From positions 124,001-188,000 of the forward strand of contig JAENYK010000006.1 in assembly GCA_016841825.1 (NCBI GenBank): DNA of 64,000 nt. The letters are read 5' to 3'. The notes under the pieces are model-generated. The model made no database searches. It was given only the letters and a program-made list of their open reading frames with translations, and had not been told where the DNA came from. The position numbers were made by a program, and so were the translations under genes. The stretch is from Halothermothrix sp. (GTDB lineage Bacteria > Bacillota > Halanaerobiia > DY22613). This document shows positions 1-64,000 of the stretch, in pieces; position 1 is the first letter of the stretch, and each line of letters starts with the position of its first letter.

Positions 1-92
1 CTGTTGAGTATTTGAAAGATAAGTGGGAAAAGGCTGAGATTGAATATTATGTAGAGTTTGAACCTGAACTGGAAACAGAACCTGTTAATTAA
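1..92 (+). CDS. 3' end of an unidentified protein
   Basis: An open frame enters from the left edge and stops at TAA 90-92. The visible C-terminal 29 residues are charged and end in an acidic Glu/Pro tail (about FEPELETEPVN). Too little remains to name a family. It runs in the same direction as the small gene that follows, 73 bp downstream, so the two may share a transcript. Confidence 0.5.
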   Translation, partial: VEYLKDKWEKAEIEYYVEFEPELETEPVN

Positions 93-165
93 AAATGTGA
101 ATAACCCTTGATATGTACGCGGATACTAATAGAAAATCCATGTACAAAGAGGGGGAATTAATCAA

Positions 166-324
166 ATGTCCAATGAGTTAATGAATCGCCTGGAGCAGCA
201 GTTTTACAAGTATTGTGAAATGTATGATAACAATATTATTGCTATCTGCAAAGAAAAGAACGTTGGAGTGGATATGAATACCCTGAAACAGGTTTTGGAT
301 GATGCAAAGCACCGCACTGTTTAA
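166..324 (+). CDS. small 52-aa protein of unknown function
   Basis: The ATG at 166 follows a purine-rich ribosome binding site (AGAGGGGGA near 147-155) at good spacing, and the frame is open to TAA at 322-324. The 52-residue product begins MSNELMNRLEQQFYKYCEMY and has no signal peptide or membrane segment. It is mostly helix-forming, with two cysteines (CEMY and AICKE). I do not recognise a family. A repeat copy begins 10 bp after the stop. The strong SD and codon use like its neighbours support a real gene; function unknown. Confidence 0.55.
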   Translation: MSNELMNRLEQQFYKYCEMYDNNIIAICKEKNVGVDMNTLKQVLDDAKHRTV

Positions 325-333
325 TAACAAACA

Positions 334-463
334 TTTAACGACATATTAGAAGGAAAGCCTTCCGATTTTTATTGGTAGGAGTATAATACTTCAGTGGAGG
401 TACAATCCTCTTCTGAAGTCGTTAACCCTGGGCATTAATAGTTTGCTGTTAATGTATCTTTAA
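334..463 (+). repeat. structured intergenic repeat, copy 1
   Basis: First of at least eight copies. It starts with TTTAACGAC and ends near CTTTAA. The best-formed hairpin (388-419) pairs ACTTCAG with CTGAAGT plus GAGG with CCTC. The 3' strand CTTCTGAAGTCGTTAA (411-424) can instead pair with the 5' strand TTAACGAC..TTAGAAG (335-352). A second hairpin at about 434-452 closes TTAATAG on CTGTTAA. It is followed by terminator-like hairpin 481-520 and then by copy 2. Confidence 0.75.
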
Positions 464-480
464 CTTAAATTTAAAGAGTT

Positions 481-520
481 AGAAACCTTGCGTCTGCTGT
501 GAGGTTTCTTTCTTTTTTCT
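481..520 (+). terminator. probable intrinsic terminator between repeat copies 1 and 2
   Basis: AGAAACCT (481-488) pairs with AGGTTTCT (502-509) and is followed by a T-rich tract. It ends any transcript coming through the 52-aa gene and repeat copy 1, before copy 2. Confidence 0.6.
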
Positions 521-598
521 GCAGATATTTTTTAAAAATGCATAATTATCCTGGTTTGTACCACATAAAATGGAGTGTGAGACAAAGTACCGGTTCAG

Positions 599-740
599 TT
601 TTAACGACATTCAGAGGTAAGTCTCCCGGTCTTTATAGGAGGGAGTGAATGACTAAGTAGTGTTTACTTCGGTGGAGATAATTTCCCTTTCTAAAATCGC
701 TAAACTAAAGAATTAACAGCTTGTTGTTAATACAACTTTA
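599..740 (+). repeat. structured intergenic repeat, copy 2
   Basis: Matches copy 1 in order and orientation: TTTTAACGAC start, inner hairpin CTCCC..GGGAG (622-646), TACTTCGGTGGAG segment, then AATTAACAGCTTGTTGTTAA. Its 3' strand (CTAAAATCGCTAAAC) is partly degenerate, so the closing stem is weak. The final hairpin keeps pairing through a C-to-T change that gives a G-U pair. It lies 154 bp upstream of exbB. Confidence 0.7.
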
Positions 741-894
741 TTAAAATAGAAATTTTTACATGTCGTACTTGTTGGAAATAGGTCATATGTCCCTGGCTAT
801 ACCTTAGTAATTAAGAAGGATATTCTGTTTTAGGCGTCGAAATTATAACTAAATAATCAGCAAGAATATAAAATTTATGGGGAGGTTATTGAAT

Positions 895-1524
895 ATGCTG
901 GAATTTTTGAAACAAGGTGGTCCAACTATTTATCCGCTAATCGCTTGTTCTGTTATTGGTTTTGCCGTAGTACTCGAGAGACTTATCTATTTTCGGAAAG
1001 TCAAGAATAATAATTTCCGAATGTTTAAGAAGATAGAGCTTTTGATTATTGAAGGTGAGATAACCCATGCAGCTCATGAATTAAAGAATGAACGTGGTCC
1101 TGTTGCCAAAATTGTAGCTGCTGGTCTGGCTCATTATGGTCAAGACCGTCAATTAATTGAAGAACATATTCGGGTTGCCGGAGAACATGAAGTTCACAAG
1201 ATGGAAAAAAATCTGTCTATTTTAGATGTTATCGCTACTATTTCACCACTATTGGGGCTTTTGGGTACAGTCTTGGGAATAATTGCTAGCTTTAACATTT
1301 TGGGGGCTGCAGTTGATGGAATGGCTGCACCTGCCCAGTTAAGTGTGGGAATTGCCGCTGCTCTGATCAGTACTGCGGTTGGTCTGATTATTGCAATTCC
1401 TGCTATGTTATGTTATTCCTATTTTGTGAGTATAGTAGATTATAACACTAAAGAGATGAATAAATGGAGTGTTGAACTACTAGATCTCTTGAGTCATAGG
1501 GGTGAAGAAAATGTTCAAATCTAG
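895..1524 (+). CDS. exbB: ExbB/TolQ/MotA-family proton channel subunit
   Basis: The 209-residue product is the channel-forming partner that, with ExbD, uses the proton-motive force to energise TonB. Three membrane segments are visible, at about residues 10-30, 112-135 and 145-172. The last two contain the Gly/Ala/Thr-rich signature of the family (SPLLGLLGTVLGII and GIAAALISTAVGL). I chose ATG 895, not the upstream in-frame ATG 877, because GGGGAGGTTA lies between them at correct SD spacing for 895. The 3' end overlaps exbD by 14 bp, implying translational coupling. A MotA-type flagellar role is unlikely given the exbD and tonB neighbours. Confidence 0.9.
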   Translation: MLEFLKQGGPTIYPLIACSVIGFAVVLERLIYFRKVKNNNFRMFKKIELLIIEGEITHAAHELKNERGPVAKIVAAGLAHYGQDRQLIEEHIRVAGEHEVHKMEKNLSILDVIATISPLLGLLGTVLGIIASFNILGAAVDGMAAPAQLSVGIAAALISTAVGLIIAIPAMLCYSYFVSIVDYNTKEMNKWSVELLDLLSHRGEENVQI

Positions 1525-1924
1525 GCTGAAAAAGCGAACACGGATTGACATCGTCCCAATGATAGATGTTATCTTCTTTTTACTTGTTTTCTTTATGCTG
1601 TTCACCACTTTTAAGACCACTCCCTATGGTTTTGATTTAAAACTGCCAAAAGCTACAATGGTGGTTGAGACTGAATCGAGTAATATTTTAATCAATATCT
1701 CCAGTGATGGGCAGCTGTTTTTAAAGGATAAAGCGGTTACCATAACCGAGTTAAAGAATCAGGTTAAGCTAAATCTGGTCAATAATCCAGAGACTGCTGT
1801 TGTAATTAAAGCAGACGAGAAAGCAGAGTACAAATATTTAATTCAGGTGATGGATGCAGTAAGCCAGGTGGGAGGGTCTAAATTCTCTCTGGCTGCTGAT
1901 AAAACAAACGAAAGTAATAATTAG
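1511..1924 (+). CDS. exbD: ExbD/TolR-family biopolymer transport protein
   Basis: The 137-residue protein has a basic N-terminus, one membrane helix (about 14-33) and a periplasmic C-terminal domain, as in ExbD/TolR. The proton-carrying Asp of the family is present in PMIDVIF (Asp19). ATG 1511 was chosen because AGGGGTGA (1498-1505) gives good spacing; an in-frame GTG at 1502 lies inside that SD. It overlaps exbB and ends 11 bp before tonB, so the three form one operon. TolR is the alternative name, but TonB, rather than TolA, follows. Confidence 0.9.
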   Translation: MFKSRLKKRTRIDIVPMIDVIFFLLVFFMLFTTFKTTPYGFDLKLPKATMVVETESSNILINISSDGQLFLKDKAVTITELKNQVKLNLVNNPETAVVIKADEKAEYKYLIQVMDAVSQVGGSKFSLAADKTNESNN

Positions 1925-1935
1925 GGGATGATAAT

Positions 1936-3033
1936 ATGAGCAGGCAGCAAAAGGACAAATCTTTCTTAAAATATTATATTGTCATCTCATTGGCGATCCA
2001 TCTGGGAATCCTGATTTTAATTCCTTTTGACCCGGCGATTGTGGCTACGAAAGGCTTTGTGGAGACTAATGGTCAGTTTTATGATGTGGAGTTAGTTCAG
2101 TTAAAAAATGAACAGACCGAAGTTCCGACACCCGGTCAAACTGTCTCCCAGGAAGATGAAGTTGTTAAACCAGAAGCAGAGATCCAACCAGAACAGAAAC
2201 CAGTTGAAAAACCTCCCATAGAAGAACCTAAACCAGAAGAGAAAACACAGGGAATTCCAGGTTCGGAAGATAAACCAATCGAGACCGAGGCAAATATAGA
2301 GAAACTTCCAACTGAACCACAAGAAGAGCCAAATGAAGATACTACGTTTGAAGAACAATCTCAACCTCTTGAGGAACCTCAATCTCAGGAGCAGTCTCAG
2401 TCAACAGTGGTGGAACCTGAGAAGAACCTCGAACCTTTACCTGAAAATGAACCGGTTGTTGAACAACAACCATCAGAGCCAACTGAACCTGAGATAACTC
2501 CGGAAGAAGTTGTAACCAATGAGAATAGTGATGAAGTTATTGAGATTGAACAGAAACCTGAACCAGATATTGAGCCCGAACCAGAGACGCAACCGATAGA
2601 ACCAGTTTCAGAAGAACCTGCATCAACTGAAGAAGAATCAGAGATTACCGGAACTGTTCCTTCGACTCCAGTTGAGACAGGAGACCCAGAACCGGCTGAA
2701 GAACCAGTGGAGGAGAAGAAGCCGGTCTTACCGACAAACGCTCTGGATACGATTACGCAGTCAATGGAACCAGTATACCCTAAAACAGCAGCTAACGAAG
2801 GTGTTGAAGGAACAGTAAATCTTCTGGTTACTGTGGCGGCAACTGGTGAGATTACTTTTACTGAAATAACCAGGGCTTCTGGTAACCTTAGTCTGGATAC
2901 TGTTGCCCTGAATACCATTAAAATGGGCTGGAAGTTCAAACCATACCCATTCCCATATACTGTTCAAGTATCGGTAGAGTTCAAATCCGGAGATGTTAAT
3001 GTAACCCTTGGAGATTTAAAATTTTTGGAGTAA
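1936..3033 (+). CDS. tonB: TonB-like energy transducer with very long Pro/Glu spacer
   Basis: Couples the ExbBD motor to outer-membrane receptors. The 365-residue protein has a short cytoplasmic N-terminus, one membrane helix (about 13-31), a Pro/Glu/Gln-rich spacer from about 60 to 260, and a C-terminal TonB domain (about 270-360) with the conserved YPKTAANEGVEGTV start and a WKFKPYPF strand. The spacer is longer than in E. coli TonB (239 residues in total) and is built from imprecise EPEP/PEQKP repeats. ATG 1936 follows GGGGATGATA. The operon continues into a secreted protein and an SLH protein. No TonB-dependent receptor is in the window, so the substrate cannot be stated. Confidence 0.88.
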   Translation: MSRQQKDKSFLKYYIVISLAIHLGILILIPFDPAIVATKGFVETNGQFYDVELVQLKNEQTEVPTPGQTVSQEDEVVKPEAEIQPEQKPVEKPPIEEPKPEEKTQGIPGSEDKPIETEANIEKLPTEPQEEPNEDTTFEEQSQPLEEPQSQEQSQSTVVEPEKNLEPLPENEPVVEQQPSEPTEPEITPEEVVTNENSDEVIEIEQKPEPDIEPEPETQPIEPVSEEPASTEEESEITGTVPSTPVETGDPEPAEEPVEEKKPVLPTNALDTITQSMEPVYPKTAANEGVEGTVNLLVTVAATGEITFTEITRASGNLSLDTVALNTIKMGWKFKPYPFPYTVQVSVEFKSGDVNVTLGDLKFLE

Positions 3034-3076
3034 TATTCTAGTTCCTGGTTGGGAATGATATAAAAGGAGTGATTCC

Positions 3077-5080
3077 ATGAAAAGATGGCTAATAGTAACT
3101 GGAGTGTTGGCTTTAATCATAGCCATCAGTCTAAATGCCTGTGCCCAACTGGATCAATTTGGCAATCTTCGGTTGGGAAATGAATATATTGAGATTGTAG
3201 TCAATGGTAATGAAGAGAATATGGGACGGTTTGCTGTTGACATTACTGGTGGTAATCCAATAGCCTCTGGTGATGATGGTGAACCTTTGATTTACGGGCG
3301 GCCTAAACCTTGGACATCTTATAGCACTATCTTTTTAGATGGAGAGTATTATGTTTTTGGGGGAAAGACTGAACAAAGGGCTGGCCGCGAAGCAAACTAT
3401 GGGGAGGTGGTCTTACCACCAACTATTATTTCAGATAGTGGTCAGAAAGCAATCACTACTACTGGTTTATTTGGTAACGTAGAGGTGGAACAGATTTTGA
3501 CTTTTTCCAAAAGTAGTACTACAGGTTTGTTTGACACTGTATTAATCAAATATCGTTTCACTAATTTGGACGAGGTTCCGCGTAAAATCGGTTTGCGGGT
3601 TATGATGGATACGATGTTAGGTACTAATGATGGAGCTCCTTTTAGAGTTGGTGAGAAAGCAATCACTACCGATACTTATTTTATTAAAGGAAATCTACCT
3701 GATTTCTGGCAGGCTTTTGATGCCTTGAGCAATCCGAAAGTTACTGCCCAGGGAACTATCAAAGGGCCAGATGTTACTATACCTGATAAAGTGTATTTTG
3801 CTGATTGGGGAAGTATGGCAGATGGCCTCTGGGAGTTTAAATTCGATCCAGGTCAGGAGTTCTGGCGCGAAGGAGAGTTTGAACTGGATAGTGCGATTGC
3901 TTTGTATTGGGCTCCGATGATGTTAGAACCCGGGCAGTCCCAGACCTATGTAACCAAATATGGTCTCGGTGGTATTACTGTTGTTCCCGGATTACTATCT
4001 TTAGGAGTCACTTCTCCTGCTGAGGTTATTTTTGATACCCAGACTACTTCCTTCCCGGTCGTCGCTTATATCGAGAATACCTCAGAGATTGTGACTAAAG
4101 ATGTAACAGCCAGGATTATTTTGCCTGAAGGTTTTGAGGTTACTGGTAGTGAGAGTATGAAAGATCTGGGGAATTTGCAGCCAGGCAGCACTGCTCAGGT
4201 AGCCTGGAATGTGATACCTGTTCCCGGGCATAGTGTACCGGCAAATATTACTTATACTGTCAAAGTGGAAGCCAGTAATACTGATAGCAATCAGGTGCAG
4301 CGTCAGGTCAGTTTTACACCACCACCTACCTTGACCACAAAACTGGAGTATCCAACCGATCTGGGTGTTCAGGAAGCTAAATTGTCACCCAATCCTTTTG
4401 ATTTGTTGGTAAAGATCAAGAATGAAGGTGGTTCTCCTGCTTATGAAGTCAAAACTCAGGTAGTTTTACCACCAGGTCTGGATTTTGCAGCAAAGGAGAA
4501 GATGAGTAAATATATCGGTATGTTAAATCCAGGAGAAGAGTATCTGATCCCCTGGAAAGTTAAAGTACTGGATGAGATTTATGGAAAGATGCCTTTTGAG
4601 GTTGATATCTTCTCTCTTAACAGTCAAAAGAATGCTATAATTGGTAATCTGAACATTCCCAAGTTGAACAATAAACTCTATCTGATTCCTTTAAAACAGG
4701 AGATCAAAGTTGGAGAATATTTTGGAGTTCAAATTAAAGTAGCAAATGTAGAAGATATGAGTAATATCGCTTTGAATTTGACTTACGATCCTGTTCAAGC
4801 TAAAGCCATGTATGTCTCAAGAGGTACTATTTTCATTCTTGATGATGATCATTTACCATGGAATGAACCTCTGGTGGATCGTGAACAGGGTTTAATTAGT
4901 GGAATAGGTGGAGATCTATCTAATTCTACCTTACAGGATGGGGTGATTGGAGAGATCTACTTTAAGGCTGTACAGACCGGGCCTTTGGTATTAAAATTTA
5001 GTGAGCTTTTATTTACAGATAGTAATGGAGATCCCGTTACTATAAATACTGAAGATTTGACGTTGGAGATTAGAGAGTAA
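3077..5080 (+). CDS. secreted multidomain protein with CARDB-like and cohesin-like domains
   Basis: The 667-residue protein has an N-terminal signal peptide (about 1-24, ending near NACA). Residues 30-310 form a beta-rich region I cannot assign. Two immunoglobulin-like repeats follow at about 315-410 and 420-525, with phrases such as VTARIILPEGFEVTGSES typical of CARDB/DUF11 domains. A cohesin-like beta-sandwich lies at about 535-665 (ALNLTYDPVQAKAMYVSRG, ending IGEIYFKA and FTDSNGDPV). A cysteine in NACAQL could be a lipobox, which would make it a lipoprotein. It lies 43 bp after tonB with an AAAAGGAGTG SD, and 16 bp before the SLH gene. Role inferred as envelope or surface binding; no catalytic motif is visible. 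Confidence 0.65.
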   Translation: MKRWLIVTGVLALIIAISLNACAQLDQFGNLRLGNEYIEIVVNGNEENMGRFAVDITGGNPIASGDDGEPLIYGRPKPWTSYSTIFLDGEYYVFGGKTEQRAGREANYGEVVLPPTIISDSGQKAITTTGLFGNVEVEQILTFSKSSTTGLFDTVLIKYRFTNLDEVPRKIGLRVMMDTMLGTNDGAPFRVGEKAITTDTYFIKGNLPDFWQAFDALSNPKVTAQGTIKGPDVTIPDKVYFADWGSMADGLWEFKFDPGQEFWREGEFELDSAIALYWAPMMLEPGQSQTYVTKYGLGGITVVPGLLSLGVTSPAEVIFDTQTTSFPVVAYIENTSEIVTKDVTARIILPEGFEVTGSESMKDLGNLQPGSTAQVAWNVIPVPGHSVPANITYTVKVEASNTDSNQVQRQVSFTPPPTLTTKLEYPTDLGVQEAKLSPNPFDLLVKIKNEGGSPAYEVKTQVVLPPGLDFAAKEKMSKYIGMLNPGEEYLIPWKVKVLDEIYGKMPFEVDIFSLNSQKNAIIGNLNIPKLNNKLYLIPLKQEIKVGEYFGVQIKVANVEDMSNIALNLTYDPVQAKAMYVSRGTIFILDDDHLPWNEPLVDREQGLISGIGGDLSNSTLQDGVIGEIYFKAVQTGPLVLKFSELLFTDSNGDPVTINTEDLTLEIRE

Positions 5081-5096
5081 AAAGGAGGTTAAATAG

Positions 5097-5834
5097 ATGA
5101 AACGGCGATGGATTGTAGTGCTGGCCCTGGTATTTATCGTAGGAGTGGGTTCCAGCAGCTTTGCGGCTGATATTAAAGATGTTGATCCTTCCCATTGGGC
5201 TTACCAGAATGTAAAAATGTTGATTGATAAAGGCTATATCTCTCTTTATGAAGATAGTACATTCCGCGGGGATAGAAATGTTACCAGATACCAATTGGCG
5301 GAGATTGTGGCTAAGATTTTAACAAATATGAATAGTGGTACAGTAACAGCTTCTGAGGGTGATATCAAGACTATTCGTGAATTGGCAGTCGAGTTACGTA
5401 AAGAGTTAGTTGATGTAGTCCAGAAGCAAGGTTTGTTCAGTGAAGAGATAGACCAATTAAAGAAAAATCAGATTGTGGTAAAAGAGGATATCGCCCGGAG
5501 TCAACAACAGGTGCTGGAGATCATTGATCAGTTAATTCGTTTAAAAGAGTTAGAACAGAAATATGATGCAGTCACTCAAGAACAGGATGTGATCAAAGAA
5601 CAGATCATTGCCTTAGAACAAAAGATGGATGAAGGTGTTGCATCTGGTATTGGGCAATTGAGGCCTCAGATAACTGAGATAGATCAAGTAAGTAGAACCA
5701 ATGCTCAGACGATTGCTCTACTGCAGGAGGAGAACAATCAACTCCGAAACGATATAGCTAATTTGCAGGAGAAGAATAGTCGGATGCTATATTATATCAT
5801 TGGAGGAGTTTTGATCGCTATACTTATTCGTTAA
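5097..5834 (+). CDS. SLH-domain coiled-coil protein with C-terminal membrane anchor
   Basis: The 245-residue protein has a signal peptide (about 1-23, ending SSFAA), a single SLH domain (about 25-80: DVDPSHWAYQNVKMLIDKGYI and the TRYQLAEIVAKIL helix), a long coiled coil (about 90-225) and a C-terminal hydrophobic helix (YYIIGGVLIAILI) at the very end. SLH domains bind secondary cell-wall polymer on peptidoglycan. In outer-membrane Firmicutes such proteins (OmpM type) tether the outer membrane, but those end in a beta-barrel rather than one helix, so this is a smaller variant. It shares an operon with TonB; SD AAAGGAGGT lies 8 bp upstream. The tether role is inferred from layout only. Confidence 0.75.
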   Translation: MKRRWIVVLALVFIVGVGSSSFAADIKDVDPSHWAYQNVKMLIDKGYISLYEDSTFRGDRNVTRYQLAEIVAKILTNMNSGTVTASEGDIKTIRELAVELRKELVDVVQKQGLFSEEIDQLKKNQIVVKEDIARSQQQVLEIIDQLIRLKELEQKYDAVTQEQDVIKEQIIALEQKMDEGVASGIGQLRPQITEIDQVSRTNAQTIALLQEENNQLRNDIANLQEKNSRMLYYIIGGVLIAILIR

Positions 5835-5897
5835 TCTGGAGATAAAATCCAGAGTATCAAGGTAACCGAACAGGAAGATTAGAAGGAGTGGAGTAGG

Positions 5898-6341
5898 GTG
5901 GACAGAACTTTTATGATGATCAAACCCGATGGTGTTCAACGTGGTCTAGTGGGAGAGATCATCAAACGGGTTGAACAGAAGGGCTTAAAGATAGTTGCGA
6001 TGAAGTTGTTGAAAATATCTAAAGAATTGGCAGCTCAGCATTATGCTGAACATATTTATAAAGATTTTTATCCTGATCTCGAAAGATTTATCACTTCTGG
6101 GCCAGTTCTGGCTCTGGTGCTAGAAGGTACCAATGCTATTGAGATTGTCAGACATTTAAATGGGGCTACTGATCCGCGGGAGGCGCTACCTGGTACTATT
6201 AGAGGAGATCTGGCTTTATTTAAGACGATGAACATTGTCCATGGTTCTGACTCGCAAAAAAGTGCTGAGCGTGAGATTAAGTTGTTCTTCAGTCAGAGTG
6301 AGATTTTGGAGTATGAGCGATCAATCGACAAATGGATTTAA
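5898..6341 (+). CDS. ndk: nucleoside diphosphate kinase
   Basis: Transfers the terminal phosphate between nucleoside triphosphates and diphosphates in the cytoplasm. The 147-residue length is normal for the family. The N-terminal RTFMMIKPDGVQRGLVGE and the active-site NIVHGSDS with phospho-acceptor His115 are intact, as are the nucleotide-binding RHLNGATDP and LPGTIRGD segments. The start is GTG 5898 behind AAGGAGTGGAG. It is co-directional with the SLH gene (63 bp gap, containing a small TCTGGA/TCCAGA hairpin) and is followed by a strong terminator. Confidence 0.96.
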   Translation: MDRTFMMIKPDGVQRGLVGEIIKRVEQKGLKIVAMKLLKISKELAAQHYAEHIYKDFYPDLERFITSGPVLALVLEGTNAIEIVRHLNGATDPREALPGTIRGDLALFKTMNIVHGSDSQKSAEREIKLFFSQSEILEYERSIDKWI

Positions 6342-6344
6342 CAC

Positions 6345-6378
6345 AACTAGAGGCATTGTTTTTGCAGTGCCTCTAGTT
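6345..6378 (+). terminator. intrinsic terminator after ndk
   Basis: AACTAGAGGCA (6345-6355) pairs perfectly with TGCCTCTAGTT (6368-6378), followed by ATTATTA. It closes the exbB-ndk stretch. Confidence 0.8.
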
Positions 6379-6549
6379 ATTATTACATACTTATATGGTC
6401 AGTAATCAGTCAGTTTCCGAAATTTAGCAGTCAGTTAATTCTTTTTCTCCTACCAATAATTAAGTAAAGGAAAATCTCTATCCCGTGTAGTATTAATAAA
6501 CTTACAGACAATAATTGAAATTAATGAATTAACGAAAGGGGAGAAAGTA

Positions 6550-7158
6550 ATGAGGTTTTTTACCAAACCAATTAAAAGAAGTTTGGCAAAATATTTGATT
6601 GTGAATATGATATTGCCATTACTTTTAGTAATTTTTTTAGCCATTCCTGTTTATGCAGAAGAGTTGACTAAAGATGATGCATACAAAGGTCTGCTTATTG
6701 CTGCCCTCCTGGTAATCGTTGCTAAGGTAGCTAAATTGATGTTGGCTGAGCAAGATACAACACCTGGCAATAACGACTCTGGACCACCACCGTATGGATA
6801 TACTGCAGAAGATTTGGAGATCTTAGCTAAAGTTATCTATGCTGAATCCCGGGGTGAACCATATGAGGGTCAAGTAGCTGTAGGGGCGGTAGTGATTAAT
6901 CGGGTAAACGATTCTCAATTTCCGAATACTATTCGCGGGGTAGTTTATGCTCCTAATCAGTTTACTTCAGTTAGTGATGGACAGATTAATCTGACTCCCA
7001 ATGCTACTGCTTATAAAGCTGCAAAAGAGGCTATGGCTGGTAAAGATCCGACTTTTAGAGCGATCTATTTCTATAATCCTAAAACTGCCCGTAACAAAGA
7101 TTTTTTTAAACGATTAACGGTTACAGTTGAGATTGGTAACCATGTCTTTTTGAAATAA
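6550..7158 (+). CDS. SleB/CwlJ-type cell wall hydrolase
   Basis: Predicted peptidoglycan hydrolase of the spore-cortex lytic Hydrolase_2 family. The 202-residue protein has a hydrophobic N-terminal signal or anchor (about 18-37), a second hydrophobic stretch (about 47-62) and the catalytic domain from about 85 to 200. LAKVIYAESRGEPYEGQVAVGAVVINR carries the family's catalytic Glu (in YAESRGE), and YFYNPKTA is also conserved. SleB proper has an N-terminal peptidoglycan-binding domain, which is absent, so a vegetative or CwlJ-like role is possible. SD AAAGGGGAGAAAG precedes ATG 6550. Confidence 0.85.
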   Translation: MRFFTKPIKRSLAKYLIVNMILPLLLVIFLAIPVYAEELTKDDAYKGLLIAALLVIVAKVAKLMLAEQDTTPGNNDSGPPPYGYTAEDLEILAKVIYAESRGEPYEGQVAVGAVVINRVNDSQFPNTIRGVVYAPNQFTSVSDGQINLTPNATAYKAAKEAMAGKDPTFRAIYFYNPKTARNKDFFKRLTVTVEIGNHVFLK

Positions 7159-7165
7159 AATTAGT

Positions 7166-7194
7166 TTGACAGAATTAGTACAATATGATAATAT
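7166..7194 (+). promoter_or_regulatory. sigma-A promoter for the cold-shock gene
   Basis: TTGACA (7166-7171) and TAATAT (7189-7194) are separated by 17 bp. Transcription would start near 7201, giving a leader of about 58 nt before the cold-shock start codon. Confidence 0.7.
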
Positions 7195-7258
7195 GTAATT
7201 ATTAGTAGTCGTAAGGATTTACTAAAATTTTTCAAAGCTTTTAGGAGGAATGTGTAAC

Positions 7259-7459
7259 ATGGAACGCGGAGTAGTTAAATGGTTTAATAATCAGAAGGGG
7301 TTTGGCTTTATCTCCAGAGATAATGGTGACGATGTGTTTGTGCATTTTTCAGCTATCACGGGAGATGGATTTAAAAGTCTGGAGGAAGGTCAAGATGTTC
7401 AGTTTGAGATCGTCGAAGGAGACCGCGGTCCTCAAGCATCGAATGTAGTTAAGCTTTAA
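7259..7459 (+). CDS. cold-shock protein (CspA family)
   Basis: Small single-stranded nucleic-acid-binding protein of the CSD fold that acts as an RNA chaperone. The 66-residue product carries RNP1 (KGFGFISR) and RNP2 (VFVHFSAI), with the usual GVVKWFN opening. ATG 7259 is preferred over ATG 7250 because AGGAGG (7243-7248) sits 10 bp upstream of 7259 and only 1 bp from 7250. It is monocistronic: a consensus promoter is upstream and a terminator directly downstream. Confidence 0.95.
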
Positions 7460-7471
7460 AATAGCTAGCTC

Positions 7472-7500
7472 AACCTCAGATATAATTATCTGAGGTTTTT
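7472..7500 (+). terminator. intrinsic terminator after the cold-shock gene
   Basis: AACCTCAGATA pairs with TATCTGAGGTT and is followed by TTTTATTT. Confidence 0.8.
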
Positions 7501-7585
7501 ATTTGTCTACATATAGGAAATTATAATCCTTTAGAGTTTTAAATCTTTAATAAAGGAGTATAATAATATTTTAAATAACAAAAAT

Positions 7586-7614
7586 TTGAAAAAAATATTT
7601 TAAAGTGATATAAT
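7586..7614 (+). promoter_or_regulatory. sigma-A promoter for the gene at 7649
   Basis: TTGAAA (7586-7591), 17-bp spacer, TATAAT (7609-7614). The predicted start near 7621 leaves a leader of about 28 nt. Confidence 0.7.
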
Positions 7615-7648
7615 GTAGATAGCAGATGCTTGAGAGGAGATGGATAAG

Positions 7649-8014
7649 ATGACCAAAAAACAATGGAGTGAAGCCAGGATTAAGTTATGTGTGGATATTC
7701 CGGAAGAATTAGCTAAAGGAATTGAGATGATGGCTAATTTGAAAGGAATTTCTAAAGAGAGATTACTTCAATTTTGGATTGAAGATGGATTAGAGAGGGA
7801 TGAGTTACGTTTTGAACGTCTGCTGCTGTTTGCAGAAATCTCTGAGGATTTAGATGAAGAGGGCTATCAACTGCTTACCAGATTAAAAGGCAAGTATTTT
7901 GATGAAGTAGCAGATGAAGAAAGAGGTTTAGACTCCTATCTGGTTAAAAGTCGAACTCTACATAATCAATATCAGGCTACTTCCAGTCCATCCAGTATTT
8001 ATGCTATCAAATAA
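7649..8014 (+). CDS. unidentified 121-aa cytoplasmic protein
   Basis: Soluble, charged protein with no signal peptide or membrane segment. The N-terminal 45 residues (VDIPEELAKGIEMMANLKGISKERLLQFWIEDGLER) look like a ribbon-helix-helix unit: a strand followed by two helices with a 'K..ISKE.LLQ' turn. That suggests DNA binding, but I cannot assign a family with confidence. The C-terminal half is Glu/Asp-rich. ATG 7649 was chosen over the in-frame ATG 7640 because GAGAGGAGA overlaps 7640. It is monocistronic, with its own promoter and a terminator shared with the convergent topoisomerase gene. Confidence 0.65.
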   Translation: MTKKQWSEARIKLCVDIPEELAKGIEMMANLKGISKERLLQFWIEDGLERDELRFERLLLFAEISEDLDEEGYQLLTRLKGKYFDEVADEERGLDSYLVKSRTLHNQYQATSSPSSIYAIK

Positions 8015-8020
8015 TTTATT

Positions 8021-8060
8021 ATATAAGATAAGACCCCGAAGAAGGGGTCTTATCTTATAT
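8021..8060. terminator. bidirectional terminator between convergent genes
   Basis: ATATAAGATAAGACCCC pairs with GGGGTCTTATCTTATAT around a short loop. It lies between the + gene ending at 8014 and the - gene ending at 8080, with A/T-rich flanks on both sides. Confidence 0.8.
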
Positions 8061-8079
8061 ATAAATTATTTTGTTAACT

Positions 8080-10482
8080 TTACTGGTTATCATCCTCAAC
8101 CCATTCTGGAATAACAGGGACGGAGATGACCTCACTTAAACTATCGCGTACTAGTTCGATCTTTTGACTATACATATTACCTGCCCGCTGAGTTTCGGTT
8201 ATATCTTTGATCTGGATATGTTTCAAATCTCCATTCTCGGTCACCAGAACCAGGTATTGATCTCTTGAACCCGAGATGATGCTAAACAGGTCATAATTAG
8301 AGCTGGAGAGAGTTTTTAAACCTTTACCGTTGCGTTTTTGAATCTTATATTCAAAAATATGAGTTCGTTTTCCACGGGCTTCATCGGTTAGAACAACTAC
8401 ATAATGGTCTTCTTTAGTTAGATTAAAGCTGATTACGGTGTCCTGTTCGTCTAATTTAATTCCGATACTTCCTTTCGTGTTTCGACCAGTTGGGGACACC
8501 TCATCTTCATTAAAATGAATACATAATCCTCTTCTAGTCCCCAAAAGAATCTTCTGGCGATCATCTGTTATTTTAACACCTATGACATAATCTTTATCGT
8601 CGAGATTGATAGCTTTAATCTGGGTAACAGTGGAATCGTATTCTTCACCAAGAGTCTTTTTAATCATCCCTTTGGCAGTTGCAATAGTAATGAACTTCTC
8701 TTTGTTATCTTTCGTAAGAATGATTACATCAACTATTTCTTCGCCCATGGGGATCTTTAAATAATTGTTTAACGGATCACCCGTAGCCAGAGGATGATGT
8801 TCTGGTAAGTCATAGGCGTTGAGTCCGTAACAGTTACCAGATTTGGTAAAGAAGAGAATTCTGTCTAAAGTAGTACCTTGTAAGATATGGGTGATAAAAT
8901 CTTTTTTGCCAACACGGACATTGGCGATATCAGTAGTTCGCTTGATATATTGACGATATGATAGGGTAATTACGACATTTTCTTCTTTAATTAGATCTTC
9001 TGTTTCAATCTCTGCTTCAGAAGCATCCTTGATGATGGTGGTTTTGCGTGTGTCACCATATTGATTTTTGACCTGCTCTAGTTCCTCTTTAATCAGGTCA
9101 TGTAAGACCTCTTTGTTAGCTAAGATATTCTTTAAACCTGCAATCTTCATTTCCAGTTCACCAATCTCGCTTTCAATCTTTTCCTGTTCCATACCTACTA
9201 AACGCTGTAATTGCATTTTTAAGATGGCTTCAGCCTGTGTTTCAGTAATCATTAGGGTTTTGATTAAACGTTCCCTGGCTTCATTGGTGGATTTGGATGT
9301 TCGGATAATCTGAATTACCAGGTCTAATTTGTCAATTGCAGTTTTTAGACCATGAAGAATATGCAGACGATCTTCAGCATGGCGTAGTTCATATTCTGTG
9401 CGTTTTGTCACTACTTCTTCACGGAAGTTTAAGAACTCCTGGAGTATCTCCTTCAAATTCAAAACTTTTGGTTGTTTACCAACCAGAGTCAGCATATTGA
9501 TTCGATAAGTTGACTGCATAGAAGTATATTTGTATAACTGATTTAAAACTATATTAGAATTAGAGTTGGTTTTGAGTTCGATGACAATCCGCATTCCATC
9601 CCGGTCTGATTCATCCCTAATATCTGAGATATTATTAACTTTTTCTTTGTTCACAGCATCAGCAATCTCTTCGATTAGTTTAGTTTTTTGTAACTGATAA
9701 GGAATCTCAGTGATGATAATCTGCTCTTTAGATTTACCTTTATTCTCAATCTCAGCTTTGGCTCTGACAGTAATTCGTCCAGTACCAGTCTGATAAGCGG
9801 ATCTGATGCCCTCAATTCCCACAATCTCTCCACCGGTTGGAAAATCAGGTCCTTTGATCGATTGCATCAGTTTAGCGATGGAGATCTCAGGATCTTCCAA
9901 TAATCTGTTCAGACCATTGATGACTTCTCTTGCGTTATGTGGTGGAATGTCTGTACTCATACCTACTGCAATACCACTTGAGCCGTTAATTAATAGATTA
10001 GGTATCTTTGATGGAAGAACAATAGGTTCATCTAAAGTTCCATCAAAGTTAGAGGTGAATTGGACAGTGTCTTTATTAATATCTGCCAATAGATCTATTG
10101 ACATAGGAGTTAGTCGAGCCTCGGTATAGCGCATAGCTGCCGGACTGTCTCCATCAATAGAGCCGAAATTACCATGACCGTCGATTAATGGATAGCGCTG
10201 GACAAAATCTTGTGCCATTCTAACCATTGCATTATAGACGGCAGCATCACCGTGGGGGTGGTATTTACCTAATACTTCTCCGACGATTCTGGCAGATTTT
10301 TTGTGCGGTTTATCTGGTGTCAGTCCCAGATCCCGGGCAGCGTAAAGAATTCTGCGATGAACAGGTTTTAATCCATCACGTACGTCTGGTAAAGCACGTG
10401 CAACTATAACGCTGAGGGAATAACTTAGAAATGCATCTTTCATCTTATCTTCGATGGCAATGCGAGTACTCTGATTACTCAT
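8080..10482 (-). CDS. parC: type IIA DNA topoisomerase subunit A, topoisomerase IV-like
   Basis: DNA-cleaving subunit that forms a tetramer with the divergently encoded B subunit. The 800-residue protein has the winged-helix breakage domain with catalytic Tyr119 in [10 protein letters not shown], a coiled-coil gate (about 340-480) and a C-terminal beta-pinwheel (about 500-790). The canonical GyrA box (QRRGGKG) expected after YIKR is absent; [17 protein letters not shown] takes its place. This argues for a topoisomerase IV-type decatenase rather than gyrase. The quinolone region reads [12 protein letters not shown], with Ala80 and Asn84 where Ser and Asp/Glu are usual. SD AAAGGAGT precedes the start. 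A GyrA paralogue elsewhere is expected but cannot be seen. Confidence 0.85.
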
Positions 10483-12817
<2,335 letters not shown>

Positions 12818-12828
12818 ATAATCGAATT

Positions 12829-12863
12829 AAAGGACTTTTGTTCTGGCAAAGGTCCTTTTTTTA
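12829..12863 (+). terminator. intrinsic terminator after the subunit B gene
   Basis: AAAGGACTTTTG pairs with CAAAGGTCCTTT, followed by TTTTTAC. Confidence 0.8.
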
Positions 12864-12970
12864 CTATAGGTTAGACTTTTTTAGAAGGGAAAGGTAGCTG
12901 ATTTGTTTATATCAGAGCAAAAAGCGACTTTAGTCTTATATTAAGGAAACAGATACTAGACTCATATCTA

Positions 12971-12999
12971 TTGTGATTCAAGATTTTGTGAGATATAAT
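12971..12999 (+). promoter_or_regulatory. promoter for the TPR-SpoIID gene
   Basis: TTGTGA (12971-12976), 17-bp spacer, TATAAT (12994-12999), about 33 bp before the GTG start. Confidence 0.6.
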
Positions 13000-13031
13000 T
13001 AAAGTAGTAAAGGTTAAGGAGGGAAGTAGTA

Positions 13032-15098
13032 GTGAATCGAAGCAATTATCAACGTTTTTGGGCAATAGCAGTAATTGGTGTTATTCTGGTATTTAGCAAG
13101 ATGTTCGGTGTTTTAACTCTGGCAGACTGGCAGCCTGATCTTCAGAAGATGAGTGCCCAGGCAAAGGAGGCATATTATGCTGGCAACCTGGACAAGTCTT
13201 TAGAGACATATCGGGAGATTTTAAAATATGAGCCTGATGGGCGATCTTCCCTCCAGATGGCTTCTATTTATGAGGAGAAAGGTGATTATTTGCAGGCAAC
13301 AAAATCCTATGAGATCTATTTGCAGTATCATTCCAATGATTCACAAGCCAGATTGGATTTGGCTATAGCCAGATATAATCAGGGCAACTATGCTTCGGCT
13401 GAAAAAGACCTGTTTAATCTGCTGCAAAAAGAAGATTTGGATTATGTCTTTGCCAGAGAAGCTGCCTATTATTTAAGCAAGATCAATCAGCATAATGGGC
13501 AATATCAGAAAGCCATTATCTATGCTGATCAGGCATTAAAAGCAGATTCTAAATTTGCTCTTGCTACTATTCAGAAAGGTTGGATTTATGAGCTCCTGGG
13601 TGAGACTGATCAAGCGATTAATAATTATCTTGCTGGTCTTACTTTAGACGGAAGTCTTAAAGGAGTACAACGGCAGTTAGGACTACTGTATTTTAAAAAG
13701 AAAGATTATACTAAAGCTTATGATCGTTTTGACAAAGCATTAGATGAAAACGACAATGATCTGGTCTCTAAAGCTAAACTCGAATGGTTAGAAACTGAAT
13801 TTCCAGGTAAATATAAGCGAAGTACTGCACCACCAGAACCTAAAAATTTTCCGGAGACAGTTAAATTTGAACAGATTTCGCCCCTTGCAGAAGCAGCTAA
13901 AATTACAAAAATTAGAGTCGGACTGGCGGGGGGAGATTCTCAAAAGGTTGTTATCTTTAGGGTGGGATCTGATTTTCAGGTCAAGGATCTGGAAGGAGAA
14001 GTTCTGACAACTGGCGAAGCAGGGGATATCTGGATGGCAGAGTTGAAGGGAAAGACAGCAGAATTGGTAAATTATCCTGATGGTAAACCGTTAAAATTTA
14101 CATCTCCAATTCGTATTGAACCTGTAGAATATGTACCGATTCTGATTCATCAAGTTCAGTTTGGTGAGGGATACTATTGGTCCGGTAAACAGGATCGTCA
14201 GTATCGGGGTCAGATTGAATTAATGCCAAAAACTGATGGATTAACGGTGGTTAATATTGTTAATGTGGAAGATTATCTGTATTCAGTGGTAGCATCGGAG
14301 ATGCCTTCATCCTGGCCTCTGGAAGCTTTAAAAGTTCAGGCGGTGGCTGCCCGAACTTACACCTATTTTAATTTGGGTAAACACAAATCGGCGGGTTACG
14401 ATCTTTGTGATACAGTGCATTGTGCGGCATATAATGGTATCAGTTGGGAGAGTAATAGTACCAGACTGGCGGTTAATGAAACCCTGGGTGAGGTTATGAC
14501 CTACAATGGCCGCCCGATTAACGCTGTCTATAGTTCGAATTCAGGTGGACATACAGAAGATGCAAAAGATGTCTGGGGATTTGATCTGCCATATCTCAAG
14601 GGAGTTTCAACTCTTATAGAGGATTCAGAAGTATTTCCCTTAGAACCGGCGGATTTAAAGGATTGGTTAAGAAAAAGACCTGGTGCTTATTCAGCAGATC
14701 CTCGATTTGCCAATATGGTGCAATACCGGTGGCAGCGAAGAGTAACTCGCAGTTTTATCGAAGACAGGTTGAATATTGGTAAACTTCAGGAATTAAAAGT
14801 TACTGGTCGAGGTATAGGTGGTAGTGTGATCTCAATGCTGGTTATTGGGGATAAGGGAGAGATTGAGTTAAAGAATAGTCTGCGATCAAATCTGGGCGGA
14901 TTACGAAGTAATCGTTTCTTCTTTAGACCGGAGTATGAGAATGGCCAACTCTCAGGCTATATCTTCTATGGAGGAGGTTGGGGCCACAGTGCCGGTATGG
15001 ACCAGGTAGCGGCTGCCGGGATGGCCAGAGATGGGATTAATTACGATGATATTTTGAAACATTTTTATACTGGGATAGATCTGGAGAAAAAATATTAA
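13032..15098 (+). CDS. TPR-repeat protein with SpoIID/LytB domain
   Basis: The 688-residue envelope protein has an N-terminal membrane anchor (about 8-30), a series of TPR motifs (about 38-260: AKEAYYAGNLDKSLETYREILKYEP and later repeats) and a C-terminal SpoIID/LytB domain (about 400-685). Conserved elements include VNVEDYLYSVVASEMPSSW, ALKVQAVAARTY, YSSNSGGHTEDAKDVWG and the terminal GGGWGHSAGMDQ. SpoIID domains bind or cleave peptidoglycan glycan strands; catalytic activity is shown only for some members. GTG 13032 follows AAGGAGGGAAG. Genuine SpoIID is about 340 residues without TPRs, so this is more likely a wall-remodelling relative than the sporulation protein itself. Confidence 0.82.
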   Translation: MNRSNYQRFWAIAVIGVILVFSKMFGVLTLADWQPDLQKMSAQAKEAYYAGNLDKSLETYREILKYEPDGRSSLQMASIYEEKGDYLQATKSYEIYLQYHSNDSQARLDLAIARYNQGNYASAEKDLFNLLQKEDLDYVFAREAAYYLSKINQHNGQYQKAIIYADQALKADSKFALATIQKGWIYELLGETDQAINNYLAGLTLDGSLKGVQRQLGLLYFKKKDYTKAYDRFDKALDENDNDLVSKAKLEWLETEFPGKYKRSTAPPEPKNFPETVKFEQISPLAEAAKITKIRVGLAGGDSQKVVIFRVGSDFQVKDLEGEVLTTGEAGDIWMAELKGKTAELVNYPDGKPLKFTSPIRIEPVEYVPILIHQVQFGEGYYWSGKQDRQYRGQIELMPKTDGLTVVNIVNVEDYLYSVVASEMPSSWPLEALKVQAVAARTYTYFNLGKHKSAGYDLCDTVHCAAYNGISWESNSTRLAVNETLGEVMTYNGRPINAVYSSNSGGHTEDAKDVWGFDLPYLKGVSTLIEDSEVFPLEPADLKDWLRKRPGAYSADPRFANMVQYRWQRRVTRSFIEDRLNIGKLQELKVTGRGIGGSVISMLVIGDKGEIELKNSLRSNLGGLRSNRFFFRPEYENGQLSGYIFYGGGWGHSAGMDQVAAAGMARDGINYDDILKHFYTGIDLEKKY

Positions 15099-15111
15099 TC
15101 TATAATAGTTG

Positions 15112-15139
15112 AAGCCTGTGGAGCTGTTCCACAGGCTTT
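15112..15139 (+). terminator. intrinsic terminator after the SpoIID-domain gene
   Basis: AAGCCTGTGGA pairs with TCCACAGGCTT around a five-base loop, followed by TATTAATT. Confidence 0.8.
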
Positions 15140-15253
15140 ATTAATTGATGGTTTGAATTGGTTCTGTTAGTTGTGTCTCTACGAAATATTATTTCCGGTT
15201 CACTGAGTGCTAATGTTTTTGCCGATAATTGGACAAATATTTCCCAATGATTA

Positions 15254-15308
15254 TTGACAGTAGAGAAGAATAAAGTTATAATAAATATATGAATAATTGT
15301 TCATATAT
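15254..15308 (+). promoter_or_regulatory. consensus promoter with ArsR/SmtB-type operator
   Basis: TTGACA (15254-15259) and TATAAT (15277-15282) are 17 bp apart. The palindrome at 15285-15308 starts 2 bp after the -10. Its core (15287-15306) reads ATATGAATAA/TTGTTCATAT and has one mismatched base pair. This is the 12-2-12 operator shape bound by SmtB/CzrA/CadC-type repressors. The site covers the transcription start, so a bound repressor would block initiation of the metal-ATPase gene. The likely repressor gene is at 17722. Confidence 0.85.
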
Positions 15309-15349
15309 AAATATGACTTACATTATTAATAAGTTTGGGAGGGAGAAAT

Positions 15350-17494
15350 ATGGTATCAGCGGAAAAAAAGGAGACAGGCGAAGCAAAGGTCATTTGTTTA
15401 CAGGGTTTAACCTGTGCGAACTGTGCTGCCAAAATTGAAGCACAGGTTCAAAAACTGGAGTATGTGGGATCAGCCACGATGAACCTGGTTAATCAGACAC
15501 TAACTGTAACAGTGCCTACCGAGGAATCTGCCAGGGTCGTGGATACTGTTAAAGAGATTGTTTTACGTTTGGAACCTCATGTTAAAGTATATCCAGCACA
15601 TGAGATGAGTCATAATCAACATCTTCAAGCACATTCCGGGTTACTGAAAGAGGTTATTCAGATTGGAATCGGTGCTACCTTTTTTGCGATAGCTTTGTTA
15701 GTTAATTTCTCTTATCCAGTGGAACTGGGTCTGTTCATAATAGCTTATTTGATCATTGGCGGGGAAGTTCTCTTCCGGGCAGGAAAGAATATTTTACGAG
15801 GTCAGGTTTTTGATGAAAACTTTCTAATGGCACTGGCTACTGTTGGCGCTATTGGTATTGGTGAATTTCCTGAAGCTATATCGGTTATGCTTTTCTATCA
15901 AATAGGTGAACTGTTCCAGGGAATGGCTGTGAATCGTTCCCGACGTTCGATAAAGGAACTGTTAGATATCAGACCTGAATATGCCAATATTGAGCAGAAT
16001 GGGAGATTGGTTCAGGTAGATCCTCAACTGATAGGTGTAAATGAAATTATTGTAGTTAAACCGGGAGAAAGAGTTCCCCTGGATGGAGTAGTTATAGAAG
16101 GTCAATCAATGTTAGATACATCTGCACTAACTGGTGAATCTGTTCCCCGGAGAGTAGAATCCGCTGACGATGTATTGGCTGGTTTTATCAATCTTAATGG
16201 GCTTTTGACTGTCAAAGTTAGCAAACCATTTGGTGAGTCAGCAGTAATGAAAATTTTGGATATGGTGCAAAATGCCAGTTCCCGAAAAGCACAGACCGAG
16301 AATTTTATTACAAAATTCGCCAGATATTATACACCGGCTGTAGTGATCTCTGCTCTGGCTATTGCCGTCATTCCACCACTATTTCTACCCGGTGCAATAT
16401 TTGCTGATTGGTTATATCGGGGGTTGATTTTTCTGGTAGTCTCTTGTCCTTGTGCCCTTGTGATCTCCATTCCCCTCGGCTTTTTCGGAGGCATTGGTGG
16501 TGCTTCAAGAAACGGTATTTTGATTAAAGGAGGTAACTACCTGGAAGCTCTAAATCAGGTAAAAACAGTGGTTTTTGATAAAACTGGGACGTTAACCCAC
16601 GGAGTATTCAAGGTAACAGAGATCTTTACTGTGGGGGATGTGACCCGGGAGGAACTATTGACCTATGCTGCTCAGGCTGAATCTAATTCTAATCACCCCA
16701 TTGCTAAATCAATTTTGGAGGCATATGGTGAGCCGATCTATATTGACCAAAATAGTCAATATCAAGAGATTACGGGTCAAGGAGTTAAAACTATTGTGGA
16801 TGGTAAAGAAATTCTTGCGGGTAATGATCTGTTGATGCAAAATAATTGCATTCCGTATAAGTCTGTGTCTGCTGCGGGGACCGTCGTTCATCTTGCATAT
16901 TCAGGACAATATCTGGGTTATATTATTATTAACGATGAGATAAAGGCTGATGCAGCCAAATCAATCTCTAATCTGCGCAGATTGGGAATAGAACGGGTTA
17001 TAATGTTAACTGGTGATCGACAAGAGATAGCAGAAAAGGTAGCCGCTGAATTAGAGATAGATCAGGTATATGCTGAACTATTACCTGATGAAAAGGTAGC
17101 TAAAGTTGAAGATCTGGTAGGAGATAGATCGGGTAAATTAGTTTTTGTTGGAGACGGCATTAATGATGCTCCGGTTCTTGCCAGGGCAGACATCGGGGTT
17201 GCCATGGGTGGTTTGGGTTCAGATGCAGCTATTGAAGCAGCAGACATAGTTTTGATGACCGATGAACCATCCAGGTTGATTGATGCACTTAAAATTGCCC
17301 GGAAGACTAAATCTATTGTCTGGCAAAATATTGTTTTTGCCATGGGAGTAAAAGGTCTTGTCTTACTTCTTGGGGTTTCTGGTCATGCTACAATGTGGGA
17401 AGCTGTATTTGCAGATGTGGGTGTCGCTTTGATAGCTGTTTTAAATTCCCTCAGAGCCATTGGTTATACACGCCAAAAGACAAATATTGCTTAA
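15350..17494 (+). CDS. Zn/Cd/Pb-type heavy-metal P1B ATPase
   Basis: ATP-driven exporter of divalent soft metals. The 714-residue protein has an N-terminal HMA metal-binding domain with GLTCANCAAKIE, a His-rich linker (HEMSHNQHLQAH), and membrane segments. TGES in the actuator loop, SCPCALVISIPL in the translocation helix, the phosphorylation site DKTGTLT, and GDGINDAP with the class-conserved tail are all intact. CPC with the IPLG context fits the Zn/Cd/Pb subgroup (ZntA/CadA) rather than copper. ATG 15350 was chosen behind GGGAGGGAGAAAT; the in-frame TTG 15335 precedes that SD. Control by the SmtB-type operator upstream and the arsR-type gene downstream agrees with metal-induced efflux. Confidence 0.92.
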   Translation: MVSAEKKETGEAKVICLQGLTCANCAAKIEAQVQKLEYVGSATMNLVNQTLTVTVPTEESARVVDTVKEIVLRLEPHVKVYPAHEMSHNQHLQAHSGLLKEVIQIGIGATFFAIALLVNFSYPVELGLFIIAYLIIGGEVLFRAGKNILRGQVFDENFLMALATVGAIGIGEFPEAISVMLFYQIGELFQGMAVNRSRRSIKELLDIRPEYANIEQNGRLVQVDPQLIGVNEIIVVKPGERVPLDGVVIEGQSMLDTSALTGESVPRRVESADDVLAGFINLNGLLTVKVSKPFGESAVMKILDMVQNASSRKAQTENFITKFARYYTPAVVISALAIAVIPPLFLPGAIFADWLYRGLIFLVVSCPCALVISIPLGFFGGIGGASRNGILIKGGNYLEALNQVKTVVFDKTGTLTHGVFKVTEIFTVGDVTREELLTYAAQAESNSNHPIAKSILEAYGEPIYIDQNSQYQEITGQGVKTIVDGKEILAGNDLLMQNNCIPYKSVSAAGTVVHLAYSGQYLGYIIINDEIKADAAKSISNLRRLGIERVIMLTGDRQEIAEKVAAELEIDQVYAELLPDEKVAKVEDLVGDRSGKLVFVGDGINDAPVLARADIGVAMGGLGSDAAIEAADIVLMTDEPSRLIDALKIARKTKSIVWQNIVFAMGVKGLVLLLGVSGHATMWEAVFADVGVALIAVLNSLRAIGYTRQKTNIA

Positions 17495-17544
17495 GTTTGC
17501 AGGGGAAATGGGATTCTCTGAGGAAATACAGAATAATGAAGTAA

Positions 17545-17688
17545 TTTAACACACTTCAGAAGGATAGTCTCCCGGCCTCTATTGGTGGGAGTTTATATAA
17601 CTAAAACAGTGTTTACTCAATGGAAGTACAAACTCCCTTCTGAAGTCGTTAATCTAAAGAATTACCAACTTGCTGTTAATGCGATTGT
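17545..17688 (+). repeat. structured intergenic repeat, copy 3
   Basis: Lies between the metal ATPase and its arsR-type regulator, in sense orientation. Inner hairpin CTCCC..GGGAG is intact, and TTCAGAAGG (5') pairs with CCTTCTGAA (3'). The final hairpin (TTACCAACTTGCTGTTAA) has mismatches. It ends about 33 bp before the arsR start. No clear promoter lies directly upstream, so this copy is probably read through from the ATPase transcript. Confidence 0.75.
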
Positions 17689-17721
17689 ACAAATCAGAGA
17701 GTCTAAAAGGAGGTAATGGCG

Positions 17722-18105
17722 ATGAAGGATTGGGGAAAAATTGAGCAAGATCAGAATATTATTGATTATTGCACTGAATGTAAGGTCCATCACCATCTGT
17801 TAGCAAAATTGGATCGACAGATTAGTGAGGAGACATACCATCATTTAGCTGAAATATTTAAAACTTTAGGTGATTCTACCCGGATAAAGATTATCCATGC
17901 ACTGGCTCAGTCAGAACTCTGCGTTTGCGACCTGACTGAACTATTGGGGATGACCCAATCTGCGGTATCTCATCAATTACGAGTATTACGTAATAGTCGT
18001 TTAGTCAAATATCGCAAAGAGGGCCGTACGGTCTTTTACTCTCTGGATGATGACCATATATTGCTTTTATTTCAACAGGGTTTGGATCATGTACTGCATG
18101 GTTAA
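17722..18105 (+). CDS. ArsR/SmtB-family metal-sensing repressor
   Basis: Homodimeric winged-helix repressor that leaves DNA when it binds metal. The 127-residue protein has the core LAEIFKTLGDSTRIKIIHAL, the SELCVCDL metal motif in helix 3 (CxC, as in CadC/ArsR) and the recognition helix TQSAVSHQLRVLRNSRLVKYRKEGRTVFYSL. Extra ligands are likely in the N-terminus (DYCTECKVHHHL). Cys residues at both sites point to a CadC-like Cd/Pb/Zn sensor. ATG 17722 fits AAAGGAGGT (17706-17714) better than ATG 17716. Placement after the P-type ATPase, which carries a matching operator, makes that its target. It converges with the radical SAM gene. Confidence 0.9.
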   Translation: MKDWGKIEQDQNIIDYCTECKVHHHLLAKLDRQISEETYHHLAEIFKTLGDSTRIKIIHALAQSELCVCDLTELLGMTQSAVSHQLRVLRNSRLVKYRKEGRTVFYSLDDDHILLLFQQGLDHVLHG

Positions 18106-18133
18106 GTGGATGTTACGGAGGCTGTGAATGATT

Positions 18134-19378
18134 TCAATCATGCTCAGGGGGATTTATTAATCCCATCTGCTTCCATCGTTGTACCTTTTTGGCTAATTTT
18201 TGTTGGGAAAACCATTGTCCATATAACCGCTGTTCCTGGGCAAATCGTCCCAGATAGCTCAAGGTTTTTGGATCAAGGGGTTCTGTTTCGGTATTTGCCC
18301 ATGGTGAGCCTACCAATGGCATAAAAACATGGGCATGGATTCTCGCTCCATATTTACGATTAATCCTGGTCATCCAGTTTAGAGTATCTCGTCTATCTTG
18401 CGGAGTTTCGCCCGGCAAGCCGAAGATAAAATCCACCAATGGCTCTATGCCAAACTTTCGGGTAAGACTGATTGCCCGTTCTCCATCTTCCAGAGTATGG
18501 CCCCGTTTCATTCTCTTTAACATCTCTTCAGAACCAGACTGAATTCCAATAACTAAAGACTGGTTGTCACAATATTTAGTAATTAGTTTTAGAACTTCAG
18601 GAGTAACCGATTCTGGTCTAACTTCCGAAGGAAAAGAACCAAAATAAAGCTGTTTTATTCCCACCTGTCTAATTCGAAAAAATAATTTTTCCAAAATGTC
18701 CAAATTGGGTCTTACACCGTTAGGTGAACTATATCCAAAAGCATTAGGTGTGATAAATCTGGCCATTAATTTGTCATAAGGTACACTCCAGGCCAAATAT
18801 TCGATAATCTGGTCAATATCTCGATCTCTTATTTTCCGACCGGCGATATAGGAGGTTGCACAATATTTGCAGCCAAAGGGACATCCCCTGGTAATCTCAA
18901 TCGGGATGAACATCAGATGATCTTTGTGGGTCGGAAAAGGTGGATAATCATTAAGGTCGATGGGATGCAAAGTTCCATCATATATCTTTTTTCGGTGACC
19001 TGCCAGGAGATCAGCACAATATTGTCGAATTGTGGCTTCACCATCTCCAGGAAAGATAGAATCAAAACCTAAAGTTTGACCACTTTTTGGGTCACCTGAG
19101 ATATGAGGTCCTCCTGCAATGGTGGAATAGGGTGTTTTCAGATTCAGTTTTCTCAGATCAGTCAGGTCGGTAATGATCTGATCCAGATCAAAAGTCATGA
19201 ACGAAAAGGCGACAATTATTTCAGCGTATTCACCATCATACTCTTTGATCTGATCGATCTTTTTAACAAATAGTATATCAATATCTTGAAGAAGATCGGT
19301 TTTTTCTAAAGAAGCTATAAGTGGGGCAAAACTATACTTTACGTTTTTCAGACTGCGAAAAATCAGGGCATATTTCAT
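18134..19378 (-). CDS. B12-binding radical SAM protein (MJ_1487-like family)
   Basis: The 414-residue cytoplasmic protein has an N-terminal cobalamin-binding-like domain (about 1-130; IIVAFSFMTFDLDQI, IAGGPHISGDP), then a radical SAM core (about 145-360). The cluster motif is CPFGCKYCATSY (CxxxCxxC). IGIQSGSEEMLKRMKRGH and VDFIFGLPGETPQDRRDT are typical of the B12-dependent class. The canonical B12 DxHxxG loop is not present, so cobalamin may be absent or bound base-on. It resembles the TIGR04013 family of unknown substrate. A repeat copy and an extended -10 promoter lie upstream on the same strand. Only about 28 bp separate its end from convergent arsR. Confidence 0.8.
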   Translation of the reverse strand: MKYALIFRSLKNVKYSFAPLIASLEKTDLLQDIDILFVKKIDQIKEYDGEYAEIIVAFSFMTFDLDQIITDLTDLRKLNLKTPYSTIAGGPHISGDPKSGQTLGFDSIFPGDGEATIRQYCADLLAGHRKKIYDGTLHPIDLNDYPPFPTHKDHLMFIPIEITRGCPFGCKYCATSYIAGRKIRDRDIDQIIEYLAWSVPYDKLMARFITPNAFGYSSPNGVRPNLDILEKLFFRIRQVGIKQLYFGSFPSEVRPESVTPEVLKLITKYCDNQSLVIGIQSGSEEMLKRMKRGHTLEDGERAISLTRKFGIEPLVDFIFGLPGETPQDRRDTLNWMTRINRKYGARIHAHVFMPLVGSPWANTETEPLDPKTLSYLGRFAQEQRLYGQWFSQQKLAKKVQRWKQMGLINPPEHD

Positions 19379-19460
19379 CTAATCTATTGTCCTTTCTTTT
19401 CTGATCTAGAAATATTATAACCCAAAAAAAGAATTTCGCCAAATTTTATTTTTTAGAGTT

Positions 19461-19608
19461 GAAGTTACATTAGCAGCAAGTTGTGACTATCTGGATTTAA
19501 AGACCTCAGAGAGAGATTCATACCTCCATTGAAGTAGACACTATTTGGTTAATTTTTACTCTCGCCTTCAGCGAGCAGAGACTTTTTTTTATGGAATGTC
19601 GCTATAAA
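19461..19608 (-). repeat. structured intergenic repeat, copy 7 (minus strand)
   Basis: Read on the minus strand it begins TTTATAGCGACATTCC and keeps the family order. The inner hairpin here is CTCGC..GCGAG instead of CTCCC..GGGAG, a compensatory change. The next hairpin pairs ACTTCA with TGAGGT. The 5' strand that could pair with the distal strand is largely lost (poly-A), so the ACTTCA hairpin is the one retained. It lies about 80 bp upstream of the radical SAM start, in sense orientation to it. Confidence 0.7.
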
Positions 19609-19634
19609 CACATAATAAAGAAGGAAAAGTTGTC

Positions 19635-19643
19635 ATTATAGCA
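19635..19643 (-). promoter_or_regulatory. extended -10 promoter for the radical SAM gene
   Basis: On the minus strand TGCTATAAT (19643 to 19635) is an extended -10 element. A TTGAAA lies upstream, but only 12 bp away, so it is unlikely to be a proper -35. Transcription would start near 19628, about 20-25 nt before repeat copy 7. Confidence 0.55.
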
Positions 19644-19706
19644 AAAGCATATTTTCAACTGGTGAGGGCAAAATGTTAATAAATCCGATAAGGAGGTGCT
19701 GATTAA

Positions 19707-19931
19707 ATGCCTCATGTAGAAGTCCATTCTCAGGAAGGTAAATATTCAACAAAAGGTGACTGTCCAGAGCGGGAGATGGGGGCATCTCCACCAGATTTTA
19801 TGCCGGCGATTATGGGATGGATATCTCAAGAAGAACAGCGTCAACGTGCCCATGATCTGATTGAGGCTGCTGACGAGATTGCTCCAACCGGTAGAGCTAA
19901 AAGACGGCAATATGATGGAACTGAATCATAA
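19707..19931 (+). CDS. unidentified 74-aa protein
   Basis: Small soluble protein, MPHVEVHSQEGKYSTKGDCP at the start and a Lys/Arg-rich end (AKRRQYDGTES). It contains one cysteine and a helix-forming middle (ISQEEQRQRAHDLIEAADEI). No known domain is apparent. SD ATAAGGAGGTG gives good spacing to ATG 19707, and a terminator follows directly, so it is a convincing single-gene unit. Possibly a spore- or stress-associated small protein; that is a guess from size only. Confidence 0.65.
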   Translation: MPHVEVHSQEGKYSTKGDCPEREMGASPPDFMPAIMGWISQEEQRQRAHDLIEAADEIAPTGRAKRRQYDGTES

Positions 19932-19949
19932 TTTTCTAGTATTTAAAGA

Positions 19950-19983
19950 AGAGGAGTCCTTCCCCGCCGGACTCTTTTCTTAA
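19950..19983 (+). terminator. intrinsic terminator after the 74-aa gene
   Basis: GAGTCC pairs with GGACTC around TTCCCCGCC, followed by TTTTCTT. Confidence 0.7.
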
Positions 19984-19997
19984 AAGGAGGTAATCTG

Positions 19998-20201
19998 GTG
20001 AGCAAATTATCTGACTATGAGTTTGCAGGATTGAATGGAATAGAATTAAAAAAGATTAAAGAGCTGGAAGATGAAATCAATCGCAAGTTGCGTGTAAATA
20101 GTGGGCGAGAGATATATCTAATGGCATTTCAGAACCGGGAAACAGATCTCAATCAATCGGGTGAAATCAATGATCAGGCCGAACCGACTTATAATTTATA
20201 G
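19998..20201 (+). CDS. unidentified 67-aa protein
   Basis: GTG start at 19998 behind AAAAGGAGGTAAT. The 67-residue product (starts MSKLSDYEFAGLNGIELKKI) is soluble, with a helical Lys/Glu-rich first half. No family recognised. Its 3' end overlaps the start of the c-type haem protein by 32 bp, so the two should be translationally coupled and co-transcribed. Confidence 0.6.
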   Translation: MSKLSDYEFAGLNGIELKKIKELEDEINRKLRVNSGREIYLMAFQNRETDLNQSGEINDQAEPTYNL

Positions 20202-20637
20202 CATTGTGGCTCTTGTATTATTGGGAGTGGCAGTATATAGGTCATTAAATAGTCCTGAGCCTGATCCTCCACCCAAAGTGGAGATAGATCTTCCCAGAGA
20301 AGGTGCCAATCCTGGTATGTTGAACGATAATTCAGGACCCAATGAACAGAATAAAGATTTTGATGGAGATGATCCAGAACTGGCGGGATACTCTTTTGAT
20401 TTCGATATTGAGCCGATCATGACGGCCAGATGCTTTAGTTGTCATTCAAAAGAGGAAAAAGTAAGGCAAAATCTAGTTTTCTATGATTATAATACGGTTT
20501 TGAAACAAATCATTCCCGGTGATTTGAACAGTACTCTGCCCAAATCTATAGCTAAAGATGGTAGTATGCGGCACTACCTTAGCGATGAAGAAGCCAATCT
20601 GATTAGGGAATGGATTTCCAAAGGAGCCAGGCAATGA
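20170..20637 (+). CDS. membrane-anchored single-haem c-type cytochrome-like protein
   Basis: The 155-residue protein has an N-terminal membrane anchor (about 7-24), a Pro/Asp-rich linker (about 28-75) and a small domain with one haem c attachment motif, RCFSCHSKEE (CxxCH). The context PIMTARCFSCH, VPGD-like IIPGDLNST and the ending LSDEEANLIREWISKGA match the PSCyt1-type cytochrome c domain (PF07635). It should face the periplasm with haem attached outside the membrane. No haem-lyase or Ccm gene is nearby. ATG 20170 was chosen over GTG 20161 because TCGGGTGA overlaps the GTG. A c-type haem protein is unexpected in a fermentative anaerobe; electron partners are unknown. Confidence 0.72.
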   Translation: MIRPNRLIIYSIVALVLLGVAVYRSLNSPEPDPPPKVEIDLPREGANPGMLNDNSGPNEQNKDFDGDDPELAGYSFDFDIEPIMTARCFSCHSKEEKVRQNLVFYDYNTVLKQIIPGDLNSTLPKSIAKDGSMRHYLSDEEANLIREWISKGARQ

Positions 20638-20650
20638 AGTTAAAAAAGTA

Positions 20651-20750
20651 AAAACCCCCCGGAATTATTGCTTGGTCAGTTTATAGAGGTTTGAACCTTT
20701 GACGGACTACTCTCATAAACTGATTTAAGGAGTACTGAAGGAGGGGTTTT
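20651..20750 (+). ncRNA. candidate structured leader that can hide the SD of the GNAT gene
   Basis: Three nested stems are visible. AAAACCCC (20651-20658) pairs with GGGGTTTT (20743-20750). TCAGTTTAT (20676-20684) pairs perfectly with ATAAACTGA (20715-20723). AGGT-TTGA-ACCT (20687-20698) forms the tip. The outer 3' strand contains the Shine-Dalgarno (AAGGAGGGG) of the gene starting at 20752, so closing the outer stem would block translation. It does not match any riboswitch class I know. Nested pairing is seen in the sequence; regulation is inference. Confidence 0.55.
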
Positions 20751-20751
20751 T

Positions 20752-21228
20752 ATGATCCAGGTACGGGAAGCAGACTTGGATGATTTGGAAGTAGTTCTAG
20801 AACTATGGTCAGAATTTACCCAATATCTTTCGAAAATGGAACCGGACTTTTTTCAGCTGCAGGAGGATGCCCGGGAGATTTATCGTCAGATTTTACATGA
20901 ACAGTTACAATCCGAACATACTCTGGTTCTATTGGCTAAAGATTCAGCTAAAGCCATTGGATACAATCTAACTTCTATTCGTTATCCAACTAATGTATTC
21001 CTCCAGATACCCTATGGTCACATCAGTGACCTTTATTTACGTCAAGAATTCCGGGGTCAAAAGGTAGGTCAACAACTCGTGAAGATAGCTATCGTCTGGC
21101 TGAAAAATCGTGGTATTAGCAAAGTCAATGTTAATCCTTTTTTTACTAGTTCACAAGTAGTAAAATTTTGGAAAGATATGGGTTTTGAAAGATATGAGAT
21201 GGGGTTTAAGTCCAGTATTGAATGTTAA
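20752..21228 (+). CDS. GNAT-family N-acetyltransferase
   Basis: Transfers an acyl group from acyl-CoA to an amine of an unknown acceptor. The 158-residue length fits one GNAT domain: IQVREADLDDLEVVLELWSEF opening helix, central strand GHISDLYLRQEFRGQKVGQQL with the CoA-binding RGQKVG loop (R/Q-x-x-G-x-G/A), and the terminal VKFWKDMGFERYEM strand. SD AAGGAGGGG lies within a strong potential hairpin that begins 100 bp upstream, suggesting translational control. The substrate cannot be told from sequence. The next feature downstream is the cobalamin riboswitch, unrelated in direction of control. Confidence 0.85.
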   Translation: MIQVREADLDDLEVVLELWSEFTQYLSKMEPDFFQLQEDAREIYRQILHEQLQSEHTLVLLAKDSAKAIGYNLTSIRYPTNVFLQIPYGHISDLYLRQEFRGQKVGQQLVKIAIVWLKNRGISKVNVNPFFTSSQVVKFWKDMGFERYEMGFKSSIEC

Positions 21229-21334
21229 GTTGGATATACAAAATTACTTATTTGGGGCAGGATAATTAATATTTGTCCAGAATTAAAATAGATAGTAGAA
21301 TACAAGGTAATAGGAAGATCTGGTGGTCGATGTA

Positions 21335-21560
21335 TCTTTAAAGGTAACTTTAGAGATGCATGACCTTAAAAGGGAAGCTAAGGATAGGTAAAGAGAACTA
21401 CCTGTCGCAGCGCGGTCCCGCCACTGTGATCAGGGAGTGAACCTTCAATAGACCACTCGTTTATTTGGGGAAGGTGGAGGTGAATGATGATCTGACAGCC
21501 AGGAGACCTGCCAGATTTACAACCAGAGTGTGGCTGCACACACTAACCTTCGGCAGAAAG
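21335..21560 (+). ncRNA. cobalamin (AdoCbl-type) riboswitch
   Basis: Carries the B12-box features in order: AAAAGGGAA, then GCGCGGTCCCGCCACTGTGA, then GACAGCCAGGAGACCTGCC. A terminator hairpin sits about 25-50 nt further on (21587-21616) before the BtuF-like gene. The arrangement fits transcriptional attenuation: B12 bound lets the terminator form and shuts off uptake. Boundaries are approximate, as the P1 stem was not drawn precisely. Confidence 0.93.
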
Positions 21561-21586
21561 GGGTGGTAGAGTATTGAATAAACCTA

Positions 21587-21616
21587 AACTCGTCCTTAGA
21601 AGGTCGGGTTTTTTTA
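21587..21616 (+). terminator. riboswitch-controlled terminator
   Basis: AACTCGTCCTT pairs with AAGGTCGGGTT (one mismatch and one G-U), followed by seven T residues. It lies between the cobalamin aptamer and the BtuF-like gene. Confidence 0.8.
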
Positions 21617-21669
21617 TGTTTTTACGGTTGGGGTTAGAGTAAAAATACAGAAAGGGTGAGGTTATATTT

Positions 21670-22557
21670 ATGAAAAAATTTAACTTAATTATGGTTTTAT
21701 CTTTATTACTTATTTTGCTGACAGGTATAGTTGAAGCTAGCTATCCGATTAAAGTGGTTGATGATTTGGACAATCTGGTGATAGTATCTGAAAAACCGAT
21801 GCGCATTGTCTCTCTGGCTCCAAGTCATACTGAGATTCTTTTTGCACTGGGTTTAGAGGATAGAATAGTTGGAAGAACTGACTATTGTGATTATCCAGCA
21901 GAGGCTAGTAAAATTACCAGCGTGGGAGGATACAGTCAACCAAGTGTTGAGACAATTATGGCTGTTCAACCTGACCTGGTTTTTGCTTCATTTGGAAATC
22001 CTGATGAACTGTTAAACCAATTGAGAGAACTGGGTATTCCGGTTCTGGGATATGATCCGCAGACCCTGGAAGATACGATGAACCTGATCTGGGAGATGAG
22101 TAAAGTTACCGGAACAGAAGAAAAGGCTACTGAACTTATTGCGAATATGAGAGAACGAATTAATGTAGTGAAGACTCTGGTAAAAGACGCTGATCGTCCA
22201 CTGGTATTTTGGGAAGTATGGCATGATCCTTTATATACTGCTGGATCTGGAACTTTTATTGATGACTTGATCACTATAGCTGGAGGAGTGAACCTGGCGG
22301 CAGATACCCAATCTCCCTGGCCAGTATATAATCTGGAAGTTTTATTGATGAGAAACCCCGATGTCTATATTGCGACTCAAGATCAGTGGTCTTCTCCGGG
22401 TAACATTCCAGAACGTCCAGGTTTTGATCAATTGAAAGCGGTACAAACTGGTAGAGTATACATAGTGGATGCCAATCCTGTTAACCGTCCAGGTCCAAGA
22501 TTGATCGACGGTTTGGAGATGATTGTCCGGGCTATCCATCCGGAATTATTTGAATAA
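21670..22557 (+). CDS. btuF: cobalamin-binding periplasmic protein, BtuF-like
   Basis: Substrate-binding protein of the helical-backbone (class III) ABC type. The 295-residue protein has a signal peptide (about 1-24) and two lobes linked by a long helix: RIVSLAPSHTEILFALGLEDRIVGRTDYCDYP, VETIMAVQPDLVFA, and VNLAADTQSPWPVYNLEVLLMRNPDVYI. The B12 riboswitch directly upstream identifies cobalamin as the likely ligand over iron-siderophore. No Cys follows the signal peptide, so it is not lipid-anchored, as expected when an outer membrane retains it. No BtuC/BtuD genes follow; a terminator ends the unit, so the permease and ATPase must be elsewhere. Confidence 0.85.
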   Translation: MKKFNLIMVLSLLLILLTGIVEASYPIKVVDDLDNLVIVSEKPMRIVSLAPSHTEILFALGLEDRIVGRTDYCDYPAEASKITSVGGYSQPSVETIMAVQPDLVFASFGNPDELLNQLRELGIPVLGYDPQTLEDTMNLIWEMSKVTGTEEKATELIANMRERINVVKTLVKDADRPLVFWEVWHDPLYTAGSGTFIDDLITIAGGVNLAADTQSPWPVYNLEVLLMRNPDVYIATQDQWSSPGNIPERPGFDQLKAVQTGRVYIVDANPVNRPGPRLIDGLEMIVRAIHPELFE

Positions 22558-22560
22558 GGT

Positions 22561-22597
22561 AAAAAAGAAGACCCCACAGCAGGGTCTTCTTTTTTAA
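22561..22597 (+). terminator. intrinsic terminator after btuF
   Basis: AAAAGAAGACCC pairs with GGGTCTTCTTTT, then T-tract. The remaining 260 bp before the next gene are A/T-rich. A possible extended -10 TGCTAAAAT lies at 22809-22817; nothing else is recognised there. Confidence 0.85.
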
Positions 22598-22859
22598 AGA
22601 GATGGCGTAAATATAGAGAGAAATTGGCCAGTAGATTAGATCTGATTTTGAGTTTTATAAACGTTTTCATTATCTAGTATCTGATTAGAAAATCAAAATA
22701 TTCGACCAAAAAAATCCACGTAAGTTTGCGAACCCGATTTTTCAGCATATTTTTGCAAAAAATATTGAATTACATTACAAAATAATAATGGAAAAAAGGA
22801 TAAAAATATGCTAAAATAAGATTAGAGATAAAAAAATTGTTGAGTAGGAGTGAAGATCA

Positions 22860-24026
22860 GTGCTCCATCTTTGGAAAAAGTTTGTAAATGATGAGGAATT
22901 AAATACTTCTATCTTGCGTGAACCAATCTATGAATCATGGCTTCGGTGCAAAATCTGTCGAGTTGATCCGTTGTTGACAACTGGACCCAAGTTATCTCCA
23001 GGGGATTTAAAATTACTACTTCGTGATAATGCAAAATTGATGCAGGTAGCAATACCCTTAATGGAGGACCTTTATCAGTTTATTAAAGGTTCTCGTTTTG
23101 TTATAATTTTGGCTGATCGGGAAGGTTATATTTTGAAGACACTGGCTAATTCTGAGATCACAGGACATCTGACCAGACATAATGTTATACCTGGCAGCAA
23201 TTTCTCTGAGAGATTTATGGGAACCCACGCTATTGGAACCGCTTTATACACTAATAGTCCTATCCAGGTCAGGGGTGAGGAACATTTTTTAAAGATGTAT
23301 CATTCCTGGACAGGTTCTGCTGCTCCCATCCACTCGCCTGAAGGAGATGTGATTGGCTGTCTATGTATTTCTGGACCAGCAGACGAGACTCATATTCATA
23401 ATTTGGGAATGATCGTCTCAACTGTTAACTCAATTGAGAAACAATTCCTATTAAAAGACACCATTAATGAACTGCAGGAGCTGAATAATGGATTATTAGA
23501 TACTCTGGCTTTAGTGCTAGATTTGAAAGATAACTATACTGCTAATCATTCCTTTAATGTGATGAATTATTCTAATCTATTGGCTGAACAGTATGGTTTG
23601 CCTCCGGACCAGATGAAAGAATTGCGTTATGCTGCGTTATTACATGATATCGGAAAGATCGGTATTCCGGATAGTATTCTAAATAAACCAGAAAGATTGA
23701 CCGATGAGGAGTTTGAGCGGATTAAAGAGCACCCTGTAACAGGGGCAAAATTACTTAAAAAAGCTCGCTTTTCCCCGACTATTATTGCTGCTGTGCGTCA
23801 TCACCATGAATACTTTGATGGCAGAGGATATCCTGATGGGATAAAGTATAAAGATATACCTTTATTTGCGCGAATTATTGCTGTTGCAGATTCTTTTGAT
23901 GCGATGACTACATATAGGGTATATAAAGCGCCAATGACTAAAGAAGCTGCAAAAGAGGAGATTTGGCTCTGTCGTCGGAAACAATTTGACCCTGAATTAG
24001 CAGAATTATTTTTAGATTGTGTATAA
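22860..24026 (+). CDS. HD-GYP phosphodiesterase with AcoR-type sensor domain
   Basis: The 388-residue cytoplasmic protein has an N-terminal sensor region (about 15-200) resembling the GAF-type input of AcoR-class activators: ESWLRCK at the start, RFMGTHAIGTALYTNSPIQVRGEEHF and GSAAPIHSPEGDVIGCLCISG. A C-terminal HD-GYP domain follows (about 205-385), with LLHDIGKIGIPD, the HHHEYFDGRGYPDG signature and ARIIAVADSFDAMTT. HD-GYP domains cleave cyclic di-GMP to GMP. No sigma-54 AAA+ domain is present, so the AcoR-like input has been joined to c-di-GMP breakdown. GTG 22860 is the ORF start; the SD (AGGAGTGAAG) fits. Confidence 0.88.
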   Translation: MLHLWKKFVNDEELNTSILREPIYESWLRCKICRVDPLLTTGPKLSPGDLKLLLRDNAKLMQVAIPLMEDLYQFIKGSRFVIILADREGYILKTLANSEITGHLTRHNVIPGSNFSERFMGTHAIGTALYTNSPIQVRGEEHFLKMYHSWTGSAAPIHSPEGDVIGCLCISGPADETHIHNLGMIVSTVNSIEKQFLLKDTINELQELNNGLLDTLALVLDLKDNYTANHSFNVMNYSNLLAEQYGLPPDQMKELRYAALLHDIGKIGIPDSILNKPERLTDEEFERIKEHPVTGAKLLKKARFSPTIIAAVRHHHEYFDGRGYPDGIKYKDIPLFARIIAVADSFDAMTTYRVYKAPMTKEAAKEEIWLCRRKQFDPELAELFLDCV

Positions 24027-24040
24027 ATAGTTGATTTTAT

Positions 24041-24075
24041 AAATTGGACTAATGATATATAGTCCAATTTTCTTT
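24041..24075 (+). terminator. intrinsic terminator after the HD-GYP gene
   Basis: AAATTGGACT pairs with AGTCCAATTT, followed by TCTTTT. Confidence 0.75.
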
Positions 24076-24190
24076 TGCTAGAAATTTAGTGTCTGTGTGT
24101 ACAATTTAAGAGAGAAATGTATAATATGTTTGTTTTTTAAAGGATTATTACAAATTTTATTCGTTTATAGATAATTTTTTTTCTAATAAA

Positions 24191-24219
24191 TTTACAATTA
24201 GAACGAAATGTGTTATAAT
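24191..24219 (+). promoter_or_regulatory. promoter upstream of repeat copy 4
   Basis: TTTACA (24191-24196), 17-bp spacer, TATAAT (24214-24219). The start near 24226 is about 30 nt before repeat copy 4, which would then be in the leader of the 54-aa gene. Confidence 0.65.
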
Positions 24220-24254
24220 AATTTCTGTAAGATTGGTCTATGACCTAATCATAC

Positions 24255-24396
24255 TTTAACGACATTTCAGAAGGATAGTATCCCAGCTTTTATAAGTAGA
24301 AGTATAACTAAATGATGTTTATTCAGTGGAGGCGCAAATTCTCTTCTGAAGTCGTTAAACCTAAGAATTAACAGCTTGCTGTTAATGCGACTTTAA
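24255..24396 (+). repeat. structured intergenic repeat, copy 4
   Basis: The best-closed copy. TTTAACGAC pairs with GTCGTTAAA and TCAGAAG with CTTCTGA (5' strand 24255-24273, 3' strand 24342-24358). The alternative hairpin TTCAG..CTGAA uses the same 3' strand. The final hairpin TTAACAGCTTGCTGTTAA (24368-24385) is perfect. It ends about 38 bp before the start of the 54-aa gene and lies downstream of a good promoter. Confidence 0.8.
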
Positions 24397-24433
24397 TATA
24401 TGGTAATATATAAAAAAAGGAGTGATTGGAGAG

Positions 24434-24598
24434 ATGATTCAAGTAGATGACCGAGTGCGTTATAAGAACGTATTAGGTGCATGGGAAGAGGGAGTTGTCA
24501 TAAAAATTAATAAGACAACTTATCGCATTGTTAATAACCGAAATTTTAAGGTTTTAAGTATCCGCAAGGACAATGTAGAGAAGCTGGAACAAAACTAA
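24434..24598 (+). CDS. 54-aa SH3/KOW-like small protein
   Basis: ATG 24434 follows AAAAAAGGAGTGATTGG, and the frame closes at TAA 24596-24598, with a terminator right after. The product begins MIQVDDRVRYKNVLGAWEEG and continues as short alternating strands (VVIKINKTTYRIV). This looks like a minimal SH3- or Tudor-like barrel as found in small nucleic-acid or ribosome-associated proteins. No family name can be given. It is the only gene on its transcript, with repeat copy 4 as its leader. Confidence 0.7.
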   Translation: MIQVDDRVRYKNVLGAWEEGVVIKINKTTYRIVNNRNFKVLSIRKDNVEKLEQN

Positions 24599-24613
24599 CA
24601 TATTTCCGCAATG

Positions 24614-24643
24614 AAGGTGTCTGATATGAGGCACCTTTTTTCT
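24614..24643 (+). terminator. intrinsic terminator after the 54-aa gene
   Basis: AAGGTG pairs with CACCTT (24632-24637), followed by TTTTCTTT. Confidence 0.7.
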
Positions 24644-24784
24644 TTGATCAAAAATTTATAATAGGTTAATAGATAAGTTAGCTAGAGAGAAAAAAGAGGA
24701 AAACGCAGACTTGAGACGAAATACTACATCTGGTGAAGATTTAAATCAAAGTCCAGTCTCTAGATGTTTGAAATAGAAAATCAA

Positions 24785-24793
24785 TGGTATAAT
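24785..24793 (+). promoter_or_regulatory. extended -10 promoter for the U32 peptidase gene
   Basis: TGGTATAAT (24785-24793) is an extended -10 element about 50 bp before ATG 24846. The -35 region is poor: TTGAAA at 24768 leaves only 14 bp. Confidence 0.5.
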
Positions 24794-24845
24794 AAATTTG
24801 ATTAGGTAGAATTATTAATGCTGATTGAAATGAGGTTGAAAACCG

Positions 24846-27290
24846 ATGAATGGGAATAGGCCAGAGTTATTAGCTCCTGTAGGTAATATGGACAGTCTGT
24901 ACGCTGCAGTCCAGAACGGCTGCGATGCAGTTTATCTGGGGGGAAAAGCCTTTGGTGCCAGAGCTTCTGCTGCTAATTTTGAACGGGAAGAATTACAAAA
25001 AGCGTTGGACTATGCTCATCTATATGGTGTTCGGGTGTATGTAACTGTAAATACTTTATATAAAGATGACGAACTTCCTGCAATGCTAGAATTTGTTGGA
25101 AATCTGTATACTGATGGGGTAGATGGAGTAATTCTGCAAGATATTGGTGCTGTGGAAGTTATTCGACAGGCCTATCCTGATCTGGTACTCCATGCCAGTA
25201 CTCAGATGACTATTCATAATGTGCAAGGGGCTAGATACCTGGAGCAGCTCGGTTTTACGCGAGTGGTGTTGGCCAGGGAGTTAACTCTGGTAGAGATTAG
25301 AGAGATTATTATGCAGACTAACATTGAAGTAGAAACCTTTGTTCATGGTGCTCTCTGTGTCTGTTATTCAGGGCAGTGCCTGATGAGTAGTTTGATTGGT
25401 GGACGAAGTGGTAACCGCGGCCGCTGTGCTCAACCATGTCGTTTACCCTATCAATTGGTCGACAGAGAAAGTGGACAGATGCTGGCCAGTCTTCCCGAAC
25501 CTCGTTATCTGTTGAGTTCTAAAGATATTAATAGTTTAGAGATTTTGCCCGAATTAATTCAGGCTGGTATTGTCTCTTTTAAAATTGAAGGGAGAATGAA
25601 GCGGCCTGAGTATGCAGCCAGTGTGACCAGAATCTATCGTCAATATATTGATCAGGCTCTGCTTGATCCTGAACATTATTGGATAGAGCCACAAGCCTGG
25701 CAGGAGATTACCCAAATCTTTAACCGTGGAGGATTTAGTACAGGTTATTATCAGGGCAAATCAGGTAGTACGATGATGAGTTATCTGCGGCCCAAAAACT
25801 GGGGGATAAAGGTTGGAGAGGTTGTCTCATATGATCTGAAACACCATCTCTGTACCGCCAAACTTTCGGGAAAACTGAAAGATGGTGATGGGGTAGAGAT
25901 CTGGTCAAAGGAAGAAAATCATCCAGGTGCCACTATTCGTAAGCTTAGACTTCAAGGTGATCGGGCAACATTTTCGATTAAAGGTCAGATTTGTCCTGGT
26001 GATCCTGTATATCGTACATCACAGAAGGATCTGTTGGAAGAATTGACCCAGAGCTACACTAGTTATACCAGGCAGATTGAACTCTATGGTCAGATTGCTC
26101 TGCGACCAGGTGAACCGATGATCCTACACCTATGGGATCAGACGGGAAATTATATCCAGGTTGAGAGTAAGGAGAAGGTCGAACAGGCAGAAAAACATCC
26201 GTTATCTGCAGATAAAGTCAGAGAGCAGATCAGTAAATTGGGTAATCTTCCTTTTAAATTAATTGATCTGCAGATGGACATACAGGGAGATATTTTTATC
26301 CCCATCTCAGAATTGAACGGATTACGTCGAAAAGGGATTAAAAAACTTACTCTGGAGAGAATTAGAAATTTTCGCTCTAAAAGAGCTAAATGCCCAGTTA
26401 ATCTTTCAGATGTGATCAAAGTTTCTGAAGCAGGGTTGAGAGTAGTTCCTGAGTTGGCAGTATATCTTCGTGGGCAGCAATTTGATCCATTGAAGTTTGC
26501 AGTGTTGGGAATAGAGAGAATTTATCTTGATTTAGTGGTAGTGACTGCTGAACTGGTCAGTCAATTAAAAGAACAAAACTCTGATCTAAAAGTATTTGCC
26601 ATGCTGCCTCGAATTGCCAGAAACGAAGAAATCACCTGGATCAAAGCTAGTCTAAATAATTTGCGTGAGTCAAAACTGGATGGTATCTATGTGAGTAATC
26701 TGGGAGAAGCAGAGATAATGGCTGATTACCCAAAGCCCTATCATGTTAATTTTTCGTTAAATACTATGAATAAATTAAGTATAAATTATTGGGCTGCCCA
26801 TGGTGCCAGAAGCGTAACCCTGTCACCTGAGCTGAATTTAAAAGAGATGGAAGAGCTGCTTCAATGGATAGATATTCCAAAGGAAGTAATTGTTTATGGT
26901 TATTTACCGGCTATGGAGTCTGAATACTGCCCGGTAAATATATTGAAAAAAGAATCTACCTGTCAGTCGGGTATCACTTATGGGTTATTAGATCGTAAAG
27001 GGATGATTTTTCCCGTATTGACAGATTGTCGGAATTGTCGTAGTACTATTTTAAATTCCCAACCCTTGTTTTTGTTAGATCAGTTAGAAGATGTGCTTAA
27101 GAATAGTTTTGGGATCTTAAGGATGGATTTAACGATAGAGAGTGAAGAAGAGGGGATACAGTTAGTCAAACAATATTTATCAAGGATGAGAGATATAGAA
27201 GAACCTTTAACAACCGAAATTCTTACCATTGTTAATAGAATGCAAAAAAGAGGATTTACTAGAGGACATTTTTATCGAGGTGTTGAATAA
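24846..27290 (+). CDS. peptidase U32 family protein (long form with DUF3656-type C-terminus)
   Basis: The 814-residue cytoplasmic protein opens with the U32 barrel (RPELLAPVGNMDSLYAAVQNGCDAVYLGGKAFGARA). The signature E-x-F-V-H-G-A-L-C-V-C-Y-S-G-Q-C is at about residues 162-178, and the Cys-containing NRGRCAQPCR follows. This cysteine set binds an Fe-S cluster in the hydroxylase members UbiU/V and RlhA. Residues 300-480 resemble the DUF3656 domain, and the last 300 hold a degenerate second barrel. The long form in Firmicutes is often called a protease, but an RNA hydroxylase (RlhA-like) role is as likely. ATG 24846 follows GAGGTTGAAAACC. Confidence 0.85.
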   Translation: MNGNRPELLAPVGNMDSLYAAVQNGCDAVYLGGKAFGARASAANFEREELQKALDYAHLYGVRVYVTVNTLYKDDELPAMLEFVGNLYTDGVDGVILQDIGAVEVIRQAYPDLVLHASTQMTIHNVQGARYLEQLGFTRVVLARELTLVEIREIIMQTNIEVETFVHGALCVCYSGQCLMSSLIGGRSGNRGRCAQPCRLPYQLVDRESGQMLASLPEPRYLLSSKDINSLEILPELIQAGIVSFKIEGRMKRPEYAASVTRIYRQYIDQALLDPEHYWIEPQAWQEITQIFNRGGFSTGYYQGKSGSTMMSYLRPKNWGIKVGEVVSYDLKHHLCTAKLSGKLKDGDGVEIWSKEENHPGATIRKLRLQGDRATFSIKGQICPGDPVYRTSQKDLLEELTQSYTSYTRQIELYGQIALRPGEPMILHLWDQTGNYIQVESKEKVEQAEKHPLSADKVREQISKLGNLPFKLIDLQMDIQGDIFIPISELNGLRRKGIKKLTLERIRNFRSKRAKCPVNLSDVIKVSEAGLRVVPELAVYLRGQQFDPLKFAVLGIERIYLDLVVVTAELVSQLKEQNSDLKVFAMLPRIARNEEITWIKASLNNLRESKLDGIYVSNLGEAEIMADYPKPYHVNFSLNTMNKLSINYWAAHGARSVTLSPELNLKEMEELLQWIDIPKEVIVYGYLPAMESEYCPVNILKKESTCQSGITYGLLDRKGMIFPVLTDCRNCRSTILNSQPLFLLDQLEDVLKNSFGILRMDLTIESEEEGIQLVKQYLSRMRDIEEPLTTEILTIVNRMQKRGFTRGHFYRGVE

Positions 27291-27470
27291 TTTTAGTATA
27301 GTATTTTTTATTATAGTAGTTCACTCATTGGGAAAGAACTTGTATCATAAACTAGTACAGAGAATGAGTAGATTTGATTAATATCCTCTGTGATGTTGAA
27401 GAAGTAATTAATGAAAGATGAATGGTAGAGTAATTATACGTTAAGTTTATTAAAGGAGGATTTAGCAGAA

Positions 27471-28502
27471 ATGTATAGATATTTTCGTCAATATCCGAGT
27501 ACTCTGATTATTGTCAGTATTATATTAGCCCTTGGATTCTTTGTAAAATTTTTATATGAGGTGACATCATATATATTAATTGCAGGTCTGTTGGCTTATA
27601 TCTGCATTCCGGTAGTAACATTCTTTACCAAGCGTAAGATACATCGAAAAGTTGTGATAAATATCGTTTTTATTTTGGTAGTGGCTCTGTTTATTCTTTT
27701 CTTTTCATTGCTGATTCCTAAACTGGTAACTCAGATTATTCAATTTGTTAAAGAGATACCGAATATCTATGATAGTATTGTTCATATGGTAGATAAGAAT
27801 AATATTAAAATTTTAGATAAGTTTGATCTGGAGAGCTATTTATTGCAGTTTCGATCAAGTATTTTGCAGGTTACTTCATCAATGTTATCTCTATTGTTGA
27901 ATTTTGTAACTCAAAAAGCGCAGGGTTTTGGTTTTAGTTTGATCTTTATTCCGCTTTTGTTTTATTACTTTTTACGGGATTATGAGCGCTTTCCTGGGAT
28001 CATAGATTTGATTTTTCCGGCTTCCCGGGTTCCTCAGGTCAAAGAGTTTTTTGCCGAATATAACAAAAGTCTTTCAAGCTATTTTAGAGGGCAGGTAATA
28101 ATTGCCGTTATGGTGGCGGTAGCCAGTTGGATTACGTTGAGTATTTTGAATATTGATTTTGCAGTGATTATTGCTGTCTTTGGTGGTGTTCTAAACTTTA
28201 TTCCGGTTTTAGGACCGCTTATCGCATCTGTGCCAGCTATCCTGTTAGCTTTGATCAAATCGCCAATTACAGCTATTTTGGTGGGTGTAATTCTCTTTTT
28301 TATCAATCAGGTGACATCGGTAATTATATTTCCTAATCTGATTAGCAAACAGGTGAAGTTAAGTCCAATTATTATTATTATTGCGGTTTTAGCAGCGGGA
28401 AATCTGGTGGGAATTGTTGGAATTCTGCTGGTTCTACCATTGATTATAATGAGTAAATTGTTTTGGATCAGGTTTGTTAGACCCGAACTGGATAAAATGT
28501 AA
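27471..28502 (+). CDS. AI-2E family transporter (PerM/YtvI-like membrane protein)
   Basis: The 343-residue polytopic membrane protein has about seven or eight membrane helices, starting at residues 13-30 and 31-50. Family features are the cytoplasmic PxxxLPxLVTQIIQFVKEIP-like segment and the LNFIPVLGPLIASVPAILLAL motif near 238-262. Members exchange small signals or Na+/H+; AI-2 transport is shown only for some, and sporulation-linked YtvI is another relative. ATG 27471 follows AAAGGAGGATT. It is a single gene closed by a terminator. Confidence 0.85.
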   Translation: MYRYFRQYPSTLIIVSIILALGFFVKFLYEVTSYILIAGLLAYICIPVVTFFTKRKIHRKVVINIVFILVVALFILFFSLLIPKLVTQIIQFVKEIPNIYDSIVHMVDKNNIKILDKFDLESYLLQFRSSILQVTSSMLSLLLNFVTQKAQGFGFSLIFIPLLFYYFLRDYERFPGIIDLIFPASRVPQVKEFFAEYNKSLSSYFRGQVIIAVMVAVASWITLSILNIDFAVIIAVFGGVLNFIPVLGPLIASVPAILLALIKSPITAILVGVILFFINQVTSVIIFPNLISKQVKLSPIIIIIAVLAAGNLVGIVGILLVLPLIIMSKLFWIRFVRPELDKM

Positions 28503-28524
28503 TATTGTAGATACACTTCTGTTT

Positions 28525-28566
28525 AAAAAACATGACTTTTTAGGGCGAAAGTCATGTTTTTTTTAT
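28525..28566 (+). terminator. intrinsic terminator after the AI-2E family gene
   Basis: AAAACATGACTTT pairs with AAAGTCATGTTTT, followed by TTTTAT. Confidence 0.85.
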
Positions 28567-28639
28567 TGAGGCAGGATTTTTCAGGTATTTTCGAGAATCA
28601 AATGAGGTAATCAGTTAATTGGGTAAATATAGTAATTGA

Positions 28640-29182
28640 ATGGGGGGCTGGCAATTGGGTCTACAAAAAATGTTTCAGCGTAATGGGGATAATGTGGCGG
28701 TTGAGGTTGAACCTTATGAGAAAATCTGTCGCGAAATGAATGATACTGGCAAACTTCTTGCTTTATACACCAGGGATGGTCATTTTTTGGTTGATCAATT
28801 TGGCAAGTATAAAGATATCGACAAAATTGATCCAGAAGAAGCGTTTTATCTAGCGATGAACCTAAATTTTGTGTATAGTTTTTCAAATTCGGTGAAGCTT
28901 GGTATCTATAATCAGTCTGGGACAGAATTAATGTCGCCAGAGTTGGCCTCTTTCAAATTGGTTTATCACATGGATGAAGATTCGGTGATTCATACCGGAG
29001 GTGTAGGGGATGTACCGAAAGTGAATTTGAAAGATTATGAGCATGGCATATTATTGATTCGTCTGAAAAATCCCAGGGAATGGCAGGTGCCTGCTGCAGG
29101 GATGGTCAGGGTTAATTTACAGGTTAGTTTGATCTTTAACCAGAGGGAGTTAGAGAATTTTTTACTGAAAGTACCTATCTAG
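28640..29182 (+). CDS. unidentified 180-aa protein
   Basis: No signal peptide or membrane helix. The mid-region (VYSFSNSVKLGIYNQSGTEL) and the C-terminal half (VRVNLQVSLIFNQRELENFL) look beta-rich. I recognise no domain. The start is uncertain: ATG 28640 has GAATTGAATG upstream and no clear SD, while TTG 28655 has GGGGGG (28642-28647) at 7-bp spacing, giving a 175-residue protein. It stands alone between two terminators and converges with proS. Confidence 0.6.
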   Translation: MGGWQLGLQKMFQRNGDNVAVEVEPYEKICREMNDTGKLLALYTRDGHFLVDQFGKYKDIDKIDPEEAFYLAMNLNFVYSFSNSVKLGIYNQSGTELMSPELASFKLVYHMDEDSVIHTGGVGDVPKVNLKDYEHGILLIRLKNPREWQVPAAGMVRVNLQVSLIFNQRELENFLLKVPI

Positions 29183-29211
29183 AAATATTCCAGTTTTACT
29201 CGACGTTATAT

Positions 29212-29249
29212 AAAAACCACTGAGATTTCTGCTGAATCTCAGTGGTTTT
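29212..29249. terminator. bidirectional terminator between the 180-aa gene and proS
   Basis: AAAAACCACTGAGATT pairs with AATCTCAGTGGTTTT, with A/T tracts on both sides, suited to both convergent genes. Confidence 0.85.
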
Positions 29250-29284
29250 GTGTTAGAAAAAATAGGAGTTTCTGAAATTTAGGA

Positions 29285-30724
29285 TTAATAAGCTCTGGCA
29301 AAATAAACCATAGTTCTGGTGGGCTTGCCACAGCAGATACAACTCTCACTTACCGGTTGTTGGTTAAAGGGAATGTTTCTAATGGTTGCCCGGGTCTGTT
29401 CTTTGACCTGCAGTTCACATTCTTGATTCTCACACCACATAGCCTGCACATATCCAGTCTGGTTGTCTAAAATCTGCTTTAACTCAGTAATGTTTTTAGC
29501 TATGAAGGTATGGGAGGTGACAAATTCCTGAGCTTGCCTGTAGATATTTGTCTGAATCTTGATTAACAATTCCTGAACTTGTGAAGAAGCTGTAGTTAAT
29601 TGAGCGACAGTCTTGTTACCGGTATCCCGGCGTACCAGAACTAACTGATTTTTTTCTAGATCTTTTGGTCCGATTTCTATTCTGAGGGGAACCCCTTTCA
29701 TCTCCCACTCATTGAATTTCCAGCCTGGGCGATATTGATCACGATCGTCTAACTGAACCCGGATGCCAGCCTGCTGGAGTTGTTGAGCTAGATTATTTGC
29801 AGTTTGTAAAACTTCTTTCGAGTTGTTTGCAAGTATTGGCACAATAATTACCTGGATTGGAGCGATCTCTGGCGGCAGTTTTAAACCTCGATCATCGCCA
29901 TGAGCCATAATTAGACCACCAATCAATCGGGTGGAGACTCCCCAGGAAGTCTGCCAGACATATTCTAGAACACCTTGCGCGTTGGAATACTGGATATTAA
30001 AGACTTTGGCAAAATGCTGCCCCAGATTATGAGAAGTACCAGCCTGCAAAGCTTTGCCATCTTTCATTAGAGCTTCAATGGAGTAAGTCTGTAGAGCACC
30101 GGCAAATTTCTCTTTTTCACTTTTCTGGCCTTTGATTACAGGAATAGCCAGATAACGTTGTACAAAGTCGGTGTAGGTGTCTAACATTAGCAGAGCTTCA
30201 TCTTCTGCTTCCCGATAGTTGGCATGGGCGGTATGACCTTCTTGCCATAAAAACTCGGTAGTCCTTAAAAAAGGTCTAGTGCTCTTCTCCCAACGGACTA
30301 CATTAGCCCATTGGTTGAGCAGTACTGGTAGATCACGGTGTGATTGAATCCAGTCTGCTAACATGGCACAGACGATGGTTTCGGAAGTTGGACGAATAGC
30401 CAGACGTTCTCCTAATTCATTCTGACCACCCTGGGTCACCCAGGCGACTTCTGGGGCAAAACCTTCCACATGCTCTACTTCTTTTTGAAGTAGACTTTCC
30501 GGAATGAAGAGTGGGAAATACATGTTATCATGACCTGTGTCTTTAATCATCTGACCTAAAATGTTTTGAATCTGCTCCCAGATGGCATATCCATAAGGTT
30601 TGATAACCATACAACCTTTAACTGGAGAATAGTCTACCAATCCAGCCTTTAAAATCACATCCAGATACCATTGAGAAAAATCCTCGCTCTGGGCAGTTAT
30701 TTCCTTAACGAATTCTTTACTCAT
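29285..30724 (-). CDS. proS: prolyl-tRNA synthetase, archaeal/eukaryote-like type
   Basis: Charges tRNA-Pro with proline. The 479-residue length and lack of the editing insertion place it in the short (type 3, archaeal-style) class. Class II motifs are visible: GYAIWEQIQNILGQMIKDTGHDNMYFPLFIP, RPTSETIVCAMLADWIQSHRDLPVLLNQWANVVRWE (motif 2) and GLIMAHGDDRGLKLPPEIAP (motif 3). The anticodon domain follows (VQLDDRDQYRPGWKFNEWEMKG), and the C-terminal zinc-type extension ends ARAY with Cys pairs (ENQECELQ, SCICCGK). SD AGGGAGGAATTACG precedes ATG 30724. A T-box leader and its own promoter lie upstream. Confidence 0.95.
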   Translation of the reverse strand: MSKEFVKEITAQSEDFSQWYLDVILKAGLVDYSPVKGCMVIKPYGYAIWEQIQNILGQMIKDTGHDNMYFPLFIPESLLQKEVEHVEGFAPEVAWVTQGGQNELGERLAIRPTSETIVCAMLADWIQSHRDLPVLLNQWANVVRWEKSTRPFLRTTEFLWQEGHTAHANYREAEDEALLMLDTYTDFVQRYLAIPVIKGQKSEKEKFAGALQTYSIEALMKDGKALQAGTSHNLGQHFAKVFNIQYSNAQGVLEYVWQTSWGVSTRLIGGLIMAHGDDRGLKLPPEIAPIQVIIVPILANNSKEVLQTANNLAQQLQQAGIRVQLDDRDQYRPGWKFNEWEMKGVPLRIEIGPKDLEKNQLVLVRRDTGNKTVAQLTTASSQVQELLIKIQTNIYRQAQEFVTSHTFIAKNITELKQILDNQTGYVQAMWCENQECELQVKEQTRATIRNIPFNQQPVSESCICCGKPTRTMVYFARAY

Positions 30725-30846
30725 CGTAATTCCTCCCTATTAATTAATCTGTGATATTCTGCTGCGCATTAAGGTTAACCTTCAAACTTGAACATACAGG
30801 TAGTGTATTTCTGATCAAAATCACCGGTCAATTTGATCAGAAAATA

Positions 30847-31130
30847 AAAAACTCCGCCCTTATAAAAAGGACGGAGTAATCTCCGCGATACCACCTTACT
30901 TGACTATCTCCCAGTACTGAGTAGGTTGAATAGTCCACCTCACTAACAGCCCAACAATAGTTGGAATGTTCTCCAGTTTAACGGTTGGAAGCCGGGTGGG
31001 ATTAACACCAGGTCAGGAGCGGGTTTCGAAGGGTCTGGTAAGGTCTCTTTCAGCCGGGAGAAGACCATCTCTGAATACCTCAAACTTCTACTCATTCTCC
31101 ATCATTCCATTATGTTTATTAATCTGTCAT
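30847..31130 (-). ncRNA. T-box leader of proS
   Basis: On the minus strand the T-box motif reads AAGGTGGTATCGCGGAG (30897 to 30881). It is followed by a terminator whose stem ACTCCGTCC/GGGCGGAGT spans 30877-30851, with a T tract. Pairing of uncharged tRNA with the T-box bulge would favour the antiterminator. Stem I occupies about 31110-31010. A CCC triplet in GAAACCCGC (near 31020) is a possible proline specifier, but I have not drawn the specifier loop. Confidence 0.9.
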
Positions 31131-31175
31131 ATCAAACATTAATAAATTGAGAAGCTAAATGGTTGATTTTTTACA

Positions 31176-31204
31176 ATTGTAACGGAAAATAATTATAATG
31201 TCAA
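31176..31204 (-). promoter_or_regulatory. consensus promoter of the proS T-box transcript
   Basis: On the minus strand TTGACA (31204-31199), 17-bp spacer, TACAAT (31181-31176). Start near 31169. The promoter abuts the degenerate repeat copy 6 on the other side. Confidence 0.8.
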
Positions 31205-31207
31205 GTG

Positions 31208-31336
31208 GTTAATAATTTTTTCAGACATTTTAGCGTGGAAGTTTTCAGGTCGTTATAGTGGACGTATAGATAACTTGTTTTATGGGAGGTCTAAATCCTT
31301 TGATGAAGTTATTAAACCCAACCGATTTTAATATTA
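31208..31336 (+). repeat. degenerate structured repeat, copy 6
   Basis: Recognisable mainly in its second half: GTGGACGTATAGATAAC, GGAGGTCTAAATCC, then GATGAAGTTATTAAACCC and ACCGATTTTAATAT. As in copy 5, the final AACAGCTTGCTGTT hairpin is missing. The 5' half is poorly conserved. It lies upstream of and in sense with the moxR operon, about 170 bp from its start. Confidence 0.5.
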
Positions 31337-31506
31337 GTCGCCTTCATCTCTTGTTCATCTATTTAGGATCTAATCTAGTGGCAATTTATCTAAAATATTT
31401 ATAAATATTTATATAACCATAAAAAAAGTTTTTATAAAGCAGGGATAACCCTCAGTAACCTTGAAATAATTTTAGTGTTAAGTATATCTGGAAAGGAGTC
31501 AACATT

Positions 31507-32454
31507 ATGAAAGAATATCAGCAAATCTGTGACAAAATTATAACCAATATAGAACAGGTAATCGTAGGGAAGCGGATGGTAATTGAGAATACCCTTATTT
31601 GTTTTATTGCAGGAGGGCATTTATTATTAGAAGATGTACCTGGTGTGGGTAAGACTATTCTGGCCCGTTCATTGGCAGTGAGTAGTGGATCGGATTTTCG
31701 ACGTATTCAGTGTACTCCAGACCTCTTACCTAAAGATGTAACGGGTTTTAGTATTTATGACCAAAAAACAGGAGATTTTCGATTTCGCCCCGGGCCAGTC
31801 TTTTCTCAGGTAATTCTGGTAGATGAGATCAATCGGGCAACCCCCAGGACTCAATCCGGATTACTGGAATGTATGGCTGAAGGACAGGCGACTATTGACG
31901 GAGTAACCCGTCGTTTACCTACCCCATTTTTTGTTCTGGCAACCCAGAATCCTATCGAGTTTGATGGAACATTTCCCTTGCCAGAGGCTCAATTGGATCG
32001 GTTTATGATGAAGTTAAGTATTGGATATCCGACACCTACAGATGAAGTAGAGATCTTAAATCAGGTTAAAACTGAACATCCTATTCAGACATTGGAATCT
32101 GTAATTAATCCGGCTGAGATTCTCAAATTGAGTCAGCTTGCCAGACAGGTATTTGTTGATCCTGAAGTAAGTAAATATTTGGTAGAGATTGTAACCAGAA
32201 CCCGTGATCATTCTGATCTGGTGTTAGGGGTTAGTCCCAGGGGAAGTATTGATCTTTATCACTGCGCTCAGGCCAGAGCATTGCTTTTGGGACGAGACTA
32301 TGTGATTCCCGAAGATATTAAAGAATTGGCTCCAATTATCTTAAGTCATCGAATAAAAATGCGGTCTGAGAGTCGGCTTAGGGGTCGGAGTGGAACTAAT
32401 TTGATTAAAGATATTCTAGAACAGGTAGAGGTTCCTGTAGTAAGGGAGGGATAG
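31507..32454 (+). CDS. MoxR-family AAA+ ATPase
   Basis: Chaperone-like ATPase thought to activate or assemble partner proteins with VWA or DUF58 domains. The 315-residue protein has Walker A LEDVPGVGKTILARS, Walker B FSQVILVDEINRATPRTQSGLLECMAEGQ, sensor 1 ATQNPIEFDGTFPLPEAQLDRFM and a C-terminal lid with GVSPRGSIDLYHCAQARALL. All are intact. SD GGAAAGGAGTC precedes ATG 31507. It begins a three-gene operon with a DUF58 protein (1 bp after the stop) and a membrane DUF4129 protein. Confidence 0.93.
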   Translation: MKEYQQICDKIITNIEQVIVGKRMVIENTLICFIAGGHLLLEDVPGVGKTILARSLAVSSGSDFRRIQCTPDLLPKDVTGFSIYDQKTGDFRFRPGPVFSQVILVDEINRATPRTQSGLLECMAEGQATIDGVTRRLPTPFFVLATQNPIEFDGTFPLPEAQLDRFMMKLSIGYPTPTDEVEILNQVKTEHPIQTLESVINPAEILKLSQLARQVFVDPEVSKYLVEIVTRTRDHSDLVLGVSPRGSIDLYHCAQARALLLGRDYVIPEDIKELAPIILSHRIKMRSESRLRGRSGTNLIKDILEQVEVPVVREG

Positions 32455-32455
32455 G

Positions 32456-33649
32456 ATGTTACCATATATTATATTAGCCCTGGTCTCTTTAGTTTTGGGA
32501 TCCCTTACTGGAATCTATCAGTTCTATCATCTGACTTATCTGAGTCTGGGTATTCCTCTGGCGATTTTGTATATTCATAAACAGGGAATGAAGAACCTTG
32601 TGATCAATCGGCGATTAACCCAGGAGCGAATCTTCTCTGGTGAAAGTTCTCAGGTGAGACTGACGGTTACTAATGGTGGTCGGTGGCCAATCTTCTGGCT
32701 TAGTTATGATGAGGTTATTCCACATCGGTTACACATTCCACCATCGAAACAGGGTGTCAGTTTTCTGTGGCCCGGGGAGAAGATTACGGTGGATTACTGT
32801 CTGGATGGTAATCGTCGGGGCTTTTATACATTGGGGCCATTAAAGATCGAAGCAGGTGATGGATTAGGCTTTTTAGAAGAGAAGATGATCTATGAGACCG
32901 GGCAAAGGCTGATCATTTATCCCCGCCTCTATCCCTTAGAACAATTGGGTTTACCTTCACGGATTATCTATGGTGATCTGGTCTGGCCGCAAAAGATTTA
33001 TCATGATCCGGGAAGGGTAAGAGCTATTCGTGAATACCAGCCAGGTGATAGTTTTCGTGATATATACTGGCCTGGTACAGCGAGCCTTGGCGAATTATTG
33101 GTCAAAGAATATGAGTCTACGATTACGATTGAAAATCTACTGTATATAAATCTAAATCAACAGGAATATCAGTTGAAAGGTCTGGAGCCTAAGGTGGAAT
33201 TAGCGATAGAGGTTGCTGCATCTATAGCCCATTATCTGATCACCCACAATCAAACTGTTGGTCTGGTGACCAATGGAATAGATCCATTGCAGGGCAACCA
33301 ATCTATTGCACCAGGACAGGGGTTGGATCATCTGATGGAGATTATGGAGCTGCTGGCCCGGTTGGAGTTAGCAGAAGATGCCCCATTTATACCACTGTTA
33401 GAAGAATATCGACAGTACTATTCCCCAGGTTCGACAGTTTTGATGATCACTGAGATAGATTCTGCAGAATTGATGGAAAAAAGTTTGGACCTGTGCAGGA
33501 GAGGATTGAACCTATTAATTATTGTGTTGGGAGATCAGATTCTGCACACTGAATATTTGAATAGACCATATACTGAAAATCTGGTAATCCTGTCAGTGGA
33601 ACATAAATCATTGGGAAGAGAGGAAGATATTTATGGACGGGGAGCATAA
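32456..33649 (+). CDS. DUF58 domain protein, MoxR partner
   Basis: The 397-residue protein has two N-terminal membrane helices (about 2-38), a beta-rich extracytoplasmic part and the DUF58 region (about 180-270), with the signature IREYQPGDSFRDIYWPGTASLGELLVKEYE. This family is a von Willebrand-A relative found next to MoxR ATPases and often transglutaminase-like proteins. Function is uncharacterised; envelope assembly is the usual suggestion. Start ATG 32456 lies 1 bp after the moxR stop; SD AGGGAGGGATAGG is inside moxR. Its 3' end overlaps the next gene by 17 bp. Confidence 0.88.
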   Translation: MLPYIILALVSLVLGSLTGIYQFYHLTYLSLGIPLAILYIHKQGMKNLVINRRLTQERIFSGESSQVRLTVTNGGRWPIFWLSYDEVIPHRLHIPPSKQGVSFLWPGEKITVDYCLDGNRRGFYTLGPLKIEAGDGLGFLEEKMIYETGQRLIIYPRLYPLEQLGLPSRIIYGDLVWPQKIYHDPGRVRAIREYQPGDSFRDIYWPGTASLGELLVKEYESTITIENLLYINLNQQEYQLKGLEPKVELAIEVAASIAHYLITHNQTVGLVTNGIDPLQGNQSIAPGQGLDHLMEIMELLARLELAEDAPFIPLLEEYRQYYSPGSTVLMITEIDSAELMEKSLDLCRRGLNLLIIVLGDQILHTEYLNRPYTENLVILSVEHKSLGREEDIYGRGA

Positions 33650-35120
33650 TTATCGCAGTAAAAGTGAATTAGATCCTGTTGTAGACCTCACTATTCCCAG
33701 TCTCGGTATCTTTATTCTGACCCTTCTGGGTTATCAGCTTTTTTCGGTATTGATGAGATATTTCCCCACAATACAGGTGGGCTGGTTAACTTTTATGGGA
33801 GGATTGGGATCTCTCGTAGCGATAGTTATCCGTAAAGCTTTAAAAGGAGAGTTTGATCTACCTAAATCAATAAAAATTGCAGAGCTGGGGATTCTTCTGG
33901 GAGTTACCCTGGGATTAGTTTATTCGGCGCCATGGATTCCCAGAATCTTATCACTAGTATTCGTCTTTATTCTTCACAGTTATGGGGTGACGCTGGCAGA
34001 GATTAGTGAAGAGCTCAGTTATGATTTTCACGATCGGGAGAATAGGTCTAACTGGAAAAGTGGTTGGCAGACTGAGGGTGATCGTCTATATGATAAACAT
34101 ATCATTGGTTTTAAGCACTTAAAAGGATTGATCATTCAGACTGATATTCTACTTGTTTTGTGTTGGATTATTGGCCAGAAAGTAAATTTAATGGTAGTAG
34201 GTTCAGGGATGTTGATTCTTTTTCTGCAGATAGTTATCTTGGGAGCGGGATTTTACCAAAAAAAGCGTGTCTATTGGAAGATTAGTAACTATCAGATTCA
34301 ACCTCAGATATTTAAGCAGATGATTGGCAGTATTTTGATTCTGGCTTTATTGCTCAGCTGTATAGCTTTTGTGTTGCCCACTAACTACAATCCTATTCCC
34401 TGGAGTTGGATTGGCCAACGATTAACCGATCTATTTTCTGGTTTTAACTATCAGAGTGGTGATTGGTTTGAGGATAATTCCGCTGAAGAGGAGCGGCCAT
34501 TTTTGGAACAATCTGGTCAGGGGCGGGAAGAACCAGTTATGGAGATTACCCAATCCTGGCATAATGTGTTATATGTGATCCTGTTGTGTATTGTCGGAGG
34601 TGCGATTTTGGTTGTCATCTTAGGATTTATTCTCTCAAATCTGAGTGATGAGTTTTATCGATTGAACGGATTTTCACGATTATTGATCGCCATCTTCAAC
34701 TTTTTTAAGAATCTCCTGACAGCCTGGCTAAACTTTTTGCGCAGAGGTTTTTCTACGATCAGGGTTAAAGTAGAAAATTATCGGGAAGAGAGAAAACGCG
34801 AGCGAGCACAGGAGCTCATTCACAACCTGGCAGATAATAATCTTGAAAGTTGGACTCCAAAAAATCCCAGAGAAGAGATAGTAATGTTCTTTCTCAAGAT
34901 TGTTCAGGTTTTTGACCAACAAGGCCTGACAAAGGGTTCTCATCAAACTCTGACCGAATATCTGAGGGCAGGACTGGCCCGTTTTCCTGAACTACGAGAA
35001 GAACTTGTGATGATCCAACGTTTAGTGGAAGAGGCTTTATATAGTAATCATTCGGTTGATGAGAAACAGGTGCAAGAGATGGAGAAGGTATCTGATAAGA
35101 TTTTACATGTGATTAACTAG
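33633..35120 (+). CDS. polytopic membrane protein with C-terminal DUF4129-like domain
   Basis: The 495-residue protein has membrane helices in the N-terminal third (about 20-110 and 165-260), a large loop and another helix near 310-335. Its cytoplasmic C-terminus (about 400-490), ALQRF-like HQTLTEYLRAGLARFPELREE and EEALYSNHSVDE, resembles DUF4129. DUF4129 commonly forms the C-terminal part of transglutaminase-like TgpA proteins, but the transglutaminase core is absent here. It overlaps DUF58 by 17 bp, so translation should be coupled, and the operon ends at the terminator that follows. Confidence 0.75.
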   Translation: MDGEHNYRSKSELDPVVDLTIPSLGIFILTLLGYQLFSVLMRYFPTIQVGWLTFMGGLGSLVAIVIRKALKGEFDLPKSIKIAELGILLGVTLGLVYSAPWIPRILSLVFVFILHSYGVTLAEISEELSYDFHDRENRSNWKSGWQTEGDRLYDKHIIGFKHLKGLIIQTDILLVLCWIIGQKVNLMVVGSGMLILFLQIVILGAGFYQKKRVYWKISNYQIQPQIFKQMIGSILILALLLSCIAFVLPTNYNPIPWSWIGQRLTDLFSGFNYQSGDWFEDNSAEEERPFLEQSGQGREEPVMEITQSWHNVLYVILLCIVGGAILVVILGFILSNLSDEFYRLNGFSRLLIAIFNFFKNLLTAWLNFLRRGFSTIRVKVENYREERKRERAQELIHNLADNNLESWTPKNPREEIVMFFLKIVQVFDQQGLTKGSHQTLTEYLRAGLARFPELREELVMIQRLVEEALYSNHSVDEKQVQEMEKVSDKILHVIN

Positions 35121-35123
35121 ATA

Positions 35124-35168
35124 AAAAACTTCACTTCCACTTAAGTTACTGTTATAAGTGGAAGTTTT
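35124..35168. terminator. terminator between the moxR operon and convergent permease genes
   Basis: CTTCCACTT pairs with AAGTGGAAG around a 13-base loop, with AAAACTT on one side and TTTT on the other. It can serve both directions. Confidence 0.75.
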
Positions 35169-35173
35169 ATGTA

Positions 35174-36397
35174 TTATGATTCTCTTATTGCATCAATCGG
35201 AGTTAATGAGGCAGCTTGAAAAGCAGGATATATTCCAGAGAGTACTCCTATGCCAATAACAACCAATACAACCCAAATGAGAGTGATAAACGAAAAAGAA
35301 ACCTCTACCATTTTAAACTGATATGAAAAACCTTTGAGAACAATGTTATTAATGATTGGATCAATGGCAAATAGTGCAAAAATACTTCCAAAAAAACCTC
35401 CAATTATAGATATTAGAAGTGACTCTGATAGAACTTGTTTAACAATATCATTTTTAGTTGCACCAAATGTTCTTTTAAGACCTAATGAGTTAGTTCTCTC
35501 AACTATACTAACCATTAACATGCTGAAAACACCGATTACACTGACTATTGTTGCTAAGATTGCAAGAAAACCAAAAAAAAGGCCGAAATTTTGAACAAAG
35601 TATTTATGGTTACTTTTCATCTGTGTGAACATTGGTAAAAAAGAGAGTGTAGTAGAATATACATTATTTTTTGTATCAATTTTGTTATTAAAAAATAGTT
35701 CAAGTTCATGTTTTGCAATGTTTTGTCCCTTATCTGAACAGGTTATCCAAAGACCTGAGTATAGAGATTCAGCATTACCCTTTCCTCCTAAAGAAGTATA
35801 TGGAATCAGAAAATTGACAGCCAATTCATTTTTTTGATGGACATTCAAAGTGAAGACACCAATAATGTCATATTCACTAACAAAACCTTGCCCATAAAGA
35901 GTTATTTTTTCTCCAATTGAATTTTCTGTACCAAATATGGAATGACTGGCTTCGTCAGATATAACTATGACTTTGTTGTTGTTTTCAATATCTATATTAG
36001 AAAAAAAATTTCCTTTTATCATAGTAAGATTAATTAGTGATTCAAAATTAAAATCAACAGCATAAAAGCCGTTGAAACGATAGCTATCATTATTGCATTT
36101 AATAAAACCATTATTCACTTTTTCTACAATACTTATTTCCTTTATATAATTGGCGTTAGTTTGGATTTGATCTATTAATGTCCGATTAAAACCTTTTGAA
36201 ATACGAAGAGGAGTTTCGATCACTTTAACTTCGAAAATACAATCTTTAAATCCACTTGAAGCACTTGTTACAGCCATAAGGGCACTGAGGACCATAGCAA
36301 TAGCAGCTATTCCAACGGCGATTTCGAGAGACATTAAGGTCATTCTAAGCGGATGCTGTTTAAATAGTTTAAATGCAAAATGAAAGTCATAGAACAT
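35174..36397 (-). CDS. MacB/FtsX-type ABC transporter permease
   Basis: The 407-residue protein has one N-terminal membrane helix (about 17-42), a periplasmic MacB-PCD domain (about 45-255) and three C-terminal helices (about 280-400), ending in the FtsX signature YPAFQAASLTPIDAIRES. Such permeases act as mechanotransmission parts of lipid, peptide or lipoprotein exporters. No ATP-binding partner is present on either side. A/T-rich codon use and many Asn/Lys residues differ from the flanking genes. It lies 12 bp downstream of a second permease of the same type, so they form a pair. Confidence 0.82.
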   Translation of the reverse strand: MFYDFHFAFKLFKQHPLRMTLMSLEIAVGIAAIAMVLSALMAVTSASSGFKDCIFEVKVIETPLRISKGFNRTLIDQIQTNANYIKEISIVEKVNNGFIKCNNDSYRFNGFYAVDFNFESLINLTMIKGNFFSNIDIENNNKVIVISDEASHSIFGTENSIGEKITLYGQGFVSEYDIIGVFTLNVHQKNELAVNFLIPYTSLGGKGNAESLYSGLWITCSDKGQNIAKHELELFFNNKIDTKNNVYSTTLSFLPMFTQMKSNHKYFVQNFGLFFGFLAILATIVSVIGVFSMLMVSIVERTNSLGLKRTFGATKNDIVKQVLSESLLISIIGGFFGSIFALFAIDPIINNIVLKGFSYQFKMVEVSFSFITLIWVVLVVIGIGVLSGIYPAFQAASLTPIDAIRES

Positions 36398-36409
36398 TTT
36401 ATTTCCTCC

Positions 36410-37642
36410 TTATTGAGTATTAATGGATTCAATCGGATTAATCTTAGAAGCTTGAAAAGCGGGATAAAAACCAAAGAGAATACTAAAAAAGATTGCTACT
36501 GTCATTCCACTTAATAAAATTGATGGTGAAATAATTATCGGTAAGTTGGTAGATTGTTTAACTAAATTCATGACAAAATATGTAATTACAAAGCCGATAC
36601 TCACACCTTTCAATCCTAAAACGCATGATTCAGTTAAGAAAAGTAAGAAAATATTTTTTCGACTGGCTCCAAGTGCTATGGAGATACCAATTTGTTTTGA
36701 ACGGCGCAATACTCTAGCCATCATCAAATTAATTAAATTTATAGCTGCTACCAGAAGAACCGTACAGGAAAAAATTCCAACCGTTTTTATGAAAAAATAG
36801 ATGGAGTTATACAATTCTCTGGTTTGAAAAGCTGAAGCATTTATTCCTACTCTACCAGCATATTTGGTTTCAATATAATTATTTAGGTTTGAATAGAAAT
36901 TATTAAGGTTGGCATTTTTTGATGCGACAACTTTAAAACTTTTAATAACATTAGTATCATAATAGCTAAAATAAGGAACAAAGACCGCACGATTTAATTT
37001 ATCGTCAGTACTATTATTTACCAGACCAATCACAGTATAAGTTCTTTTTTCCAAAAAAAAAGTGCGGCCAATTGGGTTTTTATTTCCATAGTAGGTTTTA
37101 GCACATTCTGTTCCTAAAACTATAACTTTATTTTTTTTGAGTAAATCTTCTTCTCGATAATAATCCCCTTTGATTAGAGTTAAATCTAAATTTTTATATG
37201 ATTCTTCATTGCCTGCATAGATGTCAATATCTTGAAAGGGAATTAGATTTGGTTTATTTATAAGGTCATAAGGTATTTGACTGGTTAAACCATTATCTAC
37301 TGCAATAAACGTAACCCAGTCAAGACTTTCAATATTTTCCTGTTTTAAAGCAAAATAATCTTCATATGTTAGTTCAATTTTAGCAGGTAAAGGTACGCTA
37401 ACTTTTTCAACAGGCTTGGATATATTATACATATAGTTATACCAGGTAGGAGTTACCAAAAACTCTCTGAAACGTATAGCAGTGCGGTATTCATAGTTCG
37501 ATTCATTAATTCCTCCAATTAAGCCAAAAACTGAGCAAAGTACAAGAATTGATAAGGCGATACCTAAAGCAACAAAAAAAGATTCGAAAGGTTTAGCCTT
37601 GATATTTCTATACGAACATTTGAATGTATCCCAAAATAGCAC
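36410..37642 (-). CDS. MacB/FtsX-type ABC transporter permease
   Basis: The 410-residue protein shows the same layout as its downstream neighbour: N-terminal helix (about 17-42), MacB-PCD periplasmic domain, three C-terminal helices, and the ending YPAFQASKINPIESI. The two resemble one another only in core motifs, so they probably form a heterodimer. SD AGGAGGGATTAGT precedes ATG 37642. No ATPase and no membrane-fusion protein is nearby, so the pair must borrow an ATPase or has lost it. Codon use is more A/T-rich than its neighbours, which could mean acquisition by transfer. Confidence 0.82.
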   Translation of the reverse strand: MLFWDTFKCSYRNIKAKPFESFFVALGIALSILVLCSVFGLIGGINESNYEYRTAIRFREFLVTPTWYNYMYNISKPVEKVSVPLPAKIELTYEDYFALKQENIESLDWVTFIAVDNGLTSQIPYDLINKPNLIPFQDIDIYAGNEESYKNLDLTLIKGDYYREEDLLKKNKVIVLGTECAKTYYGNKNPIGRTFFLEKRTYTVIGLVNNSTDDKLNRAVFVPYFSYYDTNVIKSFKVVASKNANLNNFYSNLNNYIETKYAGRVGINASAFQTRELYNSIYFFIKTVGIFSCTVLLVAAINLINLMMARVLRRSKQIGISIALGASRKNIFLLFLTESCVLGLKGVSIGFVITYFVMNLVKQSTNLPIIISPSILLSGMTVAIFFSILFGFYPAFQASKINPIESINTQ

Positions 37643-38096
37643 ACTAATCCCTCCTAATTGTTTCTGTTAATTTAGACGATTCTTCATATTATTAAAGAAA
37701 CCTCCTAAGTTAAGAGAATTTTATAATAAAATCAAAATCAAGAGATAAAAATATTTGCTAATTTATAGTGTGTATTTAAAAAAATACAGCAAAAGTTTTT
37801 TACGAAGAGACTTATTAAAATTATAATATATCTGTGTGTAGAAAGTATTTTATATCTTTTTTTATTTGAAACTGTGAGAAGGAATAAAAACTTAAAAAAT
37901 CAGTTTTAACTGATAATTCCTCAGATAGCTATCTTTCTATACGTATAATAGTATTTTCTATGTTTTTAGTCATAGATCAGTTTCACACCAAAGGCGGGTT
38001 TTTTAGAACCCGCCTTTGGTGTTTTTTATATAGAAGATGCTTCATTTTGTGACAGCTCTTTATAAATTTTCTAATGCTACAATGAAAAATATCTCA
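37643..38096. other. 454-bp A/T-rich gap with an unexplained + terminator
   Basis: Contains the upstream region of the permease pair and a strong hairpin at 37985-38022. I see no convincing gene. Candidate -10 sequences (TATAAT at 37828 and ATAATA near 37946) lack a clear -35. This stretch may hold a small RNA on the + strand ending at the hairpin. Confidence 0.4.
37985..38028 (+). terminator. strong intrinsic terminator with no obvious + gene
   Basis: ACACCAAAGGCGGGTT pairs with AACCCGCCTTTGGTGT (16 bp), followed by TTTTTATA on the + strand. The - strand side is not T-rich, so the T tract points to + transcription. LysM-gene transcription arriving on the - strand may also use it, weakly. 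Confidence 0.7.
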
Positions 38097-38873
38097 TTAT
38101 GGCAGACAGATCTCCTGGCCCGGAAAGATCAGATTTGGATTGACGATCTGGGGATTTGCTTCCAGCAGTTCATCGAGAGTAAGCTCAAATTTGTTAGCAA
38201 TGTAATTGAGAGACTCTCCTTTTTGCACCATGTATAACACTCCACCTACACAATTGGGAACAGGAATAGGTAGTGGGATACAGATCTGTTGCCCGACGAA
38301 AAGTTGGTTTTGATCTACAATCTGTGGATTAGCTCGCATAATATCTTGAACGGTTAAATCATATCGATTGGCCAGTCTATAAAGACTATCTCCTCGCTCA
38401 AGTGTGTATAATAATCCATTGATACACGCTGGTGGTTCAGGTATAGGTAATGGTATGCAAATTATCTGACCTGGCATCAGTAGGTTAGGATTAACCAACT
38501 GAGGATTAGCTCTGATAATATCTTGTGGTGCCAAATTATATCTGGACGCCAGAGAATAAATGGTATTCCCGGCCTGTATTGTGTACAGGAAACCTTGAGA
38601 ACATGCAGGTGGCTCAGGAATAGAAGGTTCGTGGTACTCAGTGGGTATACAGATTTTTGTTCCCGGATAAATTACTGCAGGATCCTGGATTTGTGGATTG
38701 GCAGCAATTAATGAATCCAAACTAATATTAAACCTCCGGGAGATTCTGTACATAGTGTCACCCGGAATAACTGTATAAACAAATCCATTTGCACAAGTTA
38801 AAGTCTCCCCAAACTGGCGATTATTACTTTGTCTATATGGACACCAGGGGGGGTGAGGAAAAATATTGTACAT
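38097..38873 (-). CDS. four-LysM-domain protein, probable spore-coat type
   Basis: The 258-residue protein consists of a short Pro/Trp-containing head (MYNIFPHPPWCPYRQ) and four LysM repeats of about 53 residues (starts near 27, 80, 133 and 186). Each opens with a Cys-x-G-x-x-Y strand and ends in ICIP or ICLP with a paired Cys, so each domain may be disulphide-bonded. LysM binds glycan strands of peptidoglycan or chitin. No signal peptide is seen, as in spore-coat proteins SafA and related, assembled from the mother-cell cytoplasm. No SD-bearing alternative start is evident. Single gene. Confidence 0.8.
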   Translation of the reverse strand: MYNIFPHPPWCPYRQSNNRQFGETLTCANGFVYTVIPGDTMYRISRRFNISLDSLIAANPQIQDPAVIYPGTKICIPTEYHEPSIPEPPACSQGFLYTIQAGNTIYSLASRYNLAPQDIIRANPQLVNPNLLMPGQIICIPLPIPEPPACINGLLYTLERGDSLYRLANRYDLTVQDIMRANPQIVDQNQLFVGQQICIPLPIPVPNCVGGVLYMVQKGESLNYIANKFELTLDELLEANPQIVNPNLIFPGQEICLP

Positions 38874-39137
38874 AAATACATATGCCCCCTTTCTATTAAT
38901 ACATCACTATATGATATGGTTAATAGAGTTGAATTGGGATTAAAATCTACCGGACAATAAAAGAAATCAGTAATGGCATGAATTCACTTTTTAAAACATA
39001 GATATTATTCAGGATAACTTAAGGAATTTGGATTGTAAGTTACCTCTTTATCAAGTTAGAATTTATTTTTAAATAAATGTATTTTTGCTTAATAAATCCT
39101 AAAAGCTACAGCAGACCTCAAATTTTGGAATTATACA

Positions 39138-39166
39138 TTGACAAAAAATTCGGAAAAATATATAAT
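39138..39166 (+). promoter_or_regulatory. consensus promoter of the DUF3798 transporter operon
   Basis: TTGACA (39138-39143), 17-bp spacer, TATAAT (39161-39166). Start near 39173, giving a leader of about 360 nt that contains repeat copy 5 and a 14-codon frame. Confidence 0.8.
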
Positions 39167-39204
39167 TAACTATAGGTTTTAATCACAAATTGGCAAATTA
39201 AGAC

Positions 39205-39333
39205 TTTAACGATATTTCAGAAGAGAAGCCCCCCGGTCTCTACAGGTGGGAGTACACATAACTAAATAGTGTTTTACTTCAGTGAAGGTACGAATCCTCT
39301 TGCTGAAGTCTTTAAACTTGATGCGACTTTAAT
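39205..39333 (+). repeat. structured intergenic repeat, copy 5
   Basis: Starts TTTAACGATATTTCAG about 32 nt after the predicted start of transcription. The hairpin ACTTCAG..CTGAAGT is perfect, while the 5' strand also pairs with the 3' strand through TTCAG..CTGAA and TTTAA..TTAAA. The inner hairpin reads CCCCC..GGGAG. The final AACAGC hairpin is cleanly missing between AAACTTG and ATGCGAC. Placed in the leader of the transporter operon. Confidence 0.78.
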
Positions 39334-39475
39334 AGATTTAAAAAGAATATTACCATTAAGTATGTTTATAGCATAGATCTAGAACTTACATATGGCTTAG
39401 AGAGTATTTTTCGTATTTTGACCTGAGATAAGTTTTCTTCTTTGCTTTATACACTTTTTCATGAAAGGAGTGATA

Positions 39476-39520
39476 GTGGGTAGCTTTCTGAGATGTAGGT
39501 GTATTTTTATTTCAAATTAA
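39476..39520 (+). CDS. possible 14-codon leader peptide
   Basis: GTG 39476 follows AAAGGAGTGA at good spacing; the frame encodes MGSFLRCRCIFISN and stops at 39518-39520, 15 bp before the binding-protein start. Two Cys codons flank an Arg (CRC). No attenuator hairpin is evident, so it could be a translational-coupling peptide or chance. Confidence 0.35.
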   Translation: MGSFLRCRCIFISN

Positions 39521-39535
39521 AAGGGGGATCTTTGA

Positions 39536-40729
39536 ATGAAAAAGGTTTTAATGGTAATGTTTTTTCTTGTTTTGATTTCTTCTTATGCTTTAGCTGATGC
39601 ATCTTTCCACATTGGTATTGTAACTGGTACAGTTACTCAAAGTGAGGATGATTTAAGAGGTGCTGAGCAATTGATCAAAGAGTATGGTAATGTTTCCGAG
39701 GGTGGTATGATCAATCATCTGACATACCCTGACCAGTTTATGACCGAGATGGAGACAACCATTGCTCAGATCGTAGGTTTGGCAGATGATCCATTAATGA
39801 AAGCTATTATTGTTAATCAAGCTATTCCTGGCACTGTTGAAGCTTTCAGAAGAGTTCGTGAGATGCGCCCAGACATTTTGCTATTTGCCGGTGGGCCACA
39901 TGAAGACCCAGTAATGTTAGCTGATGTAGCTGACCTGAGTATTAATCCTGACAATGTAGCCCGTGGTTATTTGATCATTCTGGCTGCTGAGAGATTAGGT
40001 GCAGATACTTTTATGCATATCTCTTTCCCAAGACATATGAGTTATGAGCTGCTGTCCAGAAGAAGAGATATTATGAAAGTTGCTGCTGAAGATTTGGGTA
40101 TGCAGTTTATTGATATGGGTTCACCAGACCCAACTAGTGATATCGGTGTCGCCGGTGCACAACAATTTATCTTGGAAAAAGTTCCTGCATGGTTAGATAC
40201 TTATGGCAAGAAGACTGCTTTCTTCTGTACTAATGATGCTCACACCGAGCCATTGTTGAAGAGAGTTGCCGAATTAGGTGGTTACTTTATTGAAGCTGAC
40301 CTGCCATCACCTACTATGGGTTATCCAGGAGCTTTAGGTGTGCAGTTTGACGAAGCAGATCAGGGTAACTGGCCAGCTATCTTAGACAAAGTTGAAGAAG
40401 CAGTTATTGACAAAGGTGGTTCCGGTCGTATGGGTACCTGGGCATACTCCTTTGGGTTTACGACAACTGCAGCTTTAGGTGAGCACGCTAAACGGGTTAT
40501 TGAAGGTAATGCCGAAGTCTTAGATATGGATGCTATTATGGATGCATATCAAAAGTACACTCCAGGTGCTGGCTGGAATGGTAGTTACTATGTTGATAAT
40601 GATGGAGTTGACAGAGATAACTTTGTTTTAATCTATCAGGATACTTATGTCTTCGGTCATGGTTATATGAATATGACTGATGAGGTTGTTCCAGATAAAT
40701 ATTTTGATAAGAACATTGGCAGAGATTAA
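39536..40729 (+). CDS. DUF3798-family periplasmic binding protein of an ABC importer
   Basis: The 397-residue protein has a signal peptide (about 1-20, ending YALADA) and a two-lobed sugar/nucleoside-type fold: FHIGIVTGTVTQSEDDLRGAEQLI, AIIVNQAIPGTVEAFRRVREMRPDILLFAGGPHEDP, KTAFFCTNDAHTEPLLKRVAELGG. It belongs to the DUF3798 group, substrate unknown. There is no lipobox Cys, so it is free in the periplasm. It is followed after 104 bp by the ATPase and two permeases. SD AAAAGGGGGATC precedes ATG 39536. Confidence 0.85.
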   Translation: MKKVLMVMFFLVLISSYALADASFHIGIVTGTVTQSEDDLRGAEQLIKEYGNVSEGGMINHLTYPDQFMTEMETTIAQIVGLADDPLMKAIIVNQAIPGTVEAFRRVREMRPDILLFAGGPHEDPVMLADVADLSINPDNVARGYLIILAAERLGADTFMHISFPRHMSYELLSRRRDIMKVAAEDLGMQFIDMGSPDPTSDIGVAGAQQFILEKVPAWLDTYGKKTAFFCTNDAHTEPLLKRVAELGGYFIEADLPSPTMGYPGALGVQFDEADQGNWPAILDKVEEAVIDKGGSGRMGTWAYSFGFTTTAALGEHAKRVIEGNAEVLDMDAIMDAYQKYTPGAGWNGSYYVDNDGVDRDNFVLIYQDTYVFGHGYMNMTDEVVPDKYFDKNIGRD

Positions 40730-40833
40730 TTTGTATGTAAACAAGTAGTAATCTGAAATACTGCTCTAAGAAGGGGGAGGCTGGCATATATTCCTCCCTC
40801 TTTTTAAATGCTTAAAAGATAGAGGGTGAGTCG

Positions 40834-42447
40834 ATGAAACCAGATAATTATATTTTGAAATTGGAGAATATCAGTAAAGATTTTTATGGGAATAAAGTAT
40901 TGCACAATGTTAATCTGACAATAAAACCTGGCGAGATTGTTGGTCTAGTTGGTGAGAACGGTGCAGGTAAATCCACTCTGATGAACATCCTCTTTGGACT
41001 CACAGTGATTCATGAGACTGGTGGATATGAAGGCAAGATTATATTTGATGGGGAGGAAGTAAATTTTGCTACACCTTTTGATGCTATTGAAGCCGGAATC
41101 GGAATGGTGCATCAGGAGTTTGTTTTGATTCCTGGCTTTACAGCAATGGAGAACATTCTGTTAAACAGAGAGCCAACCAGATATAATGTGGTGGCTGAAG
41201 TTTTTGGTGATAGATTAATGTTACTGGATCGCAAAGAGATGAGACGTCGAGCGGTTGAGGCTATTCAGGCTCTGGAAGTTGACTTAGATGAAGAGATGGT
41301 GGTTACTGAGATGCCAGTGGGTCATCGCCAATTCACAGAAATTGCCCGGGAAATAGATCGGAAAAGTACCAAATTATTAATTCTGGATGAGCCCACAGCA
41401 GTACTTACTGAATCTGAAGCTGATGTAGTTATGAAAGCTATTCGTAAATTGGCTGATAAAGGTATGGCTGTTATTTTCATCTCTCATAGACTGCAGGAGA
41501 TTATGGATACCTGTGATAAGATAGTAGTTCTTCGAGATGGAGTGATTCAAGAAGAGATGGCTCCTGGTGAGACCAATCCCCGGAAGATTGCTCAGGTTAT
41601 GGTTGGGCGAGAACTGGCGAGAAAAATCTCTGAAGATACAAAAATGCGAGAATTTAAAGATACTATATTAGAAGTTAATACTCTCTGGGTAGATATGCCT
41701 GGGGAGCAGGTTAATGGAATCTCTTTCAAAGTTAAGAGAGGAGAGATCTTTGGAGTAGGTGGTTTGACTGGACAGGGTAAGTTAGGTATAGCAAATGGAA
41801 TAATGGGATTATACCCAGCAGAAGGAACAGTAATCTTTAACGGACAGCGAATCCCACTTAATTCTCCAGACAAGGTTTTACGGGTAGGTATGGCTTTTGT
41901 TTCGGAAGATAGACGTGGTGTGGGGCTGCTTTTGGACCAATCTTTGAATTGGAATATTGCTTTTACAGCAATGCAGATAAAAGAAAACTTTATTAAATCA
42001 ATCCTGGGTGGGTTAATCAAATGGCGCGATGATAAAGCCATTAGTAAAGTCTCTCGCGAATATATTCAACAGTTACAGATTAAGTGTATTGATGAGAATC
42101 AGTTAGCCTGTGAACTTTCTGGTGGAAATCAACAAAAAATTTGTATGGCTAAAGCCTTTGCTTTAAAGCCTGACCTAATGTTTGTCTCTGAACCCACCAG
42201 AGGTATTGACGTTGGAGCAAAGAGTCTGGTTTTGGATACATTGCGCCGTTATAATGAAGAATATGGTACAACAATTGTGATTACATCTTCAGAATTAGAG
42301 GAATTGAGATCGATTTCTGATCGAATTGCGATTATTAATGAGGGACAAATTGCCGACATTTTACCTCCGACTGCCGAAGCGGTAGAATTTGGATTACTTA
42401 TGTTAGGCAACACATCTGAAACAAAGAAGGTGGTTCAAAATGGTTGA
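40834..42447 (+). CDS. two-domain sugar/nucleoside-type ABC ATPase
   Basis: Energises the importer. The 537-residue protein carries two nucleotide-binding domains. The first has Walker A LVGENGAGKSTLMN and LLILDEPTAVLTESEAD, with a degenerate signature (MPVGHRQFTEIA). The second has an atypical P-loop (GVGGLTGQGKLGIANG) and a normal ELSGGNQQK signature followed by FVSEPTRGIDVG. This split is typical of RbsA/YufO-type ATPases. SD ATAGAGGGTGAG precedes ATG 40834. Its end overlaps the first permease by 8 bp. Confidence 0.92.
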   Translation: MKPDNYILKLENISKDFYGNKVLHNVNLTIKPGEIVGLVGENGAGKSTLMNILFGLTVIHETGGYEGKIIFDGEEVNFATPFDAIEAGIGMVHQEFVLIPGFTAMENILLNREPTRYNVVAEVFGDRLMLLDRKEMRRRAVEAIQALEVDLDEEMVVTEMPVGHRQFTEIAREIDRKSTKLLILDEPTAVLTESEADVVMKAIRKLADKGMAVIFISHRLQEIMDTCDKIVVLRDGVIQEEMAPGETNPRKIAQVMVGRELARKISEDTKMREFKDTILEVNTLWVDMPGEQVNGISFKVKRGEIFGVGGLTGQGKLGIANGIMGLYPAEGTVIFNGQRIPLNSPDKVLRVGMAFVSEDRRGVGLLLDQSLNWNIAFTAMQIKENFIKSILGGLIKWRDDKAISKVSREYIQQLQIKCIDENQLACELSGGNQQKICMAKAFALKPDLMFVSEPTRGIDVGAKSLVLDTLRRYNEEYGTTIVITSSELEELRSISDRIAIINEGQIADILPPTAEAVEFGLLMLGNTSETKKVVQNG

Positions 42448-43489
42448 ACGAATCCAAAAAATAGTGAATAATGTTGGTTTGCCGCGGATTATAATTGGTT
42501 TATTTCTCTTATTCCTGCTGGCTTCTGCTCCGTTTGTTGGAGTGCGAATCGATACATCGTTAAATGATATTATTTTGAGGTTAGCGATGAATGGTATTCT
42601 GGTATTATCCCTGGTACCTATGGTCAAGTCTGGCTGCGGTTTGAATTTTGGCTTACAGTTAGGGGTAATTTCAGGATTATTAGGGGCAGTAATCAGTCTA
42701 GAATTGAACACTACAGGTTTTGGCGGCTTCTTTTTGGCTATAGGTCTGGCTATCATTTTTGCCACCGTTTTTGGTTTTCTGTACGGTATTTTACTCAATC
42801 GGGTCAAAGGTGAAGAGATGGTAGTTGCCACTTATGTGGGTTTTTCGTCTGTAGCTTTTATGTGTATCTGGTGGTTAATTTTGCCTTTCAAAAGTCAGGA
42901 CATGATCTGGGCTTATGGAGGAGCAGGCCTGCGAACAACCATCAGTGTAGAAAACTATTGGTATGATGCATTGAATAATTTCCTGTCGTTTAAGATTGGT
43001 AGTCATATCACCATTCCTACAGGTGGATTATTATTCTTTGCATTATTATGTTTCCTGGTCTGGGTCTTTTTTAGAACAAAGATCGGCTCTGCGATGATTG
43101 CTGTAGGTTCTAATCCTGAATTCGCCAGATCATGTGGAGTAAATGTGAATCGGATGCGTTTAGTATCTGTAATTCTCTCGACGATCATAGCAGCTATTGG
43201 AATTATCATGTATCAACAGAGCTTTGGTTTTATTCAGTTATACATGGCTCCTTTATATATGGCGTTTCCGGCAGTTGCAGCATTACTCCTGGGGGGTGCT
43301 TCAGTTAACAAAGTATCTTTAAAAAACGTTATTATCGGGGTTTTTCTCTTCCAGGGAATCTTGACTATGACTCCTTCAATTATCAATAATCTGATTAAAA
43401 GTGATATGTCAGAAGCTATTCGGATCATTATCTCTAATGGTCTCATAGTCTATGCATTGACCAGAAGTTCGGGGGTGAGACAATCATGA
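42440..43489 (+). CDS. ABC importer permease, BPL_transp_2 type
   Basis: The 349-residue polytopic protein has about eight to ten membrane helices. The family signature region, FFRTKIGSAMIAVGSNPEFARSCGVNV (about 212-238), is the coupling loop that meets the ATPase. FPAVAALLLGGASVNK is also typical. It overlaps the ATPase end by 8 bp and the next permease by 4 bp (ATGA), so translation is coupled. Substrate unknown; forms a heterodimer with the next gene's product. Confidence 0.9.
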   Translation: MVERIQKIVNNVGLPRIIIGLFLLFLLASAPFVGVRIDTSLNDIILRLAMNGILVLSLVPMVKSGCGLNFGLQLGVISGLLGAVISLELNTTGFGGFFLAIGLAIIFATVFGFLYGILLNRVKGEEMVVATYVGFSSVAFMCIWWLILPFKSQDMIWAYGGAGLRTTISVENYWYDALNNFLSFKIGSHITIPTGGLLFFALLCFLVWVFFRTKIGSAMIAVGSNPEFARSCGVNVNRMRLVSVILSTIIAAIGIIMYQQSFGFIQLYMAPLYMAFPAVAALLLGGASVNKVSLKNVIIGVFLFQGILTMTPSIINNLIKSDMSEAIRIIISNGLIVYALTRSSGVRQS

Positions 43490-44646
43490 AAACACAAGAC
43501 TTAACAAAGACCACTCACCCGGTTATCCGATTTTTAATCAATAATGCTGTACCAATTTTATTTATTGTCCTGGTAGCATTTGCTATTCCATTATCTGGTT
43601 TTTCGGGGGAATATCTGTTTAGAGAGATGGTTACCCGTGTATCGCGGAACTCTTTTCTGGTTCTCTCTCTGTTGATTCCGGTAATTGCAGGAATGGGAAT
43701 GAATTTCGGAATCGTGCTTGGGGCTATGGCTGGTGAGATAGGGTTGATTTTTATCACCGATTGGGAGATCGTTGGTATGCCCGGACTGTTACTGGCGATG
43801 ATAATCTCCACACCTATTGCTGCTCTTCTGGGTTATTTTGCGGGGAAGATCTTAAATAAAGCAAAAGGTCGTGAGATGGCGACAGGTTTGATGTTGGGGT
43901 TTTTCATGAATGGTGTTTACCAATTAGTTGTTCTTTATAGTATGGGAAAGATCATTCCTATTGGTAATAATAACATTCTATTACCCAGAGGTTTTGGAAT
44001 AAGAAATGCGATCAATCTTGAGGGTGTTCGACAGGTTCTGGATAATCTCCTCTCTTTTGATATATTTGGTATTGGCATTCCCATAGCTAACTTTATTGCT
44101 ATTGGTCTATTATGTCTGTTTATTGTCTGGTTTAGGAGAACTAAACTGGGTCAGGATATGCGTACAGTGGGCCAGAGTATGGAGGTGGCCAGAGCATCTG
44201 GTATTGATGTGGAGAAGACTCGCTTAATCTCGATAGTGATCTCGACAATCCTGGCATGTTATGGACAGATCATCTTCTTACAAAATATTGGGACGATGAA
44301 TACTTATAACAGCCACGAACAGGTTGGAACTTTTGCAATTGCAGCTCTGCTGATTGGTGGAGCTTCAGTGGCCAGGGCGACTATACCCAATGTATTTGTA
44401 GGGGTTATCTTATTTCATATGGTCTTTGTGGTATCTCCCCGTGCGGGTAAAGAGCTGATTGGTCAGGCTCAATTGGGTGAACACTTTAGAGTATTTGTCT
44501 CCTATGGAATTATTGCAATCTCTCTAGCTCTCTATGCCTGGAGAAAACAGATGGAGAAACAAAATCTGCGGCGTCAAGCGCAGGCAATCAATCGAGAGGC
44601 ATTGAAGATACAGCAAGGTAGCACGATAGGAGGGAAGGAATCTTGA
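43486..44646 (+). CDS. ABC importer permease, BPL_transp_2 type
   Basis: The 386-residue protein is the second permease: helices through residues 20-360, coupling loop FRRTKLGQDMRTVGQSMEVARASGIDV (about 210-236), FAIAALLIGGASVARATIP, and a basic cytoplasmic tail (AWRKQMEKQNLRRQAQAIN). It begins at the ATGA overlap with the first permease and overlaps the next gene by 4 bp. Tight coupling of all four genes suggests a fixed ratio of one complex. Confidence 0.9.
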   Translation: MKTQDLTKTTHPVIRFLINNAVPILFIVLVAFAIPLSGFSGEYLFREMVTRVSRNSFLVLSLLIPVIAGMGMNFGIVLGAMAGEIGLIFITDWEIVGMPGLLLAMIISTPIAALLGYFAGKILNKAKGREMATGLMLGFFMNGVYQLVVLYSMGKIIPIGNNNILLPRGFGIRNAINLEGVRQVLDNLLSFDIFGIGIPIANFIAIGLLCLFIVWFRRTKLGQDMRTVGQSMEVARASGIDVEKTRLISIVISTILACYGQIIFLQNIGTMNTYNSHEQVGTFAIAALLIGGASVARATIPNVFVGVILFHMVFVVSPRAGKELIGQAQLGEHFRVFVSYGIIAISLALYAWRKQMEKQNLRRQAQAINREALKIQQGSTIGGKES

Positions 44647-45026
44647 GAAGGAATATAATACGAATATCACTTGTTGTGCTGGTGATTATTATTGCGGTAT
44701 TTCTCTATAATATTGGAAAGTCACACAAGATCTATTTTGACAATAAAAACATCACTATTGGTGATACTACTTATACTGCTTCCAATACCTGTCGGGTCTG
44801 GGTTGATGATGAAGAGTCTCAAGATGTGCGAAATAGATCCCGTAAGGTGTTTAAGGTAGCTGGAGCAGCCCATACCATTGTCGTCCAAGAAGTCGTTAAT
44901 GGTGAACTCTCTGGTGAGAGGATTGAGAAAAAGATCAAATTTAAACTTGATGAAGGAGCGATTGTGAATCTCCCGGTTCTGCTAGATGGGGCAGAATCCT
45001 GGTATGAGATTAACACAGAGATATAA
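44643..45026 (+). CDS. DUF6672-like membrane-anchored accessory protein
   Basis: The TTG start at 44643 overlaps the permease stop (TTGA). The 127-residue product has an N-terminal membrane helix (about 6-23) and an extracytoplasmic beta-rich domain (IYFDNKNITIGDTTYTAS.., RVWVDDEESQDVRNRSRKVFKVAGAAHTIVV). It resembles the DUF6672 proteins that accompany DUF3798 transporters in Fusobacteria and relatives; this link is from memory of gene neighbourhoods. Its role is unknown; a periplasmic accessory of the importer is likely from the operon position. SD ATAGGAGGGAAGG lies in the permease tail. Confidence 0.7.
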   Translation: MRRNIIRISLVVLVIIIAVFLYNIGKSHKIYFDNKNITIGDTTYTASNTCRVWVDDEESQDVRNRSRKVFKVAGAAHTIVVQEVVNGELSGERIEKKIKFKLDEGAIVNLPVLLDGAESWYEINTEI

Positions 45027-45050
45027 GATTTGCTCGAATTCGTACGAATG

Positions 45051-45077
45051 AAGAGGGGATAACCCCTCTTTTTTTCG
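45051..45077 (+). terminator. terminator of the importer operon
   Basis: AAGAGGGG pairs with CCCCTCTT around ATAA, followed by six T residues. Confidence 0.85.
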
Positions 45078-45364
45078 TCCAGTCAAATTAGTATGCATTT
45101 TGCGATTGAGGATAACTTTTGAAAGTTGTGGTAGGTTATTTAGTCCGAAAGACTGATGCAAAAAAGTTTTTTTACTGTGGATTTAGTTTCTTTAAGGAAT
45201 GTGGTTTTTAACTGAAATACAAACATTCATTTTATAAAGAAAGATTACTGTTACCAAAAAGGATTGTTTTTTCTCGTAATTTATTATAAAATTAATTTTG
45301 ATGATTACTTTTGAATCTGGTAAAACTAATACCGAGACCCAACAGGTAAGGAGGAAACTATATT

Positions 45365-46690
45365 ATGAAAGGTTATTACCATATTATAACATATGGATGT
45401 CAAATGAATGAACATGACTCGGAAAGATTAGCTGGTCAACTCAGAGAACTGGGCTATTCGTATATAGATGATTATACCAAAGCGGATATCATTCTCTTAA
45501 ATACATGTTGTGTTCGTGAGAATGCAGAATTAAAGGTATTTGGAAAAGTAGGAGAGTTAAAATCTCTCAAGCGTGAAAATCCTGAATTAATTATTGGTAT
45601 TGCTGGTTGTATGATGCAGCAGGAAACTGTGGTAGAAGAGTTGATGCGAAAATATCCCCATGTAGATTTGATCTTTGGAACTCACAATATTCATCAACTG
45701 GGTAATCTAATCAACCGTGTTTTGGAAAAACATCAACGTGTAGTAGATATCTGGGATGAGTGGAAAGAATTAATTCCGGAATTACCATCTGAGCGTAAAT
45801 CACCTTTCCAGGCATGGGTATCTATTATTTTAGGTTGTAATAATTTCTGTACATACTGTATCGTCCCTTATGTTCGTGGTCGGGAACGGAGCAGACCAAT
45901 GGAGGAGATTGTAAATGAGGTGCAGCGGTTAGTTGCCGATGGTGTAATTGAGATCACACTTCTGGGTCAGAATGTGAACTCCTATGGAAAAGATTTTACA
46001 GAACAGCAGATAGATTTTGCAGATCTTTTACAAGAATTAGATAAAATTGAAGGTTTAGAACGGATTAGATACATGACTTCCCATCCCAGGGATTTCTCCG
46101 ATAAACTAATTGAAACCATCAGGGATACTCGAAAGGTTTGTGAACACTTTCATCTACCGGTTCAATCTGGTTCTACCCGGATTATGAAGAAGATGAATCG
46201 CGGTTATACTCAGAATGCGTATCTGGAATTGATTCAGAAGATTAGAAGAGAGGTCCCTAATTCAAGTATTACTACAGACTTTATTGTCGGTTTTCCGGGA
46301 GAAAGTGAAGAAGATTTTGCTGAAACATTAAAATTAGTGGATTTGGTAGGTTTTGATGCTGCATACACATTCATTTATTCACAACGTACGGGTACTCCAG
46401 CTGCGGAATATAAAGAACAGGTTCCCGATGAGGTTAAAAAAGAACGCCTTCAGCGATTGATGGATCTGCAGGCTGAGAAGAGTTTGCAGCAGAATCTAAA
46501 ACTGATGAATCAGGTTGTGGAAGTTTTAGTCGAAGGAGAGAGTAAAAGTAATTCAAATCGTTTTCAGGGACGAACCAGAACTAATAAACTAGTGTTATTT
46601 GACAAAGGAAATAAGGATTTGACAGGAAAATTAGTTGATGTGCAGGTTAACAAAGTTCAGAGTTGGAATCTATATGGAGAAATGGTTTAG
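45365..46690 (+). CDS. miaB: tRNA-2-methylthio-N6-dimethylallyladenosine synthase
   Basis: Radical SAM methylthiotransferase that adds the methylthio group to i6A37 of tRNAs reading UNN codons. The 441-residue protein has the N-terminal UPF0004 domain with three cluster Cys (YGCQMNEHDS, NTCCVRENA, AGCMMQQE), the radical SAM motif GCNNFCTYCIVPYVRG (CxxxCxxC) and a C-terminal TRAM domain (VVEVLVEGESKSNSNRFQGRTRTNKLVLF). Its substrate precursor is made by MiaA, also encoded in this window. SD AAGGAGGAAAC precedes ATG 45365. The 338-bp gap upstream holds no clear element (see rejected items). Confidence 0.95.
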   Translation: MKGYYHIITYGCQMNEHDSERLAGQLRELGYSYIDDYTKADIILLNTCCVRENAELKVFGKVGELKSLKRENPELIIGIAGCMMQQETVVEELMRKYPHVDLIFGTHNIHQLGNLINRVLEKHQRVVDIWDEWKELIPELPSERKSPFQAWVSIILGCNNFCTYCIVPYVRGRERSRPMEEIVNEVQRLVADGVIEITLLGQNVNSYGKDFTEQQIDFADLLQELDKIEGLERIRYMTSHPRDFSDKLIETIRDTRKVCEHFHLPVQSGSTRIMKKMNRGYTQNAYLELIQKIRREVPNSSITTDFIVGFPGESEEDFAETLKLVDLVGFDAAYTFIYSQRTGTPAAEYKEQVPDEVKKERLQRLMDLQAEKSLQQNLKLMNQVVEVLVEGESKSNSNRFQGRTRTNKLVLFDKGNKDLTGKLVDVQVNKVQSWNLYGEMV

Positions 46691-46725
46691 AGATTAAAAA
46701 AATAATTTATAGGAGGTAATTGTAA

Positions 46726-47802
46726 ATGAGAGAGGTAAATAGGAAATGGTTTAGAATAGTGCTAGTTAGTATATTCCTACTACTTGCTATAGCTACTACT
46801 GCTTTTGCAGATTTAAAGACTGTCAATCTGGATATTGAAAAAGTACTGCAGATGAATGCAGATAAGATCATCTATAACGAGAATGGTAGTAAATTTGCTA
46901 TTCTCTTAAAGGAGAACATAGCAACCAAAAAGAAAAAATATGGGATTTATTTATATGATTTTATCCAGGGTACATGGACCAGAGGTCCCGAATTGTCTTC
47001 AGGTTATCCGGGTGATTTGGAACCATTAGTGTTTAACAAAGATGGGAGTAGATTAGCTTTTCGGTTAGGGGAAGATTTGTTAGTGCTGGATACGATGACT
47101 AATAAGATTACCCATCAATTAAAAGGAGTAGGTTCTTCAACTCAGGCAGCTTTTTCCCCAGATGATAGATATGTAGCTTTTTTGATGATGGCTGAATGGG
47201 AGGTTCCTACTAGTCTTTTTCTTTTTGATTTGACAGCAGAAGAGGAGAACGCACAGTTAATTCCGGGTGTAATATATGAGGGTGAGTTCAGTGCGGCTGG
47301 TCCTTTGAGTTGGACTAATGATAGTACAGGTATTTATTTTATCGAAGAGTTTACCTGGGGAACCATTAATTCTAAAGGTATCTTAAAAAAATATGACCTG
47401 ACTAGTAACCGGGTTAGCGAAGTTTACAATATTAAAGCTCCTACGACAAGAGTATCTCAATATTTTTTTAGTCCCAACGGAGAATACCGTGCTTTAGTAA
47501 TGAGAGATCTGGATGAGAACCTGGTCAACAGTCGTTATGGGCTCTTAATTCAAAAAGATGGTCAGTTCGTCTATGGAGCACAATTTCAGAATTGGCGTGA
47601 TAGCATTGAGACAGAGGTGACAGATTATTTATCAACAGCAGGTTGGGTAGGGAATGGATTTTTCTACTGGATAAATCATAATGAAACAGGTTCAACCTTA
47701 TATTTATATAGTATTGAAGATGACGAACTGGCTGAAAAAAGTTATTCAGAGCAGATACATTTGACTCCTGCAGGAATTTTGCTCAAAATGGTGAAAGAGT
47801 AA
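46726..47802 (+). CDS. secreted TolB/WD40-like beta-propeller protein
   Basis: The 358-residue protein has a signal peptide (about 1-28, ending ATTAFA) and repeated beta-propeller blades with the SPDDRYVAFLM and SPNGEYRALVMR motifs (at about 145, 245) seen in TolB/PD40 proteins. No catalytic residues are visible. It sits 35 bp after miaB with SD AGGAGGTAATTG, so could be on the same transcript. Function unknown; a periplasmic binding scaffold is the likely reading. Confidence 0.65.
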   Translation: MREVNRKWFRIVLVSIFLLLAIATTAFADLKTVNLDIEKVLQMNADKIIYNENGSKFAILLKENIATKKKKYGIYLYDFIQGTWTRGPELSSGYPGDLEPLVFNKDGSRLAFRLGEDLLVLDTMTNKITHQLKGVGSSTQAAFSPDDRYVAFLMMAEWEVPTSLFLFDLTAEEENAQLIPGVIYEGEFSAAGPLSWTNDSTGIYFIEEFTWGTINSKGILKKYDLTSNRVSEVYNIKAPTTRVSQYFFSPNGEYRALVMRDLDENLVNSRYGLLIQKDGQFVYGAQFQNWRDSIETEVTDYLSTAGWVGNGFFYWINHNETGSTLYLYSIEDDELAEKSYSEQIHLTPAGILLKMVKE

Positions 47803-47874
47803 AAATTAATTGCGAGATGGATAACAAAGAGGCAGCTCTTTTTGAAGAAGTGAATTTAAAGACATCAACAGCAA

Positions 47875-47928
47875 AAACAGGGCTGTATTACGATGGTTTT
47901 TCATAAAGCATCGTAATACAGCCCTGTT
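47875..47928 (-). terminator. 19-bp hairpin terminator of the polysaccharide deacetylase gene
   Basis: AACAGGGCTGTATTACGATG pairs with CATCGTAATACAGCCCTGTT around GGTTTTTCATAAAG. On the minus strand the stem is followed by TTTTTGC, which suits the deacetylase gene ending at 47940. On the + strand there is no T tract. Confidence 0.8.
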
Positions 47929-47939
47929 CATCTAATAAC

Positions 47940-48737
47940 TTATTTGTCATTTAAAGAGGATTGAGAAGTGAAGTTCTCCCACTCAGTTATGGCTTTTTCA
48001 ATTGTTGTAACTTTGACATTAGATTCCTGCAGTAAGTGCAAAATTTGTTCAAATTGGTCTGGGGGACAGAAATATTCATTGCCACCCTCGGCGATCTCGT
48101 GAAAGACTAGAATTAACCAGGAATTGTCTGCCCTGGCTTGTTTAATCCAGTGTTTGATATCTACAATTAGAGTATCTTTTAAGACTACCTGCACATGTTG
48201 TTCTGGTTGGATTGGTGAGTCAAAGATAATCAATTCTTTAGCTCTGGCAGCTTTGTAGTTTTGGCTGACCAGTAATGCTACATACTGATCCCAGACAGTC
48301 ATAGGACTACAGAAAAAAGCGTTATCCAAAGTTAATAGTCCATCACCAATTAACACATTACGGGAACCTACAACTTCATCATATAAGGTAGCCTGATCTA
48401 GTTTACGTAAATCAGGATGGGTTCGACTATGTGATCCAATCTCCCAACCAGCGTCTTTCATTAATTTGATCTGATCTAAAGTCATATGTTTTGGACGGTC
48501 AATGAGGTTAGTTGGAAGAAACATTGTTCCTACATAACCATACTTCTCCATCAGAGGGAAAGCATTGGTATAAATGCCTTGATAACCATCATCAAAATGT
48601 AACATTACCAAAAGAGGACTTTCTTCTTGCTTTGAAAGACTGATACTCTGGGCATTGATTGGCCAGGTCAGTAAAATACTAAGGATAAGGCTAGCAATAA
48701 TTAATTTGGGGATTGCTAATACAGTGATATTCTTCAT
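47940..48737 (-). CDS. secreted polysaccharide deacetylase (NodB-type)
   Basis: Removes acetyl groups from peptidoglycan or another N-acetyl glycan outside the membrane. The 265-residue protein has a signal peptide (about 1-29, ending INAQS) and the NodB core: LLVMLHFDDGYQGIY (Asp pair of motif 1), GWEIGSHSRTHPDLRKL (metal-binding HSxxHP motif) and WLILVFHEIAEGG near the end, where motif 5 lies. Reading direction is opposite to its neighbours, so it interrupts the miaB to mutS stretch. SD GGAGGTTAAAT precedes ATG 48737. Confidence 0.88.
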   Translation of the reverse strand: MKNITVLAIPKLIIASLILSILLTWPINAQSISLSKQEESPLLVMLHFDDGYQGIYTNAFPLMEKYGYVGTMFLPTNLIDRPKHMTLDQIKLMKDAGWEIGSHSRTHPDLRKLDQATLYDEVVGSRNVLIGDGLLTLDNAFFCSPMTVWDQYVALLVSQNYKAARAKELIIFDSPIQPEQHVQVVLKDTLIVDIKHWIKQARADNSWLILVFHEIAEGGNEYFCPPDQFEQILHLLQESNVKVTTIEKAITEWENFTSQSSLNDK

Positions 48738-48870
48738 ATTTAACCTCCGTTTTGCTATGTATTTCCTCCTCTAAATATATCAGATTATGGAATTCTGATA
48801 TACATTCATAGTATCATTCGTCTTCTTACCCCTTTTTTCCTGCTTTTTTGTGAAAAGTAAACTCTTCTCT

Positions 48871-48905
48871 TTGAACTTTATTTCTGCAGCGACCTATGAT
48901 ATAAT
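48871..48905 (+). promoter_or_regulatory. possible promoter of mutS
   Basis: TGATATAAT (48897-48905) is an extended -10. TTGAAC at 48871-48876 is 23 bp upstream, too far for a normal -35. The -10 sits about 40 bp before TTG 48945. Confidence 0.4.
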
Positions 48906-48944
48906 TATTTGTTAGAAACGTAAATTGCAAAGGGGTGCATTAAT

Positions 48945-51656
48945 TTGAGCCAGATGACACCGATGATGCAACAATATAGTGCAATCAAGCGAAAATATAT
49001 GGATTGTATTCTTTTTTTCCGGATGGGGGACTTTTATGAGATGTTTAATGAAGATGCTAAGACTGCATCCCGGGAATTAGAGATTACTTTAACTTCCAGA
49101 AATAAAGGTAGTGGGGATAAGACGCCAATGGCTGGAGTGCCCCATCATTCTGCCGATACATATATTGCTCAATTGGTAAAAAAGGGATATAAAGTAGCTA
49201 TTTGCGAACAGTTGGAATCTCCCGAGGAGGCACAAGGCATAGTCAAAAGAGATGTGGTCAGGGTTATCACTCCTGGTACAGTGATGGACAATCTAACTTT
49301 ACAGGAAGATCAGAATAATTATTTGGGGGTGCTTGTTCTTTACCAGAATAGAATTGGTTTTGCCTATGTGGATATCTCTACCGGTGAATTTGCTGTAACC
49401 GAGATGGAATGGGAATTGGGTAAAGTAATTGACGAGATATCCAGGGTGTTACCTACAGAATTAATTATCTCACAGGAGCTTAATGATCATCCGGAACTGA
49501 CCAGTTTTCTTCGAGAGCAGCTAAAAGTTGTGATCAATTATCTGGAAGATAGATTTGATTATAAAAAAGCTTATCAGAGTTTGCTCCAGCATTTTGAAAC
49601 CAGGACTCTCCATGGGTTTGGTTGTGAAGAGTTAAAAGCCGGAATTATTGCTGCTGGAGCGGCTATAGATTTTTTGAATCGAACTCAGAAAAGGAGTCTG
49701 GGTCATATTAATCGACTGACTACGTATATGACTCAGGAATTTATGATTTTGGATGCTGCCACTAGACGAAATCTGGAGTTAACGTCTACTTTAAGAGATG
49801 GACGGAGACGGGGAAGTCTTTTGGGTGTCCTTGATCGAACCATTACCGCTATGGGAGGGCGTAAACTGAAACAGTGGATTAATCAACCACTGTTGGAACA
49901 GACTTTGATCGAACAGAGATTAGAAGCAGTTACGGAATTAATCGATCATCTTTATGAATTGGAGTCCATTCGCGATGTTTTGAAAAATATTTATGATATT
50001 GAACGTCTGTTAAGTAGGATCGTTTATGGATCAGCTAATGCCAGAGATCTAGTTGCTTTAAAACAATCTTTGAGTTATCTCCCACAGATTAAGGAATTGT
50101 TAGGGAACTTCCAGATCCCGTTGGTTAAAAATTTACGTTCAAGATTAGATTTACTTAGTGATATTACTGAGTTAATTGATAACTCGATTGCTGATGATCC
50201 ACCAACAGGTCTAAAGGATGGTGGGCTGATCAAAGCAGATTTTAATGCTGATTTAGACAAGATTAGAGATGCGGCCACCAATGGTAAAGAATGGATCGCC
50301 CGTCTGGAACGTCAGGAGAAAGAAAGGACAGGGATCAAATCTTTAAAAGTAGGGTTTAACAAAGTTTTTGGATACTATCTAGAAGTTACTAAAGCAAACC
50401 TAAGCCTGGTTCCTGATGATTATATTCGTAAACAGACTCTGGCCAATGCTGAGCGTTTTATTACCCCTGATTTAAAGGAGAAGGAATCTTTGATTCTGGG
50501 ATCTGAGGAGAAGAGTGTGGCTTTAGAATATGAGTTATTTGTTCAGATAAGAGAGCAGGTGGCCCGGGCTACACAGAGAATTCAAATCAGTGCCTGGGTG
50601 CTTTCTGAGGTAGATGTCTTATGTTCTCTGGGTATCGTAGCGATTGAGAATAATTATTGTCGTCCCCTGATAAAACCAGATGATGAGATAATGATTATTA
50701 AAGGTCGTCATCCGGTAGTTGAGGATATGCTAAAAGATCCTTTTATCCCCAATGACACATTTTTAGATGGGGAGGCATCTAGATTTGCAATTATTACTGG
50801 GCCCAATATGTCGGGTAAATCGACCTATATGCGGCAGGTAGCTTTGATTGTTTTAATGGCTCAGATTGGTTCATATGTTCCCGCCGAAAAGGCAACCATT
50901 GGTCTGGTCGATCGGATTTTTACTCGAGTGGGAGCCAGTGATGATTTGACGACGGGGCAGAGTACCTTCATGGTAGAGATGAATGAAGTGGCCAATATCG
51001 TCCATCATGCTACCCATAAGAGTTTGATTATTCTTGATGAGGTAGGTAGGGGAACCAGTACTTATGATGGATTGAGTATTGCCTGGGCTGTAATTGAATA
51101 TATTCATGATCGAGAGAGGATTGGAGCCAGAACCCTTTTTGCTACCCATTATCACGAGTTAACGGTTCTGGAAGATCAGTTAGCAGGTGTACGTAATTAT
51201 AATATTGCAGTTGAAGAGAATGATGAAGATGGCGTTGTCTTTCGACATGAGATTATTCCGGGTTCTGCAGATCAAAGTTATGGGATTGAGGTAGCTCGCC
51301 TGGCTGGATTACCTAAAAGAATTTTGGAACGAGCTCAGGAGATTTTGATTAATTTAGAGGAAGGTAATACTGGTTCCATCTTGAGGGAGTTTGCTCAGAT
51401 AGCTGTAGTTCGGGAGGATCAAGAGATGAATGACCAATCAGTAGCTGGCTCAAGAGCTAAAGATAAACAGGCTATCAGTACTGAGTCAGCCAGAACTTCA
51501 ACTCAAGTCAACTCGATGGTTCAACAGTTATCTTTATTTGGAATGGAAGAACATCCTGTGGTGGAAAAATTGCGGGAATTGGATGTATTAGCTATGACTC
51601 CCATGGATGCGATGAATGTGTTATATCTGTTAAAGAAAGAGGTTGAAGGGAAGTGA
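48945..51656 (+). CDS. mutS: DNA mismatch-repair ATPase MutS
   Basis: Recognises mispairs and recruits MutL. The 903-residue protein contains the mismatch-binding domain with the Phe-x-Glu pair in MGDFYEMF (about residues 26-33), the connector and lever domains, and the ATPase domain with Walker A TGPNMSGKSTYMRQ, STFMVEMNEVANI and Walker B LIILDEVGRGTSTYDGLSIAWA. FATHYHELTVL follows. A C-terminal region ends with QLSLFGMEE, as in the beta-clamp-binding motif of Firmicute MutS. TTG 48945 follows AAAGGGGTGC. The stop is 4 bp before the mutL start, so the pair is coupled. Confidence 0.97.
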   Translation: MSQMTPMMQQYSAIKRKYMDCILFFRMGDFYEMFNEDAKTASRELEITLTSRNKGSGDKTPMAGVPHHSADTYIAQLVKKGYKVAICEQLESPEEAQGIVKRDVVRVITPGTVMDNLTLQEDQNNYLGVLVLYQNRIGFAYVDISTGEFAVTEMEWELGKVIDEISRVLPTELIISQELNDHPELTSFLREQLKVVINYLEDRFDYKKAYQSLLQHFETRTLHGFGCEELKAGIIAAGAAIDFLNRTQKRSLGHINRLTTYMTQEFMILDAATRRNLELTSTLRDGRRRGSLLGVLDRTITAMGGRKLKQWINQPLLEQTLIEQRLEAVTELIDHLYELESIRDVLKNIYDIERLLSRIVYGSANARDLVALKQSLSYLPQIKELLGNFQIPLVKNLRSRLDLLSDITELIDNSIADDPPTGLKDGGLIKADFNADLDKIRDAATNGKEWIARLERQEKERTGIKSLKVGFNKVFGYYLEVTKANLSLVPDDYIRKQTLANAERFITPDLKEKESLILGSEEKSVALEYELFVQIREQVARATQRIQISAWVLSEVDVLCSLGIVAIENNYCRPLIKPDDEIMIIKGRHPVVEDMLKDPFIPNDTFLDGEASRFAIITGPNMSGKSTYMRQVALIVLMAQIGSYVPAEKATIGLVDRIFTRVGASDDLTTGQSTFMVEMNEVANIVHHATHKSLIILDEVGRGTSTYDGLSIAWAVIEYIHDRERIGARTLFATHYHELTVLEDQLAGVRNYNIAVEENDEDGVVFRHEIIPGSADQSYGIEVARLAGLPKRILERAQEILINLEEGNTGSILREFAQIAVVREDQEMNDQSVAGSRAKDKQAISTESARTSTQVNSMVQQLSLFGMEEHPVVEKLRELDVLAMTPMDAMNVLYLLKKEVEGK

Positions 51657-51660
51657 TTTG

Positions 51661-53802
51661 ATGGCTTCAAAGATTGAGATTTTGGATAATTTGGTAGCCA
51701 ATCAGATAGCTGCCGGTGAAGTGATCGAGAGACCTGCATCAGTGGTTAAGGAGTTGATTGAGAATTCTATAGATGCAGGAAGTACACGAATTCAGGTTGA
51801 GATTGAAGATGGTGGGCGGAAATTGATTAGGGTTCTGGACAATGGTGAGGGTATTGCAAAAGATGATGTAATCCTGGCCTTTGAACGCCATGCTACTAGC
51901 AAAATCAGAGAGGCTTCTGATTTATTTTCAATCCGAACCCTTGGTTTTCGCGGTGAAGCCTTGCCCAGTATAGCAGCGGTAAGTAAGGTTACTGTGAAGA
52001 CCAGAACAGCAGAAGACACTGTTGGTAGTTTATTAAGGGTTGAAGGTGGAGAGTTAAGGGAACAGAAAGATGTAGGCATGGCGGTAGGAACTGATTTTAC
52101 TGTGGAAGATATATTTTTTAATACTCCGGCAAGATATAAATATTTAAAGACCGTCACTACAGAGTTGGGTCAGATTAGTGATATCTTTAATCGGATTGCT
52201 CTGGCAGAACCTCAGATTGCAATGACCTTAACTCATAATGGAAAGTTGATTAGTCGAACTCCGGGAACAGACCGTTTGCAAGATACCATTTTGAGTATTT
52301 TTGGACGGGAGTTGGTGGATAGTTTGCTTCAGGTTGAGCATGAAGAGAGTTATGTTCAAGTTTCTGGATATATTACTGACCCTACGGTTCACCGTTCATC
52401 CCGTAAACATCAGGTTTTCTTTGTTAATGATCGCTATGTTAGAAGTAGTCTGTTAAGTAGGGGAGTAGATGATGGTTATGCTAATCTCTTACCTCCCAAT
52501 AAATATCCAATAGTTTTTTTGTCTGTTAATATCAATCCTATCCATGTCGATGTCAATGTTCATCCAGCCAAATTTGAGGTCAAATTTAGCAGACCAGAGA
52601 TAGTGATGGATACTGTGACAAAGGGAATTCGCAGGGCTTTGCTTGAAGCCAATCTTCTGCCAACTTTTAAACCGATAAAGAAGATTGTTGATAAACAGTC
52701 AAAATCTATTATTCAGGAAAAATCTCTCTTTGAGCAAGATCAAATAGAGGATTTTAATACTTCCATGTCTAATAGTATTCTAGATGACACTGGTGCTGAA
52801 GCAAGCATAGATGCAAGTCGGAGGACTGATGCAAGTGTTGGTGCTAGTACCAGTGTTGATAAAGAAATTACTTACTCTGAAGATGCTAGATCTGTATCTG
52901 AAAAATCGGGTGATACGCAATATGTCCAGAACTTATCAACCTCTGGAAGAGTAGCAGAGCGAATGAAGGATATGGATCATTTGCTTGAACATGCACAGCA
53001 AAAGAATTGGGATCCGCTTAAAGGAAGAGGTTTGGACTCTCAGGAGAAGGGTAATAGCTATTCAGGTGGTAAGAAATCCTTACCACTTAGTTCATCCCGC
53101 AGACAATATCCTGGTTCAGATCGTGAAGCGGCTGAATTTGCTGATAAGAACACTGATCAGCGAAGGGGTTCTGGTGAAGAAGTCCAGAAAGTTGACCAGA
53201 AGCTCAATAATCGGGGGAGCTTTATCGCTGAATTGCTACCCATTGGACAGATTCATCAAACATATATCATCGCCCAAGGAAAAGATGGATTTTACGTTCT
53301 TGACCAGCATGTGGTTCATGAACGGATACTATACGAAGAGTTAATGAAGACTTTCAGAACCCGGGGACTTCCATCACAGACGCTCTTGATTCCTTTGACG
53401 CTGGAATTGACTTTAAAAGAGATTCAAGCTATTCAGGAGAACAGTGCTCTTTTTGACAAATTAGGTTTTGCTGTTGAGCATTTTGGAGGTAATACGGTGA
53501 TTATCAGAGCTGTGCCCGGGCAGATTGATGGTAGACCTGACAAAGATCTCTTTTTGGAGATTGTTGATCTGATTTTAGAAGATAAGAATGCGGGAGACCG
53601 TGCCGAACTTTACAAATATCTGATTACTACTCTTTCATGCAAAGGAGCGATAAAAGCTGGAGAACATCTAGAGCAGGGTGAGATGATCCGACTATTGCAG
53701 GAATTAAGTAAGACTGAGAACCCGTTGTTCTGTCCCCATGGGCGACCGATTCTTTTTCATATCTCAGAACACGATCTATTAAAAGCATTTCAGAGAATTT
53801 GA
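51661..53802 (+). CDS. mutL: DNA mismatch-repair endonuclease MutL
   Basis: The 713-residue protein has the GHKL ATPase domain (VANQIAAGEVIERPASVVKELIENSIDAG, DNGEGI, RGEALPSIAAVS), a linker of low complexity (about 340-520, rich in Ser/Asp) and a C-terminal endonuclease/dimerisation domain. The endonuclease motif reads DQHVVHERILYEE (usual DQHAxxExxxxE), so Val replaces Ala. The zinc-linked motifs SCKGAIKAGEH and FCPHGRPILFHIS are present. ATG 51661 follows AAGGGAAGTGA; the in-frame TTG 51643 lies inside mutS. It is encoded together with mutS, and miaA follows after 179 bp. Confidence 0.95.
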   Translation: MASKIEILDNLVANQIAAGEVIERPASVVKELIENSIDAGSTRIQVEIEDGGRKLIRVLDNGEGIAKDDVILAFERHATSKIREASDLFSIRTLGFRGEALPSIAAVSKVTVKTRTAEDTVGSLLRVEGGELREQKDVGMAVGTDFTVEDIFFNTPARYKYLKTVTTELGQISDIFNRIALAEPQIAMTLTHNGKLISRTPGTDRLQDTILSIFGRELVDSLLQVEHEESYVQVSGYITDPTVHRSSRKHQVFFVNDRYVRSSLLSRGVDDGYANLLPPNKYPIVFLSVNINPIHVDVNVHPAKFEVKFSRPEIVMDTVTKGIRRALLEANLLPTFKPIKKIVDKQSKSIIQEKSLFEQDQIEDFNTSMSNSILDDTGAEASIDASRRTDASVGASTSVDKEITYSEDARSVSEKSGDTQYVQNLSTSGRVAERMKDMDHLLEHAQQKNWDPLKGRGLDSQEKGNSYSGGKKSLPLSSSRRQYPGSDREAAEFADKNTDQRRGSGEEVQKVDQKLNNRGSFIAELLPIGQIHQTYIIAQGKDGFYVLDQHVVHERILYEELMKTFRTRGLPSQTLLIPLTLELTLKEIQAIQENSALFDKLGFAVEHFGGNTVIIRAVPGQIDGRPDKDLFLEIVDLILEDKNAGDRAELYKYLITTLSCKGAIKAGEHLEQGEMIRLLQELSKTENPLFCPHGRPILFHISEHDLLKAFQRI

Positions 53803-53981
53803 TTAAATGGACTTAATTTAGTGCAAACTTTATGCAAGTTTTGTGAAAAAAGTGATATATTAATTGTAGAAGGCTTATCTTGATTAGGCGAATTCTCTTT
53901 GCAGGTCCTCTTTACAGATCACTGCCTATCAGGATTACATAAGTTGAATTCTGTTGGGATAATAGACGAGGTGGTGAAGGG

Positions 53982-54914
53982 GTGCAGCGGTTATTAATTA
54001 TAGCAGGCCCTACAGCGGTAGGTAAGACTGATTTTTCACTTAAGTTGGCTAACGAGATAAAAGGTGAGATAATCTCTGCAGATTCTATGCAGATTTACAA
54101 AAAAATGAATATTGGTACAGCCAAACCTTCTGTTGAAGAGATGGCATTAGTTCCCCATCATATGGTTGATTGTATCTGGCCTGATGAGGAGTTTACTGTT
54201 GCAGATTATCAGGCTAGAGTCGAAAGTCTAATCTCTGAGATTAATGCTCGGGGATCGCTTCCAATGTTAGTTGGGGGAACGGGATTATATATTCAAGCTG
54301 TAACAGATGGTTTTATTTTCCCTGAAATGAAGACAGATTGGGAATTTCGTCAGGAGATGCAGCAATTGGCTAAAAATAAAGATACAGGAGCTGTGCATGA
54401 TCGCTTGAGAGAAGTGGACCCTGAACTGGCAGAGAAGCTTCATCCTAACGATCTGCGAAGAGTTATTCGGGGTATAGAGGTTTTTCGACAGACAGGCAAG
54501 ACCAGTACTTATTTTCAGAAGTTAGCTGATGAGAGACCTCCAAAATATGATACTATCAAAATTGGTCTAGTACGTGATCGGGAAGAATTATATCAAAGAA
54601 TTAATCTACGGGTCGATTTAATGATAGAAGCAGGTCTGGTGGAGGAAGTAAAAAGTCTATTGACAGATGGTTATGCATCTGACTTAATTTCCATGCAAGG
54701 GTTAGGGTATAAGGAAATTGTGAGTTATTTACATGGAGAATATGACCTGGATGAAGCAGAGTATTTGCTAAAAAGAGATACGAGACACTTTGCCAAACGT
54801 CAGTTAACCTGGTTTAAGCGGGATAGAGAGATGATCTGGTTGAACCCTGGCGAATTGACTACTGAAGAGATGGTCTTCAGGGTGAAAAAAATTATTTTTG
54901 AGAGATGGTGTTGA
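53982..54914 (+). CDS. miaA: tRNA dimethylallyltransferase
   Basis: Adds the dimethylallyl group to A37 of tRNAs reading UNN codons; its product is the substrate of MiaB (45365). The 310-residue protein has the P-loop GPTAVGKTDFS, the DSMQIYKKMNIGTAKP substrate loop, VGGTGLYIQAVTDG and RRDTRHFAKRQLTWFKRD near the C-terminus. GTG 53982 follows GAGGTGGTGAAGGG. In many Firmicutes hfq follows miaA; here a terminator and an MFS gene follow instead. Completeness is high. Confidence 0.97.
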   Translation: MQRLLIIAGPTAVGKTDFSLKLANEIKGEIISADSMQIYKKMNIGTAKPSVEEMALVPHHMVDCIWPDEEFTVADYQARVESLISEINARGSLPMLVGGTGLYIQAVTDGFIFPEMKTDWEFRQEMQQLAKNKDTGAVHDRLREVDPELAEKLHPNDLRRVIRGIEVFRQTGKTSTYFQKLADERPPKYDTIKIGLVRDREELYQRINLRVDLMIEAGLVEEVKSLLTDGYASDLISMQGLGYKEIVSYLHGEYDLDEAEYLLKRDTRHFAKRQLTWFKRDREMIWLNPGELTTEEMVFRVKKIIFERWC

Positions 54915-54953
54915 TCCCACAGATTGTATTATCTTGATCTGCTGGGATTTTTA
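54914..54953 (+). terminator. intrinsic terminator after miaA
   Basis: ATCCCACAGAT pairs with ATCTGCTGGGAT (one bulged base), then TTTTTACC. It starts on the last base of miaA. Confidence 0.75.
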
Positions 54954-55026
54954 CCTGTAATTAATATTTATTTTCCGAAATGCATTGTTACTTACCAACA
55001 TTAGTTTTTGGAAGGAGTATTGGAGA

Positions 55027-56340
55027 ATGGAATATGAACGTAAAATGCAATCTCAAATTAATAGTTTTCACCAGGAAGTTGAAAAGCTTTATCCCTGGAA
55101 TTATTGGGTAAGCATTACCGATGGAGCCTGGTTTGCTTTGGGAACAGGGTTTATCTCATTATATACTATCTTACCATTATTTGTTTTGAATCTAACTGAC
55201 TCTAAAATATTAGTTAGTTCAGTCACGACCATCTCAGTTTTGGGGACCTACTTACCTCAGATTTTTATCGCAAATTATGTAGAAAAGGTTAAGAGTAAGA
55301 AGAAATTAACAGCGTTTTTTGGATTTTTTCAGCGAATTCCCTGGTTGGGGTTAAGTGTATTTATGTTGTTTTTGGTGGATCTTTCACCGGTCTGGTTGTT
55401 AACAGGGTTCTTTTTCTTTTTTGGAATGTACTCCTTTGCGGGTGGGTTTTGCATTCCGCCCTGGTTCGATTTGACGGTTAAAACTATCCCCAGCAATCAT
55501 CGTGGAAGATATTTTGGCTATCGGAGTTTTGCCTGTGGAATAACCGAACTGATCGGGGCTGCTTTGGCGGGTTGGATTTTGCAGGCTCTGGTCTTTCCCA
55601 AAAGTTTTACTATATTGTTTGGTTTGACATTTGTGACAACAGGTATCTCTTATTTATTTTTGCTGCAGGTTAAAGAGCCAGATTATCCAATTGTCAAAAA
55701 ACATGTTGGTCTGTGGGAATATCTGGGTTCATTACCCAGAGTCTTGAGTGAATTCAAAAACTTTCGCTTATATATTATAGCTGTGATTTTTTTACAATTT
55801 TATATTATGGGCAATGCTTTATATACAGCATCTGCACTGGACAGATTAGGTATGACCAGTGCACAGCAAGGAATGGCTGTGGGTACATTTACTGCTTTAA
55901 TGTTGATTTTCCAGACGATTAGTTTTCCTATATGGGGACATTTAAGTGATCGAGTGGGGCATCGTCAGATTATTGCTCTCGCAGGTGGATTGAATTTCAC
56001 TGCTGCAGTGTTGGCGTTTTTTGGTAATCAGTTATTTTTATACTGTCTGGTTTTTAGCTTCGCTGGGCTGGCTCAGGGAGCTAATCGAATTTCCCTTATG
56101 GCGATCATTCCAGAGTTTTGTTCGCCAGAGAATCGGCCAACTTTTATTGGTTTGACCAACTCCATATCTGGCTTGTCCATTACACTGGCATCTTTTTTGG
56201 GTGGGGTGCTGGCAGATATTTATAACTATCAGACTACCTTTTTATTGACAGGAATTGTGGTATTTTTGGGACTGGTGATCTTATTGAAATATGTCGAAGA
56301 TCCCAGAAAATGCAGCGAATCTGCAGGAATCATTCATTAA
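55027..56340 (+). CDS. MFS-type transporter
   Basis: The 437-residue protein has twelve predicted membrane helices from about residue 30 to 425. Conserved-loop elements are weak: SDRVGHRQII (about 310-320) resembles the loop between helices 8 and 9. The N-terminus is amphipathic and cytoplasmic (ERKMQSQINSFHQEVEKLYPWNYW). The substrate is unknown. It lies 80 bp before a GH1 glycosidase in the same direction, which could suggest a sugar or glycoside. ATG 55027 follows GGAAGGAGT; an upstream in-frame ATG-like start at 54985 is in the miaA terminator region. Confidence 0.8.
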   Translation: MEYERKMQSQINSFHQEVEKLYPWNYWVSITDGAWFALGTGFISLYTILPLFVLNLTDSKILVSSVTTISVLGTYLPQIFIANYVEKVKSKKKLTAFFGFFQRIPWLGLSVFMLFLVDLSPVWLLTGFFFFFGMYSFAGGFCIPPWFDLTVKTIPSNHRGRYFGYRSFACGITELIGAALAGWILQALVFPKSFTILFGLTFVTTGISYLFLLQVKEPDYPIVKKHVGLWEYLGSLPRVLSEFKNFRLYIIAVIFLQFYIMGNALYTASALDRLGMTSAQQGMAVGTFTALMLIFQTISFPIWGHLSDRVGHRQIIALAGGLNFTAAVLAFFGNQLFLYCLVFSFAGLAQGANRISLMAIIPEFCSPENRPTFIGLTNSISGLSITLASFLGGVLADIYNYQTTFLLTGIVVFLGLVILLKYVEDPRKCSESAGIIH

Positions 56341-56420
56341 TCAGGTTTAAAAAAGAGGAAAATTTGACCTTAAAGGAGAATTTCTCTAGTTAGCAGAATT
56401 AAAAAAGGAGGTACTATTTT

Positions 56421-57716
56421 ATGGTACTCAAACTGGATCGGGAACTTCTGTTAGGTAGCGCAACAGCACCATATCAGATAGAAGGTGGAGCTACCAATAC
56501 CGATTGGCATCAATGGTGTCAGATTCCAGGGAAAATTAAGGATGGAACATCGGGCGAAATTGCCTGTGACCATTGGAATCGGATCGAAGAAGATGTTGAA
56601 TTGTTGAGCAAAATGGGTCATCAGGTATACCGTTTTGGTATCGAATGGGCCAGAGTTCAACCCTCTGCTGGTGCTTTTGACGATGAAGCTTTAGAAAGAT
56701 ATAGATATGAGATCCAACTATTAAAGGATAAAGGTATTAAGCCGCTGGTTACTTTACACCATTTTGTCAACCCTGACTGGTTAATGGAGAAAGGTGGGTG
56801 GGAAGCAGCAGATGTGGCTGATCGTTTTGAAAGATATGTGCGTTATGTTGTAGACGGTTTGAAGGATCTGGTGGATGAATGGATTACGATCAATGAACCA
56901 TTTGTGTATATGGTTAACGGTTATTTTTATGCGATTTGGCCGCCTGGAAAGAATGAACCATTCACTGGTTTTAAGGTTTTAAGAAATATGCTTCATGCCC
57001 ATGTTAAGGCTTATGGGGTAATTCATCAGATTTATGAGGAACAGGGACAGGAAGTCAAAGTCGGGATAGCTCATCATATGCGGATATTTGATCCTCATAA
57101 CAGTCGCAGTCCCCTTGATAAAATGAGTATTCGACTGGTCAATCGGATAGTAAATGATGTGGTTCTGGAAGGCATGCTGCATGGTAGATTGTTAGCTCCG
57201 GTGGGAACTGGTCAGCCGTGGGGTGAAGGACCATTCTGTGACTTTTTGGGATTGAATTATTATAGTCGTGACCTGATTAAATTTAGTTTTAATCCGAAGA
57301 ATTTCTTTATGAAGATTCTCACTCATCCAACTAATCCCAAAAATGATCTGGGATGGGAGATTTATTCTGAAGGTTTATATCGTCTCCTTCAACGACTGGG
57401 TAGATATGATCTACCAATTTATATTACCGAAAACGGGATAGCAGATGGAACCGATAATCAGAGACCAGAGTTTATTATCAACCATCTGAAGGTTGTTCAA
57501 AGAGCCAGAGATGAAGGCATTCCTGTGGAACGTTATTATCATTGGGCAACTATGGATAACTTTGAATGGGCAGAAGGTTTAGAAGGCCGTTTTGGATTGG
57601 TGGAAGTGGATTATGCAACTCAGAAAAGAACAATTCGATCATCTGGTGCGATGTATGCGGAGATCTGCAAATCTCATGAGATTGCTGAAGAGATGATAAA
57701 TAAATATGTAAAATAA
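56421..57716 (+). CDS. GH1-family beta-glycosidase
   Basis: Retaining beta-glycosidase, cytoplasmic (no signal peptide). The 431-residue barrel has the N-terminal LLGSATAPYQIEGGATNTDW, acid/base Glu159 in TINEP and nucleophile Glu337 in YITENG. The usual TLHHWDLP is replaced by TLHHFVNPDWLMEKGGW, as in archaeal-type GH1 enzymes, and the end region NFEWAEGLEGRFGLVEVDY is conserved. Substrate could be beta-glucosides, beta-galactosides or phospho-forms; no phospho-binding residues are obvious. SD AAAAAAGGAGGTAC precedes ATG 56421. Placed with the MFS gene in a likely two-gene uptake and cleavage unit. Confidence 0.9.
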   Translation: MVLKLDRELLLGSATAPYQIEGGATNTDWHQWCQIPGKIKDGTSGEIACDHWNRIEEDVELLSKMGHQVYRFGIEWARVQPSAGAFDDEALERYRYEIQLLKDKGIKPLVTLHHFVNPDWLMEKGGWEAADVADRFERYVRYVVDGLKDLVDEWITINEPFVYMVNGYFYAIWPPGKNEPFTGFKVLRNMLHAHVKAYGVIHQIYEEQGQEVKVGIAHHMRIFDPHNSRSPLDKMSIRLVNRIVNDVVLEGMLHGRLLAPVGTGQPWGEGPFCDFLGLNYYSRDLIKFSFNPKNFFMKILTHPTNPKNDLGWEIYSEGLYRLLQRLGRYDLPIYITENGIADGTDNQRPEFIINHLKVVQRARDEGIPVERYYHWATMDNFEWAEGLEGRFGLVEVDYATQKRTIRSSGAMYAEICKSHEIAEEMINKYVK

Positions 57717-57730
57717 TTTGCTTTAAATTA

Positions 57731-57777
57731 AGACGAGGCATGCTGGTAGGATTTACTACCTGCTTGTCTTTTTTTAT
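57731..57777 (+). terminator. intrinsic terminator after the GH1 gene
   Basis: GGTAG pairs with CTACC around GATTTA, extended by GC and GAC/GTC pairs, then TTTTTTTATC. Confidence 0.75.
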
Positions 57778-57946
57778 CGATATTTGGGATGGAGAATCTA
57801 TAAATATTGTCGAAAAAACTATTTCTTTGTATAAAATATTAAAAATATTTTTGAATACGAAATAAAATAATTTAACAATTCACCCGAATAAAATTAAATA
57901 TCTAAATAAATTAGTTAATTTTTTTTAAAAAATTAATAAAGAGGGG

Positions 57947-57975
57947 TTGACACTCTATACAAATCTGTATATAAT
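57947..57975 (+). promoter_or_regulatory. perfect consensus promoter of a short cryptic unit
   Basis: TTGACA (57947-57952), 17-bp spacer, TATAAT (57970-57975). No gene of normal size follows; a terminator closes the unit at 58188. Confidence 0.85.
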
Positions 57976-58004
57976 AAAAATGTAAGATAGATTAAATAAT
58001 AGAA

Positions 58005-58106
58005 ATGGGGAAAATTAGATATATAGTTTATTTAATCTTAATTATGTTTTGGTTGCCAAAAATAGTTATGGAAGCTGAGACTAATTTCGTTATCTTTATT
58101 GCGTGA
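58005..58106 (+). CDS. possible 33-aa hydrophobic peptide in a short transcript
   Basis: ATG 58005 to TGA 58104-58106 encodes MGKIRYIVYLILIMFWLPKI and a further 13 residues, with a basic start and a hydrophobic helix. There is no clear SD, so expression is doubtful. It lies within the unit from promoter 57947 to terminator 58188. Confidence 0.3.
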   Translation: MGKIRYIVYLILIMFWLPKIVMEAETNFVIFIA

Positions 58107-58155
58107 CCCCCATCATGTAATAGATATAAAGAGTTACCCCCTCTCGTGTAACATA

Positions 58156-58188
58156 AAGTCCCGAATTTTCTGATTCGGGACTTTTTTT
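58156..58188 (+). terminator. terminator of the short cryptic unit
   Basis: AAGTCCCGAAT pairs with ATTCGGGACTT, followed by TTTTTTGA. Confidence 0.85.
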
Positions 58189-58216
58189 GATCGTTTTCTA
58201 ATCGGATTAATATACC

Positions 58217-58246
58217 TTGACTAATCCATTTATTCTTTGATACACT
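58217..58246 (+). promoter_or_regulatory. possible promoter of the radical SAM gene at 58288
   Basis: TTGACT (58217-58222), 18-bp spacer, TACACT (58241-58246). It overlaps the ATG at 58237, which argues against that start and for GTG 58288. Confidence 0.5.
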
Positions 58247-58287
58247 TATTATTAGTGTTAAAAGGACAATTTAAAGAGGTGAATCCG

Positions 58288-59244
58288 GTGGAAAAGGAAT
58301 CTAGATACAGAATTTATTCAGAATATTTACAAGGGAAATATGGTCAGAAAGTATATAAGTTGCCGATTAATCTGCCATTAACCTGTCCAAATCGAGATGG
58401 AACTCTGGGTAGCACAGGTTGTACCTTTTGTGGAGATGAGGCTGCAGGTTTTGAAAGCTTGTCAAATCAGTTGTCTGTAGCTGAACAGTTACATCAGAAC
58501 ATGGAATATATTAGAGAGAACTATCGTGCTCAGAAGTTTATTGCCTATTTTCAAAATTATACCAATACATATTTACCTTTGGAGGATTTTAAGAAGTATA
58601 TCCGGGAAGCGTGTATCCCTGATATTGTGGAGATAGATATCTCAACTCGACCGGATTGTATTCATAATGCATATCTGGAAGAACTGGCCCGGGTGAGAAA
58701 TGAGCTTAATGTAGAGGTTGGCATAGAATTGGGATTACAGACTGCTAATTATCATACACTTCTTTCGATTAAGCGTGGACACACACTGGCTGAATTCATT
58801 GATGCTGTTCAACGGATTCAGGAGTTTGGCTTTGAGATCTGCACTCACGTAATTTTAAATTTGCCGGGAGATACCAGGGAAGATACTATCGAAACTGCAA
58901 AAATCATATCTGCACTGGGGATTCAACATGTCAAAATTCATTCACTATATATTGTCAAAGATACACAGATGGCTGACGAATACGAAAAAGATCGGTTAGA
59001 GATGATTACAGTGGAGGAATATATAGAGAGAATGATTGTCTTTTTAGAATATCTGGACCCCAGGATTGTGATTCAACGGTTTTTGGGAAGAGCTCCCAGG
59101 GAACGGACTTTATTTTGCAATTGGGGTTATCATTGGGCTCAGATTAAAGCCAGGATGGATAGAATATTAGAAGAACGTGATTCACGCCAGGGGATTAAAT
59201 TTCACTATCTTGGCGGAAAAGGAGTATTTCGATTCGTTGAATAG
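58288..59244 (+). CDS. YtqA-like radical SAM protein (TIGR01212 family)
   Basis: The 318-residue cytoplasmic protein has the radical SAM motif in CPNRDGTLGSTGCTFCG, where the Cys triad is widely spaced (CxxxxxxxxxxCxxC), a hallmark of this family. Other features are YFQNYTNTYLPLEDFKKYI, EIDISTRPDCI, IELGLQTANYHTLLSIKRGHT and HVILNLPGDTREDTIETAK. Its role is not established; it resembles Elp3-like radical SAM domains. GTG 58288 follows AAAGAGGTGAATCC; a longer frame from ATG 58237 lacks an SD and overlaps the likely promoter. Confidence 0.82.
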   Translation: MEKESRYRIYSEYLQGKYGQKVYKLPINLPLTCPNRDGTLGSTGCTFCGDEAAGFESLSNQLSVAEQLHQNMEYIRENYRAQKFIAYFQNYTNTYLPLEDFKKYIREACIPDIVEIDISTRPDCIHNAYLEELARVRNELNVEVGIELGLQTANYHTLLSIKRGHTLAEFIDAVQRIQEFGFEICTHVILNLPGDTREDTIETAKIISALGIQHVKIHSLYIVKDTQMADEYEKDRLEMITVEEYIERMIVFLEYLDPRIVIQRFLGRAPRERTLFCNWGYHWAQIKARMDRILEERDSRQGIKFHYLGGKGVFRFVE

Positions 59245-59246
59245 AG

Positions 59247-59352
59247 TGAACTCCTTCAGCTAAAGCTGAACTTCGGGGCTTCAGATGGGGATTCAACCCC
59301 ACCTGAGGTAGAACAGGGTAGCTCCCACTGATAGAAGTGGGAGTCATAGAAC
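59247..59352 (-). repeat. structured intergenic repeat, copy 8 (minus strand)
   Basis: Read on the minus strand, three hairpins follow each other in the family order: CTCCCAC..GTGGGAG (59343-59322), CCTCAGGTGGGG..CCCCATCTGAAG (59308-59279) and TTCAGC..GCTGAA (59270-59255). The hairpin order and the TGGGG/CCCC and CTGAAG strands match the other copies, while the loops differ. The hairpin set also recalls the palindromic ends and omega-RNA-like parts of IS200/IS605 elements. It lies 3 bp after a + gene stop, so its orientation is opposite to that gene. Confidence 0.65.
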
Positions 59353-59423
59353 TTAGATATAACTGGGGAATGTTATGAAAGTTTATGTCCTTTTATGGAT
59401 TGGTATGATTGACTCTTAATTGC

Positions 59424-59462
59424 AAAAATCTCTCATCTGTGAAATAGGTGAGAGATTTTTGA
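59424..59462. terminator. hairpin with T tract, unassigned
   Basis: AAAAATCTCTCA pairs with TGAGAGATTTTT, followed by GATC. It could end the transcript of the upstream radical SAM gene after passing through repeat copy 8. Confidence 0.6.
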
Positions 59463-59673
59463 TCTTAACTAAATTTTTATGCTGTCACATTAACAATGAT
59501 TCTGACATATAATAAAGAATTCATGACGAAAGGTCGCAAAAATTGCAGTTATTGTAAAAATTATATGAAGATTATGTTAATTAAAATATAAAAAATATTA
59601 AGTTTATACCTGCAAAAAATTAAAAATTTCAATATTTTTATTAATATTTTAGATAAATTTAACGTTAAAGAAG

Positions 59674-59702
59674 TTGACTTAACCACATTTCCTGCATATA
59701 AT
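59674..59702 (+). promoter_or_regulatory. promoter of a two-peptide micro-operon
   Basis: TTGACT (59674-59679), 17-bp spacer, TATAAT (59697-59702). The transcript would run from about 59709 to the terminator at 60136. Confidence 0.75.
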
Positions 59703-59793
59703 TAAAAGAGCAGGGATATAATAAGAAAAGACACACCATCATTGGTGAGTAGATAAAAGGAAAGTTATTTAGATTGGGAGGTGAACGAACTTG

Positions 59794-59883
59794 ATGTTCA
59801 TCGAGCATGAGTTAGCTAAAGAAATTATTAGGGAGAAATTAAAGCAGGCAGAAGATTATCGAAGAGCGAAAAGTATAAGATAG
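59794..59883 (+). CDS. 29-aa peptide of unknown function
   Basis: ATG 59794 (or TTG 59791) follows GGGAGGTGAACG at suitable spacing and the frame ends at TAG 59881-59883. The product MFIEHELAKEIIREKLKQAE plus 9 more residues is strongly basic with an amphipathic helix, and has no signal peptide. No family recognised. Context: consensus promoter upstream, second peptide downstream, terminator after. The SD and the placement make it more credible than a random short frame. Confidence 0.5.
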   Translation: MFIEHELAKEIIREKLKQAEDYRRAKSIR

Positions 59884-59937
59884 CCCAGAGTAGCGTGTAG
59901 TGAGTAGTGGGTCAGACGTCTATAAGGAGGAAATACT

Positions 59938-60015
59938 ATGATGTTAGATCCGCAATTAATGGAAGAGAACAAAAGAGATGGAATTAAAAAATCCCCTATC
60001 CGTTGGAAAAATTAA
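59938..60015 (+). CDS. 25-aa peptide of unknown function
   Basis: ATG 59938 follows AAGGAGGAAATACT, one of the strongest Shine-Dalgarno sites in the window. The 25-residue product begins MMLDPQLMEENKRDGIKKSP and ends in the basic IRWKN. No signal peptide. It lies 54 bp after the 29-aa frame and is followed by a terminator, so both are probably on one transcript of about 430 nt. Confidence 0.5.
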   Translation: MMLDPQLMEENKRDGIKKSPIRWKN

Positions 60016-60093
60016 AGATTGTTAGCAAAACTTTCAATAGAGAACAATAAGTTATTACTGCAAACTCAATTTAAAAAGTAAATGCTAACCCTC

Positions 60094-60136
60094 TAAAGCG
60101 TATCAGGTGATCATGTCTGGTGCGCTTTATTTTTTG
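60094..60136 (+). terminator. terminator of the micro-operon
   Basis: AAAGCG and TCAG pair with CTGG and CGCTTT around GTGATCATGT, followed by ATTTTTTGA. Confidence 0.7.
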
Positions 60137-60228
60137 ATCTGATGCGCAAATTAGTATATTTGAAGTGCTGTTAGTCCGAAGAAGTGATTAATAGTGAAAT
60201 AAATAATAACAGTAATTTTTGAGATTAA

Positions 60229-60262
60229 CATAAAATCGCCCAGTTTTCGGGCGATTTTATGT
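60229..60262. terminator. terminator after the MATE gene
   Basis: AAAATCGCCC pairs with GGGCGATTTT around AGTTTTC. It lies 15 bp beyond the minus-strand gene end and fits its direction. Confidence 0.8.
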
Positions 60263-60276
60263 TAATAGTTCGAAAA

Positions 60277-61722
60277 TTATACCTCAACTTTCTTCCATTG
60301 TCCTTTTTTCCACAGATAGATAACATAGAAACATCGTAAAAACCAATCTATATTCATCGCTATCCAGGCACCTAAGAGTCCCCATCCCAGATAGACGACA
60401 AAGATATACGCTCCCAGAAGACGACCTACCCAGACTCCTACAATGGTGCTATATAATACTGGTTTTGTATAACCAGCTCCTCTCAGCGCTCCAGCTAAAA
60501 CAAATTGAATTCCCATAGGAATTTGAGCCAGAGCTATAATTCTCAAATTACGGGCACCAAGCCGGATTAGTTCCTGAGCATTAGGATCAGAGGCTTTGGT
60601 ATATAACCTGATTAATGTTTCAGGAAAGATGAGGAAAACAAGAGCCATACAGGCCATAATTGATATACCGAATTTTAATGATTCGATGCCACTCGCCTGA
60701 GCTTCTTGCGGTTTCTTCTCTCCAAGCTTTTGGCCTACCATGGTGGTGGCGGCAACTGAAAATCCCCAACCAGGCATGTAAGAGAGAGATTCTGCATTGA
60801 TAGCAGTATTGTGAGCGGCAATAGCAACAGTCCCTAAAGAGTTAACGATTCTGGTATAAAACAATTGCCCTATCCGCAGTGCTGCCTGTTCTAATGCTGC
60901 AGGGATACCAATTTTGACGACTCTTTTCATCAAAGGCCAATCAAAATTAAGAAAATCCCGACGATTAAGTTTTAAGATAGTGTTTTTATAGCGAATAAGA
61001 ATTAATAACAGGATAAAACCACAAATTCTAGCTATAGACGAAGCCAGAGCAGCACCAATGATCTCCATTCGTGGAAAAATCCAGAATCCAAATATTAAAA
61101 AATAATTGCCAAACATATTAATGACATTAATCAAACCATTTACGTACATTGGTGTTTTGGTATCACCTGCACCTCGCATAGCAGAGGAGATCACAGCAAA
61201 TTGCCACTGGAGGAGTAAACCTGGAATCATCCATCGAATATAACCTGTACCTAATTTGACAATGGTAGAGTTTTCTGCACCCATCCAGGTCATAATGAAA
61301 GGGGCAATGAAGAAAAGTCCGATGCTCATAACTAAAGCCAGCATTGTTGCCCCGGCAACTGATTGATTAAAAGTACGGTTAGCCAGCTCATTATTTTTCT
61401 CACCGATAAAACGGGCAACTAAAGCTGTAGTACCAACACTTAATCCGTTAAAGATGACCATTGCTAACATTAGGGGTTGTAAAGTTATTCCGATGGCAGT
61501 TAAGGATTCAACTCCTACACGACCTACCATAATCATATCTGCAACTTCTACAAGGGTTACCAATCCTAACTCTAAAATAACTGGCCAGGCAAGTTTTAAA
61601 ATATTCTGCCTGATAATATGTCGGGGTATCTCCTGTTCACTGGTTGTGTTGTGCTCCATTTTTTCATCTTCTGGAACTGTCCTGGCTTGCAATATTGGGT
61701 CACTCATTTTTAATGTCACCAT
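60277..61722 (-). CDS. MATE-family multidrug efflux transporter
   Basis: Na+ or H+ coupled exporter in the cytoplasmic membrane. The 481-residue protein has twelve helices in two bundles. The N-terminal half has KLAWPVILELGLVTLVEVADMIMVGRVGVESLTAIGI, and the second half has KIGIPAALEQAALRIGQLFYTRIVNSLGTVAIAAHN. A short cytoplasmic head (about 35 residues) precedes helix 1. ATG 61722 lies 11 bp after GGAGGA; ATG 61707 (MSDPIL) has the weaker GGATGGTGA site and is possible. Substrate unknown; the subfamily looks NorM/DinF-like. It is divergent from the S9 peptidase gene. Confidence 0.88.
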   Translation of the reverse strand: MVTLKMSDPILQARTVPEDEKMEHNTTSEQEIPRHIIRQNILKLAWPVILELGLVTLVEVADMIMVGRVGVESLTAIGITLQPLMLAMVIFNGLSVGTTALVARFIGEKNNELANRTFNQSVAGATMLALVMSIGLFFIAPFIMTWMGAENSTIVKLGTGYIRWMIPGLLLQWQFAVISSAMRGAGDTKTPMYVNGLINVINMFGNYFLIFGFWIFPRMEIIGAALASSIARICGFILLLILIRYKNTILKLNRRDFLNFDWPLMKRVVKIGIPAALEQAALRIGQLFYTRIVNSLGTVAIAAHNTAINAESLSYMPGWGFSVAATTMVGQKLGEKKPQEAQASGIESLKFGISIMACMALVFLIFPETLIRLYTKASDPNAQELIRLGARNLRIIALAQIPMGIQFVLAGALRGAGYTKPVLYSTIVGVWVGRLLGAYIFVVYLGWGLLGAWIAMNIDWFLRCFYVIYLWKKGQWKKVEV

Positions 61723-61986
61723 CCTTATCTATTTCCTCCAATATTTATTACTGTTCGCACTCCGAAATAATAATCCTTCCTGTAAAAAATATTTTTTTTA
61801 AAAAAAATGTATACCAAAAGTTCCTCTTATTTTTAAAAGGTGGAAGTCCATCTAAACAGAAGATAGCATCCTGGCAAACTGAAAAAATTAGTATTACGAA
61901 ATATTCTTTAAAAACTAAACAGGAAAAGACGTCCTTTTTGGCGAAGTAAAAGGTAGAATATTTCCAATGAGGAGGGAAGTACTGAG

Positions 61987-63987
61987 ATGGATAAAAGAAA
62001 GATTCTAGCAAAGGATTTGTATAAAATTAGGTTTGTCAATGATCCCCAGATTTCACCTGCTGGTAATGAAGTATTATATGTTGTTAAAACGGTTGATCAG
62101 GAGAAGGAGTACACTTCGCAGATTTGGTTGGTAGATCACAAAGGGGAATCGGTACAGTTTACTAATACCACAAAAGTTGATACTACGCCCAGGTGGTCAC
62201 CGATAGGAGATCAGATTGCTTTCATCTCTAATCGCAGTGGCGACAAGCAGATCTGGTTGGTAAATCGGCATGGTGGTGAAGCGAGACAGTTGACCTCTTT
62301 GCACAATGGAGCTAATGAACCAGTCTGGTCACCTGATGGGAAGCAGATAGCCTTTTTATCTCCAGTAGGTTCTAATGAAGAGCTAGATATTTTGTTACAA
62401 GAGAAGTCTCCAGAAGAACGAGAGAAGGAGAAGAAAGATAGGACTAATCAGGTTAGAGTAATAGATGATTTCAGATATAAATCGGATGACAGAGGATTTC
62501 TGGATGGTAAGAAGTCTCATATCTGGATTTTGAACCTGGCAACTGAAGAAATTGAAAGAGTTACTACTGACGAACGAAACTATTCTAGCCTGGTCTGGTC
62601 TATGGATGGTCAGAGTCTGATTGTCGCTGCTGAAGTAGATGAACCTGAGTATCATCCGGGAATGAGTAGAATCTGGTCGATTAATTTGCGGACGAGGGAA
62701 ATGAAAAATCTATTAACTGGGGAGTTTTATGCTAATTCACCTAGCTGTTCACCTGACGGTACTAAGATTGCATTTTTTGGTCATCAAGGTGAGTACAAAG
62801 GGGCTACCTTAAGTCGAATTTGGATAATTAATCTCCAGAATGGCAGCATTAGAGCTTTGGCTAAAGATCGAGATTTGGGTGCAGGTGATTATGCCATGAG
62901 TGACATGCGTGCCGGTGGATCTAATCCGGGGCCAGTCTGGTCCTTTGATGGTCAGGCTATCTATGCAAAAGTTAGTCAACGGGGTAATACTGGTATATAT
63001 CGGTTTGGGCTTGATGATTCGGTAGAAGAAGTTGTTGGTGGTCAACGGCAGATTTATGGGTTCAGTATGGATGTGGATAAGCAGTCGATTGCATTTACAT
63101 ATACCGATGCATTAAATCCTGGAGAAGTGGCTTTTTATGATTTGGCCAGTGGTCAGGAGACAGTTTTAACAGAGCTAAATGTTGAGCTTTTTGCAGAACT
63201 GGAACTGTCTGTACCTGAAGAGTTTAGTTTTAAAGGTGCAGATGGCTGGGAGATTCAGGGTTGGATAATGAAACCAGTTGGTTACCAGGATGGACAAAAA
63301 TATCCATTGGTTTTAGAAGTACATGGTGGCCCCCATGCCATGTATTCTAACTCTTTCTTTCAAGAGTTTCAGTTATTGGCTGCTCATGGGTATGGAGTGG
63401 TCTATTGTAATCCACGAGGTAGTCAGGGATATGGTCAGAAGTTTGTGGATGCAGTTCGTGGTGACTATGGTGGAAATGACTATGCTGACCTGATGGCTTG
63501 TGTGGATTATGTATTGGAGAATTGGGATTGGATTGACCATGGGAGATTAGGTGTCACAGGAGGTAGTTACGGTGGATTTATGACTAACTGGATTGTCGGT
63601 CATACCGATCGATTTAAAGCTGCTGTTACCCAGCGCAGTATTGCGAACTGGATTAGTTTTGCCGGTGTAAGTGATATTGGATTTTTCTTTGCAGATTGGG
63701 AACATAAGTTGAATTTCCTCCAGGACTATCAGGAGTTGATGCGAGTTTCACCGATTTCTTATGTACAAGAGATGAAAACACCTCTGTTGATCATTCATTC
63801 TGAGCACGATTTTCGCTGCCCAGTGGAACAGGCGGAACAGTTGTTCATCGCCCTGAAGCAATTACGCCAGACTGTTCGCTTGTCAATCTTCCCGGGATCT
63901 AATCATAATCTGTCCCGTAATGGTAAAGCTGAACTGCGGGTTGAGAGATTGAATCAGATTGCTGACTGGTTTGATCGCTATTTATAA
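61987..63987 (+). CDS. S9-family prolyl oligopeptidase-like acylaminoacyl peptidase
   Basis: The 666-residue serine peptidase has an N-terminal beta-propeller (about 20-380) with PD40 blades (RWSPIGDQIAFISNRSGD, VWSPDGKQIAFLS) and a C-terminal alpha/beta hydrolase domain (about 395-665). The nucleophile is Ser527 in VTGGSYGGFMTNWIVG, with Asp in HSEHDFRCP and His in FPGSNHNLSRNG. Family members remove N-acylated or other N-terminal residues from short peptides. No signal peptide, so cytoplasmic. SD AATGAGGAGGGAAG precedes ATG 61987. The gene is complete; it ends 13 bp before the right edge. Confidence 0.93.
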   Translation: MDKRKILAKDLYKIRFVNDPQISPAGNEVLYVVKTVDQEKEYTSQIWLVDHKGESVQFTNTTKVDTTPRWSPIGDQIAFISNRSGDKQIWLVNRHGGEARQLTSLHNGANEPVWSPDGKQIAFLSPVGSNEELDILLQEKSPEEREKEKKDRTNQVRVIDDFRYKSDDRGFLDGKKSHIWILNLATEEIERVTTDERNYSSLVWSMDGQSLIVAAEVDEPEYHPGMSRIWSINLRTREMKNLLTGEFYANSPSCSPDGTKIAFFGHQGEYKGATLSRIWIINLQNGSIRALAKDRDLGAGDYAMSDMRAGGSNPGPVWSFDGQAIYAKVSQRGNTGIYRFGLDDSVEEVVGGQRQIYGFSMDVDKQSIAFTYTDALNPGEVAFYDLASGQETVLTELNVELFAELELSVPEEFSFKGADGWEIQGWIMKPVGYQDGQKYPLVLEVHGGPHAMYSNSFFQEFQLLAAHGYGVVYCNPRGSQGYGQKFVDAVRGDYGGNDYADLMACVDYVLENWDWIDHGRLGVTGGSYGGFMTNWIVGHTDRFKAAVTQRSIANWISFAGVSDIGFFFADWEHKLNFLQDYQELMRVSPISYVQEMKTPLLIIHSEHDFRCPVEQAEQLFIALKQLRQTVRLSIFPGSNHNLSRNGKAELRVERLNQIADWFDRYL

Positions 63988-64000
63988 GAGAAGTCTCTAA

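Follow-up and report, generated by a model that had tools for sequence, protein, structure and literature searches.

How is a gene translated when its ribosome-binding site (RBS) is predicted to be folded into a strong hairpin, and what kind of element is that hairpin? The question is raised by the leader of a GNAT-family N-acetyltransferase gene (20752 to 21228, + strand; 158 aa) in a 64-kb stretch of Halothermothrix sp. DNA, the whole of which is referred to here as the window. The product of this gene matched Pfam Acetyltransf_1 (PF00583; E = 2.8e-12, 47.4 bits against a cutoff of 20.7) and reached the cutoff of no NCBIfam model, the best being AAC_6p_group_E at 38.9 of 140 bits. Upstream on the same strand, an open reading frame (20161 to 20637, with its stop codon TGA at 20635 to 20637) encodes a membrane-anchored CxxCH (CFSCH) protein, also of 158 aa, which we call haem-binding-like on the basis of two matches that both lie below cutoff (Pfam Haem_bd PF14376, E = 9e-4; LIC11213_lipo, E = 1e-5). 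This upstream protein was matched in 3 of the 61 genomes searched, its own included. On the far side of the GNAT gene, a cobalamin riboswitch (RF00174, 21318 to 21516, 75.9 bits) lies upstream of a Peripla_BP_2 (BtuF-like) gene.

Folding predicted that the leader forms one long interrupted hairpin, which runs from G20648 to U20753, comprises 40 pairs, and has an energy of about −39 kcal/mol. The stretch from 20649 to 20756 folded alone at −38.9 kcal/mol (z = −5.4), and a wider 181-nt stretch around the hairpin gave z = −3.2; in each case none of 200 shuffles (dinucleotide shuffles for the former) was as stable. Both stems named in a preliminary description of the locus are real: the outer stem pairs TAAAAACCCC (20649 to 20658) with GGGGTTTTTA (20743 to 20752) at 10 of 10 positions, and the inner stem pairs TCAGTTTAT (20676 to 20684) with ATAAACTGA (20715 to 20723) at 9 of 9. 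The AGGT/ACCT tip given there is present in the letters (20687 to 20690 and 20695 to 20698), but the minimum-energy fold has AGAG/CUCU and GUUUG/CGGAC helices in its place, leaving AGGT/ACCT as a possible alternative. In its predicted extent, the outer stem consists of GUAAAAACCCCCC paired with GG.GGGGUUUUUAU and takes in the first two letters of the GNAT start codon. Its 5′ arm, GTAAAAACCCCCC (20648 to 20660, + strand), contains the anti-Shine-Dalgarno (anti-SD) run CCCCCC at 20655 to 20660. Its 3′ arm (20740 to 20753, + strand) ends in five U residues that also make a short terminator-like U-tract, and the two arms stand about 84 nt apart. Between them, the inner helices (20666 to 20734, + strand) comprise UAUU and CUUGG helices, both additional to the two stems named earlier and placed between those stems, followed by UCAGUUUAU/AUAAACUGA, AGAG/CUCU, GUUUG/CGGAC, and a 9-nt loop. 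The Shine-Dalgarno (SD) sequence of the GNAT gene, AAGGAGGGG (20738 to 20746, + strand), is recognizable in the sequence, in the folds, and by comparison with an ortholog.

The proposal that this SD is buried in the outer stem was borne out by prediction, since the 3′ arm holds six of its nine letters in base pairs and the cost of opening it is the highest among 286 leaders. These leaders belong to open reading frames of at least 90 aa with a recognizable SD, taken from the window (64 kb) together with 400 kb of a single contig in the 5.08-Mb genome, and the zone from −13 to −5 was used for every one of them. Freeing that zone costs 17.1 kcal/mol in the GNAT leader, against a mean of 3.8 (standard deviation, 2.4) and a next-highest value of 13.0, and its SD zone has a perfect complement of 10 nt, likewise the longest among the 286 (next, 9 nt). 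When the upstream 100 nt were shuffled with the SD left in place, only 7 of 2,000 shuffles reached the observed opening cost. In a fixed frame from −110 to +10, the GNAT leader was second of 286 by energy and seventh by z, which indicates that a strong fold by itself is not exceptional here; what is exceptional is where the fold falls. Strong hairpins are not in themselves rare in the genome, and others in the window mark gene ends. Very stable hairpins at 8005 to 8076, 37986 to 38021, 47876 to 47928, and about 60210 to 60270 all occupy intergenic positions, with convergent genes on either side of three of the four, and are probably bidirectional terminators. For the GNAT leader, no SD-free fold was predicted within about 10 to 15 kcal/mol at 37°C. 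In the growing transcript, the probability that the anti-SD is unpaired was 0.85 when the 3′ end had reached 20740 and dropped to 0.17 at 20745 and to 0.0 at 20748, and thus the anti-SD would be free as the transcript lengthens and would capture the SD once the SD is made.

Conservation was assessed by comparing two genomes of the family, the second of which, G001, yielded the single GNAT ortholog found, at 51 to 52% protein identity. Besides the gene's own locus, there was one match of >50% identity among 151 genomes, and scans of genome contigs added none. In G001, the ortholog is accompanied by the same downstream gene (70% identity) and by a similar small gene upstream; the order of GNAT gene followed by Peripla_BP_2 gene is also kept. 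The segment from 19998 to 20637, whose two genes (the first of 67 aa, the second the 158-aa CxxCH gene) separate the small upstream gene from the GNAT gene in the window, is absent from that place in G001, and the haem-binding-like gene had no match anywhere in that genome. At the level of the leader, TGAAGGAGGGG of the SD is identical in the orthologous locus (L010). The region of the 3′ arm, over about 40 nt leading up to the SD, is weakly similar to the orthologous leader (1 of 1,000 shuffles aligned as well when the SD was left out), whereas the 5′ arm has no similarity to it (267 of 1,000 shuffles were as good). These results suggest that the SD-bearing arm is old and that the complementary arm is either new here or lost there. 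The orthologous leader folds ordinarily (z = −1.15; 21 of 200 shuffles as stable), and opening its SD costs 3.8 to 4.3 kcal/mol. A lack of conservation of the stems in relatives had been named beforehand as an outcome that would refute the preliminary interpretation; the single ortholog has neither a counterpart of the 5′ arm nor the occlusion, so that the interpretation is refuted as far as one ortholog allows. By prediction, then, the RBS-occluding hairpin is both strong and lineage specific.

Searches with a covariance model of the hairpin agreed with this picture. The model was built from the window and the same locus of the assembly, identical rows that amount in effect to one sequence, and it found only itself in the 151 genomes under strict filters that can lose weak matches. 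Run on the window together with L010 and L066, it returned two self-matches, one per strand, and nothing else, and within the organism's own genome the stem pattern was found at this site only. A dispersed palindromic repeat, MITE, or other mobile element was considered and rejected: the 12 matches at E ≤ 10 were the locus itself and 11 stretches of 14 to 24 nt with E values of 1.0 to 6.5. An antisense RNA was likewise rejected, the minus strand folding less well (z = −1.6; 8 of 200 shuffles). The window does hold a separate dispersed intergenic repeat of about 140 nt (341 to 462, 605 to 740, 17551 to 17689, 24262 to 24395, and 39212 to 39261), with terminal inverted repeats TTTAACGAC..TTCAGAAGG and CCTTCTGAA..GTCGTTAAA. 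This repeat looks MITE- or REP-like; at least 40 copies were matched in the genome (40 of 100 candidates scored), 12 copies were aligned, none was found in 20 related genomes, and no Rfam match to it was found in the window.

One feature at the foot of the hairpin had been overlooked in the preliminary description. A mini-ORF, ATG AAG TTA AAA AAG TAA (MKLKK*; 20634 to 20651, + strand), can be read directly in the sequence. Its start codon at 20634 overlaps the stop codon of the upstream gene (ATGA), and its TAA (20649 to 20651) falls at the base of the 5′ arm. An SD-like site for it, CAAAGGAG (20619 to 20626, + strand), falls within the end of the upstream gene, which reads ...AAAGGAGCCAGGCAATGA. 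A leader ORF with an SD that ends at or in the 5′ arm, as expected of an erm/cat-type attenuator, is thus found here. We recognized no drug-stalling motif known to us in MKLKK. Among the 286 leaders, an ATG mini-ORF that is led by an SD and ends in a tight zone (−115 to −80, picked after the GNAT case had been seen) occurred in one leader, the GNAT leader itself, under a 6-nt SD rule and in two under a 5-nt rule; anywhere in the leader, the counts were 6 and 12. None of the 284 gene ends of the called set combined a 6-nt SD with an ATGA mini-ORF of 30 codons or fewer, although 7 had such a mini-ORF without that SD; since none scored, this set evidently leaves out the gene upstream of the GNAT gene. 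The SD letters of the mini-ORF encode Gly-Ala, and the end of a related gene also encodes Gly-Ala with AGGAG letters, so these letters may be dictated by the protein sequence. With the zone chosen post hoc and the SD letters encoding a shared Gly-Ala, we regard the mini-ORF statistics as suggestive only.

The best reading of this arrangement, which we hold tentatively, is translational coupling or attenuation by an RBS-occluding hairpin, a known kind of control. The sequence, the fold energies, and the ranks are established directly, and from them we infer that the GNAT gene is repressed in the cell, that the mini-ORF is translated, and that coupling takes place. The 3′ arm, holding the GNAT SD, would block 30S binding, and the gene would be poorly translated on its own. 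Ribosomes from the upstream gene would terminate at TGA (20635 to 20637) and start again at the overlapping ATG (20634). After translating MKLKK, they would terminate a second time at TAA (20649 to 20651), where they would cover CCCCCC (20655 to 20660) and free the SD. That upstream ribosomes most likely restore translation is suggested by the anatomy and by constrained folding, for which ribosome footprint edges were assumed. With the edge at 20648, corresponding to the stop of the upstream gene, the SD cost was 14.9 kcal/mol compared with 13.4 unblocked; with the edge at 20658 to 20666, corresponding to the mini-ORF stop, it fell to 2.0 to 2.5 kcal/mol, less than the mean of the 286 leaders. 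By these folds, a ribosome at the stop of the mini-ORF would open the hairpin and one at the upstream gene's own stop would not. On the + strand from 20331 to 20883, inside of the hairpin included, no promoter-like match reached 9 of 12 consensus positions (weaker 8-of-12 matches were noticed by eye), which makes a transcript arriving from upstream plausible. Several observations count against the coupling reading. The only ortholog lacks the hairpin and has an ordinary opening cost. The mini-ORF was noticed post hoc, its SD letters coincide with the shared Gly-Ala pair, and some SD-led ATG mini-ORF is present in 12 of the 286 leaders under the 5-nt rule. Coupling would also have to span 100 nt from the stop to the GNAT start, a long distance if unfolding is not the mechanism. 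A more specific version, which we consider distinctly unlikely, is that the five-codon ORF, ATGA-coupled to the haem-binding-like protein gene, is a movable ribosome plug, a genuine attenuator setting acetyltransferase expression that could be tuned by, for example, lysine-tRNA supply or a ribosome-targeting drug.

The main rival to coupling, somewhat doubtful in our judgment, is that the hairpin is mainly an intrinsic terminator or attenuator that ends the upstream operon and overlaps the RBS, its G-rich 3′ arm and U5 lying on the RBS of a GNAT gene that is weakly read through or expressed from an unseen promoter. The stable stem is directly followed by GGGG and then UUUUU, its d'Aubenton-Carafa-type score is above zero at 5.6, and it shares a very stable stem and A- and U-rich flanks with the window hairpins at 8005 to 8076, 37986 to 38021, and 47876 to 47928. 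The placement of all four other very stable sites at gene ends or between genes, described above, also suggests that this genome uses long stems as terminators. Three of those hairpins, however, score higher by the same formula (56.5, 13.7, and 9.7) and the fourth lower (−33.5), and the leader hairpin was absent from a scan for short-loop terminators. The window terminators have short loops and are intergenic or at gene ends, whereas the GNAT leader hairpin is larger and interrupted, with about 84 nt between its outer arms and a U-tract of just 5 nt; it overlaps both RBS and start codon, and a gene begins immediately after it. The next rival, rather unlikely, is a neutral or nearly neutral quasi-palindrome. 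Here the 5′ arm would be of recent origin, template switching on the strand that carries the SD being one possible source, and the hairpin would have no selected role while still lowering GNAT translation. Such an origin would fit the nonconservation of the hairpin and the significant, though weak, likeness to the orthologous leader that is seen in the 3′ arm and not in the 5′ arm (1 of 1,000 against 267 of 1,000 shuffles), and a 10-nt perfect complement to the SD occurs once among 286 leaders. Against it, a single chance arm would not give a hairpin nearly as strong (first of 286 in opening cost; none of 200 shuffles as stable), and a strong SD has been retained beneath the block.

Both functions proposed in the preliminary description fared poorly. 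A riboswitch sensing the acetyltransferase substrate, or a protein-binding leader with the same role, is very improbable, even with its position over the SD and the distant similarity of the GNAT protein to aminoglycoside 6′-acetyltransferases (38.9 bits against a 140-bit cutoff). The earlier statement that the leader matches no known riboswitch holds: no Rfam match reached its gathering score, three matches to snoRNA and miRNA models (E = 0.03 to 4.7) each falling below it. The same result now weighs against a new class, together with the lack of a second copy, of a covariance-model relative in the 151 genomes, and of a near-energy SD-free fold; the predicted structure is a simple rod that lacks a junction, and no alternative comes close to it in energy. 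The published aminoglycoside riboswitches of resistance-gene leaders are themselves disputed, going by the accounts in PMC7588185 and PMC9410878. An RNA thermosensor opening on warming has in its favor an SD-occluding hairpin with an A-U-rich foot, and is fainter still as a prospect: SD pairing is predicted to be almost constant from 20 to 70°C, the mean unpaired probability of the SD going from 0.333 to 0.354 over this range, and opening is predicted to cost 5.5 kcal/mol even at 70°C.

The GNAT leader hairpin is not, then, a new riboswitch class. It offers instead a compact and directly testable case of how a ribosome-blocking hairpin could be gained in one lineage over a conserved SD, possibly together with the mini-ORF that would restore translation. 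If the relay from the upstream gene works, an upstream gene found in one lineage only can take control of an older neighbor; if the ribosome plug proposal were true, acetyltransferase expression would hinge on the translation of only five codons. Among the titles found in an open-access library, none reports a GNAT leader of this design. In cat attenuators, which we take to share this layout, the SD is likewise hidden in a hairpin that has a short leader ORF at its foot.

Two groups of known systems bear on the coupling reading. In phage f1 VII/IX and E. coli rpmI-rplT, as summarized in PMC12548453, the downstream RBS is occluded, as it is predicted to be here, and requires upstream translation that reaches the structure; by the same account, opening of the f1 VII/IX hairpin requires the upstream stop to be within the hairpin or close to it. 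The GNAT locus would differ from both, in that its upstream stop falls just short of the hairpin and the five-codon overlapping ORF would have to bridge the last 14 nt. In the GNAT leader, as in the erm attenuators outlined in PMC5118997, the SD of a modifying enzyme is hidden in a hairpin whose foot carries a short leader ORF. That account reads the high basal expression of ermB as disruption of the hairpin in cases where it contains stop codons. Unlike the leader ORFs of erm and cat, the GNAT mini-ORF is not free-standing and is coupled to a gene, and ordinary termination alone would open the hairpin.

Follow-up and report, generated by a model that had tools for sequence, protein, structure and literature searches.

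The window, a 64,000-nucleotide stretch of the Halothermothrix sp. genome, contained seven copies of an intergenic repeat, and the genes behind these copies were unrelated to one another. The copy under study began ~32 nt past the transcription start predicted for the promoter-like site upstream of it (Table 1). Three window copies had originally been described as lying just behind promoters; the sites and the repeat starts were confirmed, with the distance from the predicted start to the repeat corrected to about 22–32 nt. The promoters at the window copies were consensus matches, and their transcription starts were predicted from the sequence. The upstream flanks had no common sequence beyond the initial TTTAA of the repeat, in agreement with the proposal that the promoters are separate from it.

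Table 1. Repeat copies and promoter-like sites in the window
Feature	Position	Strand	Remark
Repeat copy	334..462	+	
Repeat copy	600..740	+	
Repeat copy	17545..17689	+	
Repeat copy	19459..19606	-	Start at 19606
Extended -10 site TGCTATAAT	19635..19643	-	No clear -35 at usual spacing
Promoter-like site TTTACA-17-TATAAT	24191..24219	+	-35 24191-24196; -10 24214-24219; outside the repeat
Repeat copy	24255..24395	+	
Degenerate repeat copy	31223..31325	+	Weak match, E=1.6e-4
Promoter-like site TTGACA-17-TATAAT	39138..39166	+	-35 39138-39143; -10 39161-39166; consensus match only
Repeat copy under study	39205..39332	+	TTTAA at both limits; 3' hairpin deleted

All seven copies were in sense with the next gene. 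The only exception in the original prediction, at 59247, was found not to be a copy: it did not match the repeat consensus and belonged to a separate family (59240-59365) with at least 40 genomic copies at 87–93% identity. This second family was younger than the TTTAA-bounded repeat, and its end hairpin was similar to IS605-type right ends. Two other RNA features were recorded in the window, a cobalamin riboswitch above the Rfam cut-off (21318-21516, plus strand) and a T-box leader just under it, with 87 of 93 bits (30864-31114, minus strand).

The repeat family and its limits

An alignment of window and genome copies gave a consensus of ~147 nt, TTTAACGACATTTCAGAAGGGAAGTCTCCCAGCCTCTATAGGTGGGAGTATAAATAACTAAATAGTGTTTACTTCAGTGGAGGTACAAATCCCCTTCTGAAGTCGTTAAACTTAAGGCATTAACAGCTTGCTGTTAATGCGACTTTAA, and a search of the 5.08-Mb genome with the family model retrieved at least 150 copies. 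The copies were bounded by TTTAA on both sides, where conservation ended, and the orientation of the repeat relative to this non-palindromic motif was fixed. In many copies the stop codon (TAA) of the gene upstream lay within the first TTTAA. The predicted fold of the consensus has a 19-bp outer stem, bulged by 2 nt, that encloses small hairpins; a 10-bp hairpin comes after it. Its inverted arms paired nucleotides 1–21 with 92–110 rather than with the 3' end and were thus internal, not terminal; the 3' hairpin adjoined the end of the element, which had no terminal inverted repeats. The consensus was too short for a transposase gene. A text search with the repeat sequence gave no match, and no name for the family was found in the literature search.

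Nearest copies were at most 93% identical (median 84%), hence there was no sign of recent spread in this genome. Sense and antisense copies had diverged equally (p=0.16).

Promoter-like sites and retention of the fold

Viewed locally, a structured repeat in sense behind promoters suggests a regulatory RNA, such as an attenuator, a riboswitch-like element or an RNA-stabilising stem, kept to regulate the next gene. The positions of the three window copies, the preference for the sense orientation and the strong predicted fold of the consensus are all in line with such a leader. Sigma-70-like sites were scored genome-wide in the 100-nt stretch preceding each of 146 copies, a score of at least 10 being taken as strong. 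A strong site was present within this distance in 12 of the 146 copies, and the top score was common to the copies at 24255 and 39205 and one further copy. The window copies are thus exceptional rather than typical, and the claim that the repeat belongs in leaders behind strong promoters was not supported, as most copies have no such promoter. Among the sense copies preceded by 60 nt or more of upstream space a strong site was more common than at control TTTAA sites (10/54 versus 19/242, p=0.024), which favors a leader; the score distributions of copies and control TTTAA sites showed no difference (p=0.85). For one half of all sense copies, the start lay less than 100 nt from a co-directional upstream gene.

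RNAalifold returned almost no consensus structure on 31 copies, after which the consensus fold was assessed by pair counts. In the window genome 84.6% of the predicted pairs were kept, compared with 84.5% in shuffles, and the sense copies with room for a leader behaved alike (85.9% versus 86.0%). No compensatory base-pair retention beyond the shuffled expectation was detected among the copies of this genome. Pairing therefore decayed as in the shuffled controls, leader copies included, which argues against a functional RNA. The same is true of the unrelated genes behind the window copies, of the one third of copies that were antisense to the next gene, and of the absence of a match to the repeat in Rfam at gathering and relaxed thresholds. 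A leader-RNA function of the repeat is unsupported, and we regard it as highly improbable. The copies behind promoters would instead be tolerated insertions into 5' leaders, not designed leader RNAs, and the counts across the genome indicate an old mobile element.

Filled and empty sites in Clostridium

The exact 19-mer of the left end was found in more than 100 stretches, nearly all of them from cold-adapted Clostridium. The full Clostridium elements were close to the first 110 nt of the repeat and carried a different 3' hairpin. In the C. tagluense family sample 19 of 147 genomes had the element, and a search of 100 relatives of the window genome found no repeat at the threshold used. A sample of the phylum, with few candidates scored per genome, yielded the window genome and one short match only.

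Empty sites were searched for with the joined flanks of four Clostridium copies against ten genomes. A TTTAA-element-TTTAA site of C. tagluense corresponded to a single TTTAA in Clostridium sp. CF012 at 91% identity; the genes flanking the filled site, judged by eye, are presumably xseA-like and xseB-like. The copy from CS001 had a counterpart in C. tagluense that was just as clearly empty. At the other two sites the element was absent in many species, but the motif varied. A comparison within another set of loci gave one unclear case only. In a tandem pair of copies one TTTAA was common to both. At one orthologous site (L303, L314) a full copy was present in CF012 and C. psychrophilum, only a 3' hairpin remnant in CS001, and nothing in other species. 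Given this remnant and the copy common to CF012 and C. psychrophilum, some of the empty sites may reflect the loss of an older copy; the pattern at this site fits either loss or repeated insertion.

Based on the TTTAA on both sides and on the sites filled in one Clostridium species and empty in another, it was concluded that the repeat is likely a non-autonomous mobile element of MITE/PATE-like type, once moved by a transposase that was supplied in trans and is no longer recognisable here. The divergence of its copies and the decay of their pairing mark it as a fossil in this genome. We proposed that the element inserted beside TTTAA in a constant orientation to the motif and left a TTTAA at both ends. 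Insertion differences among closely related Clostridium also make a search for the transposase practical.

Orientation bias and the probable mode of movement

For the analysis of orientation, genes in 863 kb of sequence around 150 copies were called with a simple codon-score method. In the intergenic regions 99 of 146 copies were in sense with the next gene, compared with 54% of the intergenic TTTAA sites (p=0.002). The sense excess of the original prediction therefore extends genome-wide and is nonrandom, yet the bias, though real, is partial. It was as strong toward the upstream gene (103/148 intergenic copies in sense) as toward the downstream one, which argues against a leader of the next gene. 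In co-directional gaps 85 of 116 copies were in sense, versus 375 of 782 (48%) intergenic TTTAA sites (p=3e-7).

The copies also followed the inferred direction of replication, in 94 of 130 cases (72%) in this genome and in 21 of 28 cases on four contigs of C. tagluense. In a test in which the left and right genes were fixed, replication direction was a significant predictor in the window genome (p=0.012) and gene direction was not (p=0.46). At the Clostridium loci, where replication was inferred from the 8-kb context only, the opposite was recorded (gene direction p=0.018, replication p=0.88). Either replication direction or transcription may be the cause of the bias. An earlier result, in which the sense bias vanished at lagging-strand genes (p=0.001), was withdrawn as confounded, "downstream" having been set by the direction of the element itself; the test with fixed left and right genes, which replaced it, is weaker. 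Convergent and divergent gaps leave gene sense unchanged whichever way a copy points, and in these 33 of 51 copies were in the leading direction (p=0.049). The family thus offers a natural test set for replication-fork targeting versus selection as the cause of repeat orientation.

These data bear on a second explanation, a MITE mobilised by a DDE (double-strand) transposase with a 5-bp TTTAA target duplication, the bias being due to selection against antisense insertions. Empty sites had one TTTAA and filled sites two, a pattern that a 5-bp target duplication would give just as well as the PATE mode, in which the element enters 3' to a fixed short motif and duplicates no target; inverted arms are present, and gene direction predicted orientation at the Clostridium loci. 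However, the arms are not terminal, as the 3' arm ends near nucleotide 110 of 147, and a classical MITE of this kind would differ from the repeat by having terminal inverted repeats common to an IS. A fixed orientation to the non-palindromic TTTAA is not usually imposed by a double-strand enzyme, and the copies tended to follow replication even where gene sense could not differ. We consider movement by a DDE enzyme unlikely.

The non-autonomous element was probably moved by a single-strand, IS200/IS605-like mechanism. IS605 itself targets TTTAA. Features of IS200/IS605-type single-strand transposition include hairpins close to the ends, a constant orientation to a motif that is not palindromic, and a tendency to run with replication (PMC5371812, PMC7290912, PMC6006769). 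The insertion point of such elements is on the 3' side of a short, fixed motif, and their insertions follow the lagging-strand template (PMC7290912, PMC5371812). The inferred mover is a Y1 (HUH) enzyme of the IS200/IS605 type, which would act on single-stranded DNA at the replication fork; with insertion linked to the fork, most copies would come to lie in the direction of replication and hence in that of most genes. Counted against the single-strand mechanism were the lack of a matching transposase and gene direction as the predictor in Clostridium, and counted against an IS605-type element were the long internal inverted arms, which are unusual for such an end.

The genome held TnpA fragments and one intact TnpB. 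The latter, of 376 aa, belonged to a resident IS605-like element (L157:2739-4150, contig C22) with TnpA cut to 52 aa, and two further fragments were located on C38 and C40. The ends of the resident element (TTGATGAACTAACGCCC...) differed from those of the repeat. No RAYT gene was found in the window genome. No repeat copy lay beside the Y1 genes examined in eight Clostridium genomes, and none of the IS200/IS605 ends compared in Clostridium matched the repeat; a transposase with matching ends was thus found neither in the window genome nor in the part of the possible hosts that was covered. Every cold-adapted Clostridium genome checked had Y1 proteins, many of them of ~305 aa, a RAYT-like size (L257, L262 and others). 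The Clostridium Y1 proteins are candidate mobilisers.

Among the known systems, PATEs are palindrome-associated transposable elements of Haloquadratum related to IS605 (PMC3119063), and one PATE-like element has been described in Halanaerobium hydrogeniformans (PMC7290912). The repeat resembles them in being short and gene-less; palindromes lie close to its ends, it lacks true terminal inverted repeats, its end motif is fixed, and its many copies are divergent. It differs in its long internal inverted arms and in that neither this genome nor the surroundings of the Clostridium Y1 genes checked yielded an IS605-type element whose ends match. As no enzyme was found, the repeat was classed as PATE/MITE-like rather than as a proven PATE.

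REP/BIME elements, moved by TnpA-REP (RAYT) (PMC8266576), are likewise intergenic palindromic repeats, and the Clostridium hosts have the Y1 proteins of ~305 aa; in contrast to them the repeat showed no GTAG head and was absent beside the Clostridium Y1 genes examined. The pneumococcal BOX, RUP and SPRITE repeats, 61–63% of which are on the leading strand (PMC3049150), are similar in their features, being small, structured and intergenic with an orientation bias of the same kind, weaker than the 72% of the repeat. BOX and RUP have been attributed to IS elements that carry similar terminal repeats (PMC3049150), which distinguishes them.

A more specific version, which we hold to be speculative and quite doubtful, is an element suited to operons. 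It would enter the stop-codon TTTAA with the upstream TAA kept, and the Clostridium 3' end AGGAGATGATTTAA could give the ribosome-binding site of the next gene, so that sense insertions would be nearly silent; the single-strand transposase would have been common to cold-adapted Clostridium and a distantly related bacterium.

Double changes in the Clostridium 3' hairpin were linked (CACC/GGTG, CTCC/GGAG, CATC/GATG), and the covariation score exceeded that of every shuffle; the existence of subfamilies could explain this just as well as could a role of the hairpin in transposition. Some Clostridium copies (L078, L084, L096, L115, L123) carried an extra hairpin module of ~50 nt (GGATAACAATTGAGAATTGTTATC...), present twice in one copy; such modular inserts recall the modular BOX repeats. 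Some copies (L074, L089, L108) were near-perfect long palindromes with the interior lost, an outcome that template switching at hairpins would give.
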